From: Aminobacter ciceronei | GTDB taxonomy: Bacteria > Pseudomonadota > Alphaproteobacteria > Rhizobiales > Rhizobiaceae | Assembly: GCF_014138625.1 (NCBI RefSeq) | Contig: NZ_JACJHY010000016.1 | Location: forward strand, 1-64,000 | Length of the DNA stretch: 64,000 nt | Direction of reading: 5' to 3' | Shown here: positions 1 to 64,000 of the stretch, piece by piece | Layout: the number at the start of each line of letters is the position of its first letter | Numbering within the stretch: position 1 is the first letter of the stretch | Notes under the pieces: model-generated | Told to the model about the DNA's origin: nothing | Seen by the model: the letters and a program-made list of their open reading frames with translations, nothing else | Database searches by the model: none | Position numbers and translations under genes: made by a program

Positions 1-32
1 GAAAATATGCTCGCTTGAAACCGCAGTAATAA

Positions 33-45
33 ACGATAGTATCGT
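33..45. promoter_or_regulatory. Small perfect inverted repeat, possible operator
   Basis: ACGATA and TATCGT flank a single G in an AT-rich stretch at the left edge. A TTGACT hexamer follows at about 59-64. No gene starts inside the window on the left, so the controlled gene, if any, is outside. The symmetry is seen; the operator role is only a guess. Confidence 0.2.
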
Positions 46-171
46 GTCGCATTTCTAAGTTGACTGCTTTGTCTCATCTTTAAATTGCTGTGACATTGCT
101 GTTGCCCGGGTGGTGGCCGCTGACGGACATTCGGCCACGCCGCCTGCCATTGCGAGGCGTCCGGCGCGTGT

Positions 172-1797
172 CTAGGGCAGCCTGGTGAGCACCACGTCAC
201 GACCGCGATCGCTGTTGAGCACGATCGCGTCGCTCCTGATGCGAACACTGTAGAGCCACGGCAGCACCCAGGGCGCGATATGCCATTGGTCGTGGATGTC
301 GGTTTCGCTCGGGCGAGCGAGATACATGTCCGCATCGCATGCATCGAGCGAAAGCCGTGCCGTGCCAAAAGGCGATGTCACGCGCATGCTCCAGCGGCCG
401 TCAACATTTCCGATGCTTGCGGTCAAACCGCTCTCTGTGCTGCTGTACGTGCCAGACGGGTCGCTCCCGGTTTGCCTTGATGCTTCCACCCGTCGATAGC
501 GCCTTGAACGGCCGAACGTTTCGGTTCGTATGGATCCGTCCGCTTCCAACCAAAAGACAAATGCCGGCAGCGAACCACGGGCATGGAACTTACCCACTTC
601 CGGTTCCTCCAGTGCCGAGACGCCCATGCTGCCGACGATTGCCGGCAGTCCGCCCGACTCCTCGAGACCAAAGACGCGGCCGCCATCGTCGGATCGCCAG
701 AACCCGTAACGGGTCTCGAGGGATGCAATGCCTTCCGGCGAGAGCAGGCCGCCGGGGCTGCGGCCAAGCACGATGTCGAGCATGTCGCGCGCGAGCCCAA
801 ACGATGAAAAATCATCGTGATTGGACAAGACGATGATCGAGATGTCCTCCGACAGGTTGCGGAAAGATTCCGAACGCGAGCCGGCGATCCAGCCGCCATG
901 GCCGACGAGCGGAGCGCCCTTGTGGCATGTGTTGACGAGGCCAAGTCCATAGGGCGACGCGACGCCGTTGATCGTTACATAGGGCTTTCCCATGCGCTCG
1001 ATCATCTCGGCTGTGCCAACCTTTGGCTCCCGCAGGTTTTGCTGCCAGATGATCATGTCCGCCAGGGTCGACACCAGGCCGCCTTCCCCGCCGATCGCAA
1101 TGCCCCAGGCAGATTTGAGCCATTGGCCCTGTGGCCCACGGCGGTGATGATCCGCCAGACGGGGACGGATTTCGTCATCTCTCACCATCAGTTGCGTGTC
1201 GGACATCCCGAGGGGACCGGTGATGTAGTGCTCAAGCGCCTCGTTGAAACTCTTGCCTGTTACCTTCTCGATCAGTTCGGACAGCAGGAGAAAGTTGGAA
1301 TTGCTGTAGAGGAGGTCCGTCAGGGGCTCGAAATTGAGCCCCTGTTGCCGTGCGACGATCGCCTTTGCAGCCGACCTGGAGGACGGCGCGGTGATTGGAA
1401 TACCGGCCATGATCATCGAATCCAGGATGTCGCGAATGCCGCTGGTGTTCGATGCCAGATGGCCAAGCGTCACCCGGCTGCCCCAATCGGGCAGCCATGG
1501 AAAGTGATCTCGTATGTCATCTTCGAGCGAAAGCTTACCCTCACTCTCCAGCATGAGGATCATCAGCACAGTGAACTGCTTGCTTTGGGACGCTATTCGC
1601 ACCACCGAGCGGTCCGTCAGCGGCAGTCGATGGGCCAGGCTGGCAAGCCCCCTCGCCCGTTGATAGACAGGGCGGCCCTTGTGCAGAACAGCTACGGCGA
1701 CGCCGGGGCCGTCGGGCGATGCTGCCTCGGAGATACATGCATCAAGCAATGCGGCTTCGGTTGATCCGAGCGATCCCGAACGCTGAGAAACAGACAT
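172..1797 (-). CDS. Serine hydrolase of the class C beta-lactamase/D-aminopeptidase family
   Basis: Predicted penicillin-recognising serine hydrolase, 541 aa. The three catalytic motifs of the family are present in order and spacing: SxxK (S70-Q-S-K73), YxN (Y164-S-N166) and HxG (H301-G-G303). The catalytic domain covers roughly residues 15-345. About 190 further residues form C-terminal beta-rich extensions, the architecture of Ochrobactrum D-aminopeptidase (about 520 aa), which releases N-terminal D-amino acids from peptides. No signal peptide is visible, so it is probably cytoplasmic. It lies 67 bp downstream of a peptide-type binding protein on the same strand, which fits use of imported D-residue peptides. 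An esterase or beta-lactam-interacting activity cannot be excluded. Confidence 0.8.
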   Translation of the reverse strand: MSVSQRSGSLGSTEAALLDACISEAASPDGPGVAVAVLHKGRPVYQRARGLASLAHRLPLTDRSVVRIASQSKQFTVLMILMLESEGKLSLEDDIRDHFPWLPDWGSRVTLGHLASNTSGIRDILDSMIMAGIPITAPSSRSAAKAIVARQQGLNFEPLTDLLYSNSNFLLLSELIEKVTGKSFNEALEHYITGPLGMSDTQLMVRDDEIRPRLADHHRRGPQGQWLKSAWGIAIGGEGGLVSTLADMIIWQQNLREPKVGTAEMIERMGKPYVTINGVASPYGLGLVNTCHKGAPLVGHGGWIAGSRSESFRNLSEDISIIVLSNHDDFSSFGLARDMLDIVLGRSPGGLLSPEGIASLETRYGFWRSDDGGRVFGLEESGGLPAIVGSMGVSALEEPEVGKFHARGSLPAFVFWLEADGSIRTETFGRSRRYRRVEASRQTGSDPSGTYSSTESGLTASIGNVDGRWSMRVTSPFGTARLSLDACDADMYLARPSETDIHDQWHIAPWVLPWLYSVRIRSDAIVLNSDRGRDVVLTRLP

Positions 1798-1827
1798 TTG
1801 ATGTTCCGCTAATATTCCGCGACAAGA

Positions 1828-1858
1828 AGCCTGTCCCCGTGAGGAACGGGGACAGGCT
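1828..1858 (-). promoter_or_regulatory. Intercistronic 13-bp hairpin behind the binding-protein gene
   Basis: AGCCTGTCCCCGT (1828-1840) pairs perfectly with 1846-1858 around a GAGGA loop. It sits between the binding-protein stop and the hydrolase start and has no T-run on the transcribed minus strand. It is therefore more likely an mRNA 3'-end stabiliser or partial terminator, giving more binding protein than hydrolase, than a full terminator. Confidence 0.6.
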
Positions 1859-1864
1859 GGTCCC

Positions 1865-3394
1865 TCACTTCTCCAGCGACACGTTCCAGAACGAGGCCCA
1901 AGGAGACGGCCAGAAACCTTTCAATCCGGGCGCCTTGGCCGAAAGTGCGCTAAAATTTCCAACCTTGATTATTGGTGCTTGCTCCATGATCAGCGACTGC
2001 ACGGTGCCAAAAGCAGCAACGCGCTTCGCCGGATCGGCGGTGCCTGTCAGCGCCGTCATCGCATCCGCAATTTCTGGCGTGCTCCACCAGCCGACCGCCG
2101 TTGGAGAAAAGATATTGATCAGCGCCGGCTCAGCCAAGAACGGGCTGTGCGTGATGAAGATGTCCCACAATTCAGGATTCAGGATGCGCTGGGTCAGTGT
2201 CGCCCAATCGACGACCTCCATTTTCACGTCGAAACCAGCGAGCTTCAGGTATTCTGCAGCGACCAGCGCCATCTTGTAATGAAACTCGTACTGGCGGCTG
2301 GTCAGGATCCGCAGGGGCGTCGGCGTCGTCAGCCCGGCGTCGGTGAGCAGCTTCTTTGCTGCATCGGCATCGCCGACATCATAGTTGCCCTCAACACCGA
2401 CGTTGCTATGCCATTGGTATCCCTCCGGATACATTGCGCCCTCGACAGCAAAGAATTTCGGGTCGCCAAAGGCGGCAGCGAGCATATCGCTTTCGCTGAG
2501 GGCCGCCTGCACGGCCTTTCTCACCTTTACGTCAACAAGAACGCCTTGCTTGGCATTCATGCGCATCATCAGCCAACCGGAGTTCTGCAACAGAACCGCC
2601 TCTGACTTGCTGTCGGCGAGCCGGCCCATTTGTTCGACGGGCAGCGAGTCCGTATATGCAAATTGCCCCGCAATGGCCCCTTCGAGACGGGTGGAGGCGT
2701 CCGGTGCCGGAACGAACCTGATCTCGTCGAGATAAGCGATCCTCGCACCAGCATAACCGGAGCCTTCCTCGGCGCGCGGCTTGTATTTGTCAAAGCGCGT
2801 CAGCTGGATGTATTGATCCGGCTTGCGCTCCTTGAGCTGATAGGGGCCGGTGCCGATGACCTCGACCATCGGGTCTGCCTGCTTTTCGCTGGGCAGCATG
2901 ATCGCGGCGGAATTGTTGAATGCAAGCAGAGCCGGCAGTGCTGAATAGGGCTTGGTCAGGGTGATACGAATTGTCGACTGATCGACAGCCTCGATCTGCT
3001 TGACGGTCGGAGCGATCTGCTTACCCCGGCCTGCGAGCTTCATCCAGCGGTCCAGGGAAGCGACGACGTCTGCGGCGTCGAACTGGGTGTCGTCGTGGAA
3101 GACGACGTCCTGGCGCAGCTTGATGGTGTACACGGTCCCATCGTCGTTCACCTCGGGCATGCTCTCCGCCAGCAGCGGCGCGACATTCCAGTTCTTGTCG
3201 AAGGTAAAGAGCGTCTCGAAGATGTGCTGGCTGATCATGCCGACGAGATCTGTCGACGTAATCATCGCGTCGAGCGTTGGTGGCTCTCCAACCGTTGCGA
3301 CATTGATGATGCCACCTTTGGTCGGCTCCGCATAAGCCGCAGATGCAGTTGAAAGCGCGGCCAACGCAGAAACAAGAGCCAGTCTCATCGTCAT
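1865..3394 (-). CDS. ABC transporter substrate-binding protein, family 5 (peptide/nickel type)
   Basis: Periplasmic solute-binding protein of the DppA/OppA-like SBP_bac_5 family, 509 aa from the chosen start. A signal peptide of about 22 aa with a hydrophobic core and SAAYA-type cleavage region is followed by family-typical segments: GGIINVATVGEPPTLD near the N-terminus, HDDTQFDAADV and GTGPYQL. I placed the start at 3394 because GGGAGG lies about 9 bases upstream and the signal peptide begins there; a longer frame runs to 3439 but would cover the palindrome at 3424-3439. No permease or ATPase gene is adjacent, so it must use components from elsewhere or beyond the window. The D-aminopeptidase-like partner suggests a peptide ligand; this is inference. 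Confidence 0.85.
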   Translation of the reverse strand: MTMRLALVSALAALSTASAAYAEPTKGGIINVATVGEPPTLDAMITSTDLVGMISQHIFETLFTFDKNWNVAPLLAESMPEVNDDGTVYTIKLRQDVVFHDDTQFDAADVVASLDRWMKLAGRGKQIAPTVKQIEAVDQSTIRITLTKPYSALPALLAFNNSAAIMLPSEKQADPMVEVIGTGPYQLKERKPDQYIQLTRFDKYKPRAEEGSGYAGARIAYLDEIRFVPAPDASTRLEGAIAGQFAYTDSLPVEQMGRLADSKSEAVLLQNSGWLMMRMNAKQGVLVDVKVRKAVQAALSESDMLAAAFGDPKFFAVEGAMYPEGYQWHSNVGVEGNYDVGDADAAKKLLTDAGLTTPTPLRILTSRQYEFHYKMALVAAEYLKLAGFDVKMEVVDWATLTQRILNPELWDIFITHSPFLAEPALINIFSPTAVGWWSTPEIADAMTALTGTADPAKRVAAFGTVQSLIMEQAPIIKVGNFSALSAKAPGLKGFWPSPWASFWNVSLEK

Positions 3395-3423
3395 AATGCC
3401 AGTCCTCCCAGACTTCCAGTTTA

Positions 3424-3439
3424 ATGGAATATGTTCCAT
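3424..3439. promoter_or_regulatory. ATGGAA-N4-TTCCAT inverted repeat upstream of the binding-protein gene
   Basis: A perfect 6-bp inverted repeat with a TATG spacer, 30 bp upstream of the family-5 binding-protein start. Placement and symmetry suit a repressor or activator operator. The regulator could be the neighbouring AraC-type protein, although AraC proteins more often use direct repeats. Confidence 0.35.
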
Positions 3440-3863
3440 ATTTTAGAGGCTAGGCTTTTGTCGGTTCTTGTCAAACCATTTCTGCCGATCCAGTGGCATT
3501 GACGCTTGGGCCAATGCACGTCGATCCCTCTTCGCCGAGCTACTTCGGGGCGCGAAGGTTTGCCCGGTTAGGATCGGCCCTGATGGCATGGAACCGCGTG
3601 CCCACGCCCACACGGCCGTGAAGCTTGGCGTTGCGCTTCAGTTGTGGAGCGGCGCCGCGTCAGCGGTCCCTGATCTGGTGGAGCTGATGCCTGGACCGCG
3701 GCTGGATCTCGATATCGCCAGGCGACATGGCCTGCGTCTGGTCTTGCTGCCATGGCCGAACCTGCCGAGATATATTGTATATATATACTTAAATTTATGT
3801 GCATCTTAAAAGCAACTTCATGAATAGAGGATAGTTTGATAATTGATCACCTCCGTAGGTCGC
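3440..3863. other. Intergenic region without a supported gene
   Basis: About 420 bp between two divergent genes. The middle (3480-3770) is GC-rich and open on both strands, but the encoded peptides resemble nothing I recognise, carry no ribosome-binding site and end in low-complexity AT-rich sequence. The right part (3770-3850) is AT-rich with a TA-repeat run and probably carries the promoter of the AraC-type gene. A decayed gene remnant is possible. Confidence 0.4.
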
Positions 3864-4967
3864 ATGGGGTGCGATGTGGTCTTGTCAAGTATATTTCCCG
3901 AGATGCAACAGACCGGTACGAATGGCTCAAAAGTACAGACTCTCAATTATTCAGTCTCAGGTGATACGGACTCTGATAGCTTTAAATCTTGGCAACAGCT
4001 TCTGGCGTCGCTGTTCAGGGTGACGCGGCCGTTTCATCGGCGAGAGCATGGTTTTTTCGCCTCGCTGACCGTTTACCACCTAGGCTTGGCGCTGGTTCTG
4101 CACGGAAAGAGCGATGCCGTGCGTTACTCGCGATCCGATGCCTGGACCCTGCGCGATGACTTGGATCACCTTTTCATCCATGTCTGTAGCCAGGGCGGCG
4201 GCCATCTCAGGCGCGCCGGCGAGAGCAGGCGACTGAACCATCTCGACGTCGGGATCGTCGACCTGGCAAGCCCGCTCGATTTCGTCGCCTATGCCAGCGA
4301 AAGCGTAAGCCTTGTGTTGCCGCGATCGCTCCTGTCGCCGACCACCGGCGAACTGGACAGGCAGCATGGCCGCATTCTGTTGCGGGATACCCCGGTTGGC
4401 GGTCTGCTTGGGCAGCACATCGTGACCTTGTGCCAGACGGCGCCACGGCTATGGCTCCACGAGGCGGTGGCGCTCGCTCGGGTGACGGCGAACCTGGCCG
4501 ACACATGCCTGGGCATCGGCGCCGTCTCGTATCCGGCGCCCACGACGACGTCTCACGGCGGTCTCATGCGGTCCATCCGAGGTTACATCGAAGCGCGGCT
4601 GCATCAGCCGGACCTGGCGCCCGAAGAAGTGGCCTCAGCGTTCCTCATTTCGCGAAGCCAACTCTATCGGTTGTTCGAGACATCTGGCGGCGTCAGGCAC
4701 TACATCAGCCGCCGCCGCCTTCGCCGCGCGCTGCTCGACATCTGCAGCCCGGCCCTTCGCCATAGGCGTATCGGCGACATCGCCTACGATCTCGGCTTCA
4801 GGAATGAGGCTCATTTCAGCCGGATCTTCCACGACGCCTTCGGCAGTTCGCCCCGTGCTGCACGCGCTGCCAGCAAGCGCGGCGATGCTGAATGGCTCGC
4901 GGTCGCCTCTCCCGCACCGGGCGGTAATCAGCTGGAGCATTGGCTCAAAGAGTTGATGGCTGGGTGA
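3864..4967 (+). CDS. AraC-family transcriptional regulator
   Basis: Regulator of about 367 aa with an N-terminal AraC-binding-like sensor domain (roughly residues 40-200) and a C-terminal double helix-turn-helix (about residues 240-345). The second helix-turn-helix includes the family signature segment IAYDLGFRNEAHFSRIFHDAFG. The start is uncertain: the open frame reaches a TTG at 3843; I prefer the ATG at 3864 with a weak AGG before it, and ATG 3903 is also possible. It is divergent from the binding-protein/hydrolase pair, so it may control that operon or the next gene to the right. Effector unknown. Confidence 0.85.
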   Translation: MGCDVVLSSIFPEMQQTGTNGSKVQTLNYSVSGDTDSDSFKSWQQLLASLFRVTRPFHRREHGFFASLTVYHLGLALVLHGKSDAVRYSRSDAWTLRDDLDHLFIHVCSQGGGHLRRAGESRRLNHLDVGIVDLASPLDFVAYASESVSLVLPRSLLSPTTGELDRQHGRILLRDTPVGGLLGQHIVTLCQTAPRLWLHEAVALARVTANLADTCLGIGAVSYPAPTTTSHGGLMRSIRGYIEARLHQPDLAPEEVASAFLISRSQLYRLFETSGGVRHYISRRRLRRALLDICSPALRHRRIGDIAYDLGFRNEAHFSRIFHDAFGSSPRAARAASKRGDAEWLAVASPAPGGNQLEHWLKELMAG

Positions 4968-5121
4968 CCTACCCACAGGCGCCTCGCGGTGGAGAGCCAG
5001 CAGAGCTTGCTGGGACAGACAGACATGTTTTTGGGACGCCAGCCGGAGGACGGGCCTCCGAAATTGCGACAGATTATATTTAGCGGCGTGGCGGAAGGTT
5101 ACTTAAAATAATACGAAATAT

Positions 5122-5137
5122 TCTTGGAGTTCCAAGA
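5122..5137. promoter_or_regulatory. TCTTGGA-GT-TCCAAGA inverted repeat
   Basis: Perfect 7-bp arms around GT in an AT-rich stretch about 75 bp upstream of the 302-aa gene. Position fits an operator in its promoter. It shares the TGGA/TCCA theme with the repeat at 3424-3439 on the other side of the AraC gene, with a different spacer. Confidence 0.3.
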
Positions 5138-5211
5138 GTTTCGTGGGAGCGCGCTTCGCGACGATTTCTGTTGTGTCTGATTTTTGTCAACCATAGTTCC
5201 AGGAGGCCAAA

Positions 5212-6120
5212 ATGGCGAAGCTACACATCTACAAGAAGGTCGGGAATACATGGACGAAGATCGCCAATGGTGACGGCACCGTCAGCACCGACGAGCCGTT
5301 CACGGTTACCTTGTCGTCAGGGTCCGTCACCAGCGGAAACACCTACGACATCAGGCAAGGCCAGTCGGTGACCGGCGACCTGTGCAATTGCACTGCGGTC
5401 AACGGCAAGAACGCGACCTTCAGCGCGGCGGCGGCCGACGAGGTGGAGACCTACGAACGGGATGTCGCACGGCAGAGCCTGGCGAGCTTCTACGCGGCCC
5501 TGGACGCGGTGTCCAAGGCAGTGACAATCCTTGTCGATCTCGATGACCTGGCCACGCTCAAGACCAACAACTACGCCATGTGCTTTGCCAAGAAGGTCGC
5601 CTCCGGCAGCGACGGCGGCAGCTACAACGTCGTCTGGCAGTCGCTGACCAAATATGTCTACAGCACTGCCTTCTCGTGGACGCCTCAATTCTCGCTGTTC
5701 GGCACCAATGTCTTCGCCGACACGGTGACGGTCACGGCGACAACCAACCAGCGGGCGCTCGGCCTCGGCCAGCAGTGCCTGCTCGACGCGAACGGTATCC
5801 TGCAGCCGCCGGCGACCGGCGGTCCAGTCACCGGTGTCTCCATGCAGAACCAGTTCGGCCTGATCCACCCGGCGCTGAGCCAGATCTCGACGCTGAACGG
5901 TGTCCAGCAGACGACGCCGCTCTACGTGGCGCCCAGCGGCATGGTTCAGGGCTCGGTGACGCTGACCCCGATCGACACCGTGATGGTGTGGTTCCAGCAG
6001 GACATCGCCACCTCGACGATGTTCAGTTCGGCTCGCTCCATGTCCACCGAGATCGACCTCACCTCGACCAACACCGCCACCCGCCTCTACAAGGGCGGCC
6101 AGTGGTCGACCCCATCCTGA
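5212..6120 (+). CDS. Unrecognised 302-aa protein
   Basis: A well-supported gene: a strong AGGAGG lies 5 bases before the ATG and a hairpin follows the stop. I do not recognise the family. The sequence is rich in Thr, Ser, Val and Asn, with alternating polar/hydrophobic stretches typical of beta-structure (for example TFSWTPQ-like and TVTVTATTNQ segments). A short helical part lies near residues 80-105, and a Cys pair CNC sits near residue 59. There is no signal peptide or membrane segment. The N-terminus begins with a beta strand (MAKLHIYKKVG) that resembles small beta-sandwich binding modules. A cytosolic binding protein, or one released by a leaderless route, is possible; no function is assigned. 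Confidence 0.75.
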   Translation: MAKLHIYKKVGNTWTKIANGDGTVSTDEPFTVTLSSGSVTSGNTYDIRQGQSVTGDLCNCTAVNGKNATFSAAAADEVETYERDVARQSLASFYAALDAVSKAVTILVDLDDLATLKTNNYAMCFAKKVASGSDGGSYNVVWQSLTKYVYSTAFSWTPQFSLFGTNVFADTVTVTATTNQRALGLGQQCLLDANGILQPPATGGPVTGVSMQNQFGLIHPALSQISTLNGVQQTTPLYVAPSGMVQGSVTLTPIDTVMVWFQQDIATSTMFSSARSMSTEIDLTSTNTATRLYKGGQWSTPS

Positions 6121-6125
6121 CCTGC

Positions 6126-6164
6126 AAAGACTCCCGGGCGGTGCTCGTCGCCCGGGAGGTCTTT
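6126..6164 (+). terminator. Hairpin terminator after the 302-aa gene
   Basis: AAAGAC-CTCCCGGGCG pairs with CGCCCGGGAG-GTCTTT, a long GC-rich stem with an A-tract on the left and a short T-run on the right, starting 6 bp after the stop. Confidence 0.75.
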
Positions 6165-6210
6165 CGCGGCAACGCAATACCCCCTCACCATCGTTCGGCG
6201 CTCGTCGCAC

Positions 6211-6250
6211 CTGTCATGAAACCATCATGCTGTTGTCATCGCGCTGAAAT
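6211..6250 (+). promoter_or_regulatory. Candidate Pho box: four 7-bp half-sites at 11-bp period
   Basis: CTGTCAT (6211), CCATCAT (6222), TTGTCAT (6233) and CTGAAAT (6244) start exactly 11 bp apart, each separated by 4 bp. This is the architecture of PhoB sites (CTGTCAT-N4 direct repeats) known from E. coli and rhizobia. The run ends about 50 bp before a gene for a secreted phytase-like esterase, so phosphate-starvation control is a coherent prediction. The repeats are seen; PhoB binding is inferred. Confidence 0.65.
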
Positions 6251-6301
6251 CTCATTGCCCCAAACGAGGACCGCAATTCCGTTCAGGCAAAGAGGTTTCC
6301 C

Positions 6302-8497
6302 ATGTCACGCAAGCTCCTGCTTTTGACGTCCGCGCTGGCGGCGTCCGCAGCCTTCCCCGCTTATGCCGACCAGGCGTTCAACCGGATCGCCACCTTCCCG
6401 GTCGCAACCAATCTGCCGGCTGGCGTCGACGCCGCGACCCTGACCTCGTCGGAGATCATCGCCGCGACCGAAGACGGCATGACGCTGGTCTATTCCGACA
6501 GCCCGCTCGGCGCCGTCGGCTTCATCGACATCACCGACGCCAAGGCGCCGAAGGCTGCCGGTATCGTCAAGATCGAAGGCGAGCCGACTTCCGTCACGGT
6601 CCTGGGCGGCAAGATCTTCGCCGGCGTCAACACATCGAAGACCAAGCAGGAGCCTTCGGGCAACCTGACCATTATCGACCTCGCCTCCAAGGCAATCGAC
6701 GCCTCCTGCGATCTCGGCGGCCAGCCGGACTCGGTGGCGCTGAGCAAGGACGGCAAGTTCCTCGCCATTGCGATCGAAAACGAGCGCGACGAAGAGCTGA
6801 ACGAAGGTGCGCTGCCGCAGCTGCCGGCCGGCAATCTGAAGATCGTCTCGTTGAAGGACGGTACAGCCGACTGTGCGTCGATCAGGACGGTCGACCTGAC
6901 CGGTATCGCAGCGGTTGCGCCGGAAGACCCGGAGCCGGAATTCGTCGCCTTCAACGAAGCTGGAGAGATCGCCGTCACGCTGCAGGAAAACAACCACATC
7001 GCCATCGTGGATGCAGCCTCGGGCAAGGTCGTCTCGCATTTTTCGGCAGGCGAAGTGACGCTCGAAAACGTCGATACCAAGAAGGATGGGGCGCTCAGCT
7101 TCACCGGCAAGGTCGAGAACGCTGTGCGCGAACCCGATGCGGTGAAGTGGCTCGACAATGATCGTCTCGTCGTTGCCAATGAAGGCGACTACAAGGGCGG
7201 TGCGCGCGGCTTCACCATCTTCTCCAAATCAGGCGAAGTGCTCTACGAGTCCGGTCCATCCTTCGAATACCAGGCCGCCGCTGCCGGTCACTATCCCGAT
7301 GCCCGCAACAAGAAGGGCATTGAGCCGGAAGGCCTGGAGTTCGCCCAGTTCGGCGATGAGAAATACATCTTCGTAGCCGCCGAGCGGGCGTCGCTGATCG
7401 GCGTCTACAGAGACACCGGCAAGGAGCCGGAATTCGTCCAGTTGCTGCCCTCGGGCATCGGCCCCGAGGGCCTCGTCGCCATCCCGCAGCGCAACCTGCT
7501 GGTCACTGCCAACGAGACGGATCTCGGCGAGGACGGCCTCGCACGTTCGCATGTCATGGTCTATGAACTCGGCGAAGGTGCAGCCAACTATCCGCAGATC
7601 GTGGCAGCTCCCAACGAAGACGGCACGCCGCTCGGCTGGGGCGCACTTTCGGGTCTCGCCGCCGACCCCAAGGAAGCCGGCAAGCTTTATGCGGTGTCGG
7701 ATTCGGTCTACCGCTCGGCGCCGGCGATCTTCACCGTCGACACCACCAAGACCCCTGCCCTGATCACCGCAAAGACCGTCGTCACGCGTGACGGCAAACC
7801 GGCGCAGAAGCTTGATCTCGAAGGCCTGGCACCGGATGGCAAGGGCGGCTTCTGGCTCGCCTCCGAAGGCCGTACCGACAAGCTGACCCCGCACGCCATC
7901 TTCAACGTCAACGCCAAGGGTGAGATCAAGGAAGAGATAGCGTTCCCGGCCGAACTGCTGGCGCACGAGACCCGCTTCGGCCTCGAAGGCATCACCACGC
8001 TTGGCGAAGGCGACGACCTGACCCTGGTCATGGCGATCCAGCGTGAATGGGCAGACGACCCCAAGGGTCAGGTCAAGCTCCTGGCCTACAAGCCCAAGGA
8101 CAAGGAATGGTCGGCGGTCCGCTATCCCCTCGACAAGACCGAGAAGGGCTGGGTCGGCCTGTCGGAAATCACCGCCCATGACGGCAAGCTGTTCATCGTC
8201 GAACGCGACAATCTGATCAGCCAGGAGGCCGTCAACAAGCGTCTCTATTCGGTCGCGCTCGATGGCTTCAAGCCGGCCAAGCTCGGCGGTGAGCTGCCGG
8301 TGGTGGCGAAGACGCTGGTACGCGACCTGGTGCCGGATCTCAAGGCCGCGACCAACGGCTACGTCGTCGACAAGGTCGAAGGTTTTGCCATCGATACGTC
8401 GGGTGAGGCCTTTGTCGTCACCGACAATGACGGCGTCGACGACTCTTCGGGCGAAACCCTGTTCATTCGTCTGGGCAATATCGCAGCGGTCAACTGA
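6302..8497 (+). CDS. Secreted esterase-like protein of the phytase-like family
   Basis: A 731-aa exported protein: the first 22 residues are a classic Sec signal peptide (hydrophobic core LLLLTSALAASAAF, cleavage after AYA). The rest resembles the esterase-like domain of the phytase-like family (PF13449 type), a beta-propeller fold. Repeated EGL and DLEGLAPDGKGGFWLASEG segments occur near residues 345 and 505, and further blade-like repeats of D-G-K/S-G turns run throughout. It probably acts on phosphate esters or related substrates in the periplasm, but members are poorly characterised and catalysis cannot be proved from sequence. The gene stands alone between two hairpins and behind a candidate Pho box. 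AGAGG lies 6 bases before the ATG. Confidence 0.8.
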   Translation: MSRKLLLLTSALAASAAFPAYADQAFNRIATFPVATNLPAGVDAATLTSSEIIAATEDGMTLVYSDSPLGAVGFIDITDAKAPKAAGIVKIEGEPTSVTVLGGKIFAGVNTSKTKQEPSGNLTIIDLASKAIDASCDLGGQPDSVALSKDGKFLAIAIENERDEELNEGALPQLPAGNLKIVSLKDGTADCASIRTVDLTGIAAVAPEDPEPEFVAFNEAGEIAVTLQENNHIAIVDAASGKVVSHFSAGEVTLENVDTKKDGALSFTGKVENAVREPDAVKWLDNDRLVVANEGDYKGGARGFTIFSKSGEVLYESGPSFEYQAAAAGHYPDARNKKGIEPEGLEFAQFGDEKYIFVAAERASLIGVYRDTGKEPEFVQLLPSGIGPEGLVAIPQRNLLVTANETDLGEDGLARSHVMVYELGEGAANYPQIVAAPNEDGTPLGWGALSGLAADPKEAGKLYAVSDSVYRSAPAIFTVDTTKTPALITAKTVVTRDGKPAQKLDLEGLAPDGKGGFWLASEGRTDKLTPHAIFNVNAKGEIKEEIAFPAELLAHETRFGLEGITTLGEGDDLTLVMAIQREWADDPKGQVKLLAYKPKDKEWSAVRYPLDKTEKGWVGLSEITAHDGKLFIVERDNLISQEAVNKRLYSVALDGFKPAKLGGELPVVAKTLVRDLVPDLKAATNGYVVDKVEGFAIDTSGEAFVVTDNDGVDDSSGETLFIRLGNIAAVN

Positions 8498-8519
8498 TCG
8501 GATGACGTCAGTCGAAACG

Positions 8520-8551
8520 AAAAAGCCGCGGCATCGATGCCGCGGCTTTTT
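8520..8551. terminator. Bidirectional rho-independent terminator
   Basis: A perfect 32-bp palindrome: five As, a GCCGCGGC-rich stem, then five Ts. It lies between the phytase-like gene and the convergent STAS gene and should work in both directions. Confidence 0.9.
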
Positions 8552-8588
8552 CTGCTGTCCGGCGTTGCGGAGGCTGGATGGTGTTCGT

Positions 8589-8939
8589 TCAATCGATCTG
8601 CAGGACCAGCGCCGGATGCAGCTTCTTCAGGTTCGGCAGCGACTTCGACTGCCATGGGATCTCGGAGCTGCCGCGCACGACGAGTTGCACATCTGGGTGT
8701 TTGCGCACCTCGATGGTGAACTTGGCCAAAAGGTTGATGCCGGATGAGTTGAGAAATTCGAGGTCGGTCAAGTTGAGCGTCATCGTCTCAGGCTTTTCAG
8801 CCAGAATGGCGGTCATGACAGCCAGCACCGGCGCATAGGCTTCGGAGCCGGCAAGCCGCATGGAGCCGTCGAAATAGACATCGCTGTTTTCGGTCCAGAC
8901 GCGATAGTCATCGGTTCTTACTTCCATGTGCGCCTTCAT
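8589..8939 (-). CDS. STAS-domain protein (anti-anti-sigma-factor-like, slr1659-type)
   Basis: A 116-aa single-domain STAS protein. The segment [18 protein letters not shown] (about residues 57-74) is the conserved strand-helix that carries the phosphorylatable serine of SpoIIAA-type antagonists. Such proteins bind a partner kinase when unphosphorylated and are reset by a PP2C-type phosphatase. It is the last gene of a five-gene minus-strand operon, 6 bp after the ATPase gene, and the phosphatase is encoded two genes upstream. The likely role is the switchable output of this partner-switching module; the final target is not visible. Confidence 0.85.
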
Positions 8940-8945
8940 TCTTTC

Positions 8946-9503
8946 CTAGTGAGCCTGCGAGATCGGGATCGTGGCATAGGTCTCGACGTGCACTCGGTTG
9001 CTGGACTCAACCGGGCTGAATATCCATGCCAGTCTGGCGCCATAGTCGCTCATCAGCGTCAGCAATACAAGCCCCGAGCCGGTAGCATCGGGATCAGCTG
9101 CATTCGCCTCGATCTGCTGGATCAAAAGGTCTCCCGGATCTCCTATGGTAATCTGGGAGAGAAGCTTCTGAAACGTTATCGCGGTCTTGTCTGCCACGAC
9201 GTTGGAAACCTTCACCTTGAAATTGTTTGAGTCCATCGATGCTTCGACGATGATCTCGCCCGGCTCGCGAAACTTCACGGCATTCTCGATCAGCTCGTTG
9301 ACGAGGTATCCAATGCTGTGGCGCACTTCCTTGTAGTCGTTTCGCGACGCGTGGAAGGGCAGCGCGAAAAGATCAGCGATGAAGTCCGAAGTCGTTGCGC
9401 AGTGGTGCCATTTCAGGTCCAGCGGCCCGTCAAACAACCTGACGCGGCTGATGTTGTCCCGCATGCCCATCGCAATGTCGGCCGGTCCATACATAGTTGT
9501 CAT
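8946..9503 (-). CDS. HATPase-fold anti-sigma-kinase-like protein (slr1658-type)
   Basis: A 185-aa soluble protein with a GHKL/histidine-kinase-like ATPase fold. The N-box is clear (YLVNELIENAVKF, about residues 67-79) and a late GSGLVLLTLMSDYGA segment (about 142-156) resembles the G2 region. These are the ATP-binding elements of SpoIIAB/RsbW-type switch kinases. It lies 4 bp after the SpoIIE-type phosphatase and 6 bp before the STAS gene, which makes it the probable kinase partner of the STAS protein. No sigma factor gene is adjacent, so it may regulate something other than transcription. Confidence 0.8.
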   Translation of the reverse strand: MTTMYGPADIAMGMRDNISRVRLFDGPLDLKWHHCATTSDFIADLFALPFHASRNDYKEVRHSIGYLVNELIENAVKFREPGEIIVEASMDSNNFKVKVSNVVADKTAITFQKLLSQITIGDPGDLLIQQIEANAADPDATGSGLVLLTLMSDYGARLAWIFSPVESSNRVHVETYATIPISQAH

Positions 9504-9507
9504 GTGC

Positions 9508-11877
9508 TCACCTGTGCCTCATGACGACGAGTGTAATGTCGTCGTGTATCTTCCGTGTGCCGATATACGCCATCAGGTCGTCGACAATTCCGCTCTTGAT
9601 CTCTTCCGCGCTGCTACCGTAGCGTGATCGTGCACTTTCGCTGAGCCGGTCGAGGCCGAACAGTTTGCCGCCCGTTCCTTCAGCCTCGGTCACGCCGTCG
9701 GTGTGAAGAATGATGACGTCGCCGCTGCTGAACGGGATGTTGCGAGTGGCGACAAACGGCGAGATGTCCCGTTCGAGGCCGACCGGCAAGCCGAGGTCGA
9801 GCGTGTCGATCCGTTCGACCTTGCCGCCGTCGCGGACGACAAGCACCTCTTCATGCTGACCCGACAGAACCAGGCGCTCGTCTTCATAGTCGAGGAAGGC
9901 CAGTGACAGGTGCTTGTCGGAGTTGGTGCGCTCCAGGTTCTTGAAGATGGCGCGGTTCAAGCGGTCGAGGAACTGGCGGGGATTGTCCTCGCCGGTCTCC
10001 TGCAGCGCACGTGCCACCGACTGCACCATCAGCATCAGCACGCCGCTCTCGAGGCCGTGTCCAGTGACGTCGCCAATGCCGATCTTCAGGCGGTGTCCAT
10101 CCTGTAGGACGTCGTAATAGTCGCCGCCCACCTCGTCTGCCGGCCGCATGTAGGCCGCGATCTCGATGCCCGGGATCAGCGCCAGTTCGCGTGGCTTGGG
10201 CAGCACCATCATCTGGATCTGGCGCGCGACGTCGAGTTCGGCGCCGAGCCGCACATTTTCGCTGCGCAGCTTTTCGTTGAGCGTCGAGATTTCGACGTTG
10301 GCGTCTTCGAGATCCCTGGTGCGCGCGTCAACCAGCTGCTCGAGGTTCTCTGTGTGGAAGCTGATCTGCTCGGCCATGCGGTTGAAGGCCACACCGACCT
10401 CGCCCACCTCATCCTTCGACGGGATGTTGACGCGGACGGAATAGTCCTTTGCCTGCAGCCTCCTGGCGCCAGCGGCAAGCGCGCTGAGGCCTGCCGTGAT
10501 GCGCTTGGACAAGCCAAACACTGCGGCAAACACGATCATCAGTGAAACGATGATGGCCAGGAGCTGATAAAGCAGGATCCGGTTCGTCGCCTTCGAAATG
10601 CTGTCCTGCGCTGCAAACAGCGCAGCATAGATCTCGCGCTCGGGCACGACGATGCCGACCGACATCGCCTGTTTTTCGATAGGCCCGGTGGTCCATAGGT
10701 TTGTCGGCTTCAGCCCCTTCAGGACAACGATGTAAGGGACGTCCTCCCCGTCCTTCTGCAAGAGGACATGCTGAATCGCACCGTCATTGCTGCTGTCGAG
10801 GTCGAGGGTTGCGATCGCTGGTTGGGTGCTGGCACGCAGAGAGCGCTCGAGGCCGGTAACCCCGTCCGTGCCCTTTTCATTTGAGGAAACCAGCCCGATC
10901 GTCGCTTCGCTCTTCGCGTTGATGGCGACCACATTGCCGTTCGGCATCGTGAGGAAGCCGAAACCCGTTTCGGCGATCTTGACGTTCTCGACGATCTCGG
11001 CGAGCTGGTCGAGGGTGATATCGGCGCCGGCGGCACCTGCAACGCCCGTGCGGTCGCGCGTCCACAGCGGATGGAAAAAGCTGACGATCAGCTTGCCGGT
11101 GATCGCGTCGGTATAGGGCGCGGTCTGGGTGATGTCGTTGTCAGGGATGAAACGCGACGCCGGATCGAGCGCCCATTTCTGCCACGAGCCATAGATGCCG
11201 GGGAAAAAGAACTCCCAGAATTCCGAGTTGTTGTGGCCGGGATAGAGGCGATCGAAGGTCTGCGCCTGGTCCGTATAAGGCGCCGTCCTGAAGATCGGGC
11301 GCTCCTTCGGGCCAATGTAATACATCTGCAGCTTTGACGAACCGCTGGTCAGCAGGCTCGGCGCGACGAGGTCGAGCACCGCGCTGTTTTCAATCTCATC
11401 CTGGACCGCCGGCAGCGGCTTGTGGTCGGGGCCAAGCAGGTAACCCCAGACGCTGACAACGGAAGGTGCGCCGGGCAGGTTCTGCGCCCACTGTCCCTTG
11501 GTGTCATAGACCACATTCACCGAGGCTGCGGCCTGGTTTGCCAGCGTGGCGCCGACCTGCTTCTGCCGGTCAGGGTCATCGATCTGCCCTTGCATGACGC
11601 CGGCAAGCGTCTTGACGTCAGCATGGACCCGGTCGAGCAACAGGTCGACCCGCGACGCCGTCGACTCGGCATAGGAGCGGATATACTCCTGGTTTGCCGT
11701 CGTCAGGCCGGCGCCGACCTCGGAGGTCGCGTCCTGGGACAGCCGCTGCACGTTCCATAGCGCCAGGCCGCCGCTCATCAGTAGGTCGAACAGCACTGCT
11801 CCGCCCACCACCAGGACGAACTTCGCGCGGAAGGAATGCAGTCCGAAACGAGGGGTGTCCTGCATGTCCGTGCTCAT
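9508..11877 (-). CDS. Membrane sensor SpoIIE-type PP2C phosphatase (Cache-HAMP-PP2C)
   Basis: A 789-aa protein in this order: a transmembrane helix (about residues 20-40), a large periplasmic dCache-like sensor, a second transmembrane helix (about 435-460, LLAIIVSLMIVFAAVFGL), HAMP, a coiled coil (about 515-560) and a C-terminal SpoIIE/PP2C domain. Metal-binding motifs of PP2C are visible: EVGGDYYD, GDVTGHG, HTDGVTEA and HDDITLVV. It should dephosphorylate the STAS partner(s) in response to an external signal. I start it at 11877 because that ATG overlaps the stop of the preceding gene (ATGA), indicating translational coupling; the longer frame to 12039 runs inside the upstream gene. Confidence 0.9.
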   Translation of the reverse strand: MSTDMQDTPRFGLHSFRAKFVLVVGGAVLFDLLMSGGLALWNVQRLSQDATSEVGAGLTTANQEYIRSYAESTASRVDLLLDRVHADVKTLAGVMQGQIDDPDRQKQVGATLANQAAASVNVVYDTKGQWAQNLPGAPSVVSVWGYLLGPDHKPLPAVQDEIENSAVLDLVAPSLLTSGSSKLQMYYIGPKERPIFRTAPYTDQAQTFDRLYPGHNNSEFWEFFFPGIYGSWQKWALDPASRFIPDNDITQTAPYTDAITGKLIVSFFHPLWTRDRTGVAGAAGADITLDQLAEIVENVKIAETGFGFLTMPNGNVVAINAKSEATIGLVSSNEKGTDGVTGLERSLRASTQPAIATLDLDSSNDGAIQHVLLQKDGEDVPYIVVLKGLKPTNLWTTGPIEKQAMSVGIVVPEREIYAALFAAQDSISKATNRILLYQLLAIIVSLMIVFAAVFGLSKRITAGLSALAAGARRLQAKDYSVRVNIPSKDEVGEVGVAFNRMAEQISFHTENLEQLVDARTRDLEDANVEISTLNEKLRSENVRLGAELDVARQIQMMVLPKPRELALIPGIEIAAYMRPADEVGGDYYDVLQDGHRLKIGIGDVTGHGLESGVLMLMVQSVARALQETGEDNPRQFLDRLNRAIFKNLERTNSDKHLSLAFLDYEDERLVLSGQHEEVLVVRDGGKVERIDTLDLGLPVGLERDISPFVATRNIPFSSGDVIILHTDGVTEAEGTGGKLFGLDRLSESARSRYGSSAEEIKSGIVDDLMAYIGTRKIHDDITLVVMRHR

Positions 11878-13064
11878 AGTGGCTTCTGCCCTGAGGCAGC
11901 CCAGATTGGCCAACCGGCATACCCCTTCGGGTGGAGGGCGGCCGAGATGTGGTCCTTGAACCCTTGCCTGAACTGCTTGATGAACTCGCTGGAATCGCCG
12001 CGCTTGACGGCCATGTCGCCGGCATAGACGTCTTCCCATGCCGCGATCATGTCGGCAAAGTCCTTCGGATCGCCGTCGAGATTGGTGACCATGAACTGTT
12101 CGACGCGGATGTCGTCGAAGCCAGCATCCGCCAGATAGCGCCGGCTCTTGGGCCCGAGCTCGACGTCCATGTCGAAATGTTCGAACAGTTTGGCTACCTC
12201 GTTGTAGGTCCAGCGGATGCTTTCGCCGCGTGGTTCGCCCAGGCAGTGCGAGTTCTTCTCGTTGGTGATGTAGACCCGGCCACCCGGCTTGCAGATCCGG
12301 AACAGCTCCTTGAGGATTTGCGCAGGACGATTGAAGATCTGCAGCGAGTGCCGGCAGGTGACGAGATCGAACTGGTCGTCATCGAGCAGCATCTCGGAGG
12401 CATCGCCATAGGTGTATTCGATGCCGGTGATGTCGAACTCGCTGGCGACGTTGCGGGCGTAGGCCAGGCTCGACTTGGAGTGATCGAGGGCGACGATCCG
12501 CGACGGCTCGAACTCCTTCTGCACGAGCACCGCGAAATCACCGATGCCGCAGCAGATGTCGGCCATGACGATGCCCGGCCGCATGCCGTGACGCGGCAAG
12601 ATAGAGCGTTCGTGACGCCAGGTCATCTTGGTCTGGGTCCGCAGGATGGGAATGAACCCACCCTCTTCTAGGAAGCTCTGGCCGGGGTAGAACTCGCTGT
12701 CATATTCCTCGACGGTGATACCCGGCTCGATCTTGCTGAGACGGCCGAATTTGCGCGTCGTCCAGCCGACGACGCTGGAGGTAATGACGACAAATCTCAG
12801 GTCCGGCCTGACCCGGCAGGCGTCGATGATGACGCGTGAAAAGGCATGGAACGCAGTGTTGTTCATCTGCGCGAGGCGTCTGACGTTGATGTAAAGCACG
12901 CCGCGGACGCTTTCGATGGATTCTTTCAGCAGGCCCAGGCTGGGCGCCAGCTCGTCAATCGTTTGCGGGCGTACCGACCCGGCAAGCGAGAATTCCTGGT
13001 TGTTCAGGTCGAAATGCGCCTTGAAGCGCCCTGAAATACTGGAAGGGGCAGGGTGCGCAGTCAA
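11874..13064 (-). CDS. STAS-like domain fused to a class I SAM-dependent methyltransferase
   Basis: A 396-aa fusion. Residues 1-125 look STAS-like: the strand-helix VLYINVRRLAQMNNTAFHAF matches the phosphosite region of the STAS partner, but the canonical serine is replaced (MNNTA instead of LNSSG). From about residue 150 a Rossmann methyltransferase follows, with motif I ADICCGIGDFAVL, an acidic D of motif II (IVALDHS), and the segments FDLVTCRHSLQIF and CKPGGRVYITNE, close to UbiE-type enzymes. Stop and start overlap with both neighbours (ATGA at each end), so it is a stoichiometric part of the switch operon. The methyl acceptor is unknown; control of the methyltransferase by partner switching is the natural inference. 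Confidence 0.8.
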   Translation of the reverse strand: MTAHPAPSSISGRFKAHFDLNNQEFSLAGSVRPQTIDELAPSLGLLKESIESVRGVLYINVRRLAQMNNTAFHAFSRVIIDACRVRPDLRFVVITSSVVGWTTRKFGRLSKIEPGITVEEYDSEFYPGQSFLEEGGFIPILRTQTKMTWRHERSILPRHGMRPGIVMADICCGIGDFAVLVQKEFEPSRIVALDHSKSSLAYARNVASEFDITGIEYTYGDASEMLLDDDQFDLVTCRHSLQIFNRPAQILKELFRICKPGGRVYITNEKNSHCLGEPRGESIRWTYNEVAKLFEHFDMDVELGPKSRRYLADAGFDDIRVEQFMVTNLDGDPKDFADMIAAWEDVYAGDMAVKRGDSSEFIKQFRQGFKDHISAALHPKGYAGWPIWAASGQKPL

Positions 13065-13576
13065 TTTGCCAGGCCCCCGAGCGGGAGGTCGACAACGATC
13101 GTGACCGTATCGGCATCAACCTCTTCAAGCCGAAGCGTGGCGTTGTAGTTGACGGTCAGTTCGAGAAGCATCATGTCGCGGCTAGGCGCGACATCGCCTG
13201 AAAGCGAACTCAGGTAACGCGCCTGCCGGTCGGCACCCTGGACCCGCGCAATGGCATCCTCCAGGAAGGTGTGCTCTTCCCGGCTGCAGGCAAACGTCAA
13301 CTCGATTCGGTCAGTCTCGCCCAAGCGAGACAGCCTGCACTCGAGTGCTCCCCCAGAATGACGCGTCCTGAAAGTGACCTCCAGCAATTCATTCAGTGCG
13401 GACGAAAAGAGATTGGAGAAAAGAACGGAGTCTGGTCTGTTATGGCTGATAGTACGCGCAAGGTAACTCGAAATGTAGTCGCAATGCGCCCAATTCGAAA
13501 GGAAAGATACGATCTCCATGTCGACCTGGATCATCGTGCGAAAACTTGGTTCCGCATTCGCATCTTTCGTAGGCAT
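13061..13576 (-). CDS. Divergent HATPase-like regulator, first gene of the switch operon
   Basis: A 171-aa soluble protein. The segment SALNELLEVTFR (about residues 61-72) resembles the N-box of GHKL ATPases, and overall length and position match slr1658-type regulators. I cannot see clear G1/G2 glycine boxes, so ATP binding may be weak or lost. AAGAGGG is well placed before the ATG at 13576. It overlaps the STAS-methyltransferase gene by 4 bp and is probably that fusion's dedicated partner. The assignment rests more on context than on sequence. Confidence 0.6.
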   Translation of the reverse strand: MPTKDANAEPSFRTMIQVDMEIVSFLSNWAHCDYISSYLARTISHNRPDSVLFSNLFSSALNELLEVTFRTRHSGGALECRLSRLGETDRIELTFACSREEHTFLEDAIARVQGADRQARYLSSLSGDVAPSRDMMLLELTVNYNATLRLEEVDADTVTIVVDLPLGGLAN

Positions 13577-13724
13577 GTCACCCTCTTACCGTTCTGGCCG
13601 TGCAACAGGGTTGCTCGGCTTATCTGCGGTGTCCGGCCCGAAGTCGGTGCGCCGTCACACTATGCGTATGTATGGCCTTCTTCGCTTGCCCCGTCGAGGC
13701 AAGCTTGCAGGGTGTTGCCTGTCG

Positions 13725-15488
13725 TCATGATCGGTCTTGTTCTTGCGGCGCCTTCTGTTCCGCCGGCGGGCGGTCCGCAAACTCACCCGTCGCGTCCGCC
13801 CCCATCGGCCGCCCCAGGAAGTTGCCCTGCAAGCAATCGCAGCCCTCTTCGATCAGCCAGTTTGCCTGGCCGGCCGTTTCGACCCCTTCCGCGGTGACGC
13901 TGATACCCAGGCCGTGTGCCAGGCTCATGACGGACCGGACGATGGCCTGGCTCTTGCGGTCGGCTACCAGGTCCTTGATGAAATACTGGTCGATCTTCAG
14001 CGTGTCGAACGGGAAATTCTTGAGATAGCTCAGCGACGAGTAGTGCGTGCCGAAGTCGTCGAGCGAAATCCGGATCCCCAGGACGTTCAACGTGTTCAGC
14101 GTGTCGAGGTTGTCGACTGTCTGCTCCAGCAGCACCGTTTCGGTGATTTCGAGCTCGATGCGGTCGGCGCGGATGCCGACCTTGTCGATGATGTGCGCCA
14201 CGGTGTCGGTGAGCGAGCCACTCAGGAACTGCGCCGGCGACAGGTTGACCGCGACGTTCATGGACGATGGCCAGGTCATCGCCTGGCGGCAGGCCTCCTC
14301 GAGCACCCAACGGCCGATGTCGTCCATCAGGCCATCGGCCTCGGCGATCGGAATGAAGACGTTGGGCGGGATGAGGCCAACCTCGGGATGGTGCCATCGC
14401 AGCAGCGCCTCGAACCCGACTACCGTCGATGGCGGGCGGATGAGTGGCTGATATTCGAGATAGAGTTCCTGCCGTTCCAGGGCCATACGCAGGCTTCGCC
14501 TAAGGTTCTCCCGTTGCTCCAGAAGCAGCATCATCGAGCGATTGAAGGTGCGGGCGCAGCCACGGCCGTCGCGCTTGGCGGCGTAGAGGGCGATGTCGGC
14601 CGCCTTCATGAGCTCCTCGCTCTCCGCGCCGTGCTGCGGGCCGAAGGCGATACCGACACTCGCGCCGACAAACAGCGGGATGTCGTTGATGACGAAGGGC
14701 GCCTTGAAGGAATCGACGATCGCCTGAGCCAGCCGTTCGGCCGCCATGGGCTGCTGCTTGTTGGCCTGGATCACCGCGAACTCGTCGCCGGCATATCTGT
14801 AGGCCGCATCGCCGTCCTGGAGCGCGCCGCGGATTCGATTTGCCGCCAGCTGCAGCAAGGTGTCGCCAGTGCCATGGCCAAGCGTGTCGTTGACCGACTT
14901 GAAGTCGTCGAGATCAATCTGCAGCAGCGCCGACTTGTCCCGGAAATCGCCGCTTTCCGCCAGAACCTCGTCCAGGCGCTCGCTGAAGCGGCGGCGGTTC
15001 TGCAATCCGGTCAGCGCATCATGTGTCGCCTGATGCTGCAGAAGTTTGACGCGATCGGCTTCCTCGGTGGCAGCGCGGCCGTCATGACCGGTTTCCGCTG
15101 TCTCGATGATGCCGACGCCGTCGGCCATTCCGAAACAGAAAACCACTCCCGCCGGCTGGCCCGACAGCGCCTTGAGCTTGATTCGCGTCGACGAGCCATC
15201 GCGCGCGGCGAGCTGCATTGCCGCGCGAAGCTCGTTTTCGCCAAAGTTCGGATAGATCTCCCACGCCACCGCGCCCGGGGTCATGGCGTTTCCGCGAATG
15301 CTTTTCAGTCGGGCCGAGCAGTCGGTCAGCCGGAATTCGTGGTCATAAAACGATACGAGATCGGTGGTGTTGGCGAGGAAACCTGAAAGGCGGGCATCAA
15401 GGGCCGTTGATAGGTTCGAGGACGCAGGCCCTCCGCCTCTCTTGCTCCCAGACTTTGGATACGCAAACCAATTCCAAAAGCGGTACAA
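13725..15488 (-). CDS. PAS-GGDEF-EAL protein (c-di-GMP turnover)
   Basis: A 587-aa cytoplasmic protein: PAS-like domain (about 35-130), GGDEF domain (about 150-310) and EAL domain (about 325-575). The cyclase signature is YAGDEFAV, with A in place of the first G, a variant found in some active cyclases. The phosphodiesterase side looks intact (FEALLRWHHP, a DDFGTHYSSL segment, KIDQYFI and AEGVE). The net activity is therefore probably phosphodiesterase with possible GTP sensing. It follows the switch operon on the same strand after 148 bp and sits a few kilobases from the giant adhesin, which makes a link to attachment attractive but unproven. Confidence 0.9.
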   Translation of the reverse strand: MYRFWNWFAYPKSGSKRGGGPASSNLSTALDARLSGFLANTTDLVSFYDHEFRLTDCSARLKSIRGNAMTPGAVAWEIYPNFGENELRAAMQLAARDGSSTRIKLKALSGQPAGVVFCFGMADGVGIIETAETGHDGRAATEEADRVKLLQHQATHDALTGLQNRRRFSERLDEVLAESGDFRDKSALLQIDLDDFKSVNDTLGHGTGDTLLQLAANRIRGALQDGDAAYRYAGDEFAVIQANKQQPMAAERLAQAIVDSFKAPFVINDIPLFVGASVGIAFGPQHGAESEELMKAADIALYAAKRDGRGCARTFNRSMMLLLEQRENLRRSLRMALERQELYLEYQPLIRPPSTVVGFEALLRWHHPEVGLIPPNVFIPIAEADGLMDDIGRWVLEEACRQAMTWPSSMNVAVNLSPAQFLSGSLTDTVAHIIDKVGIRADRIELEITETVLLEQTVDNLDTLNTLNVLGIRISLDDFGTHYSSLSYLKNFPFDTLKIDQYFIKDLVADRKSQAIVRSVMSLAHGLGISVTAEGVETAGQANWLIEEGCDCLQGNFLGRPMGADATGEFADRPPAEQKAPQEQDRS

Positions 15489-15737
15489 GTCTGCATCTCC
15501 TTACCGCATGACGTAAAGTTAGCACAGCGGAACAAAGGCTTGCAAACACTCGGCGTGCGAACTCCACAACCATCCATTGGTGTCAGTGATTGCCGTACAC
15601 TCATCTAACAATCACAGCATGGCGCGATGCGGTGGTCGCGAATTGCCGCTTCCAGATCACAAAGCAGGAAGCTGGAAGGAACTGTTAACCACTGGCTTCC
15701 TATTGCTCGGGGGACGTTTCATCAGCGAGTCTTGAGC

Positions 15738-18206
15738 ATGGGAAGCACGCGTTTGCCTCGAGTGAATTTTTCGAACCAAGTCTCGCACAATGACGGCCAG
15801 AATCGCCCGGAAAGCAAGGCAGACGGAACGCATGTGGCTTCGCCGGCCGATGGCCCCGGCTGGCAGGACTATTTCTTCCTCGCGCCCAATGTGCGCTTTA
15901 CCCGCACTCCGGATTACGATGCCGCCAAGCGCCAGGCATATGAAGCGGCGGAGGCCGCCCACAATGAAGCCCAGGCGAACGCCGCCGGCCTGCAGCCGCT
16001 GACGGCCGAGCGCGCGACAGCTGTCGCACCTGTCGCAGTTCCGGCAAGACCGGCGACCGTGACGACGGGGGCCCAGGTCATCGAGGCCTTGCAGGCGCAA
16101 ATCGCAAGCAGGATTGCCGCGCCGGTTCCACAGGCGCCCTCGCCCGTACGACAGCCCGTTGCAGCAGTGAACTCCGCCAACCCGCCAGTGCAAGCCGCAG
16201 CCAAGCTGGCCGGCGCCGGTGAATATGCGGCGGCCCAGCCCAAGAAGGCTCGGTGGTCCTATCTTTCCGATCACGCATTTTTCGAGCTGATGGCGCCGAG
16301 CACATCGGACGGTCCGTCACCGGTAGCCGCGGTTGCTACCGCCCGCCCCGCGCCGGTGCCGGTGCGAGTTGCGCCGGTACCTGTTGTCGCCAGGCAGGCC
16401 GAGATTGCCGCAGCCGAAATCACGGCGCTGTTCAGGGTCATCGAGTGCATTCCGACCCAACAGGTCAACACAGCGCCTGCAGCACCTGCCAACTCCAATG
16501 AGGTGAAGATCGAAGCTCCCACGATTGCCGAACGCGCTGAGCCCGCGTCGGTCGTCGCTGCCACGCCAGAACCAGTCACCATCGCCGAGCCGACGGCTCC
16601 CCTTCGCGCGGTGTCGCCATTGCCTCTGATGGGCAAGATCGTGCCGGCGACCACCGGCGATACCTACGAATTGCCCTCAGAGGAGTTGTTGCAGCTGCCG
16701 CCGGCAGGCCAGGGCTTCTACATGTCGCAGGAGCGGCTGGAGCAGAACGCCGACCTGCTGGAAAGCGTTCTCGAGGACTTTGGCGTGCGTGGCGAGATTA
16801 TCCATGTTCGCCCGGGCCCTGTTGTGACGCTCTATGAATTCGAGCCGGCGCCGGGCGTGAAATCGTCGCGCGTGATCGGCCTTGCCGACGACATCGCTCG
16901 CTCGATGAGCGCGATCTCCGCGCGTGTCGCGGTCATCCCCGGCCGCAACGTCATCGGCATCGAACTGCCCAATGAGACACGCGAGACGGTCTATTTCCGC
17001 GAGCTGATCGAATCGGACGGCTTCCGCAACACCGCCTGCAAGCTGGCGCTTTGCCTCGGCAAGACGATCGGCGGCGAGCCGGTCATCGCCGAACTCGCCA
17101 AGATGCCCCATCTGCTCGTCGCAGGCACCACCGGCTCGGGCAAGTCTGTCGCCATCAACACCATGATCCTGTCGCTGCTCTATCGGCTGAAGCCGGAAGA
17201 GTGCCGCCTGATCATGGTCGACCCGAAGATGCTGGAGCTCTCCATCTATGACGGCATCCCGCATCTGCTGACGCCTGTCGTCACCGATCCGAAGAAGGCG
17301 GTCACGGCACTCAAATGGGCAGTGCGCGAGATGGAGGATCGCTACCGCAAGATGGCGCGGCTCGGCGTGCGTAACATCGACGGCTACAACGAGCGTGCCG
17401 CGATCGCCCGCGACAAGGGCGAAACGGTGGTGATGCAGGTGCAGACCGGCTTCGAGAAGGGCACCGGCGTGCCGCTGTTCGAGGAGCAGGAAATCGACCT
17501 TGCCCCGATGCCCTATATCGTCGTCATCGTCGACGAGATGGCCGACCTGATGATGGTCGCCGGCAAGGAGATCGAAGGTGCGATCCAGCGCCTGGCGCAG
17601 ATGGCACGTGCCGCCGGCATACATCTGATCATGGCAACCCAGCGACCCTCGGTCGACGTCATCACCGGCACCATCAAGGCCAACTTCCCGACCCGCATCT
17701 CGTTCCAGGTGACGTCCAAGATCGACAGCCGCACCATCCTTGGTGAGCAAGGCGCCGAACAACTGCTCGGCCAGGGGGATATGTTGCACATGGCCGGAGG
17801 CGGCCGCATCGCCCGCGTCCACGGCCCGTTCGTCTCGGACGCCGAGGTCGAGCATGTCGTCAATCACCTCAAGGCACAGGGACGTCCCGAGTATCTCGAG
17901 ACCGTCACCGCCGACGAGGAGGACGAGGTGCCGGACGTCGATGACAGCCCGATCTTCGACAAGGGCTCGGTCGCTGCCGAGGACGGCGATGCAATGTATG
18001 ACGAGGCGGTGAAGGTGGTGCAGCGCGACAAGAAGTGCTCGACTTCCTATATCCAGCGCCGCCTCGGCATCGGCTACAACCGTGCTGCATCTTTGGTCGA
18101 GCGCATGGAAAAGGAAGGCCTCGTCGGCGCGCCGAACCATGTCGGCAAGCGCGAGATCATGGCCGGTCGCCGTGACCACGCGCAGACGAATGACGATCAG
18201 GAGTGA
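15738..18206 (+). CDS. ftsK: FtsK/SpoIIIE-type DNA translocase lacking membrane helices
   Basis: A 822-aa translocase from the chosen start (the frame reaches 15627). Domains: an N-terminal part of about 310 aa rich in Ala/Pro/Val with two aromatic motifs ([17 protein letters not shown] and [16 protein letters not shown]) and no transmembrane segment; then the alpha-beta motor with Walker A GTTGSGKS and Walker [12 protein letters not shown]; then a C-terminal gamma winged helix ([20 protein letters not shown]) that reads polar DNA motifs. Canonical FtsK has four membrane helices, so this is a soluble second copy, perhaps moving or resolving replicon DNA away from the septum. The start is uncertain because neither candidate ATG has a good ribosome-binding site. 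Confidence 0.85.
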
Positions 18207-18224
18207 TCGCAGGCCTGGTTGAAA

Positions 18225-18252
18225 GACAGGGCGGGGTGAACCGCCCCGTCCT
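18225..18252. terminator. Hairpin between convergent ftsK-like and ialB-like genes
   Basis: GAC-A-GGGCGG pairs with CCGCCC-C-GTC around GGTGAA, with A-rich sequence on the left and CCTT on the right. It lies just after the translocase stop and before the convergent stop, so it may serve both genes. Confidence 0.55.
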
Positions 18253-18260
18253 TGCTCGCG

Positions 18261-18809
18261 CTACTTGATGGCCTGCAGCTTTTCGATCGCGGCGGTGAAG
18301 CCCGCCAGCGACACCGGGATCGCCACCGCCTTGCGCGTGACCGATTCCATGCCAACGTTCAGATTGGTGCCTGCCTTCATTGCCGTGATCAATTCCGGCG
18401 TCAGCGGTGCCGCGGCATAGGCGCCGTTCTGGTCGCTCGTCTGAATCGCGACGGTCACCTTCTCACCCTGGTCGATCTGGTAGGACGCGCCGGAGGGCAG
18501 GAACAGGCCGTGCGGCAGCGCAAGCAGCATGGCCAGGCCGCCTTTGTCGTTTTCCTTGCGAATAGTGACCGTCAACACGCGTTGACCTGTCTTCGACTCG
18601 GTCAGGTTCTGCGACACCTGGCATTGTAGTTCGTTGATCGTCGCACCGCTGGCGCAGTTGACCGCCCAGGGGTTGGCGTCGGCCGGCTTGGCTTCGACTG
18701 GCTTGGCTTCCTGCGCAAACGCGCTGCCGGCAAACAACAGTCCGATTGCGGCGGCCATCATGTTGATGATGCGACCTGGCTTTGTTGTTCGCGTGAACGT
18801 GGAGCGCAT
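18261..18809 (-). CDS. Invasion-associated locus B (IalB) family protein
   Basis: A 182-aa exported protein. A signal peptide (core MMAAAIGLLFAGSAFA) is followed by an EAKPVEAKPADA linker and an IalB-type domain: NPWAVNCASG, QCQVSQNLTE, VTIRKEND and a LPHGLFLPSGASYQID segment. Two cysteines about 13 residues apart (NCASG / LQCQV) are typical of the family. IalB proteins are periplasmic or outer-membrane-associated; in Bartonella they affect erythrocyte invasion, but in free-living rhizobia the role is unknown. I start at 18809, where AAGG precedes the ATG; the frame runs to 18869. It is divergent from the giant adhesin gene. Confidence 0.85.
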   Translation of the reverse strand: MRSTFTRTTKPGRIINMMAAAIGLLFAGSAFAQEAKPVEAKPADANPWAVNCASGATINELQCQVSQNLTESKTGQRVLTVTIRKENDKGGLAMLLALPHGLFLPSGASYQIDQGEKVTVAIQTSDQNGAYAAAPLTPELITAMKAGTNLNVGMESVTRKAVAIPVSLAGFTAAIEKLQAIK

Positions 18810-18879
18810 ATTGCTTGCCTTTTCTGGGAAATCGACTTGGTGAACTGCGCGAAACTTATGCGCAAACAATCATATTAGG

Positions 18880-18921
18880 TGTTGCTTGACGGCAACATCT
18901 TTGTTTTTTGTGTGTGTACAC
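18880..18921. promoter_or_regulatory. Inverted repeats in the ialB-like/adhesin divergent promoter region
   Basis: TGTTGC-N6-GCAACA at 18880-18897 and a GTGTACAC palindrome at 18914-18921 sit in the AT-rich 200-bp gap between two divergent surface-protein genes. They could be operators coordinating both; no regulator can be named. Confidence 0.3.
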
Positions 18922-19010
18922 GCGTTGGTAGCAAAGACTCCTCTTGCAAGTGCCGGGCATTGGCAGATCAATCGCAGCAACCAAGAACGCCCCCCTTGGA
19001 TGGATGATCT

Positions 19011-22000
19011 ATGCATTCGCGTTTGTTCCTGCCCGGAAACGCAAGACAAGCAGTGTCTAATGTACCGCCCGCGACCGCGACGCAAGTTTCGGTCGAGTAT
19101 AGGCTGTCGCGCAGCGCTCGGGGCTTGTTGCGGACGTCCGCCCTATCAACGATCGCGTTGGCCTTGTCGGGCATGGCGGCCTTTGCCGAGGAAGGCGGGC
19201 TGTGGCAGCCGCAAGTGCGCGCCATCATCGGCGCCAACAATGACGGCGCCACCGCGGCGCTCGAAGGTTTCGTTCCGCTCAAGCAGACGGCCGAATCGGT
19301 CCTGTTCCTCGATGTCAGGGCCAAGCACGACTTCGAGGACGGTTTTGGCCAGGACTTCGGCATCGGCATCCGCCGGATCGTCAATCCGGACCTGATGCTT
19401 GGCGGCTATGCCTACATCAACACCCAGCGACAGGACGGACACCAGTTCACCGGCGCCACGCTGGGTCTCGAAGCGATCACGACCAATTTCGACGCGCATG
19501 TGAACGTCTTCCTGCCGATCAGCGGAGACCGGGCAGAACAATCGACCAGATCCAGTCTGTCGATGGTCGGCAACCAACTGCTCGAGCAGATATCGGTCAT
19601 CGACCGGCGCAATTATGCCGCATGGGGCATCGAGGGTGAGATCGGCGCGCAGGTGCCGGTCGAGCTGCCCGAGAACCATGCGCTTCGGCTCTCCATCGGC
19701 GCCTACCATTTCGGCGACCCCGACGGCGACGACGACGGCATCACCGGCGGCAAGGCCGGCTTCGAATATCAGATCGGCGACGTCTTCGGCAGCGGCGCGT
19801 CCCTCGCCTTCGCCGGCGAGGTGCGCAACGACAATCGCGACGATACGCAGTTCGCCGGCAGCGTCAGGCTGACGATCCCGTTCAATCCGGGGGGCGAGGC
19901 CCAGGGTGACGCCGAGGGACCGGAGCCGGTCCATGCGGTCGGCGAAGGCTTGCGCAAGCGGGTCAACGAGCGCGTCCGCGGTGACATCGGTGTCCGTATC
20001 GAGGGTGGCGAAAAGCTCGTCGGCTCGTCGACGCGGGTGGCGATAAACGCCGCCACGGGCACGGCGTTCGGCAAATTCTTCTTCGCCGACGGCGCCAACA
20101 CGCTCGGCCTCGGTACGTTAGGCGATCCTACGACCCTGGATGATGCCGTCACTGATGCGGGCGCCAACGGTTTTGTCGTCGTGCTTGGCGGCAGCGGCAA
20201 CCTGCTGACGGCGGGCGTGACACTGGCCAACGGCCAGACGGTCATCGGCGGTGGTGAGAGCGTCACCGCCCAGCTGTTCGGCGGCGGCACCGGTTCCTAC
20301 AATCTCGGCGGCAGCAACGGCACTATCGCCGGCACAAACGCCGGCAACAACGTCATTACGCTCGGCAACGGCAACACGCTCCGGGGCATCACCATCACAG
20401 GCGGTGCCGACGGCATCTTCGGCAACAACGTCAACGGCGCCACCCTGACCAGCGTGACCGTGAGCGGCGCCGGCGGCCATGGCGCCAACTTCACCGGCAC
20501 GTCGACCGGCATCAAGGGTTCCAACTTCACCTCGACCGGCAATGGCCTCGATGGCCTGCACATCGTAGGCAACGGCACCTACAATTTCACCGGCACCACG
20601 CTGCTGCAGGACAATGGCGACGATGGCCTGGATATATCAGGCCAGGGCACCTACAGCTTCGCCATCCTGAATGCGCAGGACAATGCGGACGCCGGCATCT
20701 ACGTCGCCGGCACCTCCGTTGCGGGCAGCTTCACAACCACAGGCGGCACCGTTTCGGGCAATGGCGGCATCGCCGTCTTCATCGACCCGATCACGGCCCA
20801 TGTGACCCTGAATTCGATCAGCCATACCGGCGGCACGTCGGGCGTGGTGCTCGACAACCTCGCCGGCAGCTTCACCGTCACCGGCCAGACGACGATCTCG
20901 AACACGTCTGGCCCGGCGATCGACATCGTCAATTCGCCGGCGTCGATCCGTTTCGGCGACATCAGCATCACCAATCCGGGCGGCGACGGCATCTCCTTTG
21001 CCGGCGTCAATGCCACTGTCGTTGCCGGCAACATCGTCATTTCGGGTCTGGGCCTCGGCACCGGTCTCGATCTCTCCGGCAGCAAGACGAATTTCACCGC
21101 CCAGTCGGTCGACATCACAGGTACCGGCGCCGGATCGATCGGCATCGATCTGGCCCAGACCGTCGGCGGCTCGACGATCGTCATCACCAATGGCGGCGTC
21201 ATTGCCAATGTCGGCACCGGCGTCCGCCTCGGCATCTCCGGCTCGCTGGTCAATTCTGCAAATGCCCAGTTCACATTCGGCGGCGGCTCGATCTCGGGCG
21301 TCACTGCGTCGCTCGACGCGCGCGGCCTCAACCAGACGCTCGGTAGCTATGCCTTTGGATCGACGACCTTCGTCGGGCCGCAGCTCTTCGACGCCCAGAA
21401 TCTGATCTTCGTCGGCGCCTCGGCCACCGGTTCGGGCACAGGCTCGTCGCTGCTGGACCTGGCCTCGATCGCCACCGCCGATGCCAACACCGACGGCACG
21501 GCGATCTTCGTGCTGGTCAATCGTGGCACGGACATCAACGACGCCGACGGCTTCTCGCTCAGTGCCGGCCAGACGCTTGCTTCCTTCGGCAACGGACGAC
21601 AGTTCTCGCTCGGCGGCGTGCCGATCAACGTGACCGGCGCCAACGTCCAGCACAGCACCACCATATCGGACGCCGGCGGCGCCGCGACGCTAACAAACAC
21701 CGGTGGCGGCGACACGGTCACATTGGCCAACAACACGTCGCTGCTCGACTTCAACTTGTCCAATGCAGGCGGCGGCAACGGCATCTATGGCAACAACGTC
21801 ACCAACGTCGCACTGACGGGGCTGACGATTTCGGGTGCCGACCTCAATGGTGTACTGCTCGCGGGTGCCAGCAGTGTCACGGGTTCCAACCTGACGTCGT
21901 CGGGCAATGGCGGTGCCGGTCTCTCGCTCCAGGGTGGTGGCACCTACGCCTTTACCGGCACGACCACGCTTACCGGCAATACGGGTAGTGGATTGCTGAT

Positions 22001-25000
22001 CGGCAGTGGCTCCGGCAGCTACAGTTTCGACACGCTCAACGCGACGGGCAACGGCTCCAGCGGCGTCGTTGCCACCGGCTCGTCGGCGGGTCTGCTGACG
22101 ATCGACGGCGGAACCATCTCCGGCAACGCATCTTCCGGTTTCGACGCCACAGGCCTCGGCCTCGATGTCACGCTGAGCAGCCTGAGCCAGACCGGTGGCG
22201 CGACCGGCATCAACCTCAACGGCGTTTCCGGAAGCTTCGCCGTTTCCGGCACGACGACGATTTCCAACACCACCAGCCACGGTATCTCGATCGTCAGCAG
22301 CTCGGCGATGGTCGGCTTCGCGGGCGCAGTCACGATCAGCAATGCCGGCGGAAGCGGCATCCTGCTCGACGGCAACTCGGGCGCAGTCAGCTTCGCCGAC
22401 GTGGCGATCAGCCAGCCAAGCGCCAATGGCATCGACGTCCAGGGCGTCAACGGAACGATCAGTTTCCAGAACATCGACGTTACCGGCGTCTCGGCTACCG
22501 GAACAGGGCTCGACCTGTCGGGCAGCAGCTCGACCTTCACGGCAACGACGCTCGATATTGCCGGAACCGGCGGCACCTCGACGGGTATCGACCTCTCCGG
22601 CACCTCGGGCGGCACCGTCACTATCGGCAGCGGCGTTATTTCGGGCGTCGGCACCGGTGTCCAGATGGGCCCCAATGGGGCGATCGGCGCGACTGCGAAC
22701 ATCACTTTCTCGTTTGGCGGCGGCTCGATCACCGGCTCTGTCGCCTCGCTCGATATGCGCGGGCTTCTAGCCGGCAGTGGCACCTATGCCTTCGGCACGA
22801 CCGCTCTGGTCGGTCCGCAACTGTTCGACACGGCCAATCTGATTTTCGTCGGATCGTCCAACACCGGTTCGGGCACCGGTTCGAGCGTCAACGACCTCAT
22901 CAACGCCGCCGCCGCCGACGACCTGACTACTGACGCCAACACGATCTTTGTCTTCGTCAAGTCTTCGGCACTCGATCTCATCAACACCGACGCCGATGGC
23001 TTCACGCTTGCCAACGGCCAGTCGGTGGTGTCCTTCGCCAATGGCGCGACGGTCGACCTGGGAGCGCCGCCTGCCAACGTCACCGGCGCCAATGTCGTCA
23101 CCGGCGCGACCCAGGTGGATCCCTTCGGCCATGGTGGCGCGGTTCTCAACAACGCTGCCGGCAGCGCCATCAACCTCGCCAATGGCAACCTCGTCCAGAA
23201 CCTCACCGTCAGCAATGGCGGCTCGGGTGCTGCCATCGACGGGACGAGCATCTCGGGCCTCAATGTTGCCGGCGTCACGATCGCCAGCGCTGTTACCGGA
23301 CTCGACCTGACGGGTGCTGCTGGCGCGATCGGCGTGCAGAATCTTGCCATCCAGTCTGCCCAGACCGGCATCCTGCTGGCCAACACGGCTGCCACCGTTA
23401 CCTTCACCGGCGCCAATACGATCGGCAGCGTCAGTGGCACCGCGCTGTCGTTCAACAATTACAGCGGCACGGCGACCTTCGCCAATCTCGACATTTCGGG
23501 CGCATTCACCGGTATCAGCATCGCCGGCGGCTCCACCGGCACGATGAGCTTCGACGCGGCGAGCTCGATTGCCAACAGTGCGGGCATGGCGTTCAACATA
23601 GATAGCTCGACGCCCGACCTGACCTATGACGGCACCATCAACCACAGCAGCGCGGCAAGCGCTGTGCGCGTCAGCTCCATGACCGGAGGCAGCGCGACAT
23701 TCGGAGGTGCAATCACCGCCAGTACCGGCGTGGCCAATGCCATCGACCTCACCAGCAATGCCGGCGGCACGATCAATTTCACTGGTGCCCTCAGCCTGAC
23801 CACGGATGGCGGCTTCGGTTTCAGGGCCATCGATGGCGGCACGGTGTCGGTGACGGCGGCCGGCAACACCATCAGCACCGGCGCCGGCGTGACGGAACGC
23901 GGCATCCAGCTCGGCGGCACCGGCCTGACGATTGGCACTGGCGGAATCAGTTTCGCCAGCGTGACCGTCGACGGCTCCGGTGGCACAGTGCCGACCGGCA
24001 TCCTCATCGAGAACACCAGCGGCGGCAACGTCACCTTCGGTACCGTCAACATCAGCCGTGCCATGGGCGACGCCATCCGGCTGACAAATGTTCAGAGCGG
24101 CACCTATACCTTTGGTGGTACGACCACCATCGCAATGGTTGGCGGAACGGGTCCGGGCTTCGCCGTCCAGGGCAGTGCCGCCACCATCAACGTCAACAAC
24201 CTGGTCACGTCCAATGTCGCCGGCGCCGACGTCAGCCTGACCAACAACACCGGTACGATCTCGATCGGCGGTACCATCACCAATGGCGGCTCCGGCGACG
24301 ACGTCGTCGTTTCGGGCGGCAGCGCTGCGATCACCATCGGAGCCTCGATCTCGAGCTCGGCCGTCCTGGGGGGCAATGCCGTCAAGATCGACGGCATCAC
24401 AGGCGGCTCGGTTGCGTTCACCGGTCCTGTCACCTCGACCAGCTTCGGCAACCTGTTGACCATCGGCGCGACGACTGCGCCGACCGGCGGCACGATCAGC
24501 TTCACCGGCTCGGCGCTGACCGCGAGCGGCGGCGGAACGGTGACGATGGCCGGGCTCGGCACCGGTGCGACCTTCAACGCCAGCGCGCCGCTGTCGATTT
24601 CCAACACAACCGGGACCGGCTTGCTGGTGACCAATGTCGCCGGCAGCGCCACTTTCGATTCCGTCACGGTCAGTGACGCCGCGACCGGCATCGGTCTCGG
24701 CAACAACACCGGCACCGTTGCATTCGGCGCTACCAGTGTGACCAACGTAGGGCTGGGCCAGACCGGTGTCAGCGTGTCCGGGACCAATGCGGGTACGGTG
24801 TCCTTCGCCAGCCTCGGCATCGCCATGTCCGGCAATGGTGCTACCGGCATCAGCTTCGCCAATGCGGTGATGAACGGGAACTTCACCGCCACTGACTTCG
24901 ACCTGAGCAGCGACAGTTCGCTCGGCACGACGGCAGTGGATTTGTCCAACACCACCGGCACGGGTACCATCCAGCTCGGCGACGCGGGCGCGCCCGGCAA

Positions 25001-28000
25001 CACGACCGCTGCCACCATCGGCGGCAGCGGGAACGGACCGGCGATCGGCTTTCAATTCACCAGCACGACGGCCGTCAACTTCATTTATGGCGATGGCGAG
25101 GGGTCAGTCGACAAGCTGTCGACGGTGAAGGCCGTCGACATCATGGCCTCGACTGGCGCCTTCCCCGTCGCCGGAACTTACAATTTCAAGGACGTCGACG
25201 GCGCCAATGGCGGTTTCGTCGGCGATATCTCGGAGGCGCAAGGGCCGACGGTCTATTACGTCGACCAGAACGGCACCGGCAACGGCACGGCAGCAAATCC
25301 GGGATCTATCGAGGGCGCGGAAGCCTCGGGCGCCGACGTCATCGTCTTCATCGACACGTCGGTAAACGGCACCAGCGACTTCATCGACATGATGCTGGCG
25401 CAGCAGGTCGGTGCCGGCAACAACACCTTCAACCTGGCCGATGGCCAGGTGGTGATCGGACTTAAGGCAGGCGAATCCATCGACACGGCGCCGCTCGGCG
25501 CCGTCGGCGGTGGCCTTGGCAATGCCTTCAGCTTCAGCGGCATCAGCTCGTCGACGATCATCGATGCACCCAGCGGCATCGACACCGTGCTTCCGACGTT
25601 GACCACCGCCAACGGCAACACGATCAGCTTCACCGGCACGGCGAGCATCGACAACGTCATTATCGCCAACACCGGTGCCTCAGGCATCGGCATCCAGGGC
25701 AGCGACATCACCAAGTTGATGCTCAGCCGCGCCATGATCGCTGGTGGCGGTGGTGGCGCGCTGTCGCTGACCGACGGTGTTGCCAATGGCGAGATCGCGC
25801 TGTCGGACCTGATCCTGTCGGCGACCGGCGGCAACATCGGCGTCGTCGATGGTGCGGTGGGGGCGGGAGTCCTGAAGGTCAGTGCCTTCTCCGACGTCAC
25901 GCTGCTGGGCAACAATGGCGAAGTCGGCGGCTTCATTCTTGGGGGCGTGGTCTTTGACGCCAACGCGGCGACCGCCGGCATCGACCAGGTCGATGGCGGT
26001 GCCTTCGTCGCCGGCACCGCGGCCAACCGTGTTGGCGGCTTTGGTCTTTTGCTGGACGATACGATCTCCGGCAATCTGAAGTTCGACACGACGAACATTG
26101 CCGTCCAGCAGGCAACGAACGTGCTCTTTGGCGGCAATGTCGCACTCGGCATCTACGCCAACGCTCTCGACGGTTCCGGAAGCACGCTTGATTTCGGCAC
26201 GGCGACGGTCGACATCGCGGGCGGCGGAACGGCCGGCAGCTTCTTCAACGGCGCGTATCTGCTGGTCAACAGCACCAACAAGATTGGCTTCTCCGGCGCC
26301 ACCAGCTTCACCGGCACGAACGGTGTCGGCGGCATCTCCGCCAACAGCGCGGCAGCCACTGGCGGCGAGCTGTTCTTCGCCAGCGCCAGCAACGCGTTCA
26401 ATGTCAATGGTCCGGCACTGGACGTCTCGAATGTTGCGCTCACCAATGGTGCTGCGGGCCCGGCACAGTTCGGTTCTATCAATGTGACCGGCGGCCAGAA
26501 CGGCATCAAGCTGCTTAACCTGATCGCCTCGCCGACGGTCCAGTTCAACGGCCCGGTCACCATCGCCAATACCACGGTCAACGCAATCCAGCTCGACAAC
26601 GTCACCAACGGCGTTTCGGTGACCTTCGCCGGGACCGTCGGGATCACCAATGCCGGCCAGGGCGGCGTCAAGTGGCAGCGCTCCGCCGGCAGTACCGATA
26701 CGCTGACTTTCGCCGGTGGTCTCGACATCCAGAACAATGCTGGGGTCGGCTTCAATGCCACCTACGGCAATGTCGTGCTGTCGGGTGCTGCGACCAGAAA
26801 CATCGCCACGACGAATGGGCGTGCGCTGGTCATCAACGGCGCCAATTTCAGCAACGGTGCTGCCGGCGCGGCCGAGTTCAACAATGTCAGCGCCAACGGC
26901 TATCTCAGCGGTGGCGGCATTGACATCAATGCCGGCTCCGGCGCCGTCCGCTTCGGCGGGACGGTGACCCTGTCACCGGATGCCGCCACGGTCGGAACCG
27001 CCTACGGCATCAGCATCGGTGGCGGCACGACGGGCACCTACACCTTCGCCGGTTCGACCACCATCACAGGCGGGGCCGACGACAATGGCGTCTACATCAG
27101 GAACACCGGCGCCGGGCTGACCGTCGACTTTACCGGGCCGCTGAACGTCACCACCGGCATGAATGCCGTCGACCTCAACGACACGACAGGCAATCTGGCG
27201 GTCTCGATCCAGCACGCATCGAGCAGCCTGACCTCCACGAACGCGGCTGGGACGGCATTCCTGGCCGTTGGCGGCAGCGGAACGATCAGCAGCGCCGCAT
27301 CGATCTCGAGCGTCGGTCTCGGTGCGTCGATCACCGGTCGTTCGGGTGGAACCGTCACCATCTCAGGCAACATCACCCAGGCGCTGCGCGGCGTCGAGGT
27401 CAATGGCGGCAGCGGCGGCAGCGGCGGCAGCGTCGTCTTCTCCGGCACGCAGAAGACCCTCAACACTGGCACCTTCAACGCCGTGCGTGTGTTCTCGCCG
27501 ACGGCGGTCAGCTTCATCAATGGCGGCCTCGACATCGACACCACGACGGGCACCGGCATCAGTGTCAACGGCACCGGCGGCACCGCGAGCGTCGCCGTCT
27601 CCGGCGCGGGCAACACGATCAACACCGGATCCGGCACGGGTGTCACCGTCACCGGCGGCGTCGGTGCAGTCGCTGTCGACATCAATTCGGCGATCGCCTC
27701 GACGAGCGGTCTGGCGGCCAATGTCCAGGGCGTCACGTCGGGCACGGTTACGCTGTCGGGCGATCTGAACGCGGCCGGTATCGCCGCGAACAGCAACAGC
27801 GGCGGCACCATCGACTTCTCGGGCGCGACGAAGATCCTGACCTCTGGCATCGCGAACGCCGTCAACCTGACCAACAATGCCGGCGCGACGATCAATTTCA
27901 GCAATGGCGGGCTGGCGATCAGTGCCACCAGCGGCAGCGGCTTCAGCGCCAGCGGCGGCGGCACCATCAGTGTCGGCACCGGCGTCAACGCAAACACGAT

Positions 28001-31000
28001 CACCACGACGACTGGCACGGCTCTGAGCCTCGACGGCGCCACCGTCGGCGCGGCAGGCCTGAATTTTGCGACGGTTTCAGCGAACGGCGCGGCCACGGGC
28101 ATTGTGCTGAACAATGTAAGTTCGAGCGGCGGTGGCGCCATCGCGCTGGGCACCGTCAACCTCCAGGGCATCACCGTCCGTGGTGTCGACATCTCCGGCA
28201 CGCTGGGGACTGCGGTCTCCTTCAACGACCTGGACATCGGCCTGAACGGCTCGGCGGTTGCCTTCGACCTCAATGGCGCCACCATCAACGCCGCTGTCAC
28301 GGCCAACGACTTCGACGTGACCAATTCGGGCGCGGCGGGCACCTCGATCGGCGTCGACCTGCGCGGTGCCATAGGCGGCCAGACCGTGCGGCTCGGCGAT
28401 GCCGTCGTCGGCGGCAACAGCTCGAGCATTGCAGGCGTCAATACCGGTATCTACCTCAACAGCTCGACCAACCTTGCCTTCACCTATGGCGACGGCGAGT
28501 CTGCCACCGACAAGCTGTCGACGATCGGCGCCAATGTGGCGATCGACGCCAGCAGCGCGCCGGTCGCCGGCAGCTACGACTTCCAGGACGTCGACTTCCA
28601 GGCGAGCCCTGGCCTCGGCTTCGGCATCGGCAAGGTCTATTTCGTGGATTCGGACGGCGCCATCGGCGGCGGCAACGGGTCGGGCATCGACGGCGCCAAC
28701 CCGATGACGCTGGCAGAGGCCGAGGCGGTCGCGGGCGTTAACGACATCATCGTCCTGATCAACAACGGTAGCGTCATCACGGCTGCCGGCACCAACGCCG
28801 ACAACACGCTCAATCTTGCTGCCGGCACGCAGGTGCGCGGCTTCGGCAATGGTGCGATCAACCTGGCGATGACGGTGCCGAGCACGATCCAGCTCGCCAG
28901 CAACACAATCTCCATCGCCGCCGTCGGTAGCGGTGCGGCGACGCTTACCAGCAGCGCCGGCAGCAACGTCATCACGCTGGGCGCCAGCGGCAACATCATC
29001 GACGGCTTCATCCTCGACGGCAGCCCGGCGGGTGCGGCGCGCGGTATCAAGGACAATGGCGGCGGCGCTTCCGGCACCGCGGTGACCAACATGACGATCA
29101 GGAACTTCCTGACCGCTGGTATCGAGATCACGCCTTCGTCCAGCACGACGATCAACAACGTCGTGTTCTCGGACAACGGGTCCGACGCGATCCTCAACGC
29201 CTCGAACACCACCATCACCAATGTGACAAGTAGCGGCGCGACAGGCATCGCGCTCGACATCCGCAACGCCAGCGGCACGACGACGCTCGGCAACATCTCG
29301 ATCACCGGCGCTGGTACCGGCGGCATCTCCTTCGGCGGCGTCTCCGGCCCGGCCGGCACGATCACCGCCACCAACGTCGACATCGGCGGCGCCAACGCCC
29401 TTGCCATAACCGGCGGCAATGCCGCGATCAGCTTCGATGCGGCAAGCTCCATCGCCAACAGCTCGGGCACGGCGGTGACGATCGCCAACCGCACCGGCGG
29501 CAGCTTCAGCTTCGCTGGCTCGGTCGTGGCAAATGGCGCGGCGAGCGGCATCAGCGTCTCGGGCGCCACGGCGGCAAGCGCGGTGAGCTTCACCGGAACC
29601 GTCGACCTCGGCACCACGACCGCCATGACCGGCACTGCCGTTGCCATCAACAACAATGGCCAGGCCTCCACGGTGACCTTCGCCAACCTCGACGTCGTCT
29701 CCAGCGGCACGACCGGCTTCTCGGTCAGCAATGGCGGCACGGTCAACGTCACCACCGGCACGATCGCCGCCACCTCGGCGCAGGCCGTGTCGCTCAGCGG
29801 CGTCGCCGCCACCGCCACCTTCACCACGGTCACCTCGACCGGCGGCACCAACAATGTCGGCCTGACCAACGTCACCGGCACGGTCAATCTGGGCACGGGC
29901 ACGCTGTCCGGAGCTGGGGGAGTGGCGTTCCTCGTCGGCGGCGGATCTGCCAATGTCGACTATGCCGGCACCATCGCCAAGACGACGGCCGGCAATGTCG
30001 TCAGCATCGCCGGCCGCACCGGCGGCACGCTGACCCTGTCCGGCAGCCTCAGCGCGACGGGCGGTGTGGCCAATGGCATCTCGGTCAGCGGCAACAGCGG
30101 TGGCATGATCAACTTCTCGGGTTCGACCAAGACCCTGACGACGGGCGCAAACACGGCAGTCAGCCTCGCCAGCAACACCGGCACGACCATCAATTTCACC
30201 GGTGGCGGATTGGCCATCTCCACGACGTCAGGCGCCGGTTTCAGTGCCACGGGCGGCGGCACGTTCAGCGTCCAGGGCTCGAATAACACGATCGCTTCGA
30301 CGACCGGCACGGCGCTCACCGTCACCAGCACGACCATCGGCGCAAATGACCTGACCTTCCGCAGCATTTCGTCCAACGGTGCCGCCAACGGCATCGTGCT
30401 CAACACCACGGGTGCTCTTGGCGGCCTGACGGTGACCGGCGACGGCGGCGGCAGCAACAACGGCTCAGGCGGTATCATCCAGAATTCGAGCGGAGACGGC
30501 ATCAGCCTGAACAACACCGCGCAGGTGCGGCTCGCCCGGATGAACATCACCAACAACCTTGGCAGCGGCATCGGTGGTTCCACGATCAACGGGCTGCTGA
30601 TCGAGCGGTTCAACATCAGCGGCAACGGCAATGACGCTGGGACCGACGAATCCGGCATCAATGTTTACGAGCTGACCGGCACCCCATTTGGTGGCACGAA
30701 CGACACCGGAATCATCGACTCGGTGATCAGCAACAACCACGAGTTCGAAATCCAGATAACGAACACGGCCGGCACGCTCAGCGATTTCCGTCTGACCAAC
30801 AACACCATCAGCAGCAACGGCCCGGTCGGCGGAGCCCATGGCAATCTCGTCAACTTCCTGGGCCTGGGCACGGCCAACATGACGCTGAATGCGAGTGGCG
30901 GCAGCTACACCGGCGCCGCGCCGGACACGGCGACGGGTCTGCATATCGACCATTCGGGCACCGGTGGGTTGATGACGGCCAACGTCAATGGCGGCACGTT

Positions 31001-31658
31001 CACCAACAACAACGTCGCCGTGAGCGTGTCGTCGGCAAATGGCGGCAATCTCGATTTCGACATCAATGGCGTCACCGCCACCGGCAATCGTGCACATGGT
31101 CTCAATCTTTTTGTTGGTGCGTCGAGCACAGGAGCGGTTACCGGAACCTTCCGCAACAACATCATCGGCACGGCAGGTGTCACAGGATCGGGTGCCGATC
31201 TCGGCTTCGGTATTCGTGTCCAGAACGAGGGCAGTACCACAACTGCAAATGCGGTTACGGTATTGATCGAAAATAACACAGTGCGCGAACTTGCCAATTT
31301 CGCGGCGATCAATGTCAACCAGGGCATCGTCGGCCAGGCGTTTACCCGCACCCAGAACGTCACGGTCCGGAACAACATTATTTCCGATGTAGACAACAGT
31401 CGCGGCATCACCATCCAGCAGAACAACAGCACGGCCCCAGGCATCATGAACGCGACCATTCATGGCAACACGTTTGCCAATGTCGCTGGCCAAGCCGGCG
31501 ACGGGACCGAGATCCGGCTTCGCCAGCTGGCTGGTGGAACGTTCAATCTGGTTCAGCTCAGCGCGGCTGATCTCGCAACGCTGAACGGGCTCACCCTGGC
31601 GGATCTTAGCATTGGAGGGACAATCACCTTCGGGGCGGCGCCACCACCGCTGCCTTGA
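19011..31658 (+). CDS. Giant inverse autotransporter (type Ve) with beta-helix passenger
   Basis: A 4,215-aa surface protein. A long signal region ends at ALALSGMAAFA (about residue 59). Residues 65-300 resemble the inverse-autotransporter (intimin-type) barrel: LFLDVRAKHDFEDGFGQDFG, GIGIRRIVNPDLMLGGYAYI and FDAHVNVFLPIS are consecutive strands. A helix GLRKRVNERVRGDIGVRIEG (about 318-337) matches the plug helix that follows the barrel in this class. Residues 350-4215 are low-complexity Gly/Thr/Asn/Ser right-handed beta-helix repeats with N-ladder motifs (for example NNTVREL, NNIISDV). The C-terminus (GAAPPPLP) is not a barrel strand, which excludes a classical type Va layout. I noticed no cysteine in the passenger. 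Expected role: a very long adhesin exposed at the outer membrane. The start codon choice is uncertain by a few codons. Confidence 0.8.
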   Translation: MHSRLFLPGNARQAVSNVPPATATQVSVEYRLSRSARGLLRTSALSTIALALSGMAAFAEEGGLWQPQVRAIIGANNDGATAALEGFVPLKQTAESVLFLDVRAKHDFEDGFGQDFGIGIRRIVNPDLMLGGYAYINTQRQDGHQFTGATLGLEAITTNFDAHVNVFLPISGDRAEQSTRSSLSMVGNQLLEQISVIDRRNYAAWGIEGEIGAQVPVELPENHALRLSIGAYHFGDPDGDDDGITGGKAGFEYQIGDVFGSGASLAFAGEVRNDNRDDTQFAGSVRLTIPFNPGGEAQGDAEGPEPVHAVGEGLRKRVNERVRGDIGVRIEGGEKLVGSSTRVAINAATGTAFGKFFFADGANTLGLGTLGDPTTLDDAVTDAGANGFVVVLGGSGNLLTAGVTLANGQTVIGGGESVTAQLFGGGTGSYNLGGSNGTIAGTNAGNNVITLGNGNTLRGITITGGADGIFGNNVNGATLTSVTVSGAGGHGANFTGTSTGIKGSNFTSTGNGLDGLHIVGNGTYNFTGTTLLQDNGDDGLDISGQGTYSFAILNAQDNADAGIYVAGTSVAGSFTTTGGTVSGNGGIAVFIDPITAHVTLNSISHTGGTSGVVLDNLAGSFTVTGQTTISNTSGPAIDIVNSPASIRFGDISITNPGGDGISFAGVNATVVAGNIVISGLGLGTGLDLSGSKTNFTAQSVDITGTGAGSIGIDLAQTVGGSTIVITNGGVIANVGTGVRLGISGSLVNSANAQFTFGGGSISGVTASLDARGLNQTLGSYAFGSTTFVGPQLFDAQNLIFVGASATGSGTGSSLLDLASIATADANTDGTAIFVLVNRGTDINDADGFSLSAGQTLASFGNGRQFSLGGVPINVTGANVQHSTTISDAGGAATLTNTGGGDTVTLANNTSLLDFNLSNAGGGNGIYGNNVTNVALTGLTISGADLNGVLLAGASSVTGSNLTSSGNGGAGLSLQGGGTYAFTGTTTLTGNTGSGLLIGSGSGSYSFDTLNATGNGSSGVVATGSSAGLLTIDGGTISGNASSGFDATGLGLDVTLSSLSQTGGATGINLNGVSGSFAVSGTTTISNTTSHGISIVSSSAMVGFAGAVTISNAGGSGILLDGNSGAVSFADVAISQPSANGIDVQGVNGTISFQNIDVTGVSATGTGLDLSGSSSTFTATTLDIAGTGGTSTGIDLSGTSGGTVTIGSGVISGVGTGVQMGPNGAIGATANITFSFGGGSITGSVASLDMRGLLAGSGTYAFGTTALVGPQLFDTANLIFVGSSNTGSGTGSSVNDLINAAAADDLTTDANTIFVFVKSSALDLINTDADGFTLANGQSVVSFANGATVDLGAPPANVTGANVVTGATQVDPFGHGGAVLNNAAGSAINLANGNLVQNLTVSNGGSGAAIDGTSISGLNVAGVTIASAVTGLDLTGAAGAIGVQNLAIQSAQTGILLANTAATVTFTGANTIGSVSGTALSFNNYSGTATFANLDISGAFTGISIAGGSTGTMSFDAASSIANSAGMAFNIDSSTPDLTYDGTINHSSAASAVRVSSMTGGSATFGGAITASTGVANAIDLTSNAGGTINFTGALSLTTDGGFGFRAIDGGTVSVTAAGNTISTGAGVTERGIQLGGTGLTIGTGGISFASVTVDGSGGTVPTGILIENTSGGNVTFGTVNISRAMGDAIRLTNVQSGTYTFGGTTTIAMVGGTGPGFAVQGSAATINVNNLVTSNVAGADVSLTNNTGTISIGGTITNGGSGDDVVVSGGSAAITIGASISSSAVLGGNAVKIDGITGGSVAFTGPVTSTSFGNLLTIGATTAPTGGTISFTGSALTASGGGTVTMAGLGTGATFNASAPLSISNTTGTGLLVTNVAGSATFDSVTVSDAATGIGLGNNTGTVAFGATSVTNVGLGQTGVSVSGTNAGTVSFASLGIAMSGNGATGISFANAVMNGNFTATDFDLSSDSSLGTTAVDLSNTTGTGTIQLGDAGAPGNTTAATIGGSGNGPAIGFQFTSTTAVNFIYGDGEGSVDKLSTVKAVDIMASTGAFPVAGTYNFKDVDGANGGFVGDISEAQGPTVYYVDQNGTGNGTAANPGSIEGAEASGADVIVFIDTSVNGTSDFIDMMLAQQVGAGNNTFNLADGQVVIGLKAGESIDTAPLGAVGGGLGNAFSFSGISSSTIIDAPSGIDTVLPTLTTANGNTISFTGTASIDNVIIANTGASGIGIQGSDITKLMLSRAMIAGGGGGALSLTDGVANGEIALSDLILSATGGNIGVVDGAVGAGVLKVSAFSDVTLLGNNGEVGGFILGGVVFDANAATAGIDQVDGGAFVAGTAANRVGGFGLLLDDTISGNLKFDTTNIAVQQATNVLFGGNVALGIYANALDGSGSTLDFGTATVDIAGGGTAGSFFNGAYLLVNSTNKIGFSGATSFTGTNGVGGISANSAAATGGELFFASASNAFNVNGPALDVSNVALTNGAAGPAQFGSINVTGGQNGIKLLNLIASPTVQFNGPVTIANTTVNAIQLDNVTNGVSVTFAGTVGITNAGQGGVKWQRSAGSTDTLTFAGGLDIQNNAGVGFNATYGNVVLSGAATRNIATTNGRALVINGANFSNGAAGAAEFNNVSANGYLSGGGIDINAGSGAVRFGGTVTLSPDAATVGTAYGISIGGGTTGTYTFAGSTTITGGADDNGVYIRNTGAGLTVDFTGPLNVTTGMNAVDLNDTTGNLAVSIQHASSSLTSTNAAGTAFLAVGGSGTISSAASISSVGLGASITGRSGGTVTISGNITQALRGVEVNGGSGGSGGSVVFSGTQKTLNTGTFNAVRVFSPTAVSFINGGLDIDTTTGTGISVNGTGGTASVAVSGAGNTINTGSGTGVTVTGGVGAVAVDINSAIASTSGLAANVQGVTSGTVTLSGDLNAAGIAANSNSGGTIDFSGATKILTSGIANAVNLTNNAGATINFSNGGLAISATSGSGFSASGGGTISVGTGVNANTITTTTGTALSLDGATVGAAGLNFATVSANGAATGIVLNNVSSSGGGAIALGTVNLQGITVRGVDISGTLGTAVSFNDLDIGLNGSAVAFDLNGATINAAVTANDFDVTNSGAAGTSIGVDLRGAIGGQTVRLGDAVVGGNSSSIAGVNTGIYLNSSTNLAFTYGDGESATDKLSTIGANVAIDASSAPVAGSYDFQDVDFQASPGLGFGIGKVYFVDSDGAIGGGNGSGIDGANPMTLAEAEAVAGVNDIIVLINNGSVITAAGTNADNTLNLAAGTQVRGFGNGAINLAMTVPSTIQLASNTISIAAVGSGAATLTSSAGSNVITLGASGNIIDGFILDGSPAGAARGIKDNGGGASGTAVTNMTIRNFLTAGIEITPSSSTTINNVVFSDNGSDAILNASNTTITNVTSSGATGIALDIRNASGTTTLGNISITGAGTGGISFGGVSGPAGTITATNVDIGGANALAITGGNAAISFDAASSIANSSGTAVTIANRTGGSFSFAGSVVANGAASGISVSGATAASAVSFTGTVDLGTTTAMTGTAVAINNNGQASTVTFANLDVVSSGTTGFSVSNGGTVNVTTGTIAATSAQAVSLSGVAATATFTTVTSTGGTNNVGLTNVTGTVNLGTGTLSGAGGVAFLVGGGSANVDYAGTIAKTTAGNVVSIAGRTGGTLTLSGSLSATGGVANGISVSGNSGGMINFSGSTKTLTTGANTAVSLASNTGTTINFTGGGLAISTTSGAGFSATGGGTFSVQGSNNTIASTTGTALTVTSTTIGANDLTFRSISSNGAANGIVLNTTGALGGLTVTGDGGGSNNGSGGIIQNSSGDGISLNNTAQVRLARMNITNNLGSGIGGSTINGLLIERFNISGNGNDAGTDESGINVYELTGTPFGGTNDTGIIDSVISNNHEFEIQITNTAGTLSDFRLTNNTISSNGPVGGAHGNLVNFLGLGTANMTLNASGGSYTGAAPDTATGLHIDHSGTGGLMTANVNGGTFTNNNVAVSVSSANGGNLDFDINGVTATGNRAHGLNLFVGASSTGAVTGTFRNNIIGTAGVTGSGADLGFGIRVQNEGSTTTANAVTVLIENNTVRELANFAAINVNQGIVGQAFTRTQNVTVRNNIISDVDNSRGITIQQNNSTAPGIMNATIHGNTFANVAGQAGDGTEIRLRQLAGGTFNLVQLSAADLATLNGLTLADLSIGGTITFGAAPPPLP
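21265..22905 (+). repeat. Duplicated modules within the adhesin passenger
   Basis: The block around 21265-21470 (FTFGGGSISGV ... GPQLFDAQNLIFVG ... GTGSS) recurs around 22700-22905 (FSFGGGSITGS ... GPQLFDTANLIFVG ... GTGSS), each followed by an ANT-containing beta-strand header. A related pair elsewhere is YGDGE-xxx-DKLST ... PVAGTYNF/PVAGSYDF followed by VYYVD or VYFVD, near 25080-25260 and 28485-28645. This suggests the passenger grew by duplication of units of roughly 1.4-3.4 kb. Confidence 0.65.
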
Positions 31659-31715
31659 CCGGCATTCATCTCTTGCTCGGATGGTCCGGATTGGGTGAAT
31701 AGTGTCTAAGATGTC

Positions 31716-31745
31716 TTGAAATATAATTTCAGTAGTTGATATAAT
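31716..31745 (+). promoter_or_regulatory. Sigma70-like promoter with overlapping inverted repeat
   Basis: TTGAAA (31716-31721), an 18-bp spacer and a perfect TATAAT (31740-31745), about 60 bp before the first collar-domain gene. TGAAAT-ATA-ATTTCA (31717-31731) is a perfect inverted repeat over the -35 region, well placed for a repressor. It indicates that the collar genes can be transcribed independently of the adhesin gene. Confidence 0.6.
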
Positions 31746-31806
31746 AGTTGTTTTAGTAGACAGTTCTAATTCTTGATTCTAGATTGAAATGGGTTGAGGG
31801 GCGATC

Positions 31807-32325
31807 ATGGCGGAGCCATTTCTATCGGAAATTCGCATCATGTCCTTTGCGTTTGCGCCCAGAGGATGGGCATTGTGCAATGGACAGCTTCTTCCGATAA
31901 ACCAGAACCAGGGATTGTTTTCTCTTCTGGGCACGACGTTCGGCGGCGATGGCCGGGTGAATTTTGCCCTGCCGGACTATCGCGGTCGGCTGCCGATCCA
32001 TGTCGGCTCCAACCATACACTGGGTGAACGTGGTGGTGAGCCGGCGCATACGCTGTCGATCTCCGAAATACCCACTCACACCCATGTTCTCAGCGGGTCC
32101 AGTTCGCAAGGTGACGCCGTCAATCCGCGACCGCAGAACACCAACGGCACGGTGTTTGCCAAGGACCCGGGCAACACCTACTCGGCGAGCGCGCAGAGTT
32201 TGGTGGCTTTGAAAGCCGGCAGCATCAGCAACGTCGGCGGCAGCCAGGCGCATCTCAACATGCAGCCGTTCCTGACGCTCAGCTTCTGTATCGCCCTCCA
32301 GGGCATCTTCCCTTCGCCGACCTGA
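31807..32325 (+). CDS. Phage-tail-collar-domain protein 1 (microcystin-dependent-protein type)
   Basis: A 172-aa protein with an N-terminal collar domain: FAPRGWALCNGQLLPI, LFSLLGTTFGGDGRVNFALP and DYRGRLPIH. A central EIPTHTHVL segment with an HxH motif follows, then a C-terminal hydrophobic end SFCIALQGIFPS. The same fold occurs in phage short tail fibres and in MdpB-like bacterial proteins of unknown role. GAGGGG precedes the ATG. It is the first of three adjacent paralogues. No other phage structural genes are near, so it belongs to a cellular locus rather than a prophage. Confidence 0.85.
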   Translation: MAEPFLSEIRIMSFAFAPRGWALCNGQLLPINQNQGLFSLLGTTFGGDGRVNFALPDYRGRLPIHVGSNHTLGERGGEPAHTLSISEIPTHTHVLSGSSSQGDAVNPRPQNTNGTVFAKDPGNTYSASAQSLVALKAGSISNVGGSQAHLNMQPFLTLSFCIALQGIFPSPT

Positions 32326-32337
32326 GGAGGCAAAGCC

Positions 32338-32841
32338 ATGGCACAGCCCTATGTTGGCGAGGTTCGCATGTTTGCCGGCAATTTCGCGCCGGCGGGATGG
32401 ATGTTCTGCGAAGGTCAGCTGCTGCCGATCTCCGAAAACGAGACGCTGTTCAACCTCATCGGTACGACCTATGGCGGCGACGGTGAGAGCACGTTCGCGC
32501 TGCCCGATCTGCGCGGCCGGGTGCCGCTGCACCAGGGCAATGGATTTATCCTGGCCGAGACCGGCGGCGCCGAGGAGATCACGCTGACCATCGGCCAGAT
32601 ACCCGCGCACTCCCATCCCTTGCTCGGCTCGACAGTCAATGGCGCTCAGCCGGCACCCGAGGGTAACGTCCTGGCCAGCTCGACTGTGATCACACCCTAC
32701 GCTCCGGAGACGGTGACTGTAGCTATGGCGCAAGCCGCGGTGGGATCGGTCGGCGGCAGCCAGCCGCACGCCAACTTCCAGCCCTATCTCTGCATCAATT
32801 TCATCATCTCGCTTTTTGGAATTTTCCCGTCGCCGACCTGA
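32338..32841 (+). CDS. Phage-tail-collar-domain protein 2
   Basis: A 167-aa paralogue of its two neighbours, with a perfect AGGAGG before the ATG and only 12 bp after the previous stop. Key segments: FAPAGWMFCEGQLLPI, LFNLIGTTYGGDGESTFALP, IPAHSHPL (HxH) and a C-terminal FIISLFGIFPS. Each of the three proteins differs strongly in the central 60 residues, which suggests they form a hetero-oligomer or bind different ligands, by analogy with short tail fibres. No signal peptide is visible, so the export route is unknown. Confidence 0.85.
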   Translation: MAQPYVGEVRMFAGNFAPAGWMFCEGQLLPISENETLFNLIGTTYGGDGESTFALPDLRGRVPLHQGNGFILAETGGAEEITLTIGQIPAHSHPLLGSTVNGAQPAPEGNVLASSTVITPYAPETVTVAMAQAAVGSVGGSQPHANFQPYLCINFIISLFGIFPSPT

Positions 32842-32850
32842 GAGGAAGCA

Positions 32851-33378
32851 ATGGCCGACCCCTTCGTCGCCGAAATCCGTATTTTTCCCTTCAACTTCGC
32901 GCCCAGGGGGTGGGCGTGGTGCGACGGCCAGTTGTTGCCGCTGTCGCAGAACACCGCCCTGTTCTCGCTGCTTGGCACGACCTATGGCGGCAATGGCAAG
33001 TCCAATTTCGCCCTGCCCGATCTGCAGGGACGAACGCCGATGCACCCCGGCCAGGGACCGGGGCTGTCGCTGCACGATCTCGGCGAAACAGGCGGGGAAG
33101 AGACGGTGACCCTGCTCGAATCCGAGATCCCGACGCATTCGCATAGCTTGATGGTGACAAACGAGGATGGCACGCAAGGTTCGCTGACGGCAGACATTAC
33201 CGTGGCCACCTCGGTTGGCGGCAAGCTTTACCAGACCAATGTCTCAGCCAATCTGACAAGCATGAATGCCAATGCTCTCGCACCCGCCGGTGGCGACGCA
33301 GCACACAACAATCTGCAGCCCTATCTCACCTGCTATTTCTGTATCGCGCTGCAGGGTGTCTTCCCGCCCAGAGGCTAA
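32851..33378 (+). CDS. Phage-tail-collar-domain protein 3
   Basis: A 175-aa third paralogue, 9 bp after the second, with GAGAGGAAG before the ATG. Key segments: FAPRGWAWCDGQLLPL, LFSLLGTTYGGNGKSNFALP, IPTHSHSL (HxH) and CYFCIALQGVFP at the end. Its TAA stop overlaps the ATG of the next gene (TAATG), which ties its translation to the Lys/Ala-tailed propeller-like protein. Confidence 0.85.
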   Translation: MADPFVAEIRIFPFNFAPRGWAWCDGQLLPLSQNTALFSLLGTTYGGNGKSNFALPDLQGRTPMHPGQGPGLSLHDLGETGGEETVTLLESEIPTHSHSLMVTNEDGTQGSLTADITVATSVGGKLYQTNVSANLTSMNANALAPAGGDAAHNNLQPYLTCYFCIALQGVFPPRG

Positions 33379-34892
33379 TGAATTTCGAGCCACGCAGGAC
33401 CAACATCATGGCCAAGAAAGCAGCTCCAAAGTCGACGGCGCGTGATAGCGCCGGCAAGAACGCAACCGCCAAGAAGCCTGTTGCAGCCAAGGCACCAACC
33501 GCAAAGGCAACGTCGACGCCGGTAGCGAAGAAGGCGGCGGCCAAGTCGGCGCCCGCATCGAAGGCGAAAGCCGCGCTTGCTTCGGCCACGAAGAAAACGG
33601 CCCTTGCCAAGGCGTCTGCCTCGACGGCGAAAGCAACAACGCCCGTCAAAGCCTTGGCCGTGCGCGCGAAACGGTCGAGTGGACCGGCCTTGCGCCACCT
33701 GCCGCCTGGCGTGAAGTTTTTCGAGCTGTCACGGCTGATGGTCATCGCCATCGATGGCAACAGTCAGCTCGTGCAGAAGGCGCAGAACGGTCCCAATGGC
33801 CCCTGGGCCAAGGCTTGGTCGCCTGTCGCGCCGGGCACCTACGCCATCATGGCGACAGGCTTGACGCGCGATGGCCGGGTCGCAGTGGTGGCACAGCCGT
33901 CCGGCGGCCCGCAACTCGTCTTCATCACCGAAGACGCCAACCAGGTTGGGCCGATCGAGAAATGGAACCCGCCGGTCAACATCGGCGCGGTACCGGGCGC
34001 AACGGGCTATCAGAGCATGTCGATGGCACGGGATGCCGACGGTCTGATTGAGATCTTTGTCGTTACCGCCAATGGCCAGATCTGGTGGATACGGGAGAAC
34101 CCGCCCAAGGTCGTGGAGAAGACGGTCACCGTCACGCCGCCCGGCACCGACAAGCCGATCACCATAACCGTGCAGGAGCTGGCGCCGCCTGACAAGCCGT
34201 GGAGCGACTGGCAGCAGATACCGGGCAGCGTCGTTGCCATATCAGCCAAGCGTCAGGGCGATGGCCGCATCGTCCTTTTCGGCATCAATTCGGGCCTCAA
34301 TCTCTACCGCTGCCAGCAATCGGTGGCGCGCACGACCGCTGTCGGCCAGTGGACGCCCTGGGTGATGATGAACACGCCGACGACAGGCACGTTTGTGGGA
34401 ATGTCACCGGTGCTGGGGCCCGGCGGCGGGCTCAATTTCTTCGGCCTGACCAGCAATGGCCAAGTGGTCCACACCAGGCAGCAGCCGGCGGGATCGGATA
34501 CGTGGACGCCATGGGCGACACCGGGCTTCTCGCGCACGCCCATCTACACGCTCGCCAGCGGCATCCAGGGCGACAACGACATAGTCCTTGTCGGCAGCGA
34601 CCGCAGTTTCGTTCATCAGTTCAATGCGCAGAACAGCGCGCGCACGCAGAACTGGACCGGCTGGCGCGATTTTTCCAGTTCCGACAGCAATGTCGAATTC
34701 AAGCTCGACTACAACGCGGATGGCCGGCTGATGCTGTTCAGCCATGCGACGAGATCTCCGGCCGGAGGCGGCCTGTGGGCCAAGCGCCAGACAGCGTTTG
34801 ACAGCACGGAATGGGACCTCGACTGGGATCAACTGGCCGACGGCGGCATCCGCCGCTTCTCGGTGGTGCGTGACCTGACGCCGCCGGTCTGA
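33378..34892 (+). CDS. Histone-H1-like Lys/Ala tail fused to a propeller-like domain
   Basis: A 504-aa protein with no recognised name. Residues 11-100 are almost entirely Lys, Ala, Thr, Ser and Pro (KKAAPKS, AKKPVAAKAP, AKATTPVKA), like bacterial histone-H1-type tails. Residues 110-500 contain repeated WxxW/W-T-P-W blades (GPWAKAWSP, WSDWQQIPG, QWTPWVMM, TWTPWATPG, NWTGWRDF), resembling PLL-type lectin or sialidase-like beta-propellers. The start at 33378 has AGAGG before it and overlaps the preceding stop; an alternative ATG lies at 33408. The stop overlaps the next gene (TGATG). A DNA- or polyanion-binding tail on a glycan-binding head is one reading; function unknown. Confidence 0.7.
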   Translation: MNFEPRRTNIMAKKAAPKSTARDSAGKNATAKKPVAAKAPTAKATSTPVAKKAAAKSAPASKAKAALASATKKTALAKASASTAKATTPVKALAVRAKRSSGPALRHLPPGVKFFELSRLMVIAIDGNSQLVQKAQNGPNGPWAKAWSPVAPGTYAIMATGLTRDGRVAVVAQPSGGPQLVFITEDANQVGPIEKWNPPVNIGAVPGATGYQSMSMARDADGLIEIFVVTANGQIWWIRENPPKVVEKTVTVTPPGTDKPITITVQELAPPDKPWSDWQQIPGSVVAISAKRQGDGRIVLFGINSGLNLYRCQQSVARTTAVGQWTPWVMMNTPTTGTFVGMSPVLGPGGGLNFFGLTSNGQVVHTRQQPAGSDTWTPWATPGFSRTPIYTLASGIQGDNDIVLVGSDRSFVHQFNAQNSARTQNWTGWRDFSSSDSNVEFKLDYNADGRLMLFSHATRSPAGGGLWAKRQTAFDSTEWDLDWDQLADGGIRRFSVVRDLTPPV

Positions 34893-35449
34893 TGACTGCA
34901 ATTCTGAGGGGTAAGGCCGAGACCGTCTCGGCGGGAAGTCTGTCGTCCTGGCGTCGTTCTCGCCAGGCGGGTCTGAGTTTCCGGCCGGCTGGTGATCAGG
35001 ACCTGCCGTTCCTGTCGGCGCTGTATGCCTCGTCGCGATGGCAGGAGCTCGAGCCGACGGGATGGTCGGAGGGCCAGAAACAATCATTCCTGGCACAGCA
35101 GTTTGCCGCCCAGCACCATCACTACATCAAGCATTATCCCGGTGCCGAACGGCTCGTCATCGATCATGCGGGCCGTCCCATCGGCAGGCTCTATGTCGCG
35201 CGCTGGCAGGATGAGCACCGTATCGTCGATGTCGCTTTCGTAGCCGAGGCCTGCGGCCAGGGCTACGGCGCGGCCGTGCTGGGCGACGCGCTCGACGAGG
35301 CTTTCGCAGCGGGCAAGCGCGCCTCGATCCACGTCGAAAAGAACAATCCGGCGAAGCGGCTCTATCTCAGGCTGGGTTTCACCGTCGTCGAAGACAAGGG
35401 CGTCTACGACCTGATGGCGGCGTTTCCGCCCGGCTCGCAGCCGTCATGA
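34892..35449 (+). CDS. GNAT-family N-acetyltransferase
   Basis: A 185-aa acetyltransferase. The acetyl-CoA-binding region is seen as VAFVAEACGQGYGAAVLGDA (motif A, about residues 112-131). HVEKNNPAKRLYLRLGF (motif B) follows. It overlaps the upstream gene by one base (TGATG), so it is co-translated with the Lys-rich protein; acetylation of those lysines, or of a small molecule, is conceivable. An N-terminal extension of about 25 aa precedes the domain and may not be translated if a later start is used. Confidence 0.85.
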   Translation: MTAILRGKAETVSAGSLSSWRRSRQAGLSFRPAGDQDLPFLSALYASSRWQELEPTGWSEGQKQSFLAQQFAAQHHHYIKHYPGAERLVIDHAGRPIGRLYVARWQDEHRIVDVAFVAEACGQGYGAAVLGDALDEAFAAGKRASIHVEKNNPAKRLYLRLGFTVVEDKGVYDLMAAFPPGSQPS

Positions 35450-35454
35450 CGCGT

Positions 35455-35730
35455 TCAGTTGAACACGGCCTCGTAGAACACGGCAGTCGCGTCGGCCGAC
35501 ACTGGCACGATGAAGATGTCGTCGGCGAAATCGGCGCCGACAAAGCGGTACGTTGCCTGCTGCAGGGCAGCATTGCGCGGCCCCTTGAACTGCAGCGAAA
35601 AGCCGCCGCCCGGGCGCGCGCTCGAGGACAGTGGGCGCACCGCATGCAATTCGAGCCGCAACTGCGTGCCGCCGGCGTCGACGGTGAAGGTCTGCCCGAC
35701 AGAGCTTTCAAAATCCGAAGCCGAAATCAT
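35455..35730 (-). CDS. Small protein resembling DUF6916
   Basis: A 91-aa protein: ASDFESSVGQTFTV, LELHAVRPL, GGGFSLQFKGP and IFIVPVSADATAVFYEAVF. This pattern resembles DUF6916 proteins, which in my recollection occur beside tail-collar proteins in other bacteria. It is convergent to the acetyltransferase with only 5 bp between stops and has no strong ribosome-binding site. The family call is from memory and moderate; function unknown. Confidence 0.6.
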   Translation of the reverse strand: MISASDFESSVGQTFTVDAGGTQLRLELHAVRPLSSSARPGGGFSLQFKGPRNAALQQATYRFVGADFADDIFIVPVSADATAVFYEAVFN

Positions 35731-35897
35731 CTGGTCCGCCCACTAGTGTACAATCCGAGAAGCACCCAATCTTGCTGCTTGCCAGTGTCCTGTCCATAGT
35801 CGCAGTACAGTTTCACGACATTGCCAACTCTATGAATCACATATCAAGACGATCGCGCAGTCGCCACGCGATCCGAGCCGCCGGAAGGACTTAACCG

Positions 35898-36695
35898 ATG
35901 ACCGAACCGACGACCGAAACCAAAGCCGTGGAAGGTGCCGCGGCCGCCGGCCTGCCGCTGTTCTATTCCAGGCCCGAGGCGCTCAACCCGGCACGGCATG
36001 GCTCGCTCGGCCTGACGGCGCGCAGTGATTTTTCCTTCGCCCGCGAGGCGCATGCCATCCCGGTGGTGGCATCCGAAATGCCGGCAGCGATGCGCTCCTA
36101 TCCGATCGTCTTTATCGGGGCCGCCAAGGCGCCTGTCGTCATCACCGGATTGCGCCAGAACGAAAACCTCTTCGTCGAGGCAAGCGGCAAGTGGCTCGAG
36201 CCGCATTACATCCCGGCCTATGTCCGCCGCTACCCCTTTATCCTCGCCAACGACTCCGGAACGGGCACCGGCCGGCTGACCTTGTGCGTCGACCGCGCCA
36301 GCGAGCGCGTCACCGAGGTATCCTCCAGCGCCGGCAAGGTCGCACCGTTCTTCAATGCGGCGGAAGCCAGCGAGGCAAGCAAGCAGGCGCTCGCCTTCTG
36401 CAACCAGTTCCAGATCGATTTCAATGCCACCCGCGCGATGGTGGAAAAGATCGACGCCCACGGCCTGTTTGCGCCGCGCCAGAGCACGGTCACGCTCGAA
36501 GGCGGTGAAGTGCTCAACGTCACCGATTTCCAGGTCATCGACGAGCCGGCATTCAACAAGCTCTCCGACGAAGCCTTTCTCGATTTGCGCAGATCGGGCG
36601 CGCTCGGGCTGGTCTATTGCCACCTCGCATCGAGCAACAGCTGGACCTCGCTCGTCTACCAGGCTTCGCAGCGGCGGCTCGTCACGGGCGTCTGA
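35898..36695 (+). CDS. SapC family protein
   Basis: A 265-aa cytoplasmic protein of the SapC family: LPLFYSRPEALNPARHGSLG, then PIVFIG, a PAYVRRYPF segment and a C-terminal RSGALGLVYCHLASSNSW. GGAAGGA stands about 9 bases before the ATG. SapC was linked to S-layer or antimicrobial-peptide functions in older literature, but in alphaproteobacteria its role is not established. It stands alone on the plus strand after a 170-bp gap. Confidence 0.85.
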   Translation: MTEPTTETKAVEGAAAAGLPLFYSRPEALNPARHGSLGLTARSDFSFAREAHAIPVVASEMPAAMRSYPIVFIGAAKAPVVITGLRQNENLFVEASGKWLEPHYIPAYVRRYPFILANDSGTGTGRLTLCVDRASERVTEVSSSAGKVAPFFNAAEASEASKQALAFCNQFQIDFNATRAMVEKIDAHGLFAPRQSTVTLEGGEVLNVTDFQVIDEPAFNKLSDEAFLDLRRSGALGLVYCHLASSNSWTSLVYQASQRRLVTGV

Positions 36696-36830
36696 TTTTT
36701 CACGACGAAGCTGGGAGAGCCGTTGCGCGGCTCTCTTTTGGAGGGGCGTCGGGGTGACCCGTTGCGGTCGACCGGCCACGGAACAAATTCCTGTCTGCAC
36801 CGTTGCCATCTGGTTGCAGAAGGAAAAATC

Positions 36831-37187
36831 ATGGCTGACACCCCCAAAACCGAAGTTCCTGGTATCGACGGCATCCAAAAGTCGGTCGAAAAGCAGATCT
36901 CCGAACTGCGCAAGGAGATCGCCAAAATCAACAAATCCCTTACCGACCGCAGCTTGGACCTTGTCGCGGAAGCACGCGACACGGCGCGCGGCGTCATTGA
37001 GGGGGCGTCGATGCGGACGTCGCGAGCGGCCCGGCAGCTTCGCTCGCAAGCCCAATCTGTCTCCGAGGCCGCCCGCGAGAATCCGGCAACGACCGGTGCC
37101 GTGATTGGTTTGGCAGGTTTGGTCGGGTTCATGATCGGCTTTGCGATCGCGAAAGGCTCAAACGGTGAGGGTGGCCGCTGGTATTGA
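36831..37187 (+). CDS. DUF883/ElaB-like small membrane-anchored protein
   Basis: A 118-aa protein: an amphipathic helical N-terminal part with charged heptads (KQISELRKEIAKINKSL) and one C-terminal transmembrane helix (TGAVIGLAGLVGFMIGFAIA) preceded by RENPATTG, the pattern of ElaB/YqjD-type inner-membrane proteins that can tether ribosomes in stationary phase. AAGGA precedes the ATG. The longer frame from 36723 is less likely because this start has the better ribosome site and begins the conserved part. Confidence 0.8.
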   Translation: MADTPKTEVPGIDGIQKSVEKQISELRKEIAKINKSLTDRSLDLVAEARDTARGVIEGASMRTSRAARQLRSQAQSVSEAARENPATTGAVIGLAGLVGFMIGFAIAKGSNGEGGRWY

Positions 37188-37243
37188 ACGATCACAGCGC
37201 CACCAGCCGGCCCCATTCCATTCAGTTCCCATAGGAGAACCCC

Positions 37244-37411
37244 ATGGCTTCATCCGTGCTCATCGGTATCCTGATCACGTTCCTGGTGATCATACTTGTG
37301 CTTTATCTGGTTCAGCGCCTGCCCATCGACGCCAAGATGCGGCAGATTGCGCAGATAATTGTGATCATTATCGGTATTGTTTCGCTGCTTAAATACTTGG
37401 CAGTCTTTTAG
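37244..37411 (+). CDS. 55-aa small membrane protein
   Basis: ATAGGAGAACCCC precedes the ATG. The 55-residue product has two hydrophobic helices (SVLIGILITFLVIILVLYLV and IAQIIVIIIGIVSLLKYL) linked by QRLPIDAKMR, the layout of Thivi_2564-type small membrane proteins. It lies 56 bp after the DUF883-like gene, probably in the same transcript. Function unknown; many such proteins are stress-related. Confidence 0.75.
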   Translation: MASSVLIGILITFLVIILVLYLVQRLPIDAKMRQIAQIIVIIIGIVSLLKYLAVF

Positions 37412-37520
37412 CCGGCTGTGCCACGACAACAAAAAGCGGCCTTTGAGCCACTTCTTGTCAGCATCGGGCGCCATGCGCCAAGCGTATCAGCACCGCCACA
37501 TATCTGGTCAGCCCGTCGCC

Positions 37521-38324
37521 TTACAGCACGTGGGACAGGAACTCGCGCGTGCGCGGCGATTGCGGGTTGGCGATCATTTCGCGCGGTTCGCCGCGCTCCT
37601 CGACGACGCCGCGATCCATGAAGATCAGCTGGTCGCCGACCTCGCGGGCGAAGCCGATCTCGTGGGTGACGACGACCATGGTCATGCCGCTCTCGGCCAG
37701 GTCGCGCATGACCACCAGCACCTCGCCGACGAGCTCCGGATCGAGCGCCGAGGTCGGCTCGTCGAACAGCAACACCTTTGGGTTCATCGCCAATGCTCGC
37801 GCGATCGCGACGCGCTGCTGCTGTCCGCCGGAAAGCTGGCGCGGATAGGCGTCTGCCTTGGCCGATAGCCCGACGCGCTCGAGCAGCGCATGGGCCTTGT
37901 CCTTGGCTTCGGCCTTGGACATGCCCTTCACCATGATCGGCGCTTCGATCAAATTCTCCAGTGCGGTCATGTGCGAGAACAGGTTGAAGGACTGGAATAC
38001 CATGCCGATGTCGGCACGGCGTTGGCACAAAAGCTTGTTGTTGACCTCGTAGAGCTTGCCGTGGCGCAGGTCGTAGCCGACGAATTCGCCGTCGACCAGG
38101 AGCACGCCGCCGCTGACCTCTTCGAGATGGTTGATGCAGCGCAGGAAGGTGCTCTTGCCCGAACCCGACGGTCCGATGACACAGGCGACAGAGCCGGTCG
38201 GCACGTTGAGGTCGATGCCTTTCAGCACTTCGACTGCGCCGAAGGACTTGCGCACGCCGCGTGCGAACACCATCGAATTGTCGGGAACGCCGAAGCGGGC
38301 CTGGTTTTCTGCTTTCGATGTCAT
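37521..38324 (-). CDS. Amino-acid ABC transporter ATP-binding protein (GlnQ/HisP type)
   Basis: A 267-aa ATPase: Walker A GPSGSGKS (51-58), Q-loop [11 protein letters not shown], signature LSGGQQQR (164-171), Walker B VLLFDEP (184-190) and switch histidine THE. It energises import of a polar amino acid or opine-like solute by the adjacent permease. Its start overlaps the permease stop (ATGA), and the order binding protein, permease, ATPase on the minus strand forms a minimal operon. Confidence 0.92.
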
Positions 38325-39244
38325 GCTGGCTGTGCCACCCGTCCGAACCTGAAGGCGCGTTTCAGCGTGTCGCCGAAGGAGGCGCCCTGCTGCAGGTCGC
38401 TTCTGCCGTAATATTGCTCGATGTAGTGCTGGCAGATCGACAGGATGGTGACGACGAACAGATACCAGAAAGCCACGACGATCAGCAGCGGGATGGTCTC
38501 GAAGGTGCGCGCATAGATGCTCTGCGCGGCATAGAGCAAATCGTTGACGGCGATGATGGTGACCAGCGATGTCGTCTTCAGAAGGTTGATCGTTTCGTTG
38601 CCGGTCGGCGGCACGATGAAGCGCATTGCCTGGGGCAGCGTGATGCGGCGCAGGATCAGCCGGTGGTTCATGCCGAGACTGCCGGCAGCCTCGGTCTGGC
38701 CTGAAGCCACCGAGTTGATGCCGGCGCGCACGATCTCGGCCATGTAGCCGGCTTCATGCAGCGACAGCGCGATGACGGCCGCCACGAAAGGTGTCATGAA
38801 ATCGTTGGTCTTGACCGTGAACAGCGTGCCGATGAAGGGCAGCGTCAGCGAGAACTCGCGCACCACCAGTGCCAGGTTGAACCAGAAGATCAGCTGGATC
38901 AGCGCCGGTGCGCCGCGGAAGAACCAGATGTAGGCGCTGGCAAAGGCGTTCAGGATGCGGCTCGGCGACAGCCGCATGATGGCGACGATGGTGCCGATGA
39001 CGATCGCCAGCACCATGATGGTGACGGTCAGTACCAGCGTCTGGCCGAGGCCGCGCATGATCGAGGGGTGGAACAGGTACTTTCCGACTGTCGGCCAGTC
39101 GAAGGCGGGATTGGTGGCCAGCGCCTTGAGGATCAGTCCGAGGATAGCCAGCGTGATCGCTGTGCCGACCCACAGGCCATAGTGGCGCAGCGGCACGACT
39201 GTCAGCGCCTCCGGCGGCGGCGTTTGCGTTTCGGCCCGGTCCAT
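38321..39244 (-). CDS. Amino-acid ABC transporter permease
   Basis: A 307-aa inner-membrane protein with about five to six transmembrane helices and the HisM-type EAA loop ([20 protein letters not shown], about residues 192-211) that contacts the ATPase. An N-terminal cytoplasmic tail and an extra helix (about 26-44) precede the core, as in several rhizobial single-permease polar-amino-acid systems. Only one permease gene is present, so a homodimer is expected. Confidence 0.9.
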
Positions 39245-39270
39245 TCAGCCGCCCTCCCAGCAGTGCTGAT

Positions 39271-39302
39271 GGCCGGCGAAGGTTCCATGTCCCTCGCCGG
39301 CC
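39271..39302 (-). promoter_or_regulatory. Intercistronic hairpin after the amino-acid binding-protein gene
   Basis: GGCCGGCGA and TCGCCGGCC form a 9-bp perfect stem between the binding-protein stop and the permease start. With no long T-run it probably stabilises the upstream message or terminates partially, giving excess binding protein. Confidence 0.6.
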
Positions 39303-39309
39303 TTTCGTA

Positions 39310-40176
39310 TTACTTGCGGATCTTGTCGGCGCTGTCGACGATATAGGCTTCGTCGATCATGGCGCTGGTCATGCCGTACTTGGCCATGATCGTCTTGTAG
39401 GTGCCGTTCTTGATCAGCTCGTTGACGCCGGCGGCCAGCATGTCGGCCGTTTCCTTGTCACCCTTGGGGATGGCGATGCCGAGCGGTGCGACGTCGTAGA
39501 GACCCGGAACGACCACCATCTGCCCCTTGCTGGTCACCTCGAAATAGCCCGATGCGGTGGCGTCGTCGAGGCGGGCATCGATACGATCGGAGAGCGCGGC
39601 CTGGATGATGTCCTTACCCTCCGGGAAGATGCTCTTGGCAATCTCCGGCAGGCCTTTTTCCTTGCACTCGGCGCTCAGGCGGTCGGCGATGAAGTCCGAC
39701 ACCGCGCCGCCGATGACGCCGATCCGCTTGCCGCAGAGATTGTTCTCGCCCTGGAACTGCGAGACTTTGTCGGCGGTCGTAGACGCAACGATGCCTGACT
39801 TGATGAACATCACGAAGTCGACCTGCTTCAGGCGCTCGTCGGTGGCGGCGAAGGTTTCCCACGCGACCTTGAAGCGGCCGGCGGCGAGGCCCGGCACCAT
39901 CGAGGGGAAGGGAATGCGGGTGACTTCAAGCTCGGCGCCGAGCAGCTTGGCGGTTTCCTGGGCCAGCTCGATGTTGATGCCGACCTGCTTGCCGTTTTCG
40001 TCGATGAATTCGAACGGCGCGTATTCGAGGGTGTTGGCGATGATCAGCTTGCCGGTGTCCTTGACCTCGGCCGATTTCGGCAGTTCGGCGGCGGTCAGCG
40101 CGCCGGCAAAAGTCACCAGGGCGGTTGCAGCCGTTGCGGCCAACGTTGCGCCGCGCAGAAGCGAAAAATGATGCAC
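39310..40176 (-). CDS. Amino-acid ABC transporter substrate-binding protein
   Basis: A 288-aa periplasmic protein of family 3: signal peptide (hydrophobic stretch ATLAATAATALVTFAGALTA), then KLIIANTLEYAPFEFIDENG, the typical ligand-site strand, and a GKRIGVIGGAVSDF hinge region. The open frame begins at an ATG at 40191, but the bases just after it read AGGAGG-AACAAA-GTG; this ideal ribosome-binding site shows that the GTG at 40176 is the true start. Ligand unknown: a polar amino acid or a derivative. Confidence 0.88.
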   Translation of the reverse strand: MHHFSLLRGATLAATAATALVTFAGALTAAELPKSAEVKDTGKLIIANTLEYAPFEFIDENGKQVGINIELAQETAKLLGAELEVTRIPFPSMVPGLAAGRFKVAWETFAATDERLKQVDFVMFIKSGIVASTTADKVSQFQGENNLCGKRIGVIGGAVSDFIADRLSAECKEKGLPEIAKSIFPEGKDIIQAALSDRIDARLDDATASGYFEVTSKGQMVVVPGLYDVAPLGIAIPKGDKETADMLAAGVNELIKNGTYKTIMAKYGMTSAMIDEAYIVDSADKIRK

Positions 40177-40416
40177 TTTGTTCCTCCTCATGATGCTGAG
40201 ATGGCCGGCGGCGGCTGCCCCTGGCTTCGTCCCCGTGACCGCCCTCCCCTCGATGGAGCGTGCTTCTTGCCGTCGGCGTTCACGTCAGAACCAATTCTGA
40301 TATTGAAATGTATTTTTATGGCCGCTGAATTGTCAAGCGAGCAGCACTGGCCCTGTCACAGAAATCGCGGCGGCAGAACGGGCACTCGATATCGCTTCGT
40401 GCTTCACCCGCCACGA

Positions 40417-41232
40417 TCAGAACCGAAGCGAACGCAGCCCGACCGTGCGGTCGATGATCAGGATTGCGGCAAAGGTCATGAAGATGCTGAGCGAGGCGAT
40501 GGCCGCTGCGGTCGGATCGAAGTTGAAGCGCAGGTAGTCGAACAGTTCGAGCGGCAGCGTGTTCTTGCCGAGCGACTTCAGCAAAAGCGAAATGTTGAAG
40601 ATGTCGAAGGAGATGACGAAGGCAAACAGGCAGCCGGTGATGATGCCAGGCTTGATCGCCGGCAGCGTCACGCGCCGGAAGGTCATCCAGCCGCCGGCAC
40701 CGAGGCTGCGCGCCGCCTCTTCCTGCGAACGGTCGAAGTTGAACAGCGCCGACGACACGTTGAGGAAGACATAGGGGAAGGTGACGACGATGTGGCCGAT
40801 CTGGATGGCGATCGAATAGTCGGTGCCGATCCGGATTTCGTAGAAATAGAACAGCAGCGCGATCGCCGTCAGAATCTCCGGCACCAGCAGCGGTGCGGTC
40901 ATGATCAAGCGGATGTAGTCGCGGGCCATCGTTGCGTGGCGGGCAACGTAGATCGCCGCCAGTGTGCCGATCACGCCATTGACGACCGTCGATGTCGCGG
41001 CGATCTGGATCGAGTAGAGCGTGGCATCGAGGAAGCGCTTGTTGGAAAACAGCGCCTCGAACCAGCGCAGCGAAAAGCCCTCGAGCGGGAACGCCAGGAA
41101 CTCGCCCGAGTTGAACGACAACAGCACGACCAGCACGATCGGGAACATCAGGAAGATGTAGATCGCCGTGACCAGCGCGGTGAACAGGCGGTCCCAGATG
41201 GTCTTTTCGACGCCGTTCGACGAACCTGTCAT
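40417..41232 (-). CDS. ABC transporter permease, PotC-like (polyamine type)
   Basis: A 271-aa inner-membrane permease with six predicted transmembrane helices and the EAA loop (EEAARSLGAGGWMTFRRVTL, about residues 170-189). It is the last gene of a four-gene minus-strand operon and overlaps the other permease by 4 bp (ATGA). With that protein it forms the heterodimeric channel of a spermidine/putrescine-type importer; actual substrates of such rhizobial systems vary. Confidence 0.9.
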   Translation of the reverse strand: MTGSSNGVEKTIWDRLFTALVTAIYIFLMFPIVLVVLLSFNSGEFLAFPLEGFSLRWFEALFSNKRFLDATLYSIQIAATSTVVNGVIGTLAAIYVARHATMARDYIRLIMTAPLLVPEILTAIALLFYFYEIRIGTDYSIAIQIGHIVVTFPYVFLNVSSALFNFDRSQEEAARSLGAGGWMTFRRVTLPAIKPGIITGCLFAFVISFDIFNISLLLKSLGKNTLPLELFDYLRFNFDPTAAAIASLSIFMTFAAILIIDRTVGLRSLRF

Positions 41233-42116
41233 GGCAGTCTCCGCATCGCGCGCGCCGTGAGCCTGAGATAGAGCCCGACGAAGATGACCGCCACCGCCGC
41301 CATGATGATGGCCAGTGCCGCCCCCGCCGGCCAGCGGAAGTTGTCGACAAGGTATTGCACCACCAGCACCGACATGGTGCGGCCGCCGGTGCCGCCAAGC
41401 ATGGCGGGCGTGACATAGGCGCTGATCGACAGCACGAACACCAGGATCGTGCCGGCCTGGATGCCGGGCATGCTGAGCGGCAACGTCACCTTCCAGAAGG
41501 TGCGCATGCGCGAGGCGCCGAGCGAGCGCGACGCCATGGCAAGGTCGGGACTGATCGCCTGCAAATTGCCGAGCAAAGGCAGGATGATGAAGGGCAGGAA
41601 CACATGCGTCAGCGCGATGGTGACGCCGAGCGAATTGTTCATCAGCTGCAGCGGGAAGTCGATCAGGCCGGCCGCCTTGAGCGCCTGGTTGGCGACGCCG
41701 TTGTTGGACAGGATGATCATCCAGGCAAAGGTCCTGACGACCAGCCCGACCAGCAGCGGCGACAGCACGAAGATGTAGAGCAGGCTGGTCCAGCGCGAGC
41801 GCGACTTGGCGAGGTGATAGGCGACCGGATAGCCCAGCAGCAGCGAAATGACGGTGACGGTCGCGCCGATCAGCAAGGTGCGTCCGAGGATGCCCCAGAT
41901 GTAGAAATCACCGAGCGCCGTCGTGTAATGCGCCAGCGTGAAGCCGTCGCCATAGACGGCGCGGGTCGATGCCTCGCGCAGGCTCATGGTGATGATCGTC
42001 AGGTATGGCAGCGCGAAGAAACCGATCAGCAGCACCAGCGCCGGCACCACCATCCAGGCAGCACTGCCACGGTTGCCCCGGCTGTCCACGCGAGGTGCCG
42101 CCTCGACCGCGCTCAT
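41229..42116 (-). CDS. ABC transporter permease, PotB-like (polyamine type)
   Basis: A 295-aa permease with six predicted helices and the EAA loop (MASRSLGASRMRTFWKVTLP, about residues 191-210). It overlaps the ATPase gene (4 bp) and the second permease gene (4 bp), so all three are translationally coupled. Confidence 0.9.
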   Translation of the reverse strand: MSAVEAAPRVDSRGNRGSAAWMVVPALVLLIGFFALPYLTIITMSLREASTRAVYGDGFTLAHYTTALGDFYIWGILGRTLLIGATVTVISLLLGYPVAYHLAKSRSRWTSLLYIFVLSPLLVGLVVRTFAWMIILSNNGVANQALKAAGLIDFPLQLMNNSLGVTIALTHVFLPFIILPLLGNLQAISPDLAMASRSLGASRMRTFWKVTLPLSMPGIQAGTILVFVLSISAYVTPAMLGGTGGRTMSVLVVQYLVDNFRWPAGAALAIIMAAVAVIFVGLYLRLTARAMRRLP

Positions 42117-43189
42117 GATGCGAGGACCCAGCTGTCGCGTGCGGCAAAACGCAAGGCGACCTGCTCGCCAATGTCGAGCGGGTTGCGGCCATTGACGTCG
42201 ACGATCATGCGGTCGCCGCTGGTGAGCCTGACGGCCAGCTGGTTGGCACTGCCCTGATAGACCGAGTTGATCACCGATCCGGCGAGCACGTTGTCATTGT
42301 CACCCGTCTCCCCTGTCCCTTGCCTGCGGGTGTCGATGTTTTCCGGCCGGATCATGATCTTGACCTCAGCCCCCTTGGCGAGCCCCGCCGGGCCCGTCGT
42401 GCCGATGCTGCCGCATGGCGTGTCGACCTTGTAGCTGTCCGGGCCAAGCGCCTCGGCGATCTTGCCCGCAATGGTGTTCGACCGGCCGATGAAGCCGGCA
42501 ACCGATTGCGACGCCGGCCGCTCATAGATGTCGCGCGGCGAGCCGAACTGCGAGATCGCGCCGGCGCTCATCACGACGATCTTGTCCGACATCACCATCG
42601 CCTCGGCCTGGTCGTGGGTGACATAGATGCTGGTGATGCCGACGCGCTGCTGCAGGTCACGAATGAAGAAGCGCATCTCGTCGCGCAAGGTGGCGTCGAG
42701 ATTGGCCAGCGGCTCGTCGAGCAAAAGCACCGACGGCTCGATGACCAGCGCGCGGGCAAGCGCCACGCGCTGCTGCTGGCCGCCGGAAAGCTCGCGCGGA
42801 TAGCGCTTGTCGTAGCCTTCGAGGCGCACCATCGCGAGCACGTCGGCAATGCGCCGCTGGCGGTCGGGCAAGGAGACCTTGCGCACCTCGAGCCCGAAGC
42901 TCAGATTCTCGGCCACCGTCATGTGCGGAAAAAGCGCGTAGGACTGGAACACCATGCCGATGTCGCGCTGCTCCGGCAAGGCGCGTGTCACGTCGCGGTT
43001 GCCAAACAGGATGCGGCCATCGTCGGGCCGCTCGAAGCCGGCGATGCAGCGCAGCGTCGTTGTCTTGCCGCAGCCGCTGGGGCCGAGCAGCGAGACAAAC
43101 TCGCCCTGGGCGATCGGGATCGATATGTCCTTCAGGATGTGCAGGTTTCCATACCGCTTGTTGATACGGTCGATGGTCAGTGCGGTCAT
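42113..43189 (-). CDS. ABC transporter ATP-binding protein, PotA-like
   Basis: A 358-aa ATPase: Walker A GPSGCGKT (36-43), Q-loop FQSYALFPHM, signature LSGGQQQR (134-141), Walker B VLLLDEP (154-160), THDQ switch, and a C-terminal TOBE-like regulatory domain (about 235-358). The open frame continues far upstream, to 44188, through the antisense phase of the binding-protein gene; the true start is the ATG at 43189 where the conserved MTALTIDRINKRYG begins. Confidence 0.9.
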   Translation of the reverse strand: MTALTIDRINKRYGNLHILKDISIPIAQGEFVSLLGPSGCGKTTTLRCIAGFERPDDGRILFGNRDVTRALPEQRDIGMVFQSYALFPHMTVAENLSFGLEVRKVSLPDRQRRIADVLAMVRLEGYDKRYPRELSGGQQQRVALARALVIEPSVLLLDEPLANLDATLRDEMRFFIRDLQQRVGITSIYVTHDQAEAMVMSDKIVVMSAGAISQFGSPRDIYERPASQSVAGFIGRSNTIAGKIAEALGPDSYKVDTPCGSIGTTGPAGLAKGAEVKIMIRPENIDTRRQGTGETGDNDNVLAGSVINSVYQGSANQLAVRLTSGDRMIVDVNGRNPLDIGEQVALRFAARDSWVLAS

Positions 43190-43211
43190 CCGGCGTCCTC
43201 GCGGGGTTCTC

Positions 43212-43241
43212 GGCCGGGAGGTGGGGGCATCCCTCCCGGCC
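43212..43241 (-). promoter_or_regulatory. Intercistronic hairpin after the polyamine-type binding-protein gene
   Basis: GGCCGGGAGG and CCTCCCGGCC form a perfect 10-bp stem with a 10-base loop between the binding-protein and ATPase genes. It likely favours expression of the first gene. Confidence 0.6.
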
Positions 43242-43269
43242 ATTACGTCGATGCGATGGCGGGGTGGCC

Positions 43270-44304
43270 TTACGCCATCTCCCGGTTCCAGCGGTCGGCA
43301 ATGTCTGCCGCCTTGTCGACGTAGCTGTCCCAGTCGTAGCTCTTGATCTCGGCCATGCGCGGGCCGACGATCGGCGTGCGCGCCTTCATCGCGTCGTCGA
43401 CGGAAGACTCGCTGTTGCTCGGAGAGGTGTAGAAGGCCTTGGCCATGTCCTGCTGGACCTTGGCGTCGAGGATGTAGTTCAGATAGGCGTGCGCGGCGTC
43501 CTTCTCGGCCCCGGTCGCGACCAGGTTGAACGACTGCTCGAAGGCGAGCACCCCTTCCTTGGGGGCGACGATGGCCACCGGTGCCCCCTTGTCCTGCAGC
43601 GTCATGATCTCGGTCCAGTCGACCGGCGCGATGATGGCGTCGCCGCGGATCAGTGCCGTCGCCACCTCGCCGCTCCATGAAGCCTGCGTGAAGGGCAGCA
43701 GTTCCTTGATCTTGGCAAATGCAGTGTCGAAATCGTCCGGGCCGCTGCCGAACAGCTCGGCGACCAGGCGTAGGAAGAGGACCGCACCGGTGTTGCCGAT
43801 CTGGTAGAGCCCGGTCTTGCCCTTGAACTCGGGATTGTCCCAGAGGTCGTGCCAGGAGGTGGGCGCCGTCTTCACCAGGTCGGTGCGGTAAGCGAGTCCG
43901 ATCGGTGAGACGATGGCGCGGATTCCTTTGGCGTCCTTGTTGACGAATTGCGGGAAGGTCTTTGCCGCATTCGGCACCTTGGCGAGGTCGAAAGGCTCGA
44001 AGAAGCCCTCGGCACGCAGCACGGCGGCGATGTTTTCGTTGCCCATGAAGATGCTGTAGGGCGACCGACCGCCGCCGGCGCGGATCTTGGCGACGAAATC
44101 CTTGCCGAGCCCGACGTCGAGCTGCGGCTGGATGCCTGTTGCGGCCGTGAGGCCGGGCAAGAGCTTCTCTTCCCAGAATTTGGCCCATAGCCCGCCATAG
44201 GTCGGAACGACCAGTGGCGATTGCGCCGCGGCAAGCCGTGGCAGGGTCATCGAGGCAATAGCCGTCGTCATACCGACGGCGAATTCACGCCTGGTCAGCT
44301 TCAT
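43270..44304 (-). CDS. Substrate-binding protein, PotD/PotF-like family
   Basis: A 344-aa exported binding protein. The N-terminus KLTRREFAVGM carries a twin-arginine-like motif, followed by a hydrophobic stretch and an AAA cleavage region. The mature part shows family-1 features: PTYGGLWAKFWEE, AIVSPIGLAYRTDLV, PTSWHDLWDNPEFKGK and VDWTEIM. It begins the four-gene importer operon. Divergent from the GntR gene, which is its probable regulator. Ligand unknown; the neighbouring catabolic genes suggest an organic acid or aromatic compound as readily as a polyamine. Confidence 0.88.
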   Translation of the reverse strand: MKLTRREFAVGMTTAIASMTLPRLAAAQSPLVVPTYGGLWAKFWEEKLLPGLTAATGIQPQLDVGLGKDFVAKIRAGGGRSPYSIFMGNENIAAVLRAEGFFEPFDLAKVPNAAKTFPQFVNKDAKGIRAIVSPIGLAYRTDLVKTAPTSWHDLWDNPEFKGKTGLYQIGNTGAVLFLRLVAELFGSGPDDFDTAFAKIKELLPFTQASWSGEVATALIRGDAIIAPVDWTEIMTLQDKGAPVAIVAPKEGVLAFEQSFNLVATGAEKDAAHAYLNYILDAKVQQDMAKAFYTSPSNSESSVDDAMKARTPIVGPRMAEIKSYDWDSYVDKAADIADRWNREMA

Positions 44305-44413
44305 CGGAAATTATCTCCCATGTTCCCACTGAAGTTCTTATGGTGGCTTGCGTCGCGGGTCGAAAGCGCAGCCCTGTTGGATCGAAGGCTTGCATTTTTG
44401 GATCAGGCGGTCA

Positions 44414-44434
44414 ACAATTTAGATATTGTAATAT
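44414..44434. promoter_or_regulatory. Candidate GntR operator in the importer/regulator divergent region
   Basis: ACAAT-N6-ATTGT (44414-44429) overlaps ATATT-GT-AATAT (44423-44434) in an AT-rich gap between the importer operon and the GntR gene. The following ATATTGAAAT also occurs at 40300-40309 upstream of the amino-acid importer. FadR-type regulators bind such short palindromes; binding here is inferred. Confidence 0.4.
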
Positions 44435-44475
44435 TGAAATAATAAGAAGCGGCCAACGAGGGAGAGCATAAGGGC

Positions 44476-45234
44476 ATGGAGGACGCCAAGCAGGCAGTCC
44501 AGGCGACCAAGAGCCTGGCACATCAGATCGCGACGTCGCTGCAGCAGGAGATCGTGCAGGGCACGCTCAGCGTCGAGGCGCGGCTGCCGTCCGAAGCCGA
44601 GATCGCGCAGCGCTTCGGCGTCTCACAGCCGACAGTGCGCGAAGCGCTCAAGATTCTCGCGGCGAAGAAGCTGGTGCGTTCGAAGCGCGGCCCCAATGGC
44701 GGCGTCTTCGTCAATGCGCCTTCGCTCACCGCCGCCAGCCAGATGCTGCAGGAGATGACCACATGGTTTGTCGGGCTCGGCGTCTTCGGGCTCAACGAGA
44801 TCGTCGAGGCGCGGTTGTTGCTCGGCCGCACCTGCGTCCAGCTCGCCGCCGAACGCGCCACTACGGAAGATCTAGAAACGATCGAGGCGACGCTGGAGGC
44901 GTTCGAGCGTGACGACATTTCCGACGAGGAGTTTTGCCGGCTCGACGTCGCCTTCCACCACGCCATTGCCCAGGCGACCGGCAACAACGAGCTGCGCTTC
45001 ATCATGCTGGTCGTCAACGACTCGCTGATCCCGGCAACCAACATGATCTCCTTCCGCTTCCGCGAACGCGGCCGCGTCGTCTCGCTGCACGCCGATATCC
45101 TGGAAGCGCTGCGCGCCCGCGACGCCTCGGCTGCCACGGCGGCCTTCGAGGAGCTCATTGCCTATCAGTCCAGCGTCTACGAAAAGGCGTTGTCGGCGCG
45201 CCAGGGTGACGGCGCCCAGCGGCAGGAAGCCTGA
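44476..45234 (+). CDS. GntR/FadR-subfamily transcriptional regulator (copy 1)
   Basis: A 252-aa regulator: winged helix at about residues 12-78 (RLPSEAEIAQRFGVSQPTVR) and an all-helical FCD effector domain (about 100-235) with metal-site-type residues (D in CRLDVAFHHAIA, and H in VSLHADILEAL). Its stop overlaps the start of the ligase gene (TGATG), so it is co-expressed with it. It is clearly paralogous to the regulator at 48796-49545 (compare DEEFCRLDVAFHHAIAQATG with DEDFCASDVRFHRAVVQAAG). Confidence 0.9.
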   Translation: MEDAKQAVQATKSLAHQIATSLQQEIVQGTLSVEARLPSEAEIAQRFGVSQPTVREALKILAAKKLVRSKRGPNGGVFVNAPSLTAASQMLQEMTTWFVGLGVFGLNEIVEARLLLGRTCVQLAAERATTEDLETIEATLEAFERDDISDEEFCRLDVAFHHAIAQATGNNELRFIMLVVNDSLIPATNMISFRFRERGRVVSLHADILEALRARDASAATAAFEELIAYQSSVYEKALSARQGDGAQRQEA

Positions 45235-46931
45235 TGGGACAGCTCGTGGCGCCGGGGCAGAAGCTGGTCGAAGAGCAGCTTGCCGACGGGCGCCGCGTCT
45301 ACAGCAGTTCGATCCCCCTGCCAGACGAGCTGCCTGATATTCTGGTGCGGCTTGCCAGATGGGCGAAGGAGCAGCCTGATAAGGTGCTGTTGTCAGAGCC
45401 GCGGGAAGGCGCCAGGCGGTCGATCAGCTATGGCGAGGCACTTGCCCGCGCCCGTGCCATGCGGCAGCTGCTGACGGGCCGCTATGGCCTGCGCAAGGGC
45501 GATTGCGTGGCGACATTGGCTCCGGCCGGCATCGATGCGCTGGTGCTCAAGCTCGCTTGCCTGTCCGGCGGCTTCGTCCATGCGGCGCTGCCTCCCTTTC
45601 CTTTCCGCGATGGCGTTGAAACCGAAGCGACAAGATCGTTTCTCGAAAACGCCAGGCCCCGGCTGATCGTGGCGCCGTCAGGCCATCCGGCCATCCAGGG
45701 CATGGACGCCGTTTCGCTCAACGACCTTGCAGTCGATGGCAGCGACATGGCCACGCCCGGAGTGGACGAGTCCGTGTCGCCGGATGACTGGGCCGCGATC
45801 TTCTTCACCTCCGGCAGCACCGGTGCGCCCAAGGGCGTGCCGATCACGCGAGGCATGGTTTCGTCCAACCAGGCCGCCATCGCAGCGATGTGGCCGTTCG
45901 TCGTGGAAACGCCGCCCGTGCTCGTCGACTGGCTGCCATGGCACCACGTCTTCGGCGGCCTCGACAACATCTTCAAGGTGATCTGGAACGGCGGCGCGAT
46001 GCATGTCGACGCCGCACCCGGCCCCGCGACGATCGAGGCAACGGCAAAGCTGATGGCCGATGTCTGCCCGACCATGCACATCGCCGTTCCGCTCGGGCTG
46101 AGGCTCCTGCTCGATCGGCTGGAAAACGACGATGCCGGCGCTCTTGCCCTGACGCGGCGTCTGCGCGCCATCTTCTTTGCCGGCGCAGGTATCGATGCCG
46201 ATTTGTGGCGCCGTCTCGCCGCCTTTCGCGACAGCCATGGCGATTTCCAGATTCTCTCAGGTTATGGCGCGACCGAAGCGGCTTCGACGATCACGCTGTC
46301 GCCGGCGCCGCTCGAGCGTCCGGGTGAGCTTGGCCACCCCCTGCCCGGTCACAGCGTGGCGCTTGTCGACATCGACGGCCGCAGTGAGCTGCGCGTCTCT
46401 GGTCCCAACATCGCACCTTGCTATCTGATCGAGGGCCGAAAGGTCGAACTGCCGATGGACGAGCACGGTTTCTACCGTACCGGTGATGCGGCGGTGCTGC
46501 GGCAGCGCACGGATGGCGTTGCCGTGTTCGGCTTCGATGGCCGTCTCGCCGAGGATTTCAAGCTGTCGAGTGGGGTCAAGGTGCGCACCGGGCCGCTGCG
46601 CGCCGGCCTTCTGGCGCAATGCGCGCCGCTTGCCGACGACATCGTCATTTCGGGCGAGAACCGTGACCGCCTCGTGGCGCTGGTGTTTCCCTCGCCGGCG
46701 GGCAAGGCTCGTCCCAACGAACTCAGCGTGCGCATTGCCGCCTGGAACGCCGCCAATCCCTCAGGTTCGACCGCGATAGCCCGTTTCGATCTCGCAACTG
46801 CGCCGGCCGATCGCAGCAAGGGCGAGCAGTCGGACAAAGGCCAAATCGTCCAGTCACGCTATCTGCGCAACCACGCGGACCTGTTCGAGGCGCTTCATGC
46901 AGGTGGCGGTCAGGCGCCCGTGGGCGCCTGA
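45234..46931 (+). CDS. AMP-dependent acyl-CoA ligase, feruloyl-CoA-synthase-like
   Basis: A 565-aa adenylate-forming enzyme. The phosphate-binding loop TSGSTGAPKGVP lies at about residues 192-203, followed by WLPWHHVFGG, LSGYGATEAAS (A5-type motif) and YRTGDAA (A7-type). Overall it matches the feruloyl-CoA synthase branch that activates hydroxycinnamic or related aromatic acids with ATP and CoA. It is coupled to the GntR gene and convergent with the enoyl-CoA hydratase gene, the usual partner for chain shortening of such CoA esters. Substrate specificity cannot be read from sequence. Confidence 0.8.
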   Translation: MGQLVAPGQKLVEEQLADGRRVYSSSIPLPDELPDILVRLARWAKEQPDKVLLSEPREGARRSISYGEALARARAMRQLLTGRYGLRKGDCVATLAPAGIDALVLKLACLSGGFVHAALPPFPFRDGVETEATRSFLENARPRLIVAPSGHPAIQGMDAVSLNDLAVDGSDMATPGVDESVSPDDWAAIFFTSGSTGAPKGVPITRGMVSSNQAAIAAMWPFVVETPPVLVDWLPWHHVFGGLDNIFKVIWNGGAMHVDAAPGPATIEATAKLMADVCPTMHIAVPLGLRLLLDRLENDDAGALALTRRLRAIFFAGAGIDADLWRRLAAFRDSHGDFQILSGYGATEAASTITLSPAPLERPGELGHPLPGHSVALVDIDGRSELRVSGPNIAPCYLIEGRKVELPMDEHGFYRTGDAAVLRQRTDGVAVFGFDGRLAEDFKLSSGVKVRTGPLRAGLLAQCAPLADDIVISGENRDRLVALVFPSPAGKARPNELSVRIAAWNAANPSGSTAIARFDLATAPADRSKGEQSDKGQIVQSRYLRNHADLFEALHAGGGQAPVGA

Positions 46932-46932
46932 C
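46909..46932. terminator. Palindrome between convergent ligase and hydratase genes
   Basis: GTCAGGCGCC and GGCGCCTGAC flank CGTG, covering the ligase stop codon. A GC-rich stem in the 12-bp gap between convergent genes probably works as a bidirectional terminator, although no T-run follows. Confidence 0.5.
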
Positions 46933-46943
46933 GCCTTGAAAGC

Positions 46944-47753
46944 CTAGTCCAGATCGCGGAACGGCTTTTCGCGGATGTCGAGGAATTCCTTCAGTGAATG
47001 CTCCTTGAGCAGCCGCATCCAGTAGCGACCCTCTTCCGAGGCATGCAGGATCGCGGTGGTTTCGCGATTGTAAGTCCAGGAGCTCTCGAGACCGGCCGTC
47101 TGCTGCTGGTGGTTGAGCGCTGCCTTGGCGAACTTGATCGCGGCACCCGGCATGCGCGCACATTTGCGCGCCAGCTTTTCGGCTTCCACCCTCAATTGGT
47201 CACGCGGGACGGCCTTGTTGACCAGATGGATGCGCGCGGCCTCGCGGCCGTCGATCAGGTCGCCTGTGTACATCAGGTGGCGGGCATGGATCATCGGCAC
47301 GGTCCACGGCAGCATCAGCGTCGGTGGCGCCGAGACATGGCGCACTTCCGGCTCACCCAGCATCGCGTCCTCGGCGGCGACCGTCATGTCGCAGCACATC
47401 ATCAGCTCCAGCCCGCCGGCTAGACAATAGCCGTTGACGGCGGCAATGATCGGGATCGGCGCCTCGCGAATGAGCTTCATGCGGCGCATGTTGGCGCCGA
47501 TGTCCTCGCGCCAGGCTTCCGCATCCATCTCGAAGTCCTCGCCGCCGAGGTCGAAGCCGGCGGTGAAGGCGCGCCCGGCGCCGGTGATGATGACGGCGCG
47601 GATCTCGGGATCCTTGACCGCCCGGGCGATCGCCGCCTCGAGCGCGTCGCCGAGCTCCTGGTTCATGGCGTTCATCTTGTCGGGGCGGTTGAGCGTCAGG
47701 GTGACGAACGCATCCTCGGCGTCCTTCTCCCAGATAACGACGTCAGTGCTCAT
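46944..47753 (-). CDS. Enoyl-CoA hydratase/isomerase family protein
   Basis: A 269-aa crotonase-fold enzyme. Oxyanion-hole segments are clear: RAFTAGFDLGG (about 65-75) and NGYCLAGGLELMM (about 107-119), then GEPEVRHVSAPP at the acidic catalytic region. In this context it probably hydrates (and perhaps cleaves) the CoA ester made by the ligase. It is 14 bp downstream of the reductase gene, in one operon with it. Confidence 0.88.
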   Translation of the reverse strand: MSTDVVIWEKDAEDAFVTLTLNRPDKMNAMNQELGDALEAAIARAVKDPEIRAVIITGAGRAFTAGFDLGGEDFEMDAEAWREDIGANMRRMKLIREAPIPIIAAVNGYCLAGGLELMMCCDMTVAAEDAMLGEPEVRHVSAPPTLMLPWTVPMIHARHLMYTGDLIDGREAARIHLVNKAVPRDQLRVEAEKLARKCARMPGAAIKFAKAALNHQQQTAGLESSWTYNRETTAILHASEEGRYWMRLLKEHSLKEFLDIREKPFRDLD

Positions 47754-47767
47754 GGTCTCCCCTCCCC

Positions 47768-48760
47768 TCAGGCGATTTCGATGACGACGCGGCCGCGGAC
47801 CAGGCCGGCGACGATGCGTTTGGCGAGGTCAGGCAGTTCGCTCATCTTGTGGGTCTCGGTCATTGCCGCAAGCTTGGTGCGGTCGAGATGGTCGGCCAGC
47901 GTGCGCCAGGCGCGCTCCCGCTTCGCCTGCGGCGCGAATACGGAATCGACACCGATCAGCGTCACGCTGCGCAGGATGTGCGGCATCACGGTGCCGGGCA
48001 GGTCGTGGCCGCCGGCCAGCCCACAGGCCGCGACAGCGCCGCCATAAACAGTCTGCGCCAGCGCATTGGCGAGCGTGGTCGAACCGACGCTGTCGACGGC
48101 ACCGCTCCAGCGCTCCTTCTGCAGCGGCCTGACCTCACCGGCGAGTTCTGCCCGGTCGAGGAAGGCAGTTGCGCCCAGCGAGCGGAGATAGTCATGCGTC
48201 TCGGCCCGGCCGGTCGAGGCAACGACGGCATAACCCTTGGAGGACAACAGGCTGACGGCTGTCGAGCCGACGCCGCCGGCAGCACCCGTCACCAGCACCT
48301 CGCCCTTGCCGGGCTGGATCTTGCCCCAGTCTTCGAGCGCGTCGACGCACAGGGCCGCAGTGTAACCCGCGGTGCCGATTGCCATCGCCTGTTCCATGGT
48401 GAAGGCATCAGGCAGGCGGATCAGCCATTCCGGCTTCAGCCGCTGAAAGCGTGTGTACGCACCCCACTCCGTTTCCGACATGCCCCAGCCATTGGCCACG
48501 ACCTTGTCGCCCGCCTTCCATGCCGGTGAGCGCGACTCGACGACAGTGCCGGCAATATCGATGCCTACGACCATCGGCAGGCGGCGCGCGATACGGCCCT
48601 TGCCCGAAATGGCGAGGCCATCCTTGTAGTTGAGGCTTGAATAGGCGACCTCGACCAGCACGTCGTTGTCTGGCAGGTCGGCTTTGGTGATCTCGCGGAA
48701 GCCGGCGCGCGGCTTGCCGTCGACATCTTCAAGCATCAACGCCGTAAAAGTCTCGCTCAT
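47768..48760 (-). CDS. Acryloyl-CoA reductase-like MDR oxidoreductase (AcuI/YhdH family)
   Basis: A 330-aa NADPH-dependent medium-chain reductase. Features: SLNYKDGLAISG near the N-terminus, PMVVGIDIAGTV, GTAGYTAALCVDAL, and the Rossmann signature VTGAAGGVGSTAVSLL (about 158-173). AcuI reduces acryloyl-CoA to propionyl-CoA, protecting the cell from a reactive electrophile. Here it may reduce an unsaturated CoA intermediate of the adjacent pathway. It begins the two-gene minus-strand operon with the hydratase. Confidence 0.85.
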   Translation of the reverse strand: MSETFTALMLEDVDGKPRAGFREITKADLPDNDVLVEVAYSSLNYKDGLAISGKGRIARRLPMVVGIDIAGTVVESRSPAWKAGDKVVANGWGMSETEWGAYTRFQRLKPEWLIRLPDAFTMEQAMAIGTAGYTAALCVDALEDWGKIQPGKGEVLVTGAAGGVGSTAVSLLSSKGYAVVASTGRAETHDYLRSLGATAFLDRAELAGEVRPLQKERWSGAVDSVGSTTLANALAQTVYGGAVAACGLAGGHDLPGTVMPHILRSVTLIGVDSVFAPQAKRERAWRTLADHLDRTKLAAMTETHKMSELPDLAKRIVAGLVRGRVVIEIA

Positions 48761-48795
48761 GAAAGTCTCCAGGAAGGCATGGGGTAATCTCCGGC

Positions 48796-49545
48796 TTAGC
48801 CGCGCTTGGCCTCGCGTTCGGCGCGCCGCGTCAGGCTGAGCGCATAGCTGTCGCGAACATAGGCGAGCAGCTCCGACAGCACGCCGGTGGCATCGCTTGC
48901 GTTACGCGCCTCGATGGCGCCAGCAAGCTTTTCATGGAAATCGGCGACTGTGCTGCGCTCGCGCACATGCGAAACGATCATGTTGGTGATCGGCATGAAC
49001 GCCTCGACCACCGTGTACATCATCAGGCTGAGCGGGCCGTTGCCCGCCGCCTGTACAACGGCGCGGTGGAAGCGCACGTCTGAGGCGCAAAAATCCTCGT
49101 CGCTGAGCAGCTTGGAACGCTGCAGCGTGATCTCGGCGCGCATCGCGGCAAGGTCGGCGTCGCTGCGTCGCTCGCAGGCAAGCCGGCAGCAGATTGCTTC
49201 CGTTTCCAGCCGCGCGCTTATGATCTCGTCGATGTCGAAGGCGCCGACGCCGACAAGCAATGTCGCGGCCCCCGTGATCGCCGATGACAGGCCCTCCGGA
49301 TCGGGGCGGCTGACGAAGGTGCCACCGGTCGGCCCACGCTGCGAGCGTATCAGGTTCTGTGCCGCAAGCCGCTTCAGCGCCTCGCGCACCGTCGGGCGCG
49401 ATATGCCGAAGCTCTTGGCGAGGTCTTCTTCGGTCGGCAGGCGTTCGTCGATCTGCAGGCGGCCGTCGAGAATGGCCGCGCGGATCTTGTCGGCGACCTG
49501 CCGGGCCACGCCAGTGCGAACCACGTCCTGATATTCGATCGGCAT
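48796..49545 (-). CDS. GntR/FadR-subfamily transcriptional regulator (copy 2)
   Basis: A 249-aa regulator with a winged helix (RLPTEEDLAKSFGISRPTVR) and FCD domain, paralogous to the GntR protein at 44476-45234. The start at 49545 has GGAGGG 4 bases upstream; the open frame extends to 50334 only because of antisense coding sequence. It lies just upstream of the reductase/hydratase genes on the same strand (35 bp gap), so it may be the first gene of that operon, and is divergent from the dehydrogenase gene. Confidence 0.9.
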   Translation of the reverse strand: MPIEYQDVVRTGVARQVADKIRAAILDGRLQIDERLPTEEDLAKSFGISRPTVREALKRLAAQNLIRSQRGPTGGTFVSRPDPEGLSSAITGAATLLVGVGAFDIDEIISARLETEAICCRLACERRSDADLAAMRAEITLQRSKLLSDEDFCASDVRFHRAVVQAAGNGPLSLMMYTVVEAFMPITNMIVSHVRERSTVADFHEKLAGAIEARNASDATGVLSELLAYVRDSYALSLTRRAEREAKRG

Positions 49546-49599
49546 TCGCCCTCCGTCGGTGCTGCCTTGCGGCCGCCTCCGTTTCGATATGAAGATAAA

Positions 49600-49637
49600 C
49601 AATATAGGTTTGACAAATATTGCAAGCGAAATAAGCT
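49600..49637. promoter_or_regulatory. Inverted repeat and promoter-like sequence between GntR copy 2 and the dehydrogenase gene
   Basis: CAATAT-N11-ATATTG (49600-49622) surrounds a perfect TTGACA (49610-49615); TAAGCT lies 16 bp downstream as a weak -10. AATATTG also occurs in the operator region of GntR copy 1. The layout fits an operator over a plus-strand promoter. Confidence 0.4.
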
Positions 49638-49686
49638 TGACCGAGACAGCGCCCGGAAATGGCTTCCTCCGGGCCATCCAGGCGCC

Positions 49687-51090
49687 ATGACACCCAAGAG
49701 CGATCAGGTTCTCTCCCTCCTCCAGGCACGGCTCGACAAGGCCGCCATCCTGGTAGGCGACGCCATCGATCCACGCTACAGCGACGATCTTGCCGGTGAG
49801 CGGGGCGCCCGGCCGGAGCTTGTGCTGCGGCCACGCGGCACCGACGAGGTCGCCGAGATCCTGAAGGTCTGCAACGACGTGCGCCTGCCGCTGGTCGTCC
49901 AGGGCGGCCGCACCGGACTGTCGGGCGGGGCGAGGGTGCTGGCAGGCGAGGCAGTGTTGTCGCTCGAGCGCATGACCACCTTGCAGGAGGTCGAGCCGAC
50001 GGCCGGAACCATCGTTGCCGATGCAGGCGTGCCGCTGCAACTCGTGCAGGAAAAGGCCGACACTGCGGGCCTCGTCTTCGGCGTCGACATCGGCGCACGC
50101 GGCACCGCCACCATCGGCGGCAACATCGCCACCAATGCCGGCGGCATTCGCGTTCTGCGCTATGGCAGCTTCCGCGCCCAGGTGCTGGGGCTCGAGGCCG
50201 TGCTCGCCGATGGTAGTGCTCTGTCCTCGCTCAAGGGGCTCGCCAAGGACAATTCGGGCTACGACCTCGGCCAGCTCTTCATTGGCAGCGAAGGCACGCT
50301 CGGCGTCGTCACCCGCGCCTGCCTCAGGCTGCATCCCAGGCCCGTGACGCAGTCCGCGGCCTTCTGCTCCTTGCCGTCGCTGGGCGCGGCCTTCGGCCTG
50401 CTCACATTCCTGCGTGCCCGCCTCGGCAACCTGCTGTCAGGCTTCGAAGTCATCCTGGCGCCGCTGATGGGTGACATGGTCGCAGCGCTCGGCTTCACCG
50501 CGCCGGTCGCCCTGTCGACACCGGTCTACGTGCTCGCCGATATCCAGGGCATGAGCCCGGGAACCGACGAGGAGGCCTTCATCGAGACTTTGTCGCAGGC
50601 AATCGAGGACGGACTGGTCGAGGACGTCGTGGTCTCGCAGTCGGATCGCGAGTTTCATGCGCTGTGGACGCTGCGCGATGACGTCAATCGCTTCCTGTTC
50701 GCCGAAGATGCGATGCTCAGCCTCGATGTCAGCCTGCCGCTGCCTGAAATGGGCGCCTTCCTCGATATGGCGCGTGCGGCCCAGCGGCAGGTCGACCCGG
50801 CGGCGCGGGATTATGTCTTCGGCCATCTCGGCGACGGTAACCTGCATTACGTCGTGCGAACCGACAGGCCCGACCAGGTCGCCGGCGCGGTGTTCGATTG
50901 CGTCGCGAAAAGCGGCGGCTCGATCTCGGCAGAGCATGGCATCGGATTGGACAAGAAGGCCTATCTTCATCTGACGCGCGCGCCGGCCGAGCTCGCGGCG
51001 ATGCGCCGCCTGAAGGCCGCGCTCGACCCCAACAACATTCTCAATCCGGGCCGCATCTTCGACATGCCCCCTGCCCTGCCCAACGTCTGA
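49687..51090 (+). CDS. FAD-linked D-2-hydroxyacid dehydrogenase (GlcD/D2HGDH type)
   Basis: A 467-aa flavoprotein: FAD-binding type-4 domain (about residues 35-215; VVQGGRTGLSGGARV, IGGNIATNAGGIRVLRYG, GSEGTLGVVT) and FAD-oxidase C-terminal domain with FGHLGDGNLHY and EHGIGLDKKAYL. It oxidises a D-2-hydroxy acid to the 2-oxo acid. The next gene, 8 bp downstream, encodes an enzyme that consumes 2-oxo acids (arylpyruvates), so a D-hydroxyaryl acid such as an aryl-lactate is a reasonable substrate guess. The ORF opens earlier (49567), but the conserved part and the promoter place the start at 49687. Confidence 0.88.
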   Translation: MTPKSDQVLSLLQARLDKAAILVGDAIDPRYSDDLAGERGARPELVLRPRGTDEVAEILKVCNDVRLPLVVQGGRTGLSGGARVLAGEAVLSLERMTTLQEVEPTAGTIVADAGVPLQLVQEKADTAGLVFGVDIGARGTATIGGNIATNAGGIRVLRYGSFRAQVLGLEAVLADGSALSSLKGLAKDNSGYDLGQLFIGSEGTLGVVTRACLRLHPRPVTQSAAFCSLPSLGAAFGLLTFLRARLGNLLSGFEVILAPLMGDMVAALGFTAPVALSTPVYVLADIQGMSPGTDEEAFIETLSQAIEDGLVEDVVVSQSDREFHALWTLRDDVNRFLFAEDAMLSLDVSLPLPEMGAFLDMARAAQRQVDPAARDYVFGHLGDGNLHYVVRTDRPDQVAGAVFDCVAKSGGSISAEHGIGLDKKAYLHLTRAPAELAAMRRLKAALDPNNILNPGRIFDMPPALPNV

Positions 51091-51098
51091 GTGCCGCA

Positions 51099-54000
51099 AT
51101 GAAAGCTGTGACTTCTCCTGAAAATGGCGCCCGCCCGGTCGACATGCCCTCGGCGCTCGACGAGCGCTACACGCTCGAACGCGGCCGCATCCTGGTTTCG
51201 GGCACGCAGGCGCTGGTGCGCCTGCCGATGGTCCAACGCCAGCGGGATCTGGCCGTCGGGCTCAACACCGCAGGTTACGTCTCGGGCTATCGCGGCTCTC
51301 CATTAGCCGGATTCGATCGCGAGATGGCCAGCGCCCGGAAACATCTCAAGGAAAGCCATATCGTCTTCCAGCCCGGTCTCAATGAGGACATGGCGGCGAC
51401 CGCGGTGTGGGGCACGCAGCAGACCGGCATGTTCCCCGGCGCGCGCTACGACGGCGTCTTTTCCATGTGGTACGGCAAGGGCCCGGGCGTCGACCGCACC
51501 ATGGATGTCATCCGCCACGCCAATGCCGTCGGCACCAGCAAGCATGGCGGCGTGCTGTTGCTCGTCGGCGACGACCATGGCGCGGTGTCGTCGACCCTGC
51601 CCCACCAGAGCGAGCACAACCTGATCTCGGCCATGGTGCCGCTTCTGTCGCCGGTCGGCATCAGTGAATATATCGACTACGGTCTGCTTGGCTGGGCCAT
51701 GAGCCGCTATTCCGGTGCTTGGGTCGGCTTCAAATGCCAGACCGAGATCGTTGAGTGCTCGGCAACTGTCGACCTCGATCCGACCCGGCTGGAGATCGTC
51801 ACGCCAGACATGCCTCTCCCCGCCGACGGCCTGTCGATGCGCTGGCCCGACGGACAGCAAGCGATGGAACGGCGGCTCGAGACCAAGCTTGCCGCGGTGC
51901 TCGCCTTCGCCCGCGCCAATCGCCTCGACCGTCCGGTCTGGCCCTCCCCTGCCGCACGGCTCGGCATTGTCTCGACCGGCAAATCCTGGCTCGACCTCAA
52001 GGGTGCACTGGCACTGCTCGGCATCGACGAGGGCCGCGCTGCCGAGCTTGGCATCCGCCTTTACAAGGTTGGCATGGTCTGGCCGCTGGAGCCGGAGGGC
52101 CTGCGCGAATTTGCCGACGGGCTGGAGCAGATCCTCGTCGTCGAAGAAAAGCGTCCGGTCATCGAGGAGCAGATCAAGTCGCAGCTGTTCAACCAGCCGG
52201 GCGACCGCCGGCCGCAAGTCTTCGGCAAGACCGGGCCGGACGGCTCTCCACTCCTGCCCTCGATCGGCGAGATTGGCGCGCTCTCGGTGGCACGTGCCAT
52301 CCTGCAATGGCTGGGCACTGATGACGCAGGCCTCGCGGCCCGCGCCGTACAGCTGTCAACGGTTGGAGCCCCCTCCCCTGCCGAACCGGGTCTGCTCAAC
52401 CGCGAACCCTATTTCTGCTCAGGGTGCCCGCATTCGACATCGACGGTTCTGCCCAAGGGCAGCCGCGCCTCCACCGGTATCGGTTGCCACATGATGGTGA
52501 TCGGCATGGAGCGCGACACCTCGACCTTCACCCAGATGGGTGGCGAAGGCGGCTCGTGGATCGGCCTTTCCCCCTTCACCGACGAGAAGCACATCTTCGT
52601 CAACATGGGCGACGGCACTTATTTCCATTCCGGTCTGCTGGCCATCCGCGCCGGCATCGCCGCCAAGGTCAACGCCACCTACAAGATCCTCTACAACGAT
52701 GCGGTCGCCATGACCGGTGGCCAGCGCCATGACGGCGAATTGTCGGTGCCGTCGATCGTCGGCCAGGTGCTCGCCGAGGGTGCCAAGCGGGTCGTCGTCG
52801 TCTCCGAGAGGCCGCAATTGCTGGCCGGCCTGCTGCCGCGTGCGGTCGATGTGCGGCATCGCGACGAGCTCGACGAGGTACAGCGTGAGCTGCGCGACGT
52901 CGAAGGTGTCACCGTGCTGGTCTACGACCAGGTCTGCGCCGCCGAAAAGCGCCGCCGGCGCAAGCGTGGCACCTATGCCGTCTCGCCCAAGCGTGCCTTC
53001 ATCAACGAACTGGTCTGCGAAGGCTGCGGTGATTGCTCGGCGGTCTCGAACTGCATCTCCATCGAGCCGCGCGAGACCGAGTTTGGCCGCAAGCGCGCCA
53101 TCAACCAGTCGAGCTGCAACACCGACCTCAGCTGCACCAAGGGCTTTTGCCCGAGCTTTGTCACCGTCGAAGGCGGGCGCCTGCGCAAGCCGCGCGCCAA
53201 GGCTGCCGGCGGCGTCGACGCCGGCCTGGCCGAGCCCAGCCTGCCCAGGTTGGGCGATGCGCCCTACAGCCTGCTGCTTACTGGCATCGGCGGCACAGGC
53301 GTCATCACCGTCAGTGCCATACTGTCACAGGCAGCCCATCTCGACGGCCTGTCACTGGTGACGCTCGACCAGACCGGCCTGGCACAGAAGAATGGTGCCG
53401 TCGTCTCGCACATTCGCCTGGCGCGACAGCCTGAGATGCTCAACGCAGCCCGCATCGGCCCTGGCGAGGCCGACCTGGTGCTCGGCTTCGATATCGTGGT
53501 CGCTGCATCGCAGAATGCCGTCGCCACTTTCGGCAAGGGCCGTACCAGGGCCGTGGTCGACGACCACTTCGCCCCGACGGCGTCCTTCGTCAAGGACACG
53601 ACGATCGACTTCCGCGAAAGCGCGACGCTGCGGCGGCTGCGCACTGCCGGCGGCGAGGACGCGCTCACCACGCTTCCCGCAATGAAGCTGGCAACCGCGC
53701 TGTTCGGCGATGCGATCGCCGCCAACATGTTCCTGCTCGGCCATGCCTGGCAGAAGGGCCTGGTGCCGATCGGGCGCGAAGCGATCGAGAAGGCGATCGA
53801 CCTCAACGGCGCCGGCGTCGCCATGAACCGCGCTGCCTTTGCCTGGGGCCGGCGTTCCGTCGACGACATGGACTTCGTCAGCCGGCAGGCTGGGACGGCA
53901 CCCGCTTCGGCGCCCGAAGCCAAGTCGCTTGATGAGATCGTCGCGCAGCGCGTCGTGTTCCTCACCGGGTATCAGGACGCGGGATATGCCGAGCGCTATC

Positions 54001-54584
54001 GGACGCTTGTTGACAAGGCGCGGCAAGCCGAGGCGAGAGTGGCTCCGGGGCAGGCTATGTTCGCGACGGCCGTTGCCAAGGCCGCATTCAAGCTGATGGC
54101 CTATAAGGACGAATACGAGGTAGCGCGGCTGCATCGGGATCCGGCCTTCCGGCAAAAGCTCGCCGAGCAGTTCGAAGGCGACTTCAAGCTCCAGTATAAT
54201 CTCGCGCCGCCGATGCTGACCCGTACCGATCCGCGCACCGGCCATCCCGCCAAGATCGCCATCGGCAGCCGCTGGATCGAGCCGGCCTTTGCCGTGCTGG
54301 CTCGCCTCAAGAGCCTGCGTGGCACCCGCTTCGATCCATTCGGCCGCACCGCCGAGCGCAAGATGGAACGCAAACTGGCGGCGGACTACTTCACGCTGGT
54401 CGAGGCGCTTGCCGCCCGCCTGTCGGCTTCAAACCTGGCAATGGCGACAGAGATCGCCAGCCTGGCCGAGACCGTCCGCGGCTATGGCCACATCAAGCTG
54501 GCTGCCGTCGAGCGTTACGAAAAGCGTAAGCTCGAACTGCTCGCCGCATTTGATCAGGCCACGGCTGTAGGGCAGGCGGCCTGA
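51099..54584 (+). CDS. Fused indolepyruvate:ferredoxin oxidoreductase
   Basis: A 1,161-aa single-chain enzyme of the IorA-IorB fusion type. N-terminal pyrimidine-binding part (about 40-300), TPP-binding domain (about 440-600; GDGTYFHSGLLAIRAG), cysteine clusters CEGCGDCSAVSNC (from about 640) and CNTDLSCTKGFC for Fe-S clusters, then the gamma-type domain with GIGGTGVITVSAIL (about 728-741) and a C-terminal conserved extension. It decarboxylates arylpyruvates to aryl-acetyl-CoA with ferredoxin-type reduction. Frame overlap upstream (from 50898) lies inside the dehydrogenase gene; the start at 51099 fits the family. It is coupled in an operon with the hydroxyacid dehydrogenase. Confidence 0.92.
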   Translation: MKAVTSPENGARPVDMPSALDERYTLERGRILVSGTQALVRLPMVQRQRDLAVGLNTAGYVSGYRGSPLAGFDREMASARKHLKESHIVFQPGLNEDMAATAVWGTQQTGMFPGARYDGVFSMWYGKGPGVDRTMDVIRHANAVGTSKHGGVLLLVGDDHGAVSSTLPHQSEHNLISAMVPLLSPVGISEYIDYGLLGWAMSRYSGAWVGFKCQTEIVECSATVDLDPTRLEIVTPDMPLPADGLSMRWPDGQQAMERRLETKLAAVLAFARANRLDRPVWPSPAARLGIVSTGKSWLDLKGALALLGIDEGRAAELGIRLYKVGMVWPLEPEGLREFADGLEQILVVEEKRPVIEEQIKSQLFNQPGDRRPQVFGKTGPDGSPLLPSIGEIGALSVARAILQWLGTDDAGLAARAVQLSTVGAPSPAEPGLLNREPYFCSGCPHSTSTVLPKGSRASTGIGCHMMVIGMERDTSTFTQMGGEGGSWIGLSPFTDEKHIFVNMGDGTYFHSGLLAIRAGIAAKVNATYKILYNDAVAMTGGQRHDGELSVPSIVGQVLAEGAKRVVVVSERPQLLAGLLPRAVDVRHRDELDEVQRELRDVEGVTVLVYDQVCAAEKRRRRKRGTYAVSPKRAFINELVCEGCGDCSAVSNCISIEPRETEFGRKRAINQSSCNTDLSCTKGFCPSFVTVEGGRLRKPRAKAAGGVDAGLAEPSLPRLGDAPYSLLLTGIGGTGVITVSAILSQAAHLDGLSLVTLDQTGLAQKNGAVVSHIRLARQPEMLNAARIGPGEADLVLGFDIVVAASQNAVATFGKGRTRAVVDDHFAPTASFVKDTTIDFRESATLRRLRTAGGEDALTTLPAMKLATALFGDAIAANMFLLGHAWQKGLVPIGREAIEKAIDLNGAGVAMNRAAFAWGRRSVDDMDFVSRQAGTAPASAPEAKSLDEIVAQRVVFLTGYQDAGYAERYRTLVDKARQAEARVAPGQAMFATAVAKAAFKLMAYKDEYEVARLHRDPAFRQKLAEQFEGDFKLQYNLAPPMLTRTDPRTGHPAKIAIGSRWIEPAFAVLARLKSLRGTRFDPFGRTAERKMERKLAADYFTLVEALAARLSASNLAMATEIASLAETVRGYGHIKLAAVERYEKRKLELLAAFDQATAVGQAA

Positions 54585-54605
54585 CGAGCCTGATCCCATC
54601 AACAG

Positions 54606-54635
54606 CCTGAATCGACCACGGCTGATCGATTCAGG
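54606..54635 (+). terminator. Terminator-like hairpin after the oxidoreductase gene
   Basis: CCTGAATCGA and TCGATTCAGG form a perfect 10-bp stem with a 10-base loop, 21 bp after the stop, followed by AGTTTCATT. A weak T-run makes it a moderate terminator candidate. Confidence 0.55.
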
Positions 54636-54679
54636 AGTTTCATTGGACGGTGGGTTCGCCGCGCGCGATTCTGCCGTCC

Positions 54680-54925
54680 ATGCACAAACCGAGCCCCATC
54701 CTGCACCTCCAGCGTCGTGATCCGAGCCGTAACATGGCGCGGTTCTATTGCCTGTCGGTTGAGCGTTCGCTGTTTGGCGACGCGGTGCTGGTGCGCGAAT
54801 GGGGCCGCATAGGTACGCTGGGCCGGAGGCGTCTCGATCTCTTTGCCAACGTTGCCCAAGCGCAGGAGGCGATGCGCCGTTTGATGGTGTCCAAGGTCAA
54901 GCGCGGCTACAGCTCCGTCGGTTGA
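54680..54925 (+). CDS. Small WGR-domain protein
   Basis: An 81-aa protein consisting of a WGR domain: LHLQRRDPSRNMARFYCLSV, LVREWGRIGTLGRRRLDLF and a final helix AQEAMRRLMVSKVKRGY. WGR domains bind nucleic acids in PARPs and bacterial homologues. It is common just upstream of or within rhizobial replicons, with unknown role. Its TGA stop lies inside the first parS palindrome. The ORF opens at 54650; I chose the ATG at 54680, where the domain begins. Confidence 0.8.
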   Translation: MHKPSPILHLQRRDPSRNMARFYCLSVERSLFGDAVLVREWGRIGTLGRRRLDLFANVAQAQEAMRRLMVSKVKRGYSSVG

Positions 54926-54936
54926 CAGCTGTCAAC
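54921..54936. other. parS partition site 1
   Basis: GTTGACAGCTGTCAAC, a perfect 16-bp palindrome fitting the repABC partition consensus (GTTnnCnGCnGnnAAC). RepB should bind here. It overlaps the end of the WGR gene, about 310 bp upstream of repA. Confidence 0.92.
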
Positions 54937-54975
54937 GACGATATGCCGGGACCGAAACGGTCCTCGACGGTCGCC

Positions 54976-55147
54976 GTTACGCCTCCGTCACAATGGTTAA
55001 TTTCCGTTAACTATAAACAAGTTGACTCGACTCGCCCTCTCCAGCACCCTTGTTACGCTAATTGGTCGTAATTCGATGCGTCCAGCGTAACCGCCTCAGA
55101 AAACCGTTATCCACGCTCCGGCACGTTAAAATGTGCGAAGGCGTAAC
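54976..55147. repeat. GTTACGC repeat array upstream of repA
   Basis: GTTACGCC (54976) and GTTACGCT (55052) on the plus strand face AGCGTAAC (55084) and GGCGTAAC (55140) on the minus strand; the middle pair is a perfect 8-bp inverted repeat. An AT-rich GTTAA-TTTCCG-TTAAC repeat lies at 54996-55011. These elements fill the 310-bp gap before repA and are good candidates for the RepA operator and the repABC promoters. Confidence 0.55.
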
Positions 55148-55246
55148 CTGGATTCGGATTCTGCAGCGAATCGGCGCATAAATCTTAACGAAGCCTGACG
55201 GTGCGTCGCTTACGTATGCGCTGCTGGGCGAGAGGGGACTAAAGAC

Positions 55247-56494
55247 TTGGTTGGGGCAGTTCAAGCACGGGCGGAAAACGCGAGCGACGAGGCCGAGGTC
55301 ATGGCGACTGATCGTGCCATTGCGCGGGACGCCGAGATGTTGTCGGCGCAATTGCAGGCAATGCGCGACCGGCTGTTTTCGCCGACCTCGAAGAAGGTCC
55401 TGCGCAAGTTTTCGAGCGGCGAAGCCGCACGTCTGATCGGTGTCACCGACGGCTATCTGCGCCAGCTCTCCATCGCAGGCGAAGGGCCGCAGCCCGAAAC
55501 CGGGGCAGGGGGGCGACGCTACTACGCACTCGACGACATCAACGGGCTGCGCCGGCATCTGGCCGAGCAGAACCCCACCAAGGCGCGCCATTATCTGCCG
55601 CGCCGCGACACCGGGCGTGGCGAACACCTTCAGGTCATCGCTGTCACCAATTTCAAGGGCGGCTCGGGCAAGACCACGACCAGCACGCACCTTGCCCAGC
55701 ATCTTGCGCTGGCCGGTTACCGGGTGCTGGCGATCGATCTCGATCCGCAGGCTTCGATGTCGGCACTGCTGGGCTACCAGCCGGAACTCGATCTCGACGG
55801 CAACGACACGCTCTATGGCGCGATCCGCTATGACGAGGAGCGCCGGCCGCTGACCGACATCATCCGCCGCACCTATTTCGACGGGCTCGACTTCGTGCCC
55901 GGCAATCTTGAGCTTCAGGAGTTCGAGCATACGACGCCGCAGATGCTGGCGGCGCGGCAGGCCGGCGACAACAAGGCGATGTTCTTTGCACGTGTCCAGG
56001 AAGCGCTGCAGACCGTTGCCGACAATTACGACGTCGTCGTCATGGACTGCCCGCCGCAGCTCGGCTTCCTGACCCTGTCGGCGCTGTGCGCGGCGACCTC
56101 GGTGCTGGTGACCATTCATCCGCAGATGCTCGACGTTGCCTCGATGAGCCAGTTCCTGTTCATGACCGCCGACCTTCTGTCGGTGGTGCGGGAGGCCGGC
56201 GGCGAGCTGAATTTCGATTTCATGCGCTACCTGATCACGCGCTACGAGCCCAATGACGGACCGCAGACCCAGATCGTCGGTTTCCTGCGCTCGCTGTTCG
56301 GCGATCGGGTGCTGACCGCGCCGCTGGTCAAGTCGACCGCCTTTTCGGATGCGGGCCTGACCAAGCAGACGCTTTACGAAGTGTCACGTGAGAGCTTCAG
56401 CCGTGCCACCTATGACCGCGCCATGGAGTCGTTGACAGCTGTCAACGGCGAGATCGAGAGCCTGATGCTCAAGGCATGGAACCGGGCGGCGTGA
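55247..56494 (+). CDS. repA: RepA, ParA-type partition ATPase of repABC
   Basis: A 415-aa partition ATPase: N-terminal helix-turn-helix region (about 55-85; SSGEAARLIGVTDGYLRQLS), deviant Walker A FKGGSGKTT (136-144), A' DLDPQAS, and Walker B DVVVMDCPPQLG. It moves replicon copies with RepB-parS complexes and represses the operon. The frame begins with TTG at 55247, 8 bases after AGAGGGGA; ATG 55301 is an alternative start, but residues 1-18 resemble other RepA proteins. The second parS is inside its 3' end. Confidence 0.95.
   Translation: MVGAVQARAENASDEAEVMATDRAIARDAEMLSAQLQAMRDRLFSPTSKKVLRKFSSGEAARLIGVTDGYLRQLSIAGEGPQPETGAGGRRYYALDDINGLRRHLAEQNPTKARHYLPRRDTGRGEHLQVIAVTNFKGGSGKTTTSTHLAQHLALAGYRVLAIDLDPQASMSALLGYQPELDLDGNDTLYGAIRYDEERRPLTDIIRRTYFDGLDFVPGNLELQEFEHTTPQMLAARQAGDNKAMFFARVQEALQTVADNYDVVVMDCPPQLGFLTLSALCAATSVLVTIHPQMLDVASMSQFLFMTADLLSVVREAGGELNFDFMRYLITRYEPNDGPQTQIVGFLRSLFGDRVLTAPLVKSTAFSDAGLTKQTLYEVSRESFSRATYDRAMESLTAVNGEIESLMLKAWNRAA
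56431..56446. other. parS partition site 2 inside repA
   Basis: The same perfect palindrome GTTGACAGCTGTCAAC as site 1, located about 48 bp before the repA stop and 60 bp before repB, where it encodes LTAVN of RepA. Confidence 0.92.
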
Positions 56495-56505
56495 GGGAGG
56501 CTGGC

Positions 56506-57561
56506 ATGGCATTGAACCGCAAGGATCAGCTCAAGGCGCTGTTCGGTACGGTCGAACCGGCGCCTGTGGCCGCAACTCCGACCGAGAAGGCGCCTGAGAC
56601 GAAAACGGCTGAGCCGGATGCCGCGCGCCAGCGCAGCGCCTCTGGAGCCGTCAAGGCCATGGGCCTGTCGCTCGGTGGCCTGTCCAGGGAGATCGAGGAG
56701 GCGCGCAGGCTCAAGGAAAGCCTCGATGCCGCAGAGCGTGTAAGCCAGGTCGACGCGTCACTGATCGAGGCGTCGTTCGTCGCCGACCGGCTCGACCATG
56801 GCGCGCAGGATCCGGATTTCGACGCGCTGGTCAGCAGCATCGAGACGTCTGGGCAGCAGGTTCCGGTGTTGCTCAGGCCGCATCCCGACAAGCCGGGGCG
56901 CTACCAGACCGCCTACGGCCATCGCCGCGTGCGCGCTGCCGGAAAGCTCGGCGTTCCCGTCCTGGCCATCGTCCGGCCGCTCTCCGACGTCGAGCTGGTG
57001 CTCGCCCAGGGTAAGGAAAACAGCGAGCGGCGTGACCTCTCCTTCATCGAGCGGGCGCTGTTCGCCCACGAGCTGATCGCCAGAGGCTTCGAGCGCGCCG
57101 TCGTTCAGGACGCGCTGTCGCTGCACAAGGCCGAGATGACGCGCTTCCTGCAGGTGGCCGACGCGGTGCCTGAACAGGTCGTACGCGCGATCGGCGCGGC
57201 CCCCAAGATTGGCCGTCCGCGCTGGATGGCACTGGCCGAGCTGCTGAAGAGCGAGGCGGCTCGCGTCAAGGCCGACGACGAGGTCACCAGCCAGCGCTTC
57301 CTTGCTGCAACGAGCGACGAACGCTTCAACATGTTGTTCATGCACCTGCAGCGCAAGACGCAGCCAATCGCCGGCGCCGTGCGCGAAATCCGCGATGGCA
57401 AGGGCAGGGCGGTTGCAAGCCTGACTGTTTCCAAGGGCAAAGCCAGGATCGATTTTCTGGAAAAGGCAGCGGATGGGTTCGCAGACTTCCTCGATGAGGA
57501 GTTGCCCAAGCTGTTGGAGAGGTTCGAACAGGAGCGTGGCCGCTCGGCCGGGCAAGGCTAG
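56506..57561 (+). CDS. repB: RepB, ParB-type centromere-binding protein of repABC
   Basis: A 351-aa protein: N-terminal RepA-interaction part (ALNRKDQLKALFG), ParB CTPase-type nuclease fold (about 85-185; QVPVLLRPHPDKPGRYQTAY, GHRRVRAAGKLGVPV, GKENSERRDLSFIE) and helix-turn-helix (VVQDALSLHKAEMTRFLQVA). GGGAGG stands 6 bases before the ATG at 56506. It binds the two parS sites and works with RepA. Confidence 0.95.
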   Translation: MALNRKDQLKALFGTVEPAPVAATPTEKAPETKTAEPDAARQRSASGAVKAMGLSLGGLSREIEEARRLKESLDAAERVSQVDASLIEASFVADRLDHGAQDPDFDALVSSIETSGQQVPVLLRPHPDKPGRYQTAYGHRRVRAAGKLGVPVLAIVRPLSDVELVLAQGKENSERRDLSFIERALFAHELIARGFERAVVQDALSLHKAEMTRFLQVADAVPEQVVRAIGAAPKIGRPRWMALAELLKSEAARVKADDEVTSQRFLAATSDERFNMLFMHLQRKTQPIAGAVREIRDGKGRAVASLTVSKGKARIDFLEKAADGFADFLDEELPKLLERFEQERGRSAGQG

Positions 57562-57680
57562 GTTTGTCCACAGCCAGCGGCACGGGCGTTTGCCTCAACG
57601 CAGCGCCACCCGCTGGTGATGGAGCGTAAAGCGTGGGTTCCAACGCGTAGAGGATCGGAAACAGAAGGATAATCGGCAAG

Positions 57681-57730
57681 AAAAAGGCCCCCGAAACGTC
57701 GCCATTCCGGAAGCCCTCATCAATGTAGCA
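57681..57730 (-). ncRNA. Counter-transcribed RNA (ctRNA, incA) between repB and repC
   Basis: On the minus strand GGCTTCCGGAA pairs through 11 positions (with G-U pairs) with TTTCGGGGGCC, loop TGGCGACG, followed by TTTTT (57681-57685): a rho-independent terminator. Upstream on that strand a perfect TTGACA lies at 57765-57760; the -10 is weak (TTCTCT at 17 bp). The predicted RNA is about 50 nt, the size and place of ctRNAs that limit RepC synthesis and set incompatibility in repABC plasmids. Confidence 0.82.
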
Positions 57731-57795
57731 ATTGTGAGAGAATCATTTCCGGGCCGACTTGTCAACCACTGGACGCGTTCCGGAATGCCTTTGGC

Positions 57796-57813
57796 TTGCC
57801 TCGACTGAGGTAA
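57796..57813 (+). promoter_or_regulatory. S-element-like hairpin occluding the repC ribosome-binding site
   Basis: TTGCCTC pairs with GAGGTAA around a GACT loop, trapping the GAGG that lies 10 bases before the repC ATG. This matches the S structure by which ctRNA binding lowers repC translation. Pairing is read directly; the switch is inferred from known repABC control. Confidence 0.6.
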
Positions 57814-57820
57814 AACAAGG

Positions 57821-59029
57821 ATGACTGAGCATATCTCGACGACGCCCTTTGGGCGGCGGTCGTTGTCGCTTGCCATGGTGGCAGGCCAGATGGCGGCCGA
57901 CAGCTGCGCGCCTGGCGCCAGCTCCAACAAATGGCAGGTGTTCCGTGCCGTCTGCGAGGCCAAGCAATTGCTTGGCGCCAGCGATCGCGCCCTTGCCGTT
58001 CTCAACGCGCTGCTGAGCTTCCATCCCGACACGGATCTCGTGGAAGGGGAGGGGCTGGTGGTATTTCCGTCCAATGCCCAGCTGGCGCTGAGGGCGCATG
58101 GCATGGCGCCGGCGACGCTCAGGCGGCATCTCTCGGTGCTCGTCGACTGCGGCCTGGTGGTGCGCCGCGACAGCCCCAATGGCAAGCGCTATGCCCGCAA
58201 AGGCTTTGACGGTGCGATCGAGCAGGCCTTTGGCTTCGACCTGACGCCGCTTCTGGCCCGTGCCGAAGAATTCGAGCGCATGGCCGAGGCAGTGAGGGCT
58301 GAGCGGCGGTCGCTTCTGCTCGTCCGCGAGCGCATCACCATCCTGCGTCGTGACATCGCCAAGATGATCGCATTCGGCCTCGAGGAGGGCATTGCGGCTG
58401 ATTGGCCACGCCTGCATCTCAGTTATCGTGACATAGTGGCGGCTATTCCACGCACGGCGAGCCGGCTTGAGCTCGAACCGATTGCCGCCGAGCTGGCTGC
58501 GCTTGCCCAGGAGGTACGCAAGGCGCTGGAAAGTCACGTAAAAACTGAAGAAACAAGCGCCAATGAGTCTCATTCCGAGCGCCACATACAGAATTCAAAT
58601 ACACACCCTCATGAATTTGAACCCGGCCTCGAGAAAGGCCAAGGGACGGCCGCTGCGGTGAAACCTGAAACCAGGAGCCAGCCGCCAACGGGTTATCCGC
58701 TTGGCATGGTGCTGCGTGCCTGCCCTGACATTGCGGACTACGCACGAAACGGCATTTCGGGCTGGGCGGATCTGGTGGAAACGGCAAATCTAGTGCGCGG
58801 CGCGCTCGGCGTCAGTCCGGATGCCTGGAACCAGGCCTGCGAGGCGATGGGGGCGGTGGATGCAGCGATCATGGTGGCGGCGATGCTGCAGAAGGGCGAG
58901 GCGATTTCCAGCCCGGGCGGCTATCTGCGTAGCCTGACGGCGAAAGCGCGGGCCGGTGAATTCTCGATCGGGCCGGTGCTCATGGCGCTGCTGCGCGGCA
59001 GGGGAGGGGCCCAGGCCAAAGCGGGATGA
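57821..59029 (+). CDS. repC: RepC replication initiator of repABC
   Basis: A 402-aa initiator: N-terminal DNA-binding domain (about 1-265; NKWQVFRAVCEAKQLLGASD, LVVFPSNAQLALRAHGMA, TLRRHLSVLVDCGLVVRRDS) with a winged-helix core, a variable linker and a C-terminal domain (about 290-395). It is the sole essential replication protein of this plasmid class. The AT-rich middle of the gene is the expected origin. It is convergent with the recombinase gene. Confidence 0.95.
   Translation: MTEHISTTPFGRRSLSLAMVAGQMAADSCAPGASSNKWQVFRAVCEAKQLLGASDRALAVLNALLSFHPDTDLVEGEGLVVFPSNAQLALRAHGMAPATLRRHLSVLVDCGLVVRRDSPNGKRYARKGFDGAIEQAFGFDLTPLLARAEEFERMAEAVRAERRSLLLVRERITILRRDIAKMIAFGLEEGIAADWPRLHLSYRDIVAAIPRTASRLELEPIAAELAALAQEVRKALESHVKTEETSANESHSERHIQNSNTHPHEFEPGLEKGQGTAAAVKPETRSQPPTGYPLGMVLRACPDIADYARNGISGWADLVETANLVRGALGVSPDAWNQACEAMGAVDAAIMVAAMLQKGEAISSPGGYLRSLTAKARAGEFSIGPVLMALLRGRGGAQAKAG
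58535..58630. other. AT-rich segment inside repC, candidate oriV
   Basis: Between the two RepC domains the base composition drops sharply (AAAAACTGAAGAAAC, ATACAGAATTCAAATACAC). TTCAAAT (58594-58600) and ATTTGAA (58615-58621) form an inverted repeat. In studied repABC plasmids the replication origin maps to an AT-rich stretch in the middle of repC, so this is the best candidate. Confidence 0.6.
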
Positions 59030-59289
59030 CGCCGGGCGGGCAGAAGCTGGGTGGCAGCTGAATTCCGGTCGGGACATCGATCACTGCCTTGGGGAAGCTG
59101 CGGCGGGTAGAGGAAGCTACAACTCCGAAGCGGGCCGCGTTCTACCAGGCACAGCAATTTGCTTGGGGAGGGATCTGCGGCGGGCTACTGATATGCCGTG
59201 GCAATCGCACGCGGATCTCATCGAGGTGCTTTGTGTGACCGGGGCGGCATTCTCAAATGCGTCCAATTCCGGAGTTGGAGGGGAGGGCG

Positions 59290-60546
59290 CTAGAGTCCAC
59301 TCGCCTTGGTGAGATTGACGCGGAAGCGGTCGCGGCGGCGCTGGTACGTGCGGGTCATTTCTGCACTGGCATGGCCGAGCTGCTTCTGCACGTAGCGCTC
59401 CTCGACCTCGGCCGAAGAGGCAAGGCCAGCACGCAGCGAATGGCCGGCAAAAAGCCCGGTCCGTTCGGACTCGGTCAGATCGCCGCGGACGCCGGCGGCA
59501 AGGGCGGTACGTTTGACCAGACGGGCGATTTCCTGGTCGTTGAGCCGTTCGGTGCCGACCTTTTTGCCTTGACCGGTCACGCGGCGAAACAGTGGGCCAT
59601 GGGAAATGCGGGCAAGGTTCAGCCAGGTCTCCAGGGCCACGACAGGGCAGGTGGAGTCGGCCGATCCACGGCCGATCTCAACCTCGCGCCAGCCGGTCTT
59701 GCCACGCAAGGTGACCAATATGCCCTTGCCGGGGAAGATCTCGATCCAGCCCGAAGAATCCTGGGTCTGATCGCGGCCGCAATCGAGGCCAACGATCTCG
59801 GAGCGGCGCAGCGCACCGGCAAAGCCGAGCAGCAGCATCGCCCGATCTCTTAGGCCGCGCAGGGTCCTCCTGTCGAGCGTCTCCAGCATGGCGATCAAAT
59901 CTTCGGGCAGGATCGCTTCCTTCTGCCGGGGAGGGCGGGCGTGGGCATTGCGGATGCCGGCCATGACGGTCGCGATGGCACGGTGTTTCCGGTCGAGCTT
60001 TTCTGTCCCGCGCTGGGCATAGTTCCAGCTCAGGGACGCGAGCCGTCGTTCGATGGTCGACACGGATTTTTTGTCGCCGATGCCGGCGCCGGAAGCGAGC
60101 GCGGTGATGTAGAGCCCGACGGTCTCGGGATCCGGCGGCATGGTGGCAAAACCCTGGCGCTGGGCCCAGTCGGAAAAGTGCTTCCAGTCGGCGGCGTAGG
60201 CGCGCCGGGTGTTGGCGGAACTGGCCGCCTTGACATAACCGCGCGCCCGTTCAGCCAGATCGCCGAGCTGGCCCATAAGGCCGCCGGAGGGCATGACGTC
60301 GACAGATGGCAGGGTAGGGGAGGGGGCCTTGTCGTCCGAACCTACGGCGTCAGATTGCGGCGCATTCACCGGCTCCGCTTGCCAGCCCATTGCCATCACG
60401 ACATCGACAATGTCAGGCAGGTCATCGACGGAGACAACGTCATGACAGCGATTCTTATCCAGAATAGCGTTTTCAGAGGTGCTCTCTCGTCGAGGCGAAC
60501 GCAGTTTGCTATGGTTTTCCGGATTTTGCTCGACGTTAGAGGCCAT
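59290..60546 (-). CDS. Tyrosine recombinase (phage-integrase/Xer type)
   Basis: A 418-aa recombinase: core-binding SAM-like domain at about 105-200 (SANTRRAYAADWKHFSDWAQ) and catalytic domain at about 210-405. Catalytic residues are all visible: R in GALRRSE (247/248), K283 in RGKTG, H369-xx-R372 in HSLRAG, H392 in LGHAS and nucleophile Y401 in RTYQRR. A nonconserved N-terminal 100 aa precedes. Its place beside repABC suggests dimer resolution of the replicon rather than phage integration. The lox-like repeat at 60562-60598 lies 16 bp from its start. Confidence 0.9.
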   Translation of the reverse strand: MASNVEQNPENHSKLRSPRRESTSENAILDKNRCHDVVSVDDLPDIVDVVMAMGWQAEPVNAPQSDAVGSDDKAPSPTLPSVDVMPSGGLMGQLGDLAERARGYVKAASSANTRRAYAADWKHFSDWAQRQGFATMPPDPETVGLYITALASGAGIGDKKSVSTIERRLASLSWNYAQRGTEKLDRKHRAIATVMAGIRNAHARPPRQKEAILPEDLIAMLETLDRRTLRGLRDRAMLLLGFAGALRRSEIVGLDCGRDQTQDSSGWIEIFPGKGILVTLRGKTGWREVEIGRGSADSTCPVVALETWLNLARISHGPLFRRVTGQGKKVGTERLNDQEIARLVKRTALAAGVRGDLTESERTGLFAGHSLRAGLASSAEVEERYVQKQLGHASAEMTRTYQRRRDRFRVNLTKASGL

Positions 60547-60561
60547 TTCGGCAGTAGGCCA

Positions 60562-60598
60562 TCAAATGAATGATAAGGCAAGATTATCGTTCATTTGA
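60562..60598. repeat. Lox-like inverted repeat next to the recombinase gene
   Basis: Left arm TCAAATGAATGATA and right arm TATCGTTCATTTGA match at 13 of 14 positions as inverted repeats around AGGCAAGAT. Two binding arms and a short spacer of this size are typical of tyrosine-recombinase crossover sites (loxP is 13-8-13). It could instead be an autoregulatory operator of the recombinase gene. Confidence 0.5.
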
Positions 60599-60776
60599 CG
60601 TGATCGACAGGCTGTGCGCTTTAGATGCCAAGAGCGAACGTAACCGCACAATTGAGATGCGATGCCCTTCGCTTTGGGGACACAATTTCTGGCCGCTGCT
60701 TGTTAGGGTTGCAACGGTTGAACCCGATCTGCCGATCTGCTTCAACAGTGATCCTAGCTCGCGCAGGGGACGTGAG

Positions 60777-61763
60777 ATGGTAGGTTCTGACCGGATCGAC
60801 GACCTGATCGCAGCGGTGCCTCGCGCCTTGGCGCTTCGCGCCGGTTTGGACCTTGGCATCTTCACCCAGCTCGGGGACAGTGCGTTGACGGCTGACGGCC
60901 TCGGAACCCTGTTCAACATCGCCCCCGATCGTCTGTCGCGGCTCCTCTACGCGCTCGCCAGCTTCGGTCTACTCGAAGTCGAGGATGGTCGATTTCGAAA
61001 TGGAGCCGAAGCGTCGGCTTTTCTTGACGCATCCAAGAAGACCTATCGTGGTGGTGATCATGCGCTTCTGCGCGAGCTCTGGGGAGCCGACCTGCTGACT
61101 GCAGAGTCGCTGCGACAGAGCCGGCCGGCTGCACTGCACGACTTTTCGCAAGCGGGGCCTGAGGCCGCCGCGGCCTTCAGCCGAAAGCTGGCGCCAGGCG
61201 CCGCAATTTTCGGCCGATACCTGGCCCAGGAGATTGACCTCTCTGCGATCGGATCGGTGATCGACATTGGCGGGGGCCCCGGGACCATCCTCGTCGGGCT
61301 TCGCGAGCGATGGCCGCGCATCGCCGCGACACTGATGGAGCTTCCGACGGTTGCAGCGGCCGCGCCAGAAATCCTGTCGGAATACGGTGTCGATGACGTG
61401 GTTGTCGAAGAGGGGGACATCACCGTTGCGCCATCAATCGGTCGGCACGATCTGGCGATCCTGAAAGCCGTCGTTCAGGTCCTTCCGCCTGATCAGGCAC
61501 GCCGTTCGATCCTGAACGCGGCGCGTTGTCTCACGCCGGGAGGCGAGATCGCGATTGCGGGCTGGGGTGTCGTCGACGACGACCGCCTCGGCCCGCCTGA
61601 AGGTGTCTTTCTGAACCTCACCTTCTTGAACCTTTATCGCCACGGCGAATCGTACACCGAAGGCCAGTATCGCGCGTGGATGACCGAGGCTGGATTCGGG
61701 GATATATCCAGGTCGCGCCTGGCGGACGGCTGCACGTTGTTTCGAGCGCGCCTTGCGGGCTGA
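60777..61763 (+). CDS. SAM-dependent O-methyltransferase-family protein with altered active site
   Basis: A 328-aa protein: N-terminal winged-helix dimerisation domain (about 1-85; PRALALRAGLDLGIF, LSRLLYALASFGLLEVEDG) and a Rossmann methyltransferase domain with motif I VIDIGGGPGTILVGL (about 157-171). The position where plant-type O-methyltransferases carry the catalytic His (LKxVLHDW) reads LKAVVQVLPPDQ, so the base is missing. Related bacterial proteins can methylate with another residue or do other SAM chemistry. AGGGGA precedes the ATG at 60777; the frame opens at 60570. Substrate unknown. Confidence 0.75.
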   Translation: MVGSDRIDDLIAAVPRALALRAGLDLGIFTQLGDSALTADGLGTLFNIAPDRLSRLLYALASFGLLEVEDGRFRNGAEASAFLDASKKTYRGGDHALLRELWGADLLTAESLRQSRPAALHDFSQAGPEAAAAFSRKLAPGAAIFGRYLAQEIDLSAIGSVIDIGGGPGTILVGLRERWPRIAATLMELPTVAAAAPEILSEYGVDDVVVEEGDITVAPSIGRHDLAILKAVVQVLPPDQARRSILNAARCLTPGGEIAIAGWGVVDDDRLGPPEGVFLNLTFLNLYRHGESYTEGQYRAWMTEAGFGDISRSRLADGCTLFRARLAG

Positions 61764-61968
61764 TCCGTCGGCTTTCACGATTGATCGGCCTGCTTTCGAC
61801 CTTGCATGGCCTCAGCGCGGACTGACAGCAGCTGGCGCCGAACGTGACGTTGGAACGCGGCGTGCAAGCATCTACCCGGGCCGCCCTCGTCGTCTTACCC
61901 GCCAGCCAATCACTTTGTTTTGGATTTGGCGGCCCGACAGCACGGAAACGTCAGATCAAATTGCGGCC

Positions 61969-62262
61969 TTATGCCAGGTCGATCAGCGCTTCAGCGGTCT
62001 TCGCGCATGTGGCCAGGTGCGTTGCAAATCCACCATTAAGCGTGGCGCGAATTGAAAGCACCCTGTCAGTTCCGCACGAGGTGAGCAGGCCAATTTCCTT
62101 GTCGCGCATGTCGTCGAGCGCGATGCCGATCATGCGATGGTCGATCTCTCCGGGGATGGCTTGACCGTTCGCTTCGATAAACCGTCCGCAGACGACTGCC
62201 TGTGCACCTTTTGCAGGATAGGCGTCGAGCTGCTCGAGGTTCACGACTTCGCTACGAACGAC
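61969..62262 (-). pseudogene. 3' remnant of a SorC-family sugar-binding regulator
   Basis: About 97 codons resemble the C-terminal end of SorC/DeoR-type sugar-responsive regulators: a VVCGRFIEANGQAI segment, then IDHRMIGIALDDMR and a final GGFATHLATCAKTAEALI. The DNA-binding helix-turn-helix and most of the sugar domain are absent, and the upstream 100 bp do not extend the match. It sits directly downstream of rhaD on the same strand, probably the leftover of a sugar-operon regulator lost in a rearrangement. Confidence 0.6.
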
Positions 62263-62401
62263 ATGGCTGTCAGGACCGCATGAGCCGGCCGACGAACATT
62301 GGAGACGGAAAATGCCCGACTGAAATCGACGATGACCTGCTGCCAGGCGGCAGGTCACAACTCCGGTCATCCGACCGCAGTCAAACCCCCCACGAAACCG
62401 G

Positions 62402-62444
62402 GAGCCGGCAGGTGCTGACTTTTTTGCCGCCCTTTTGCCGGCTC
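62402..62444 (-). terminator. Possible hairpin downstream of rhaD
   Basis: GAGCCGGCA and TGCCGGCTC form a perfect 9-bp inverted repeat with a 25-base loop, about 20 bp after the rhaD stop. The long loop and lack of a T-run make termination uncertain. Confidence 0.3.
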
Positions 62445-62462
62445 AGGGAATTCTAACGAGCA

Positions 62463-64000
<1,538 letters not shown>

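Follow-up and report, generated by a model that had tools for sequence, protein, structure and literature searches.

A conserved lox-like repeat beside a Cre-like recombinase gene of repABC plasmids is a probable crossover site for plasmid dimer resolution

A lox-like inverted repeat upstream of a tyrosine recombinase gene in a repABC replicon of Aminobacter ciceronei is, in our judgement, probably the crossover site of that Cre-like enzyme, site and enzyme together forming a plasmid dimer-resolution system. The repeat lies in a window of 64,000 nucleotides (positions 1 to 64,000 of contig NZ_JACJHY010000016.1, itself 156,335 bp long), and comparison with related loci indicates that it is one copy of a conserved site that stands beside this enzyme in many large plasmids of soil and marine bacteria; perhaps it is also autoregulatory. 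A first-pass annotation of the window had already read the repeat as lox-like, and this reading is strengthened by conservation of the site upstream of the gene, by the fixed orientation of its spacer and by natural junctions at its core. The repABC replicons include symbiosis plasmids, tumour-inducing plasmids and many accessory megaplasmids, and while their replication and partition are well studied, how they escape from dimers is little described. With a defined 60-bp site-plus-box and a candidate enzyme, this question becomes testable.

On the forward strand the repeat reads TCAAATGAATGATAA-GGCAAGA-TTATCGTTCATTTGA, that is, two 15-nt arms pairing at 14 of 15 positions around a 7-nt spacer, which becomes TCTTGCC when read toward the recombinase on the minus strand (Table 1). 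The 14-nt arms and 9-nt spacer reported previously describe this same repeat, parsed with one base less on each inner side, and the repeat is real. As the recombinase start codon occupies 60544-60546, 15 nt (60547-60561) lie between it and the repeat. Repeats of this quality - 15-nt arms with at most one mismatch and a spacer of 0-12 nt - arise by chance at a mean of 0.083 per 64 kb (60 first-order Markov resamples of the window), and one of equal quality appeared in 7 of 1500 resamples of the surrounding 3 kb. The window holds one other 15-nt-arm repeat of equal quality, a symmetric, spacer-less one at 8520-8550 (near 8535). A genome search for a second copy, which the first-pass annotation had proposed as a check, found a single copy of the full site in the host assembly, and likewise a single occurrence of the wider core pattern GATAANNTTGCMTTATC.

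Table 1. Features of the replication and recombinase region of the window (positions in the window).
Feature	Position	Strand	Basis or description
repA	55247-56494	plus	AAA_31/CbiA, ParA-type; annotated repA in near-identical Aminobacter plasmids
repB	56476-57561	plus	PF07506
repC	57821-59029	plus	PF03428, PF11800
Tyrosine recombinase rec1, 418 aa, presumed cognate enzyme	59290-60546	minus	PF00589, E 9.2e-12
Inferred recombinase promoter	60553-60581	minus	-35 TTGCCT 60576-60581, 17-nt gap, weak -10 CCTACT 60553-60558
Whole lox-like inverted repeat	60562-60598	minus	arms 60562-60576 and 60584-60598
Conserved core GATAA-N7-TTATC	60572-60588	minus	reads GATAA TCTTGCC TTATC
Spacer TCTTGCC, presumed strand-exchange (overlap) region	60577-60583	minus	spacer conservation in relatives
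Accessory box AAAGCGCACAGCCTGTCG	60605-60622	minus	16 nt from core, gene-distal side

The nearest plasmids to the host contig are of Aminobacter, pMDW1 of Aminobacter sp. MDW-2 being 98.6% identical over window positions 55000-62500. The recombinase, rec1, combines the PF00589 domain with the R, K, H-x-x-R, H/W and nucleophilic Y of tyrosine site-specific recombinases: R247/R248, K283, H369, R372, H392 and Y401, to which we presumptively assign these catalytic roles, are invariant in an alignment of 33 sequences. Its best solved relative in a profile search of the PDB is Cre (E 1.4e-5). AlphaFold2 models of the recombinase are poor (mean pLDDT 49.7 and 57.8), and a fold search with the second, still weak model, in which Cre came top (E 6.7e-7, TM about 0.36, rmsd 18 Å), mildly supports a likeness to Cre. 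Membership of XerC, XerD, XerS or XerA was rejected, rec1 falling below all curated Xer cut-offs (best NCBIfam match TIGR02225, 52.3 bits against a required 329.6; the other six are also below). The host genome has a second homologue with 67% identity to rec1 on another contig (C15), and this homologue has its own unlike repeat of like build, TATGTCCGGTAA-GCTTCCA-TTACCGGACATA.

Conservation of the site was assessed in 182 loci, comprising 80 related loci, the window, the C15 locus (L005) and 100 stretches drawn from 118 match rows (77 of 247 genomes of the family had a match; 14 weaker or partial rows outside the host were left out, and two lay inside stretches already counted). Collapsing loci with identical 700-nt gene ends gave 157 distinct modules. 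A first inverted-repeat scan of 81 loci, with too strict a threshold, returned no repeat in 60; a motif search then located the site in most of those 60, often at a distance. The core GATAA-N7-TTATC, with small departures allowed, lies upstream of the gene in 133 of the 157 modules, so the site is kept with the gene, as the annotation's proposed conservation check required. In 132 of these 133 the TT at spacer positions 3-4 faces the gene, and in 127 positions 3-5 are TTG. The common spacers are TGTTGCA (39 modules), TCTTGCA (36), TGTTGCC (13) and GTTTGCA (10), the window's own TCTTGCC occurring in three. The symmetric arms around a spacer within 6-8 nt that stand beside the gene in the window often do not directly adjoin it in relatives. 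The stretch searched contained no site in 24 modules, seven of which have less than 1 kb upstream and 15 of which are unexplained; in the other two (L168 and L220) an exact core lies about 5.1 kb upstream.

The near one-to-one ratio of cores to genes is what a dimer-resolution system needs. Among 13 genomes chosen for their few contigs, nine had exact cores, 17 of them to 16 recombinase genes, and every one of the 16 genes has a core upstream on the same strand, close to one core per module. The 17th core belongs to a decayed second module (L245:8716-8732; NZ_CP045494 23715-23731). This module, of Mesorhizobium sp. NBSH29, lies 60 kb from the intact one on the same plasmid and consists of fragmented Tni, DUF1403, ScpB and recombinase genes. 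As for the remaining chosen genomes, two (G542 and G524) have at their genes cores with one mismatch, one (G426) has a GGTAA type and one (G449) has unlinked one-mismatch matches only.

Across the order, GATAANNTTGCMTTATC is present in 16 of 397 genomes, host included, and its reversed control in one. Ten of the 16 have a recombinase match within 1.5 kb, and an eleventh (L088) has recombinase fragments; four of the other five carry the DUF1403 and ScpB genes of the module (one, L237, also has a recombinase 4.0 kb away), leaving L236 alone to resemble a chance match. A core likewise precedes the gene in single plasmids of Pseudosulfitobacter, Methylocystis (spacer TGTGGGC), Cereibacter (left half GGTAA) and Paracoccus. 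In viral contigs the core pattern occurs in at least 120 stretches, a pattern that we judged too AT-rich for phage DNA. Three assembly contigs end at the core or within 15 nt of it (L039:1, L083:15, L153:14), which possibly reflects branching from active recombination, or else chance.

When 129 distinct sites, each with 60 nt of flank, are summarised as a logo numbered from the first base of GATAA, conservation covers the core, the arm positions as far as about -9/+25 and, at -34 to -17, a box, AAAcCGCacnGCnTGTCG, which is always 16 nt from the core and is present in both near (38) and far (49) sites. Pairing between the arms, counted in 131 of the 133 sites, exceeds that in shuffles, which ignore relatedness, at -3/19 (83% against 54%), at -2/18 (60% against 40%) and also at -7/23 and 1/15, with none of 500 shuffles as high. 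At -1/17, -5/21, -8/24 and -9/25 it is at most slightly above shuffles, and at -10 to -12 it is absent; several inner arm positions are invariant and hence uninformative on pairing. An accessory protein that lends the site polarity or control probably binds at the box. Three other Aminobacter plasmids cease to be homologous to the window at its positions 60622, 60622 and 60629. Taken alone, the box pattern has 46 matches in the host genome against 17 for its reversed control, being too loose to interpret.

Evidence bearing on the crossover itself comes from plasmids that share one side of the site only. Two loci, L046 and L049, align at 99.2% over 4,741 bp from exactly the first core base, with left flanks that have little in common beyond one 0.6-kb part matching at about 75%. 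Together with a third, the Mesorhizobium plasmid MesoLj131c2 (L244), they combine a common right side (99.5-100% identity across 1.5 kb) with three left sides that are 49-65% identical in their last 100 bp; both pairs that include L046 have their final mismatch at -1 and L244/L049 has its at -8, with none inside the core. A shared right side with differing left sides is the trace that would be expected from crossover within the core, though homologous recombination ending there by chance is a possible source. Nine close pairs of loci show a contrast between left and right. The change point is at -33 in three of them (L132/L133, L056/L059 and L052/L055, the blastn alignment of the last running through the site), at the outer edge of the box, where conservation of box and site as one unit would place it; in the other six it falls at -4, -3, -1, 0, +11 and +36, one each. 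Change points are thus near the core, and only some are inside it.

We envisage that one recombinase monomer would bind each arm (about 11-15 bp, with GATAA innermost), that two sites would pair in a synapse of recombinase dimers and that strands would be swapped across the 7-nt spacer. When homologous recombination fuses two plasmid copies, the resulting dimer would carry two directly repeated sites, and exchange between them would yield two monomers, so that a low-copy repABC plasmid could be partitioned. Directionality may come from the box.

The other genes of the module came as a surprise: its usual neighbours are ScpB and DUF1403. A DUF1403 gene starts within 250 bp of the site, pointing away from it, in 114 of 152 sited loci (not collapsed; 143 have at least 400 bp to the left), and ScpB (PF04079) follows DUF1403 in the annotated plasmids looked at, except in Cereibacter, where the stretch ends in DUF1403. 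On the host plasmid DUF1403 lies at C16:131581-132495 (L232, L234), 71 kb from the recombinase, with a partial box copy, GGCTGTGCGCTTTAG, upstream of it and, by eye, perhaps a decayed site there too. One or more of repA, repB and repC is in the stretch of 39 of 59 distinct modules on named contigs (36 of the 54 with 3.9 kb downstream), and the module is therefore tied to repABC, but not exclusively. With ScpB and DUF1403 linked to it, the module may be under the control of the segregation machinery. In a literature search of papers open without subscription, no paper was found that mentions 'DUF1403', or that treats ScpB, plasmid and repABC together. These partners, the promoter overlap, the accessory box and the transposon connection are additions to the first-pass annotation.

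Transposons of the Tni type are found at the site and around it. All five modules with a measured site-to-gene gap above 3.5 kb (L141, L147, L156, L170 and L231, a count that leaves out L168 and L220 at about 5 kb) hold TniA and TniB in that gap and four of them also TniQ, the genes in the L170 copy matching Mu-transpos_C, TniB and TniQ in a profile test; in four of the five, distances of 48, 69, 96 and 48 nt separate the transposon end from the core. Five more loci (L074, L081, L135, L183 and L209) have Tni matches elsewhere. Tn5053/Tn402 transposons, with tniABQ, are 'res site hunters' that favour resolution sites (PMC7765201), and by analogy the Tni relatives may hunt the present site; ordinary tolerance of intergenic insertion fits too. 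The site may explain the placement of some transposons and toxin-antitoxin modules in these plasmids.

That a transposon can carry the whole module was unexpected. In Rhizobium leguminosarum Vaf10, a 6,745-bp unit of TniABQ, ScpB, DUF1403, site and recombinase is identical on four plasmids of the one strain (copies include L370:2252-8996, L371 and L372), and in the three copies examined both ends are, by eye, an 11-nt inverted repeat, TGTGGCTTTTA; these three copies have no clear target duplication, and an automated search of the transposon for terminal repeats of at least 12 nt found none. Relatives covering 89-95% of the unit are in Agrobacterium and Roseibium plasmids, and similar units are on three Roseibium aggregatum plasmids (CP045618-CP045620). 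Since the module rides on a transposon, its selected job may be cointegrate resolution: it could primarily be a transposon system, the counterpart of Tn5053 res-tniR or Tn4430 TnpI, often left behind or captured beside repABC. In keeping with this, five of 157 modules have the right-end repeat, with at most one mismatch, 88-96 nt past the gene, and the repeat is anywhere to the right in 11 of 157 against four and two for two opposite-orientation controls. To the left of the gene, though, it is no commoner than its control (2 against 2 of 157), Tni matches are in only 10 of the 152 sited loci (stretches searched, not collapsed), and the window has no Tni match in 54001-64000 and no end repeat in 58001-64000. 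The rep genes near two-thirds of the modules on named contigs also fit a plasmid function, and the mechanism at the site would be identical either way; we consider a primary role in cointegrate resolution unlikely. A broader scheme, which we offer as speculation and would not expect to hold as a whole, is that plasmid ScpB (a condensin-type subunit) and DUF1403 control recombinase and site through the box across the alphaproteobacteria, tying dimer resolution to segregation, with some Tni transposons having adopted the system as their cointegrate resolver and others hunting it as a target.

An operator is a serious rival to a crossover site because the repeat in the window overlaps the inferred recombinase promoter. 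This promoter was placed by comparison with near-class relatives that have a TTTATA-like -10 at the same place, a strict consensus scan of window positions 59000-61000 having returned none, and its predicted transcript would be leaderless. The near class comprises 38 distinct sites, including that of the window, in which the start codon is a constant 26 nt or so past the core end, the TTGC of the spacer is at the -35 place and a TTTATA-like -10 follows at the right distance, about +30 to +35. From this layout, the near-class site probably also acts on the promoter of the recombinase gene, and bound enzyme would there repress its own gene, the site overlapping the promoter. The stronger claim is that the repeat is a transcription operator and nothing else, the recombinase or another repressor sitting on the palindrome over the -35 to repress a leaderless gene, and the pairing of the arms would suit this as it would any dimeric binding site.

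An operator should stay with its promoter, but in 51 distinct cases the site and the recombinase match are over 600 bp apart, and core and box are both retained in this far class. In 25 of the 51 there is neither any of the listed -10-like strings nor an ATGGC start, and all 25 keep the TTG spacer. These 25 are not all independent, as L046/L049 and L013/L057 share a right side, and weak or unlike promoters may escape the string list; four of them (L071, L078, L175 and L223) are also without detectable DUF1403 in at least 1.2 kb on the other side. Since such sites are kept without a recognisable promoter, a pure operator role is unlikely. Nor does it predict junctions at the core, and operator and crossover roles can coexist, so that we rate the operator-only outcome, which the first-pass annotation had named as its refutation, as quite improbable. 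Several far sites also have surroundings in which a pure operator would not be expected to persist: in L027 and L036 the nearest right-hand ORF points toward the site and is, by eye, helix-turn-helix antitoxin-like; in Cereibacter (L242) five annotated opposite-strand genes lie between site and recombinase; and some, such as L020, precede a remnant of the recombinase N-terminus.

It is more improbable again that the repeat is an attachment site (attP or att) of an integrating element with the enzyme as its integrase. The enzyme does belong to the phage-integrase fold family and matches PHROG integrase families, but there is about one site per module, and nothing among the 16 core genomes, ten of them with the recombinase within 1.5 kb, points to an att system. 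We give almost no credence to the repeat being parS or another RepA/RepB-binding palindrome, even though repC is 1.5 kb away and the parS sites of repABC plasmids are palindromes close to that gene: the known ones, a 16-bp GGTNNGNGCNCNNACC palindrome (PMC10194956) and, in Rhodobacteraceae, a 14-nt palindrome (PMC5613091), are not arm-7-arm repeats, GGTNNGNGCNCNNACC at up to one mismatch is absent at the site (the window has three one-mismatch matches against 3.64 expected), and the site tracks the recombinase, at up to 5 kb, and not repABC.

If the repeat is a crossover site, the module would work like one of the Cre/lox or XerS/dif type. loxP has 13-bp arms and an 8-bp spacer, and Cre/loxP of the phage-plasmid P1 is similar in that a single tyrosine recombinase encoded on a plasmid has an inverted-repeat site of its own close to the gene. 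It differs from the present module in the GATAA arms, 7-nt spacer, one-sided box, ScpB-DUF1403 neighbours and near-class promoter overlap of the latter, and identity to Cre is low (15-21% in fold alignments of the weak model). As in the tniABQ-res-tniR arrangement of Tn5053/Tn402 and the TnpI-IRS system of Tn4430, a resolution module here travels with transposition genes, TniABQ being linked to it in some plasmids; the Tn5053 resolvase is a serine resolvase and TnpI a tyrosine recombinase of a Tn3-family element, and we know of no ScpB or DUF1403 counterpart in Tn5053/Tn402 or Tn4430. For Tn5053, the joint carriage of resolution and transposition genes is described in PMC7765201. XerS/difSL and XerH/difH, in each of which dimers are resolved by one Xer-like recombinase whose gene adjoins a dif-like site of its own (PMC5357621), share the single recombinase next to its site, but they are chromosomal and FtsK-linked, and difSL has an 11-bp central region, whereas the site described here is on plasmids near repABC and has a 7-nt spacer and an accessory box.

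A role in resolution has already been proposed in print for a Cre-like recombinase next to repABC. The 'xerD' (CDS5) of pSmeLPU88b is a Cre-like recombinase downstream of repABC that has been linked to concatemer resolution (PMC10194956); we liken it to rec1 by this description, and the available text of that paper describes no site, ScpB-DUF1403 link or recombinase test for it. RinQ of Rhizobium etli p42d, a site-specific recombinase near repABC studied for incompatibility (cited in PMC10194956), differs in belonging to the invertase/resolvase (gamma-delta) family (PMC10194956). In the same search of papers open without subscription, no publication was found that describes the site, the box or the linkage to ScpB-DUF1403, and the literature yielded no recombination or binding assay for any member of the family, which could supply new recombinase/site pairs for genetic tools.

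The comparison of modules that reside together in one genome gave an unforeseen result. We had predicted that co-resident plasmids would differ in spacer, and this failed: 11 of 21 within-genome pairs share it, whereas pairs from different genomes with comparable recombinase identity predict 4.9 of 21 (p about 0.003 by simulation), and same-genus pairs from different genomes also share it in 13 of 41 cases. The arms of co-resident modules mostly differ although the spacer is often shared. Spacer sharing may reflect exchange or homogenisation between co-resident sites, or just shared plasmid pools; with the spacer shared by 11 of 21 pairs, the enzyme might fuse plasmids as well, unless it is given direction or the accessory part prevents such fusion.

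A second family of tyrosine recombinases, 26-29% identical to the rec1 family in alignment, has a site of its own about 0.1-1.3 kb upstream, of the form CACTATCGATAA-N7-TTATCGATAGTG or close to it. It is represented on contig C15 (site L005:9675-9691, gene L005:10646-11818) and in L017, L029, L061, L073, L074, L081 and L146. In L036 the site (L036:2436-2452) is a hybrid, its left half and left neighbour being those of the second recombinase and its right half that of the rec1 family, and the left part of this locus is 97.6% identical to C15 over 2.3 kb. The L209 site and one of the L081 sites (L081:9000-9016) also look hybrid.
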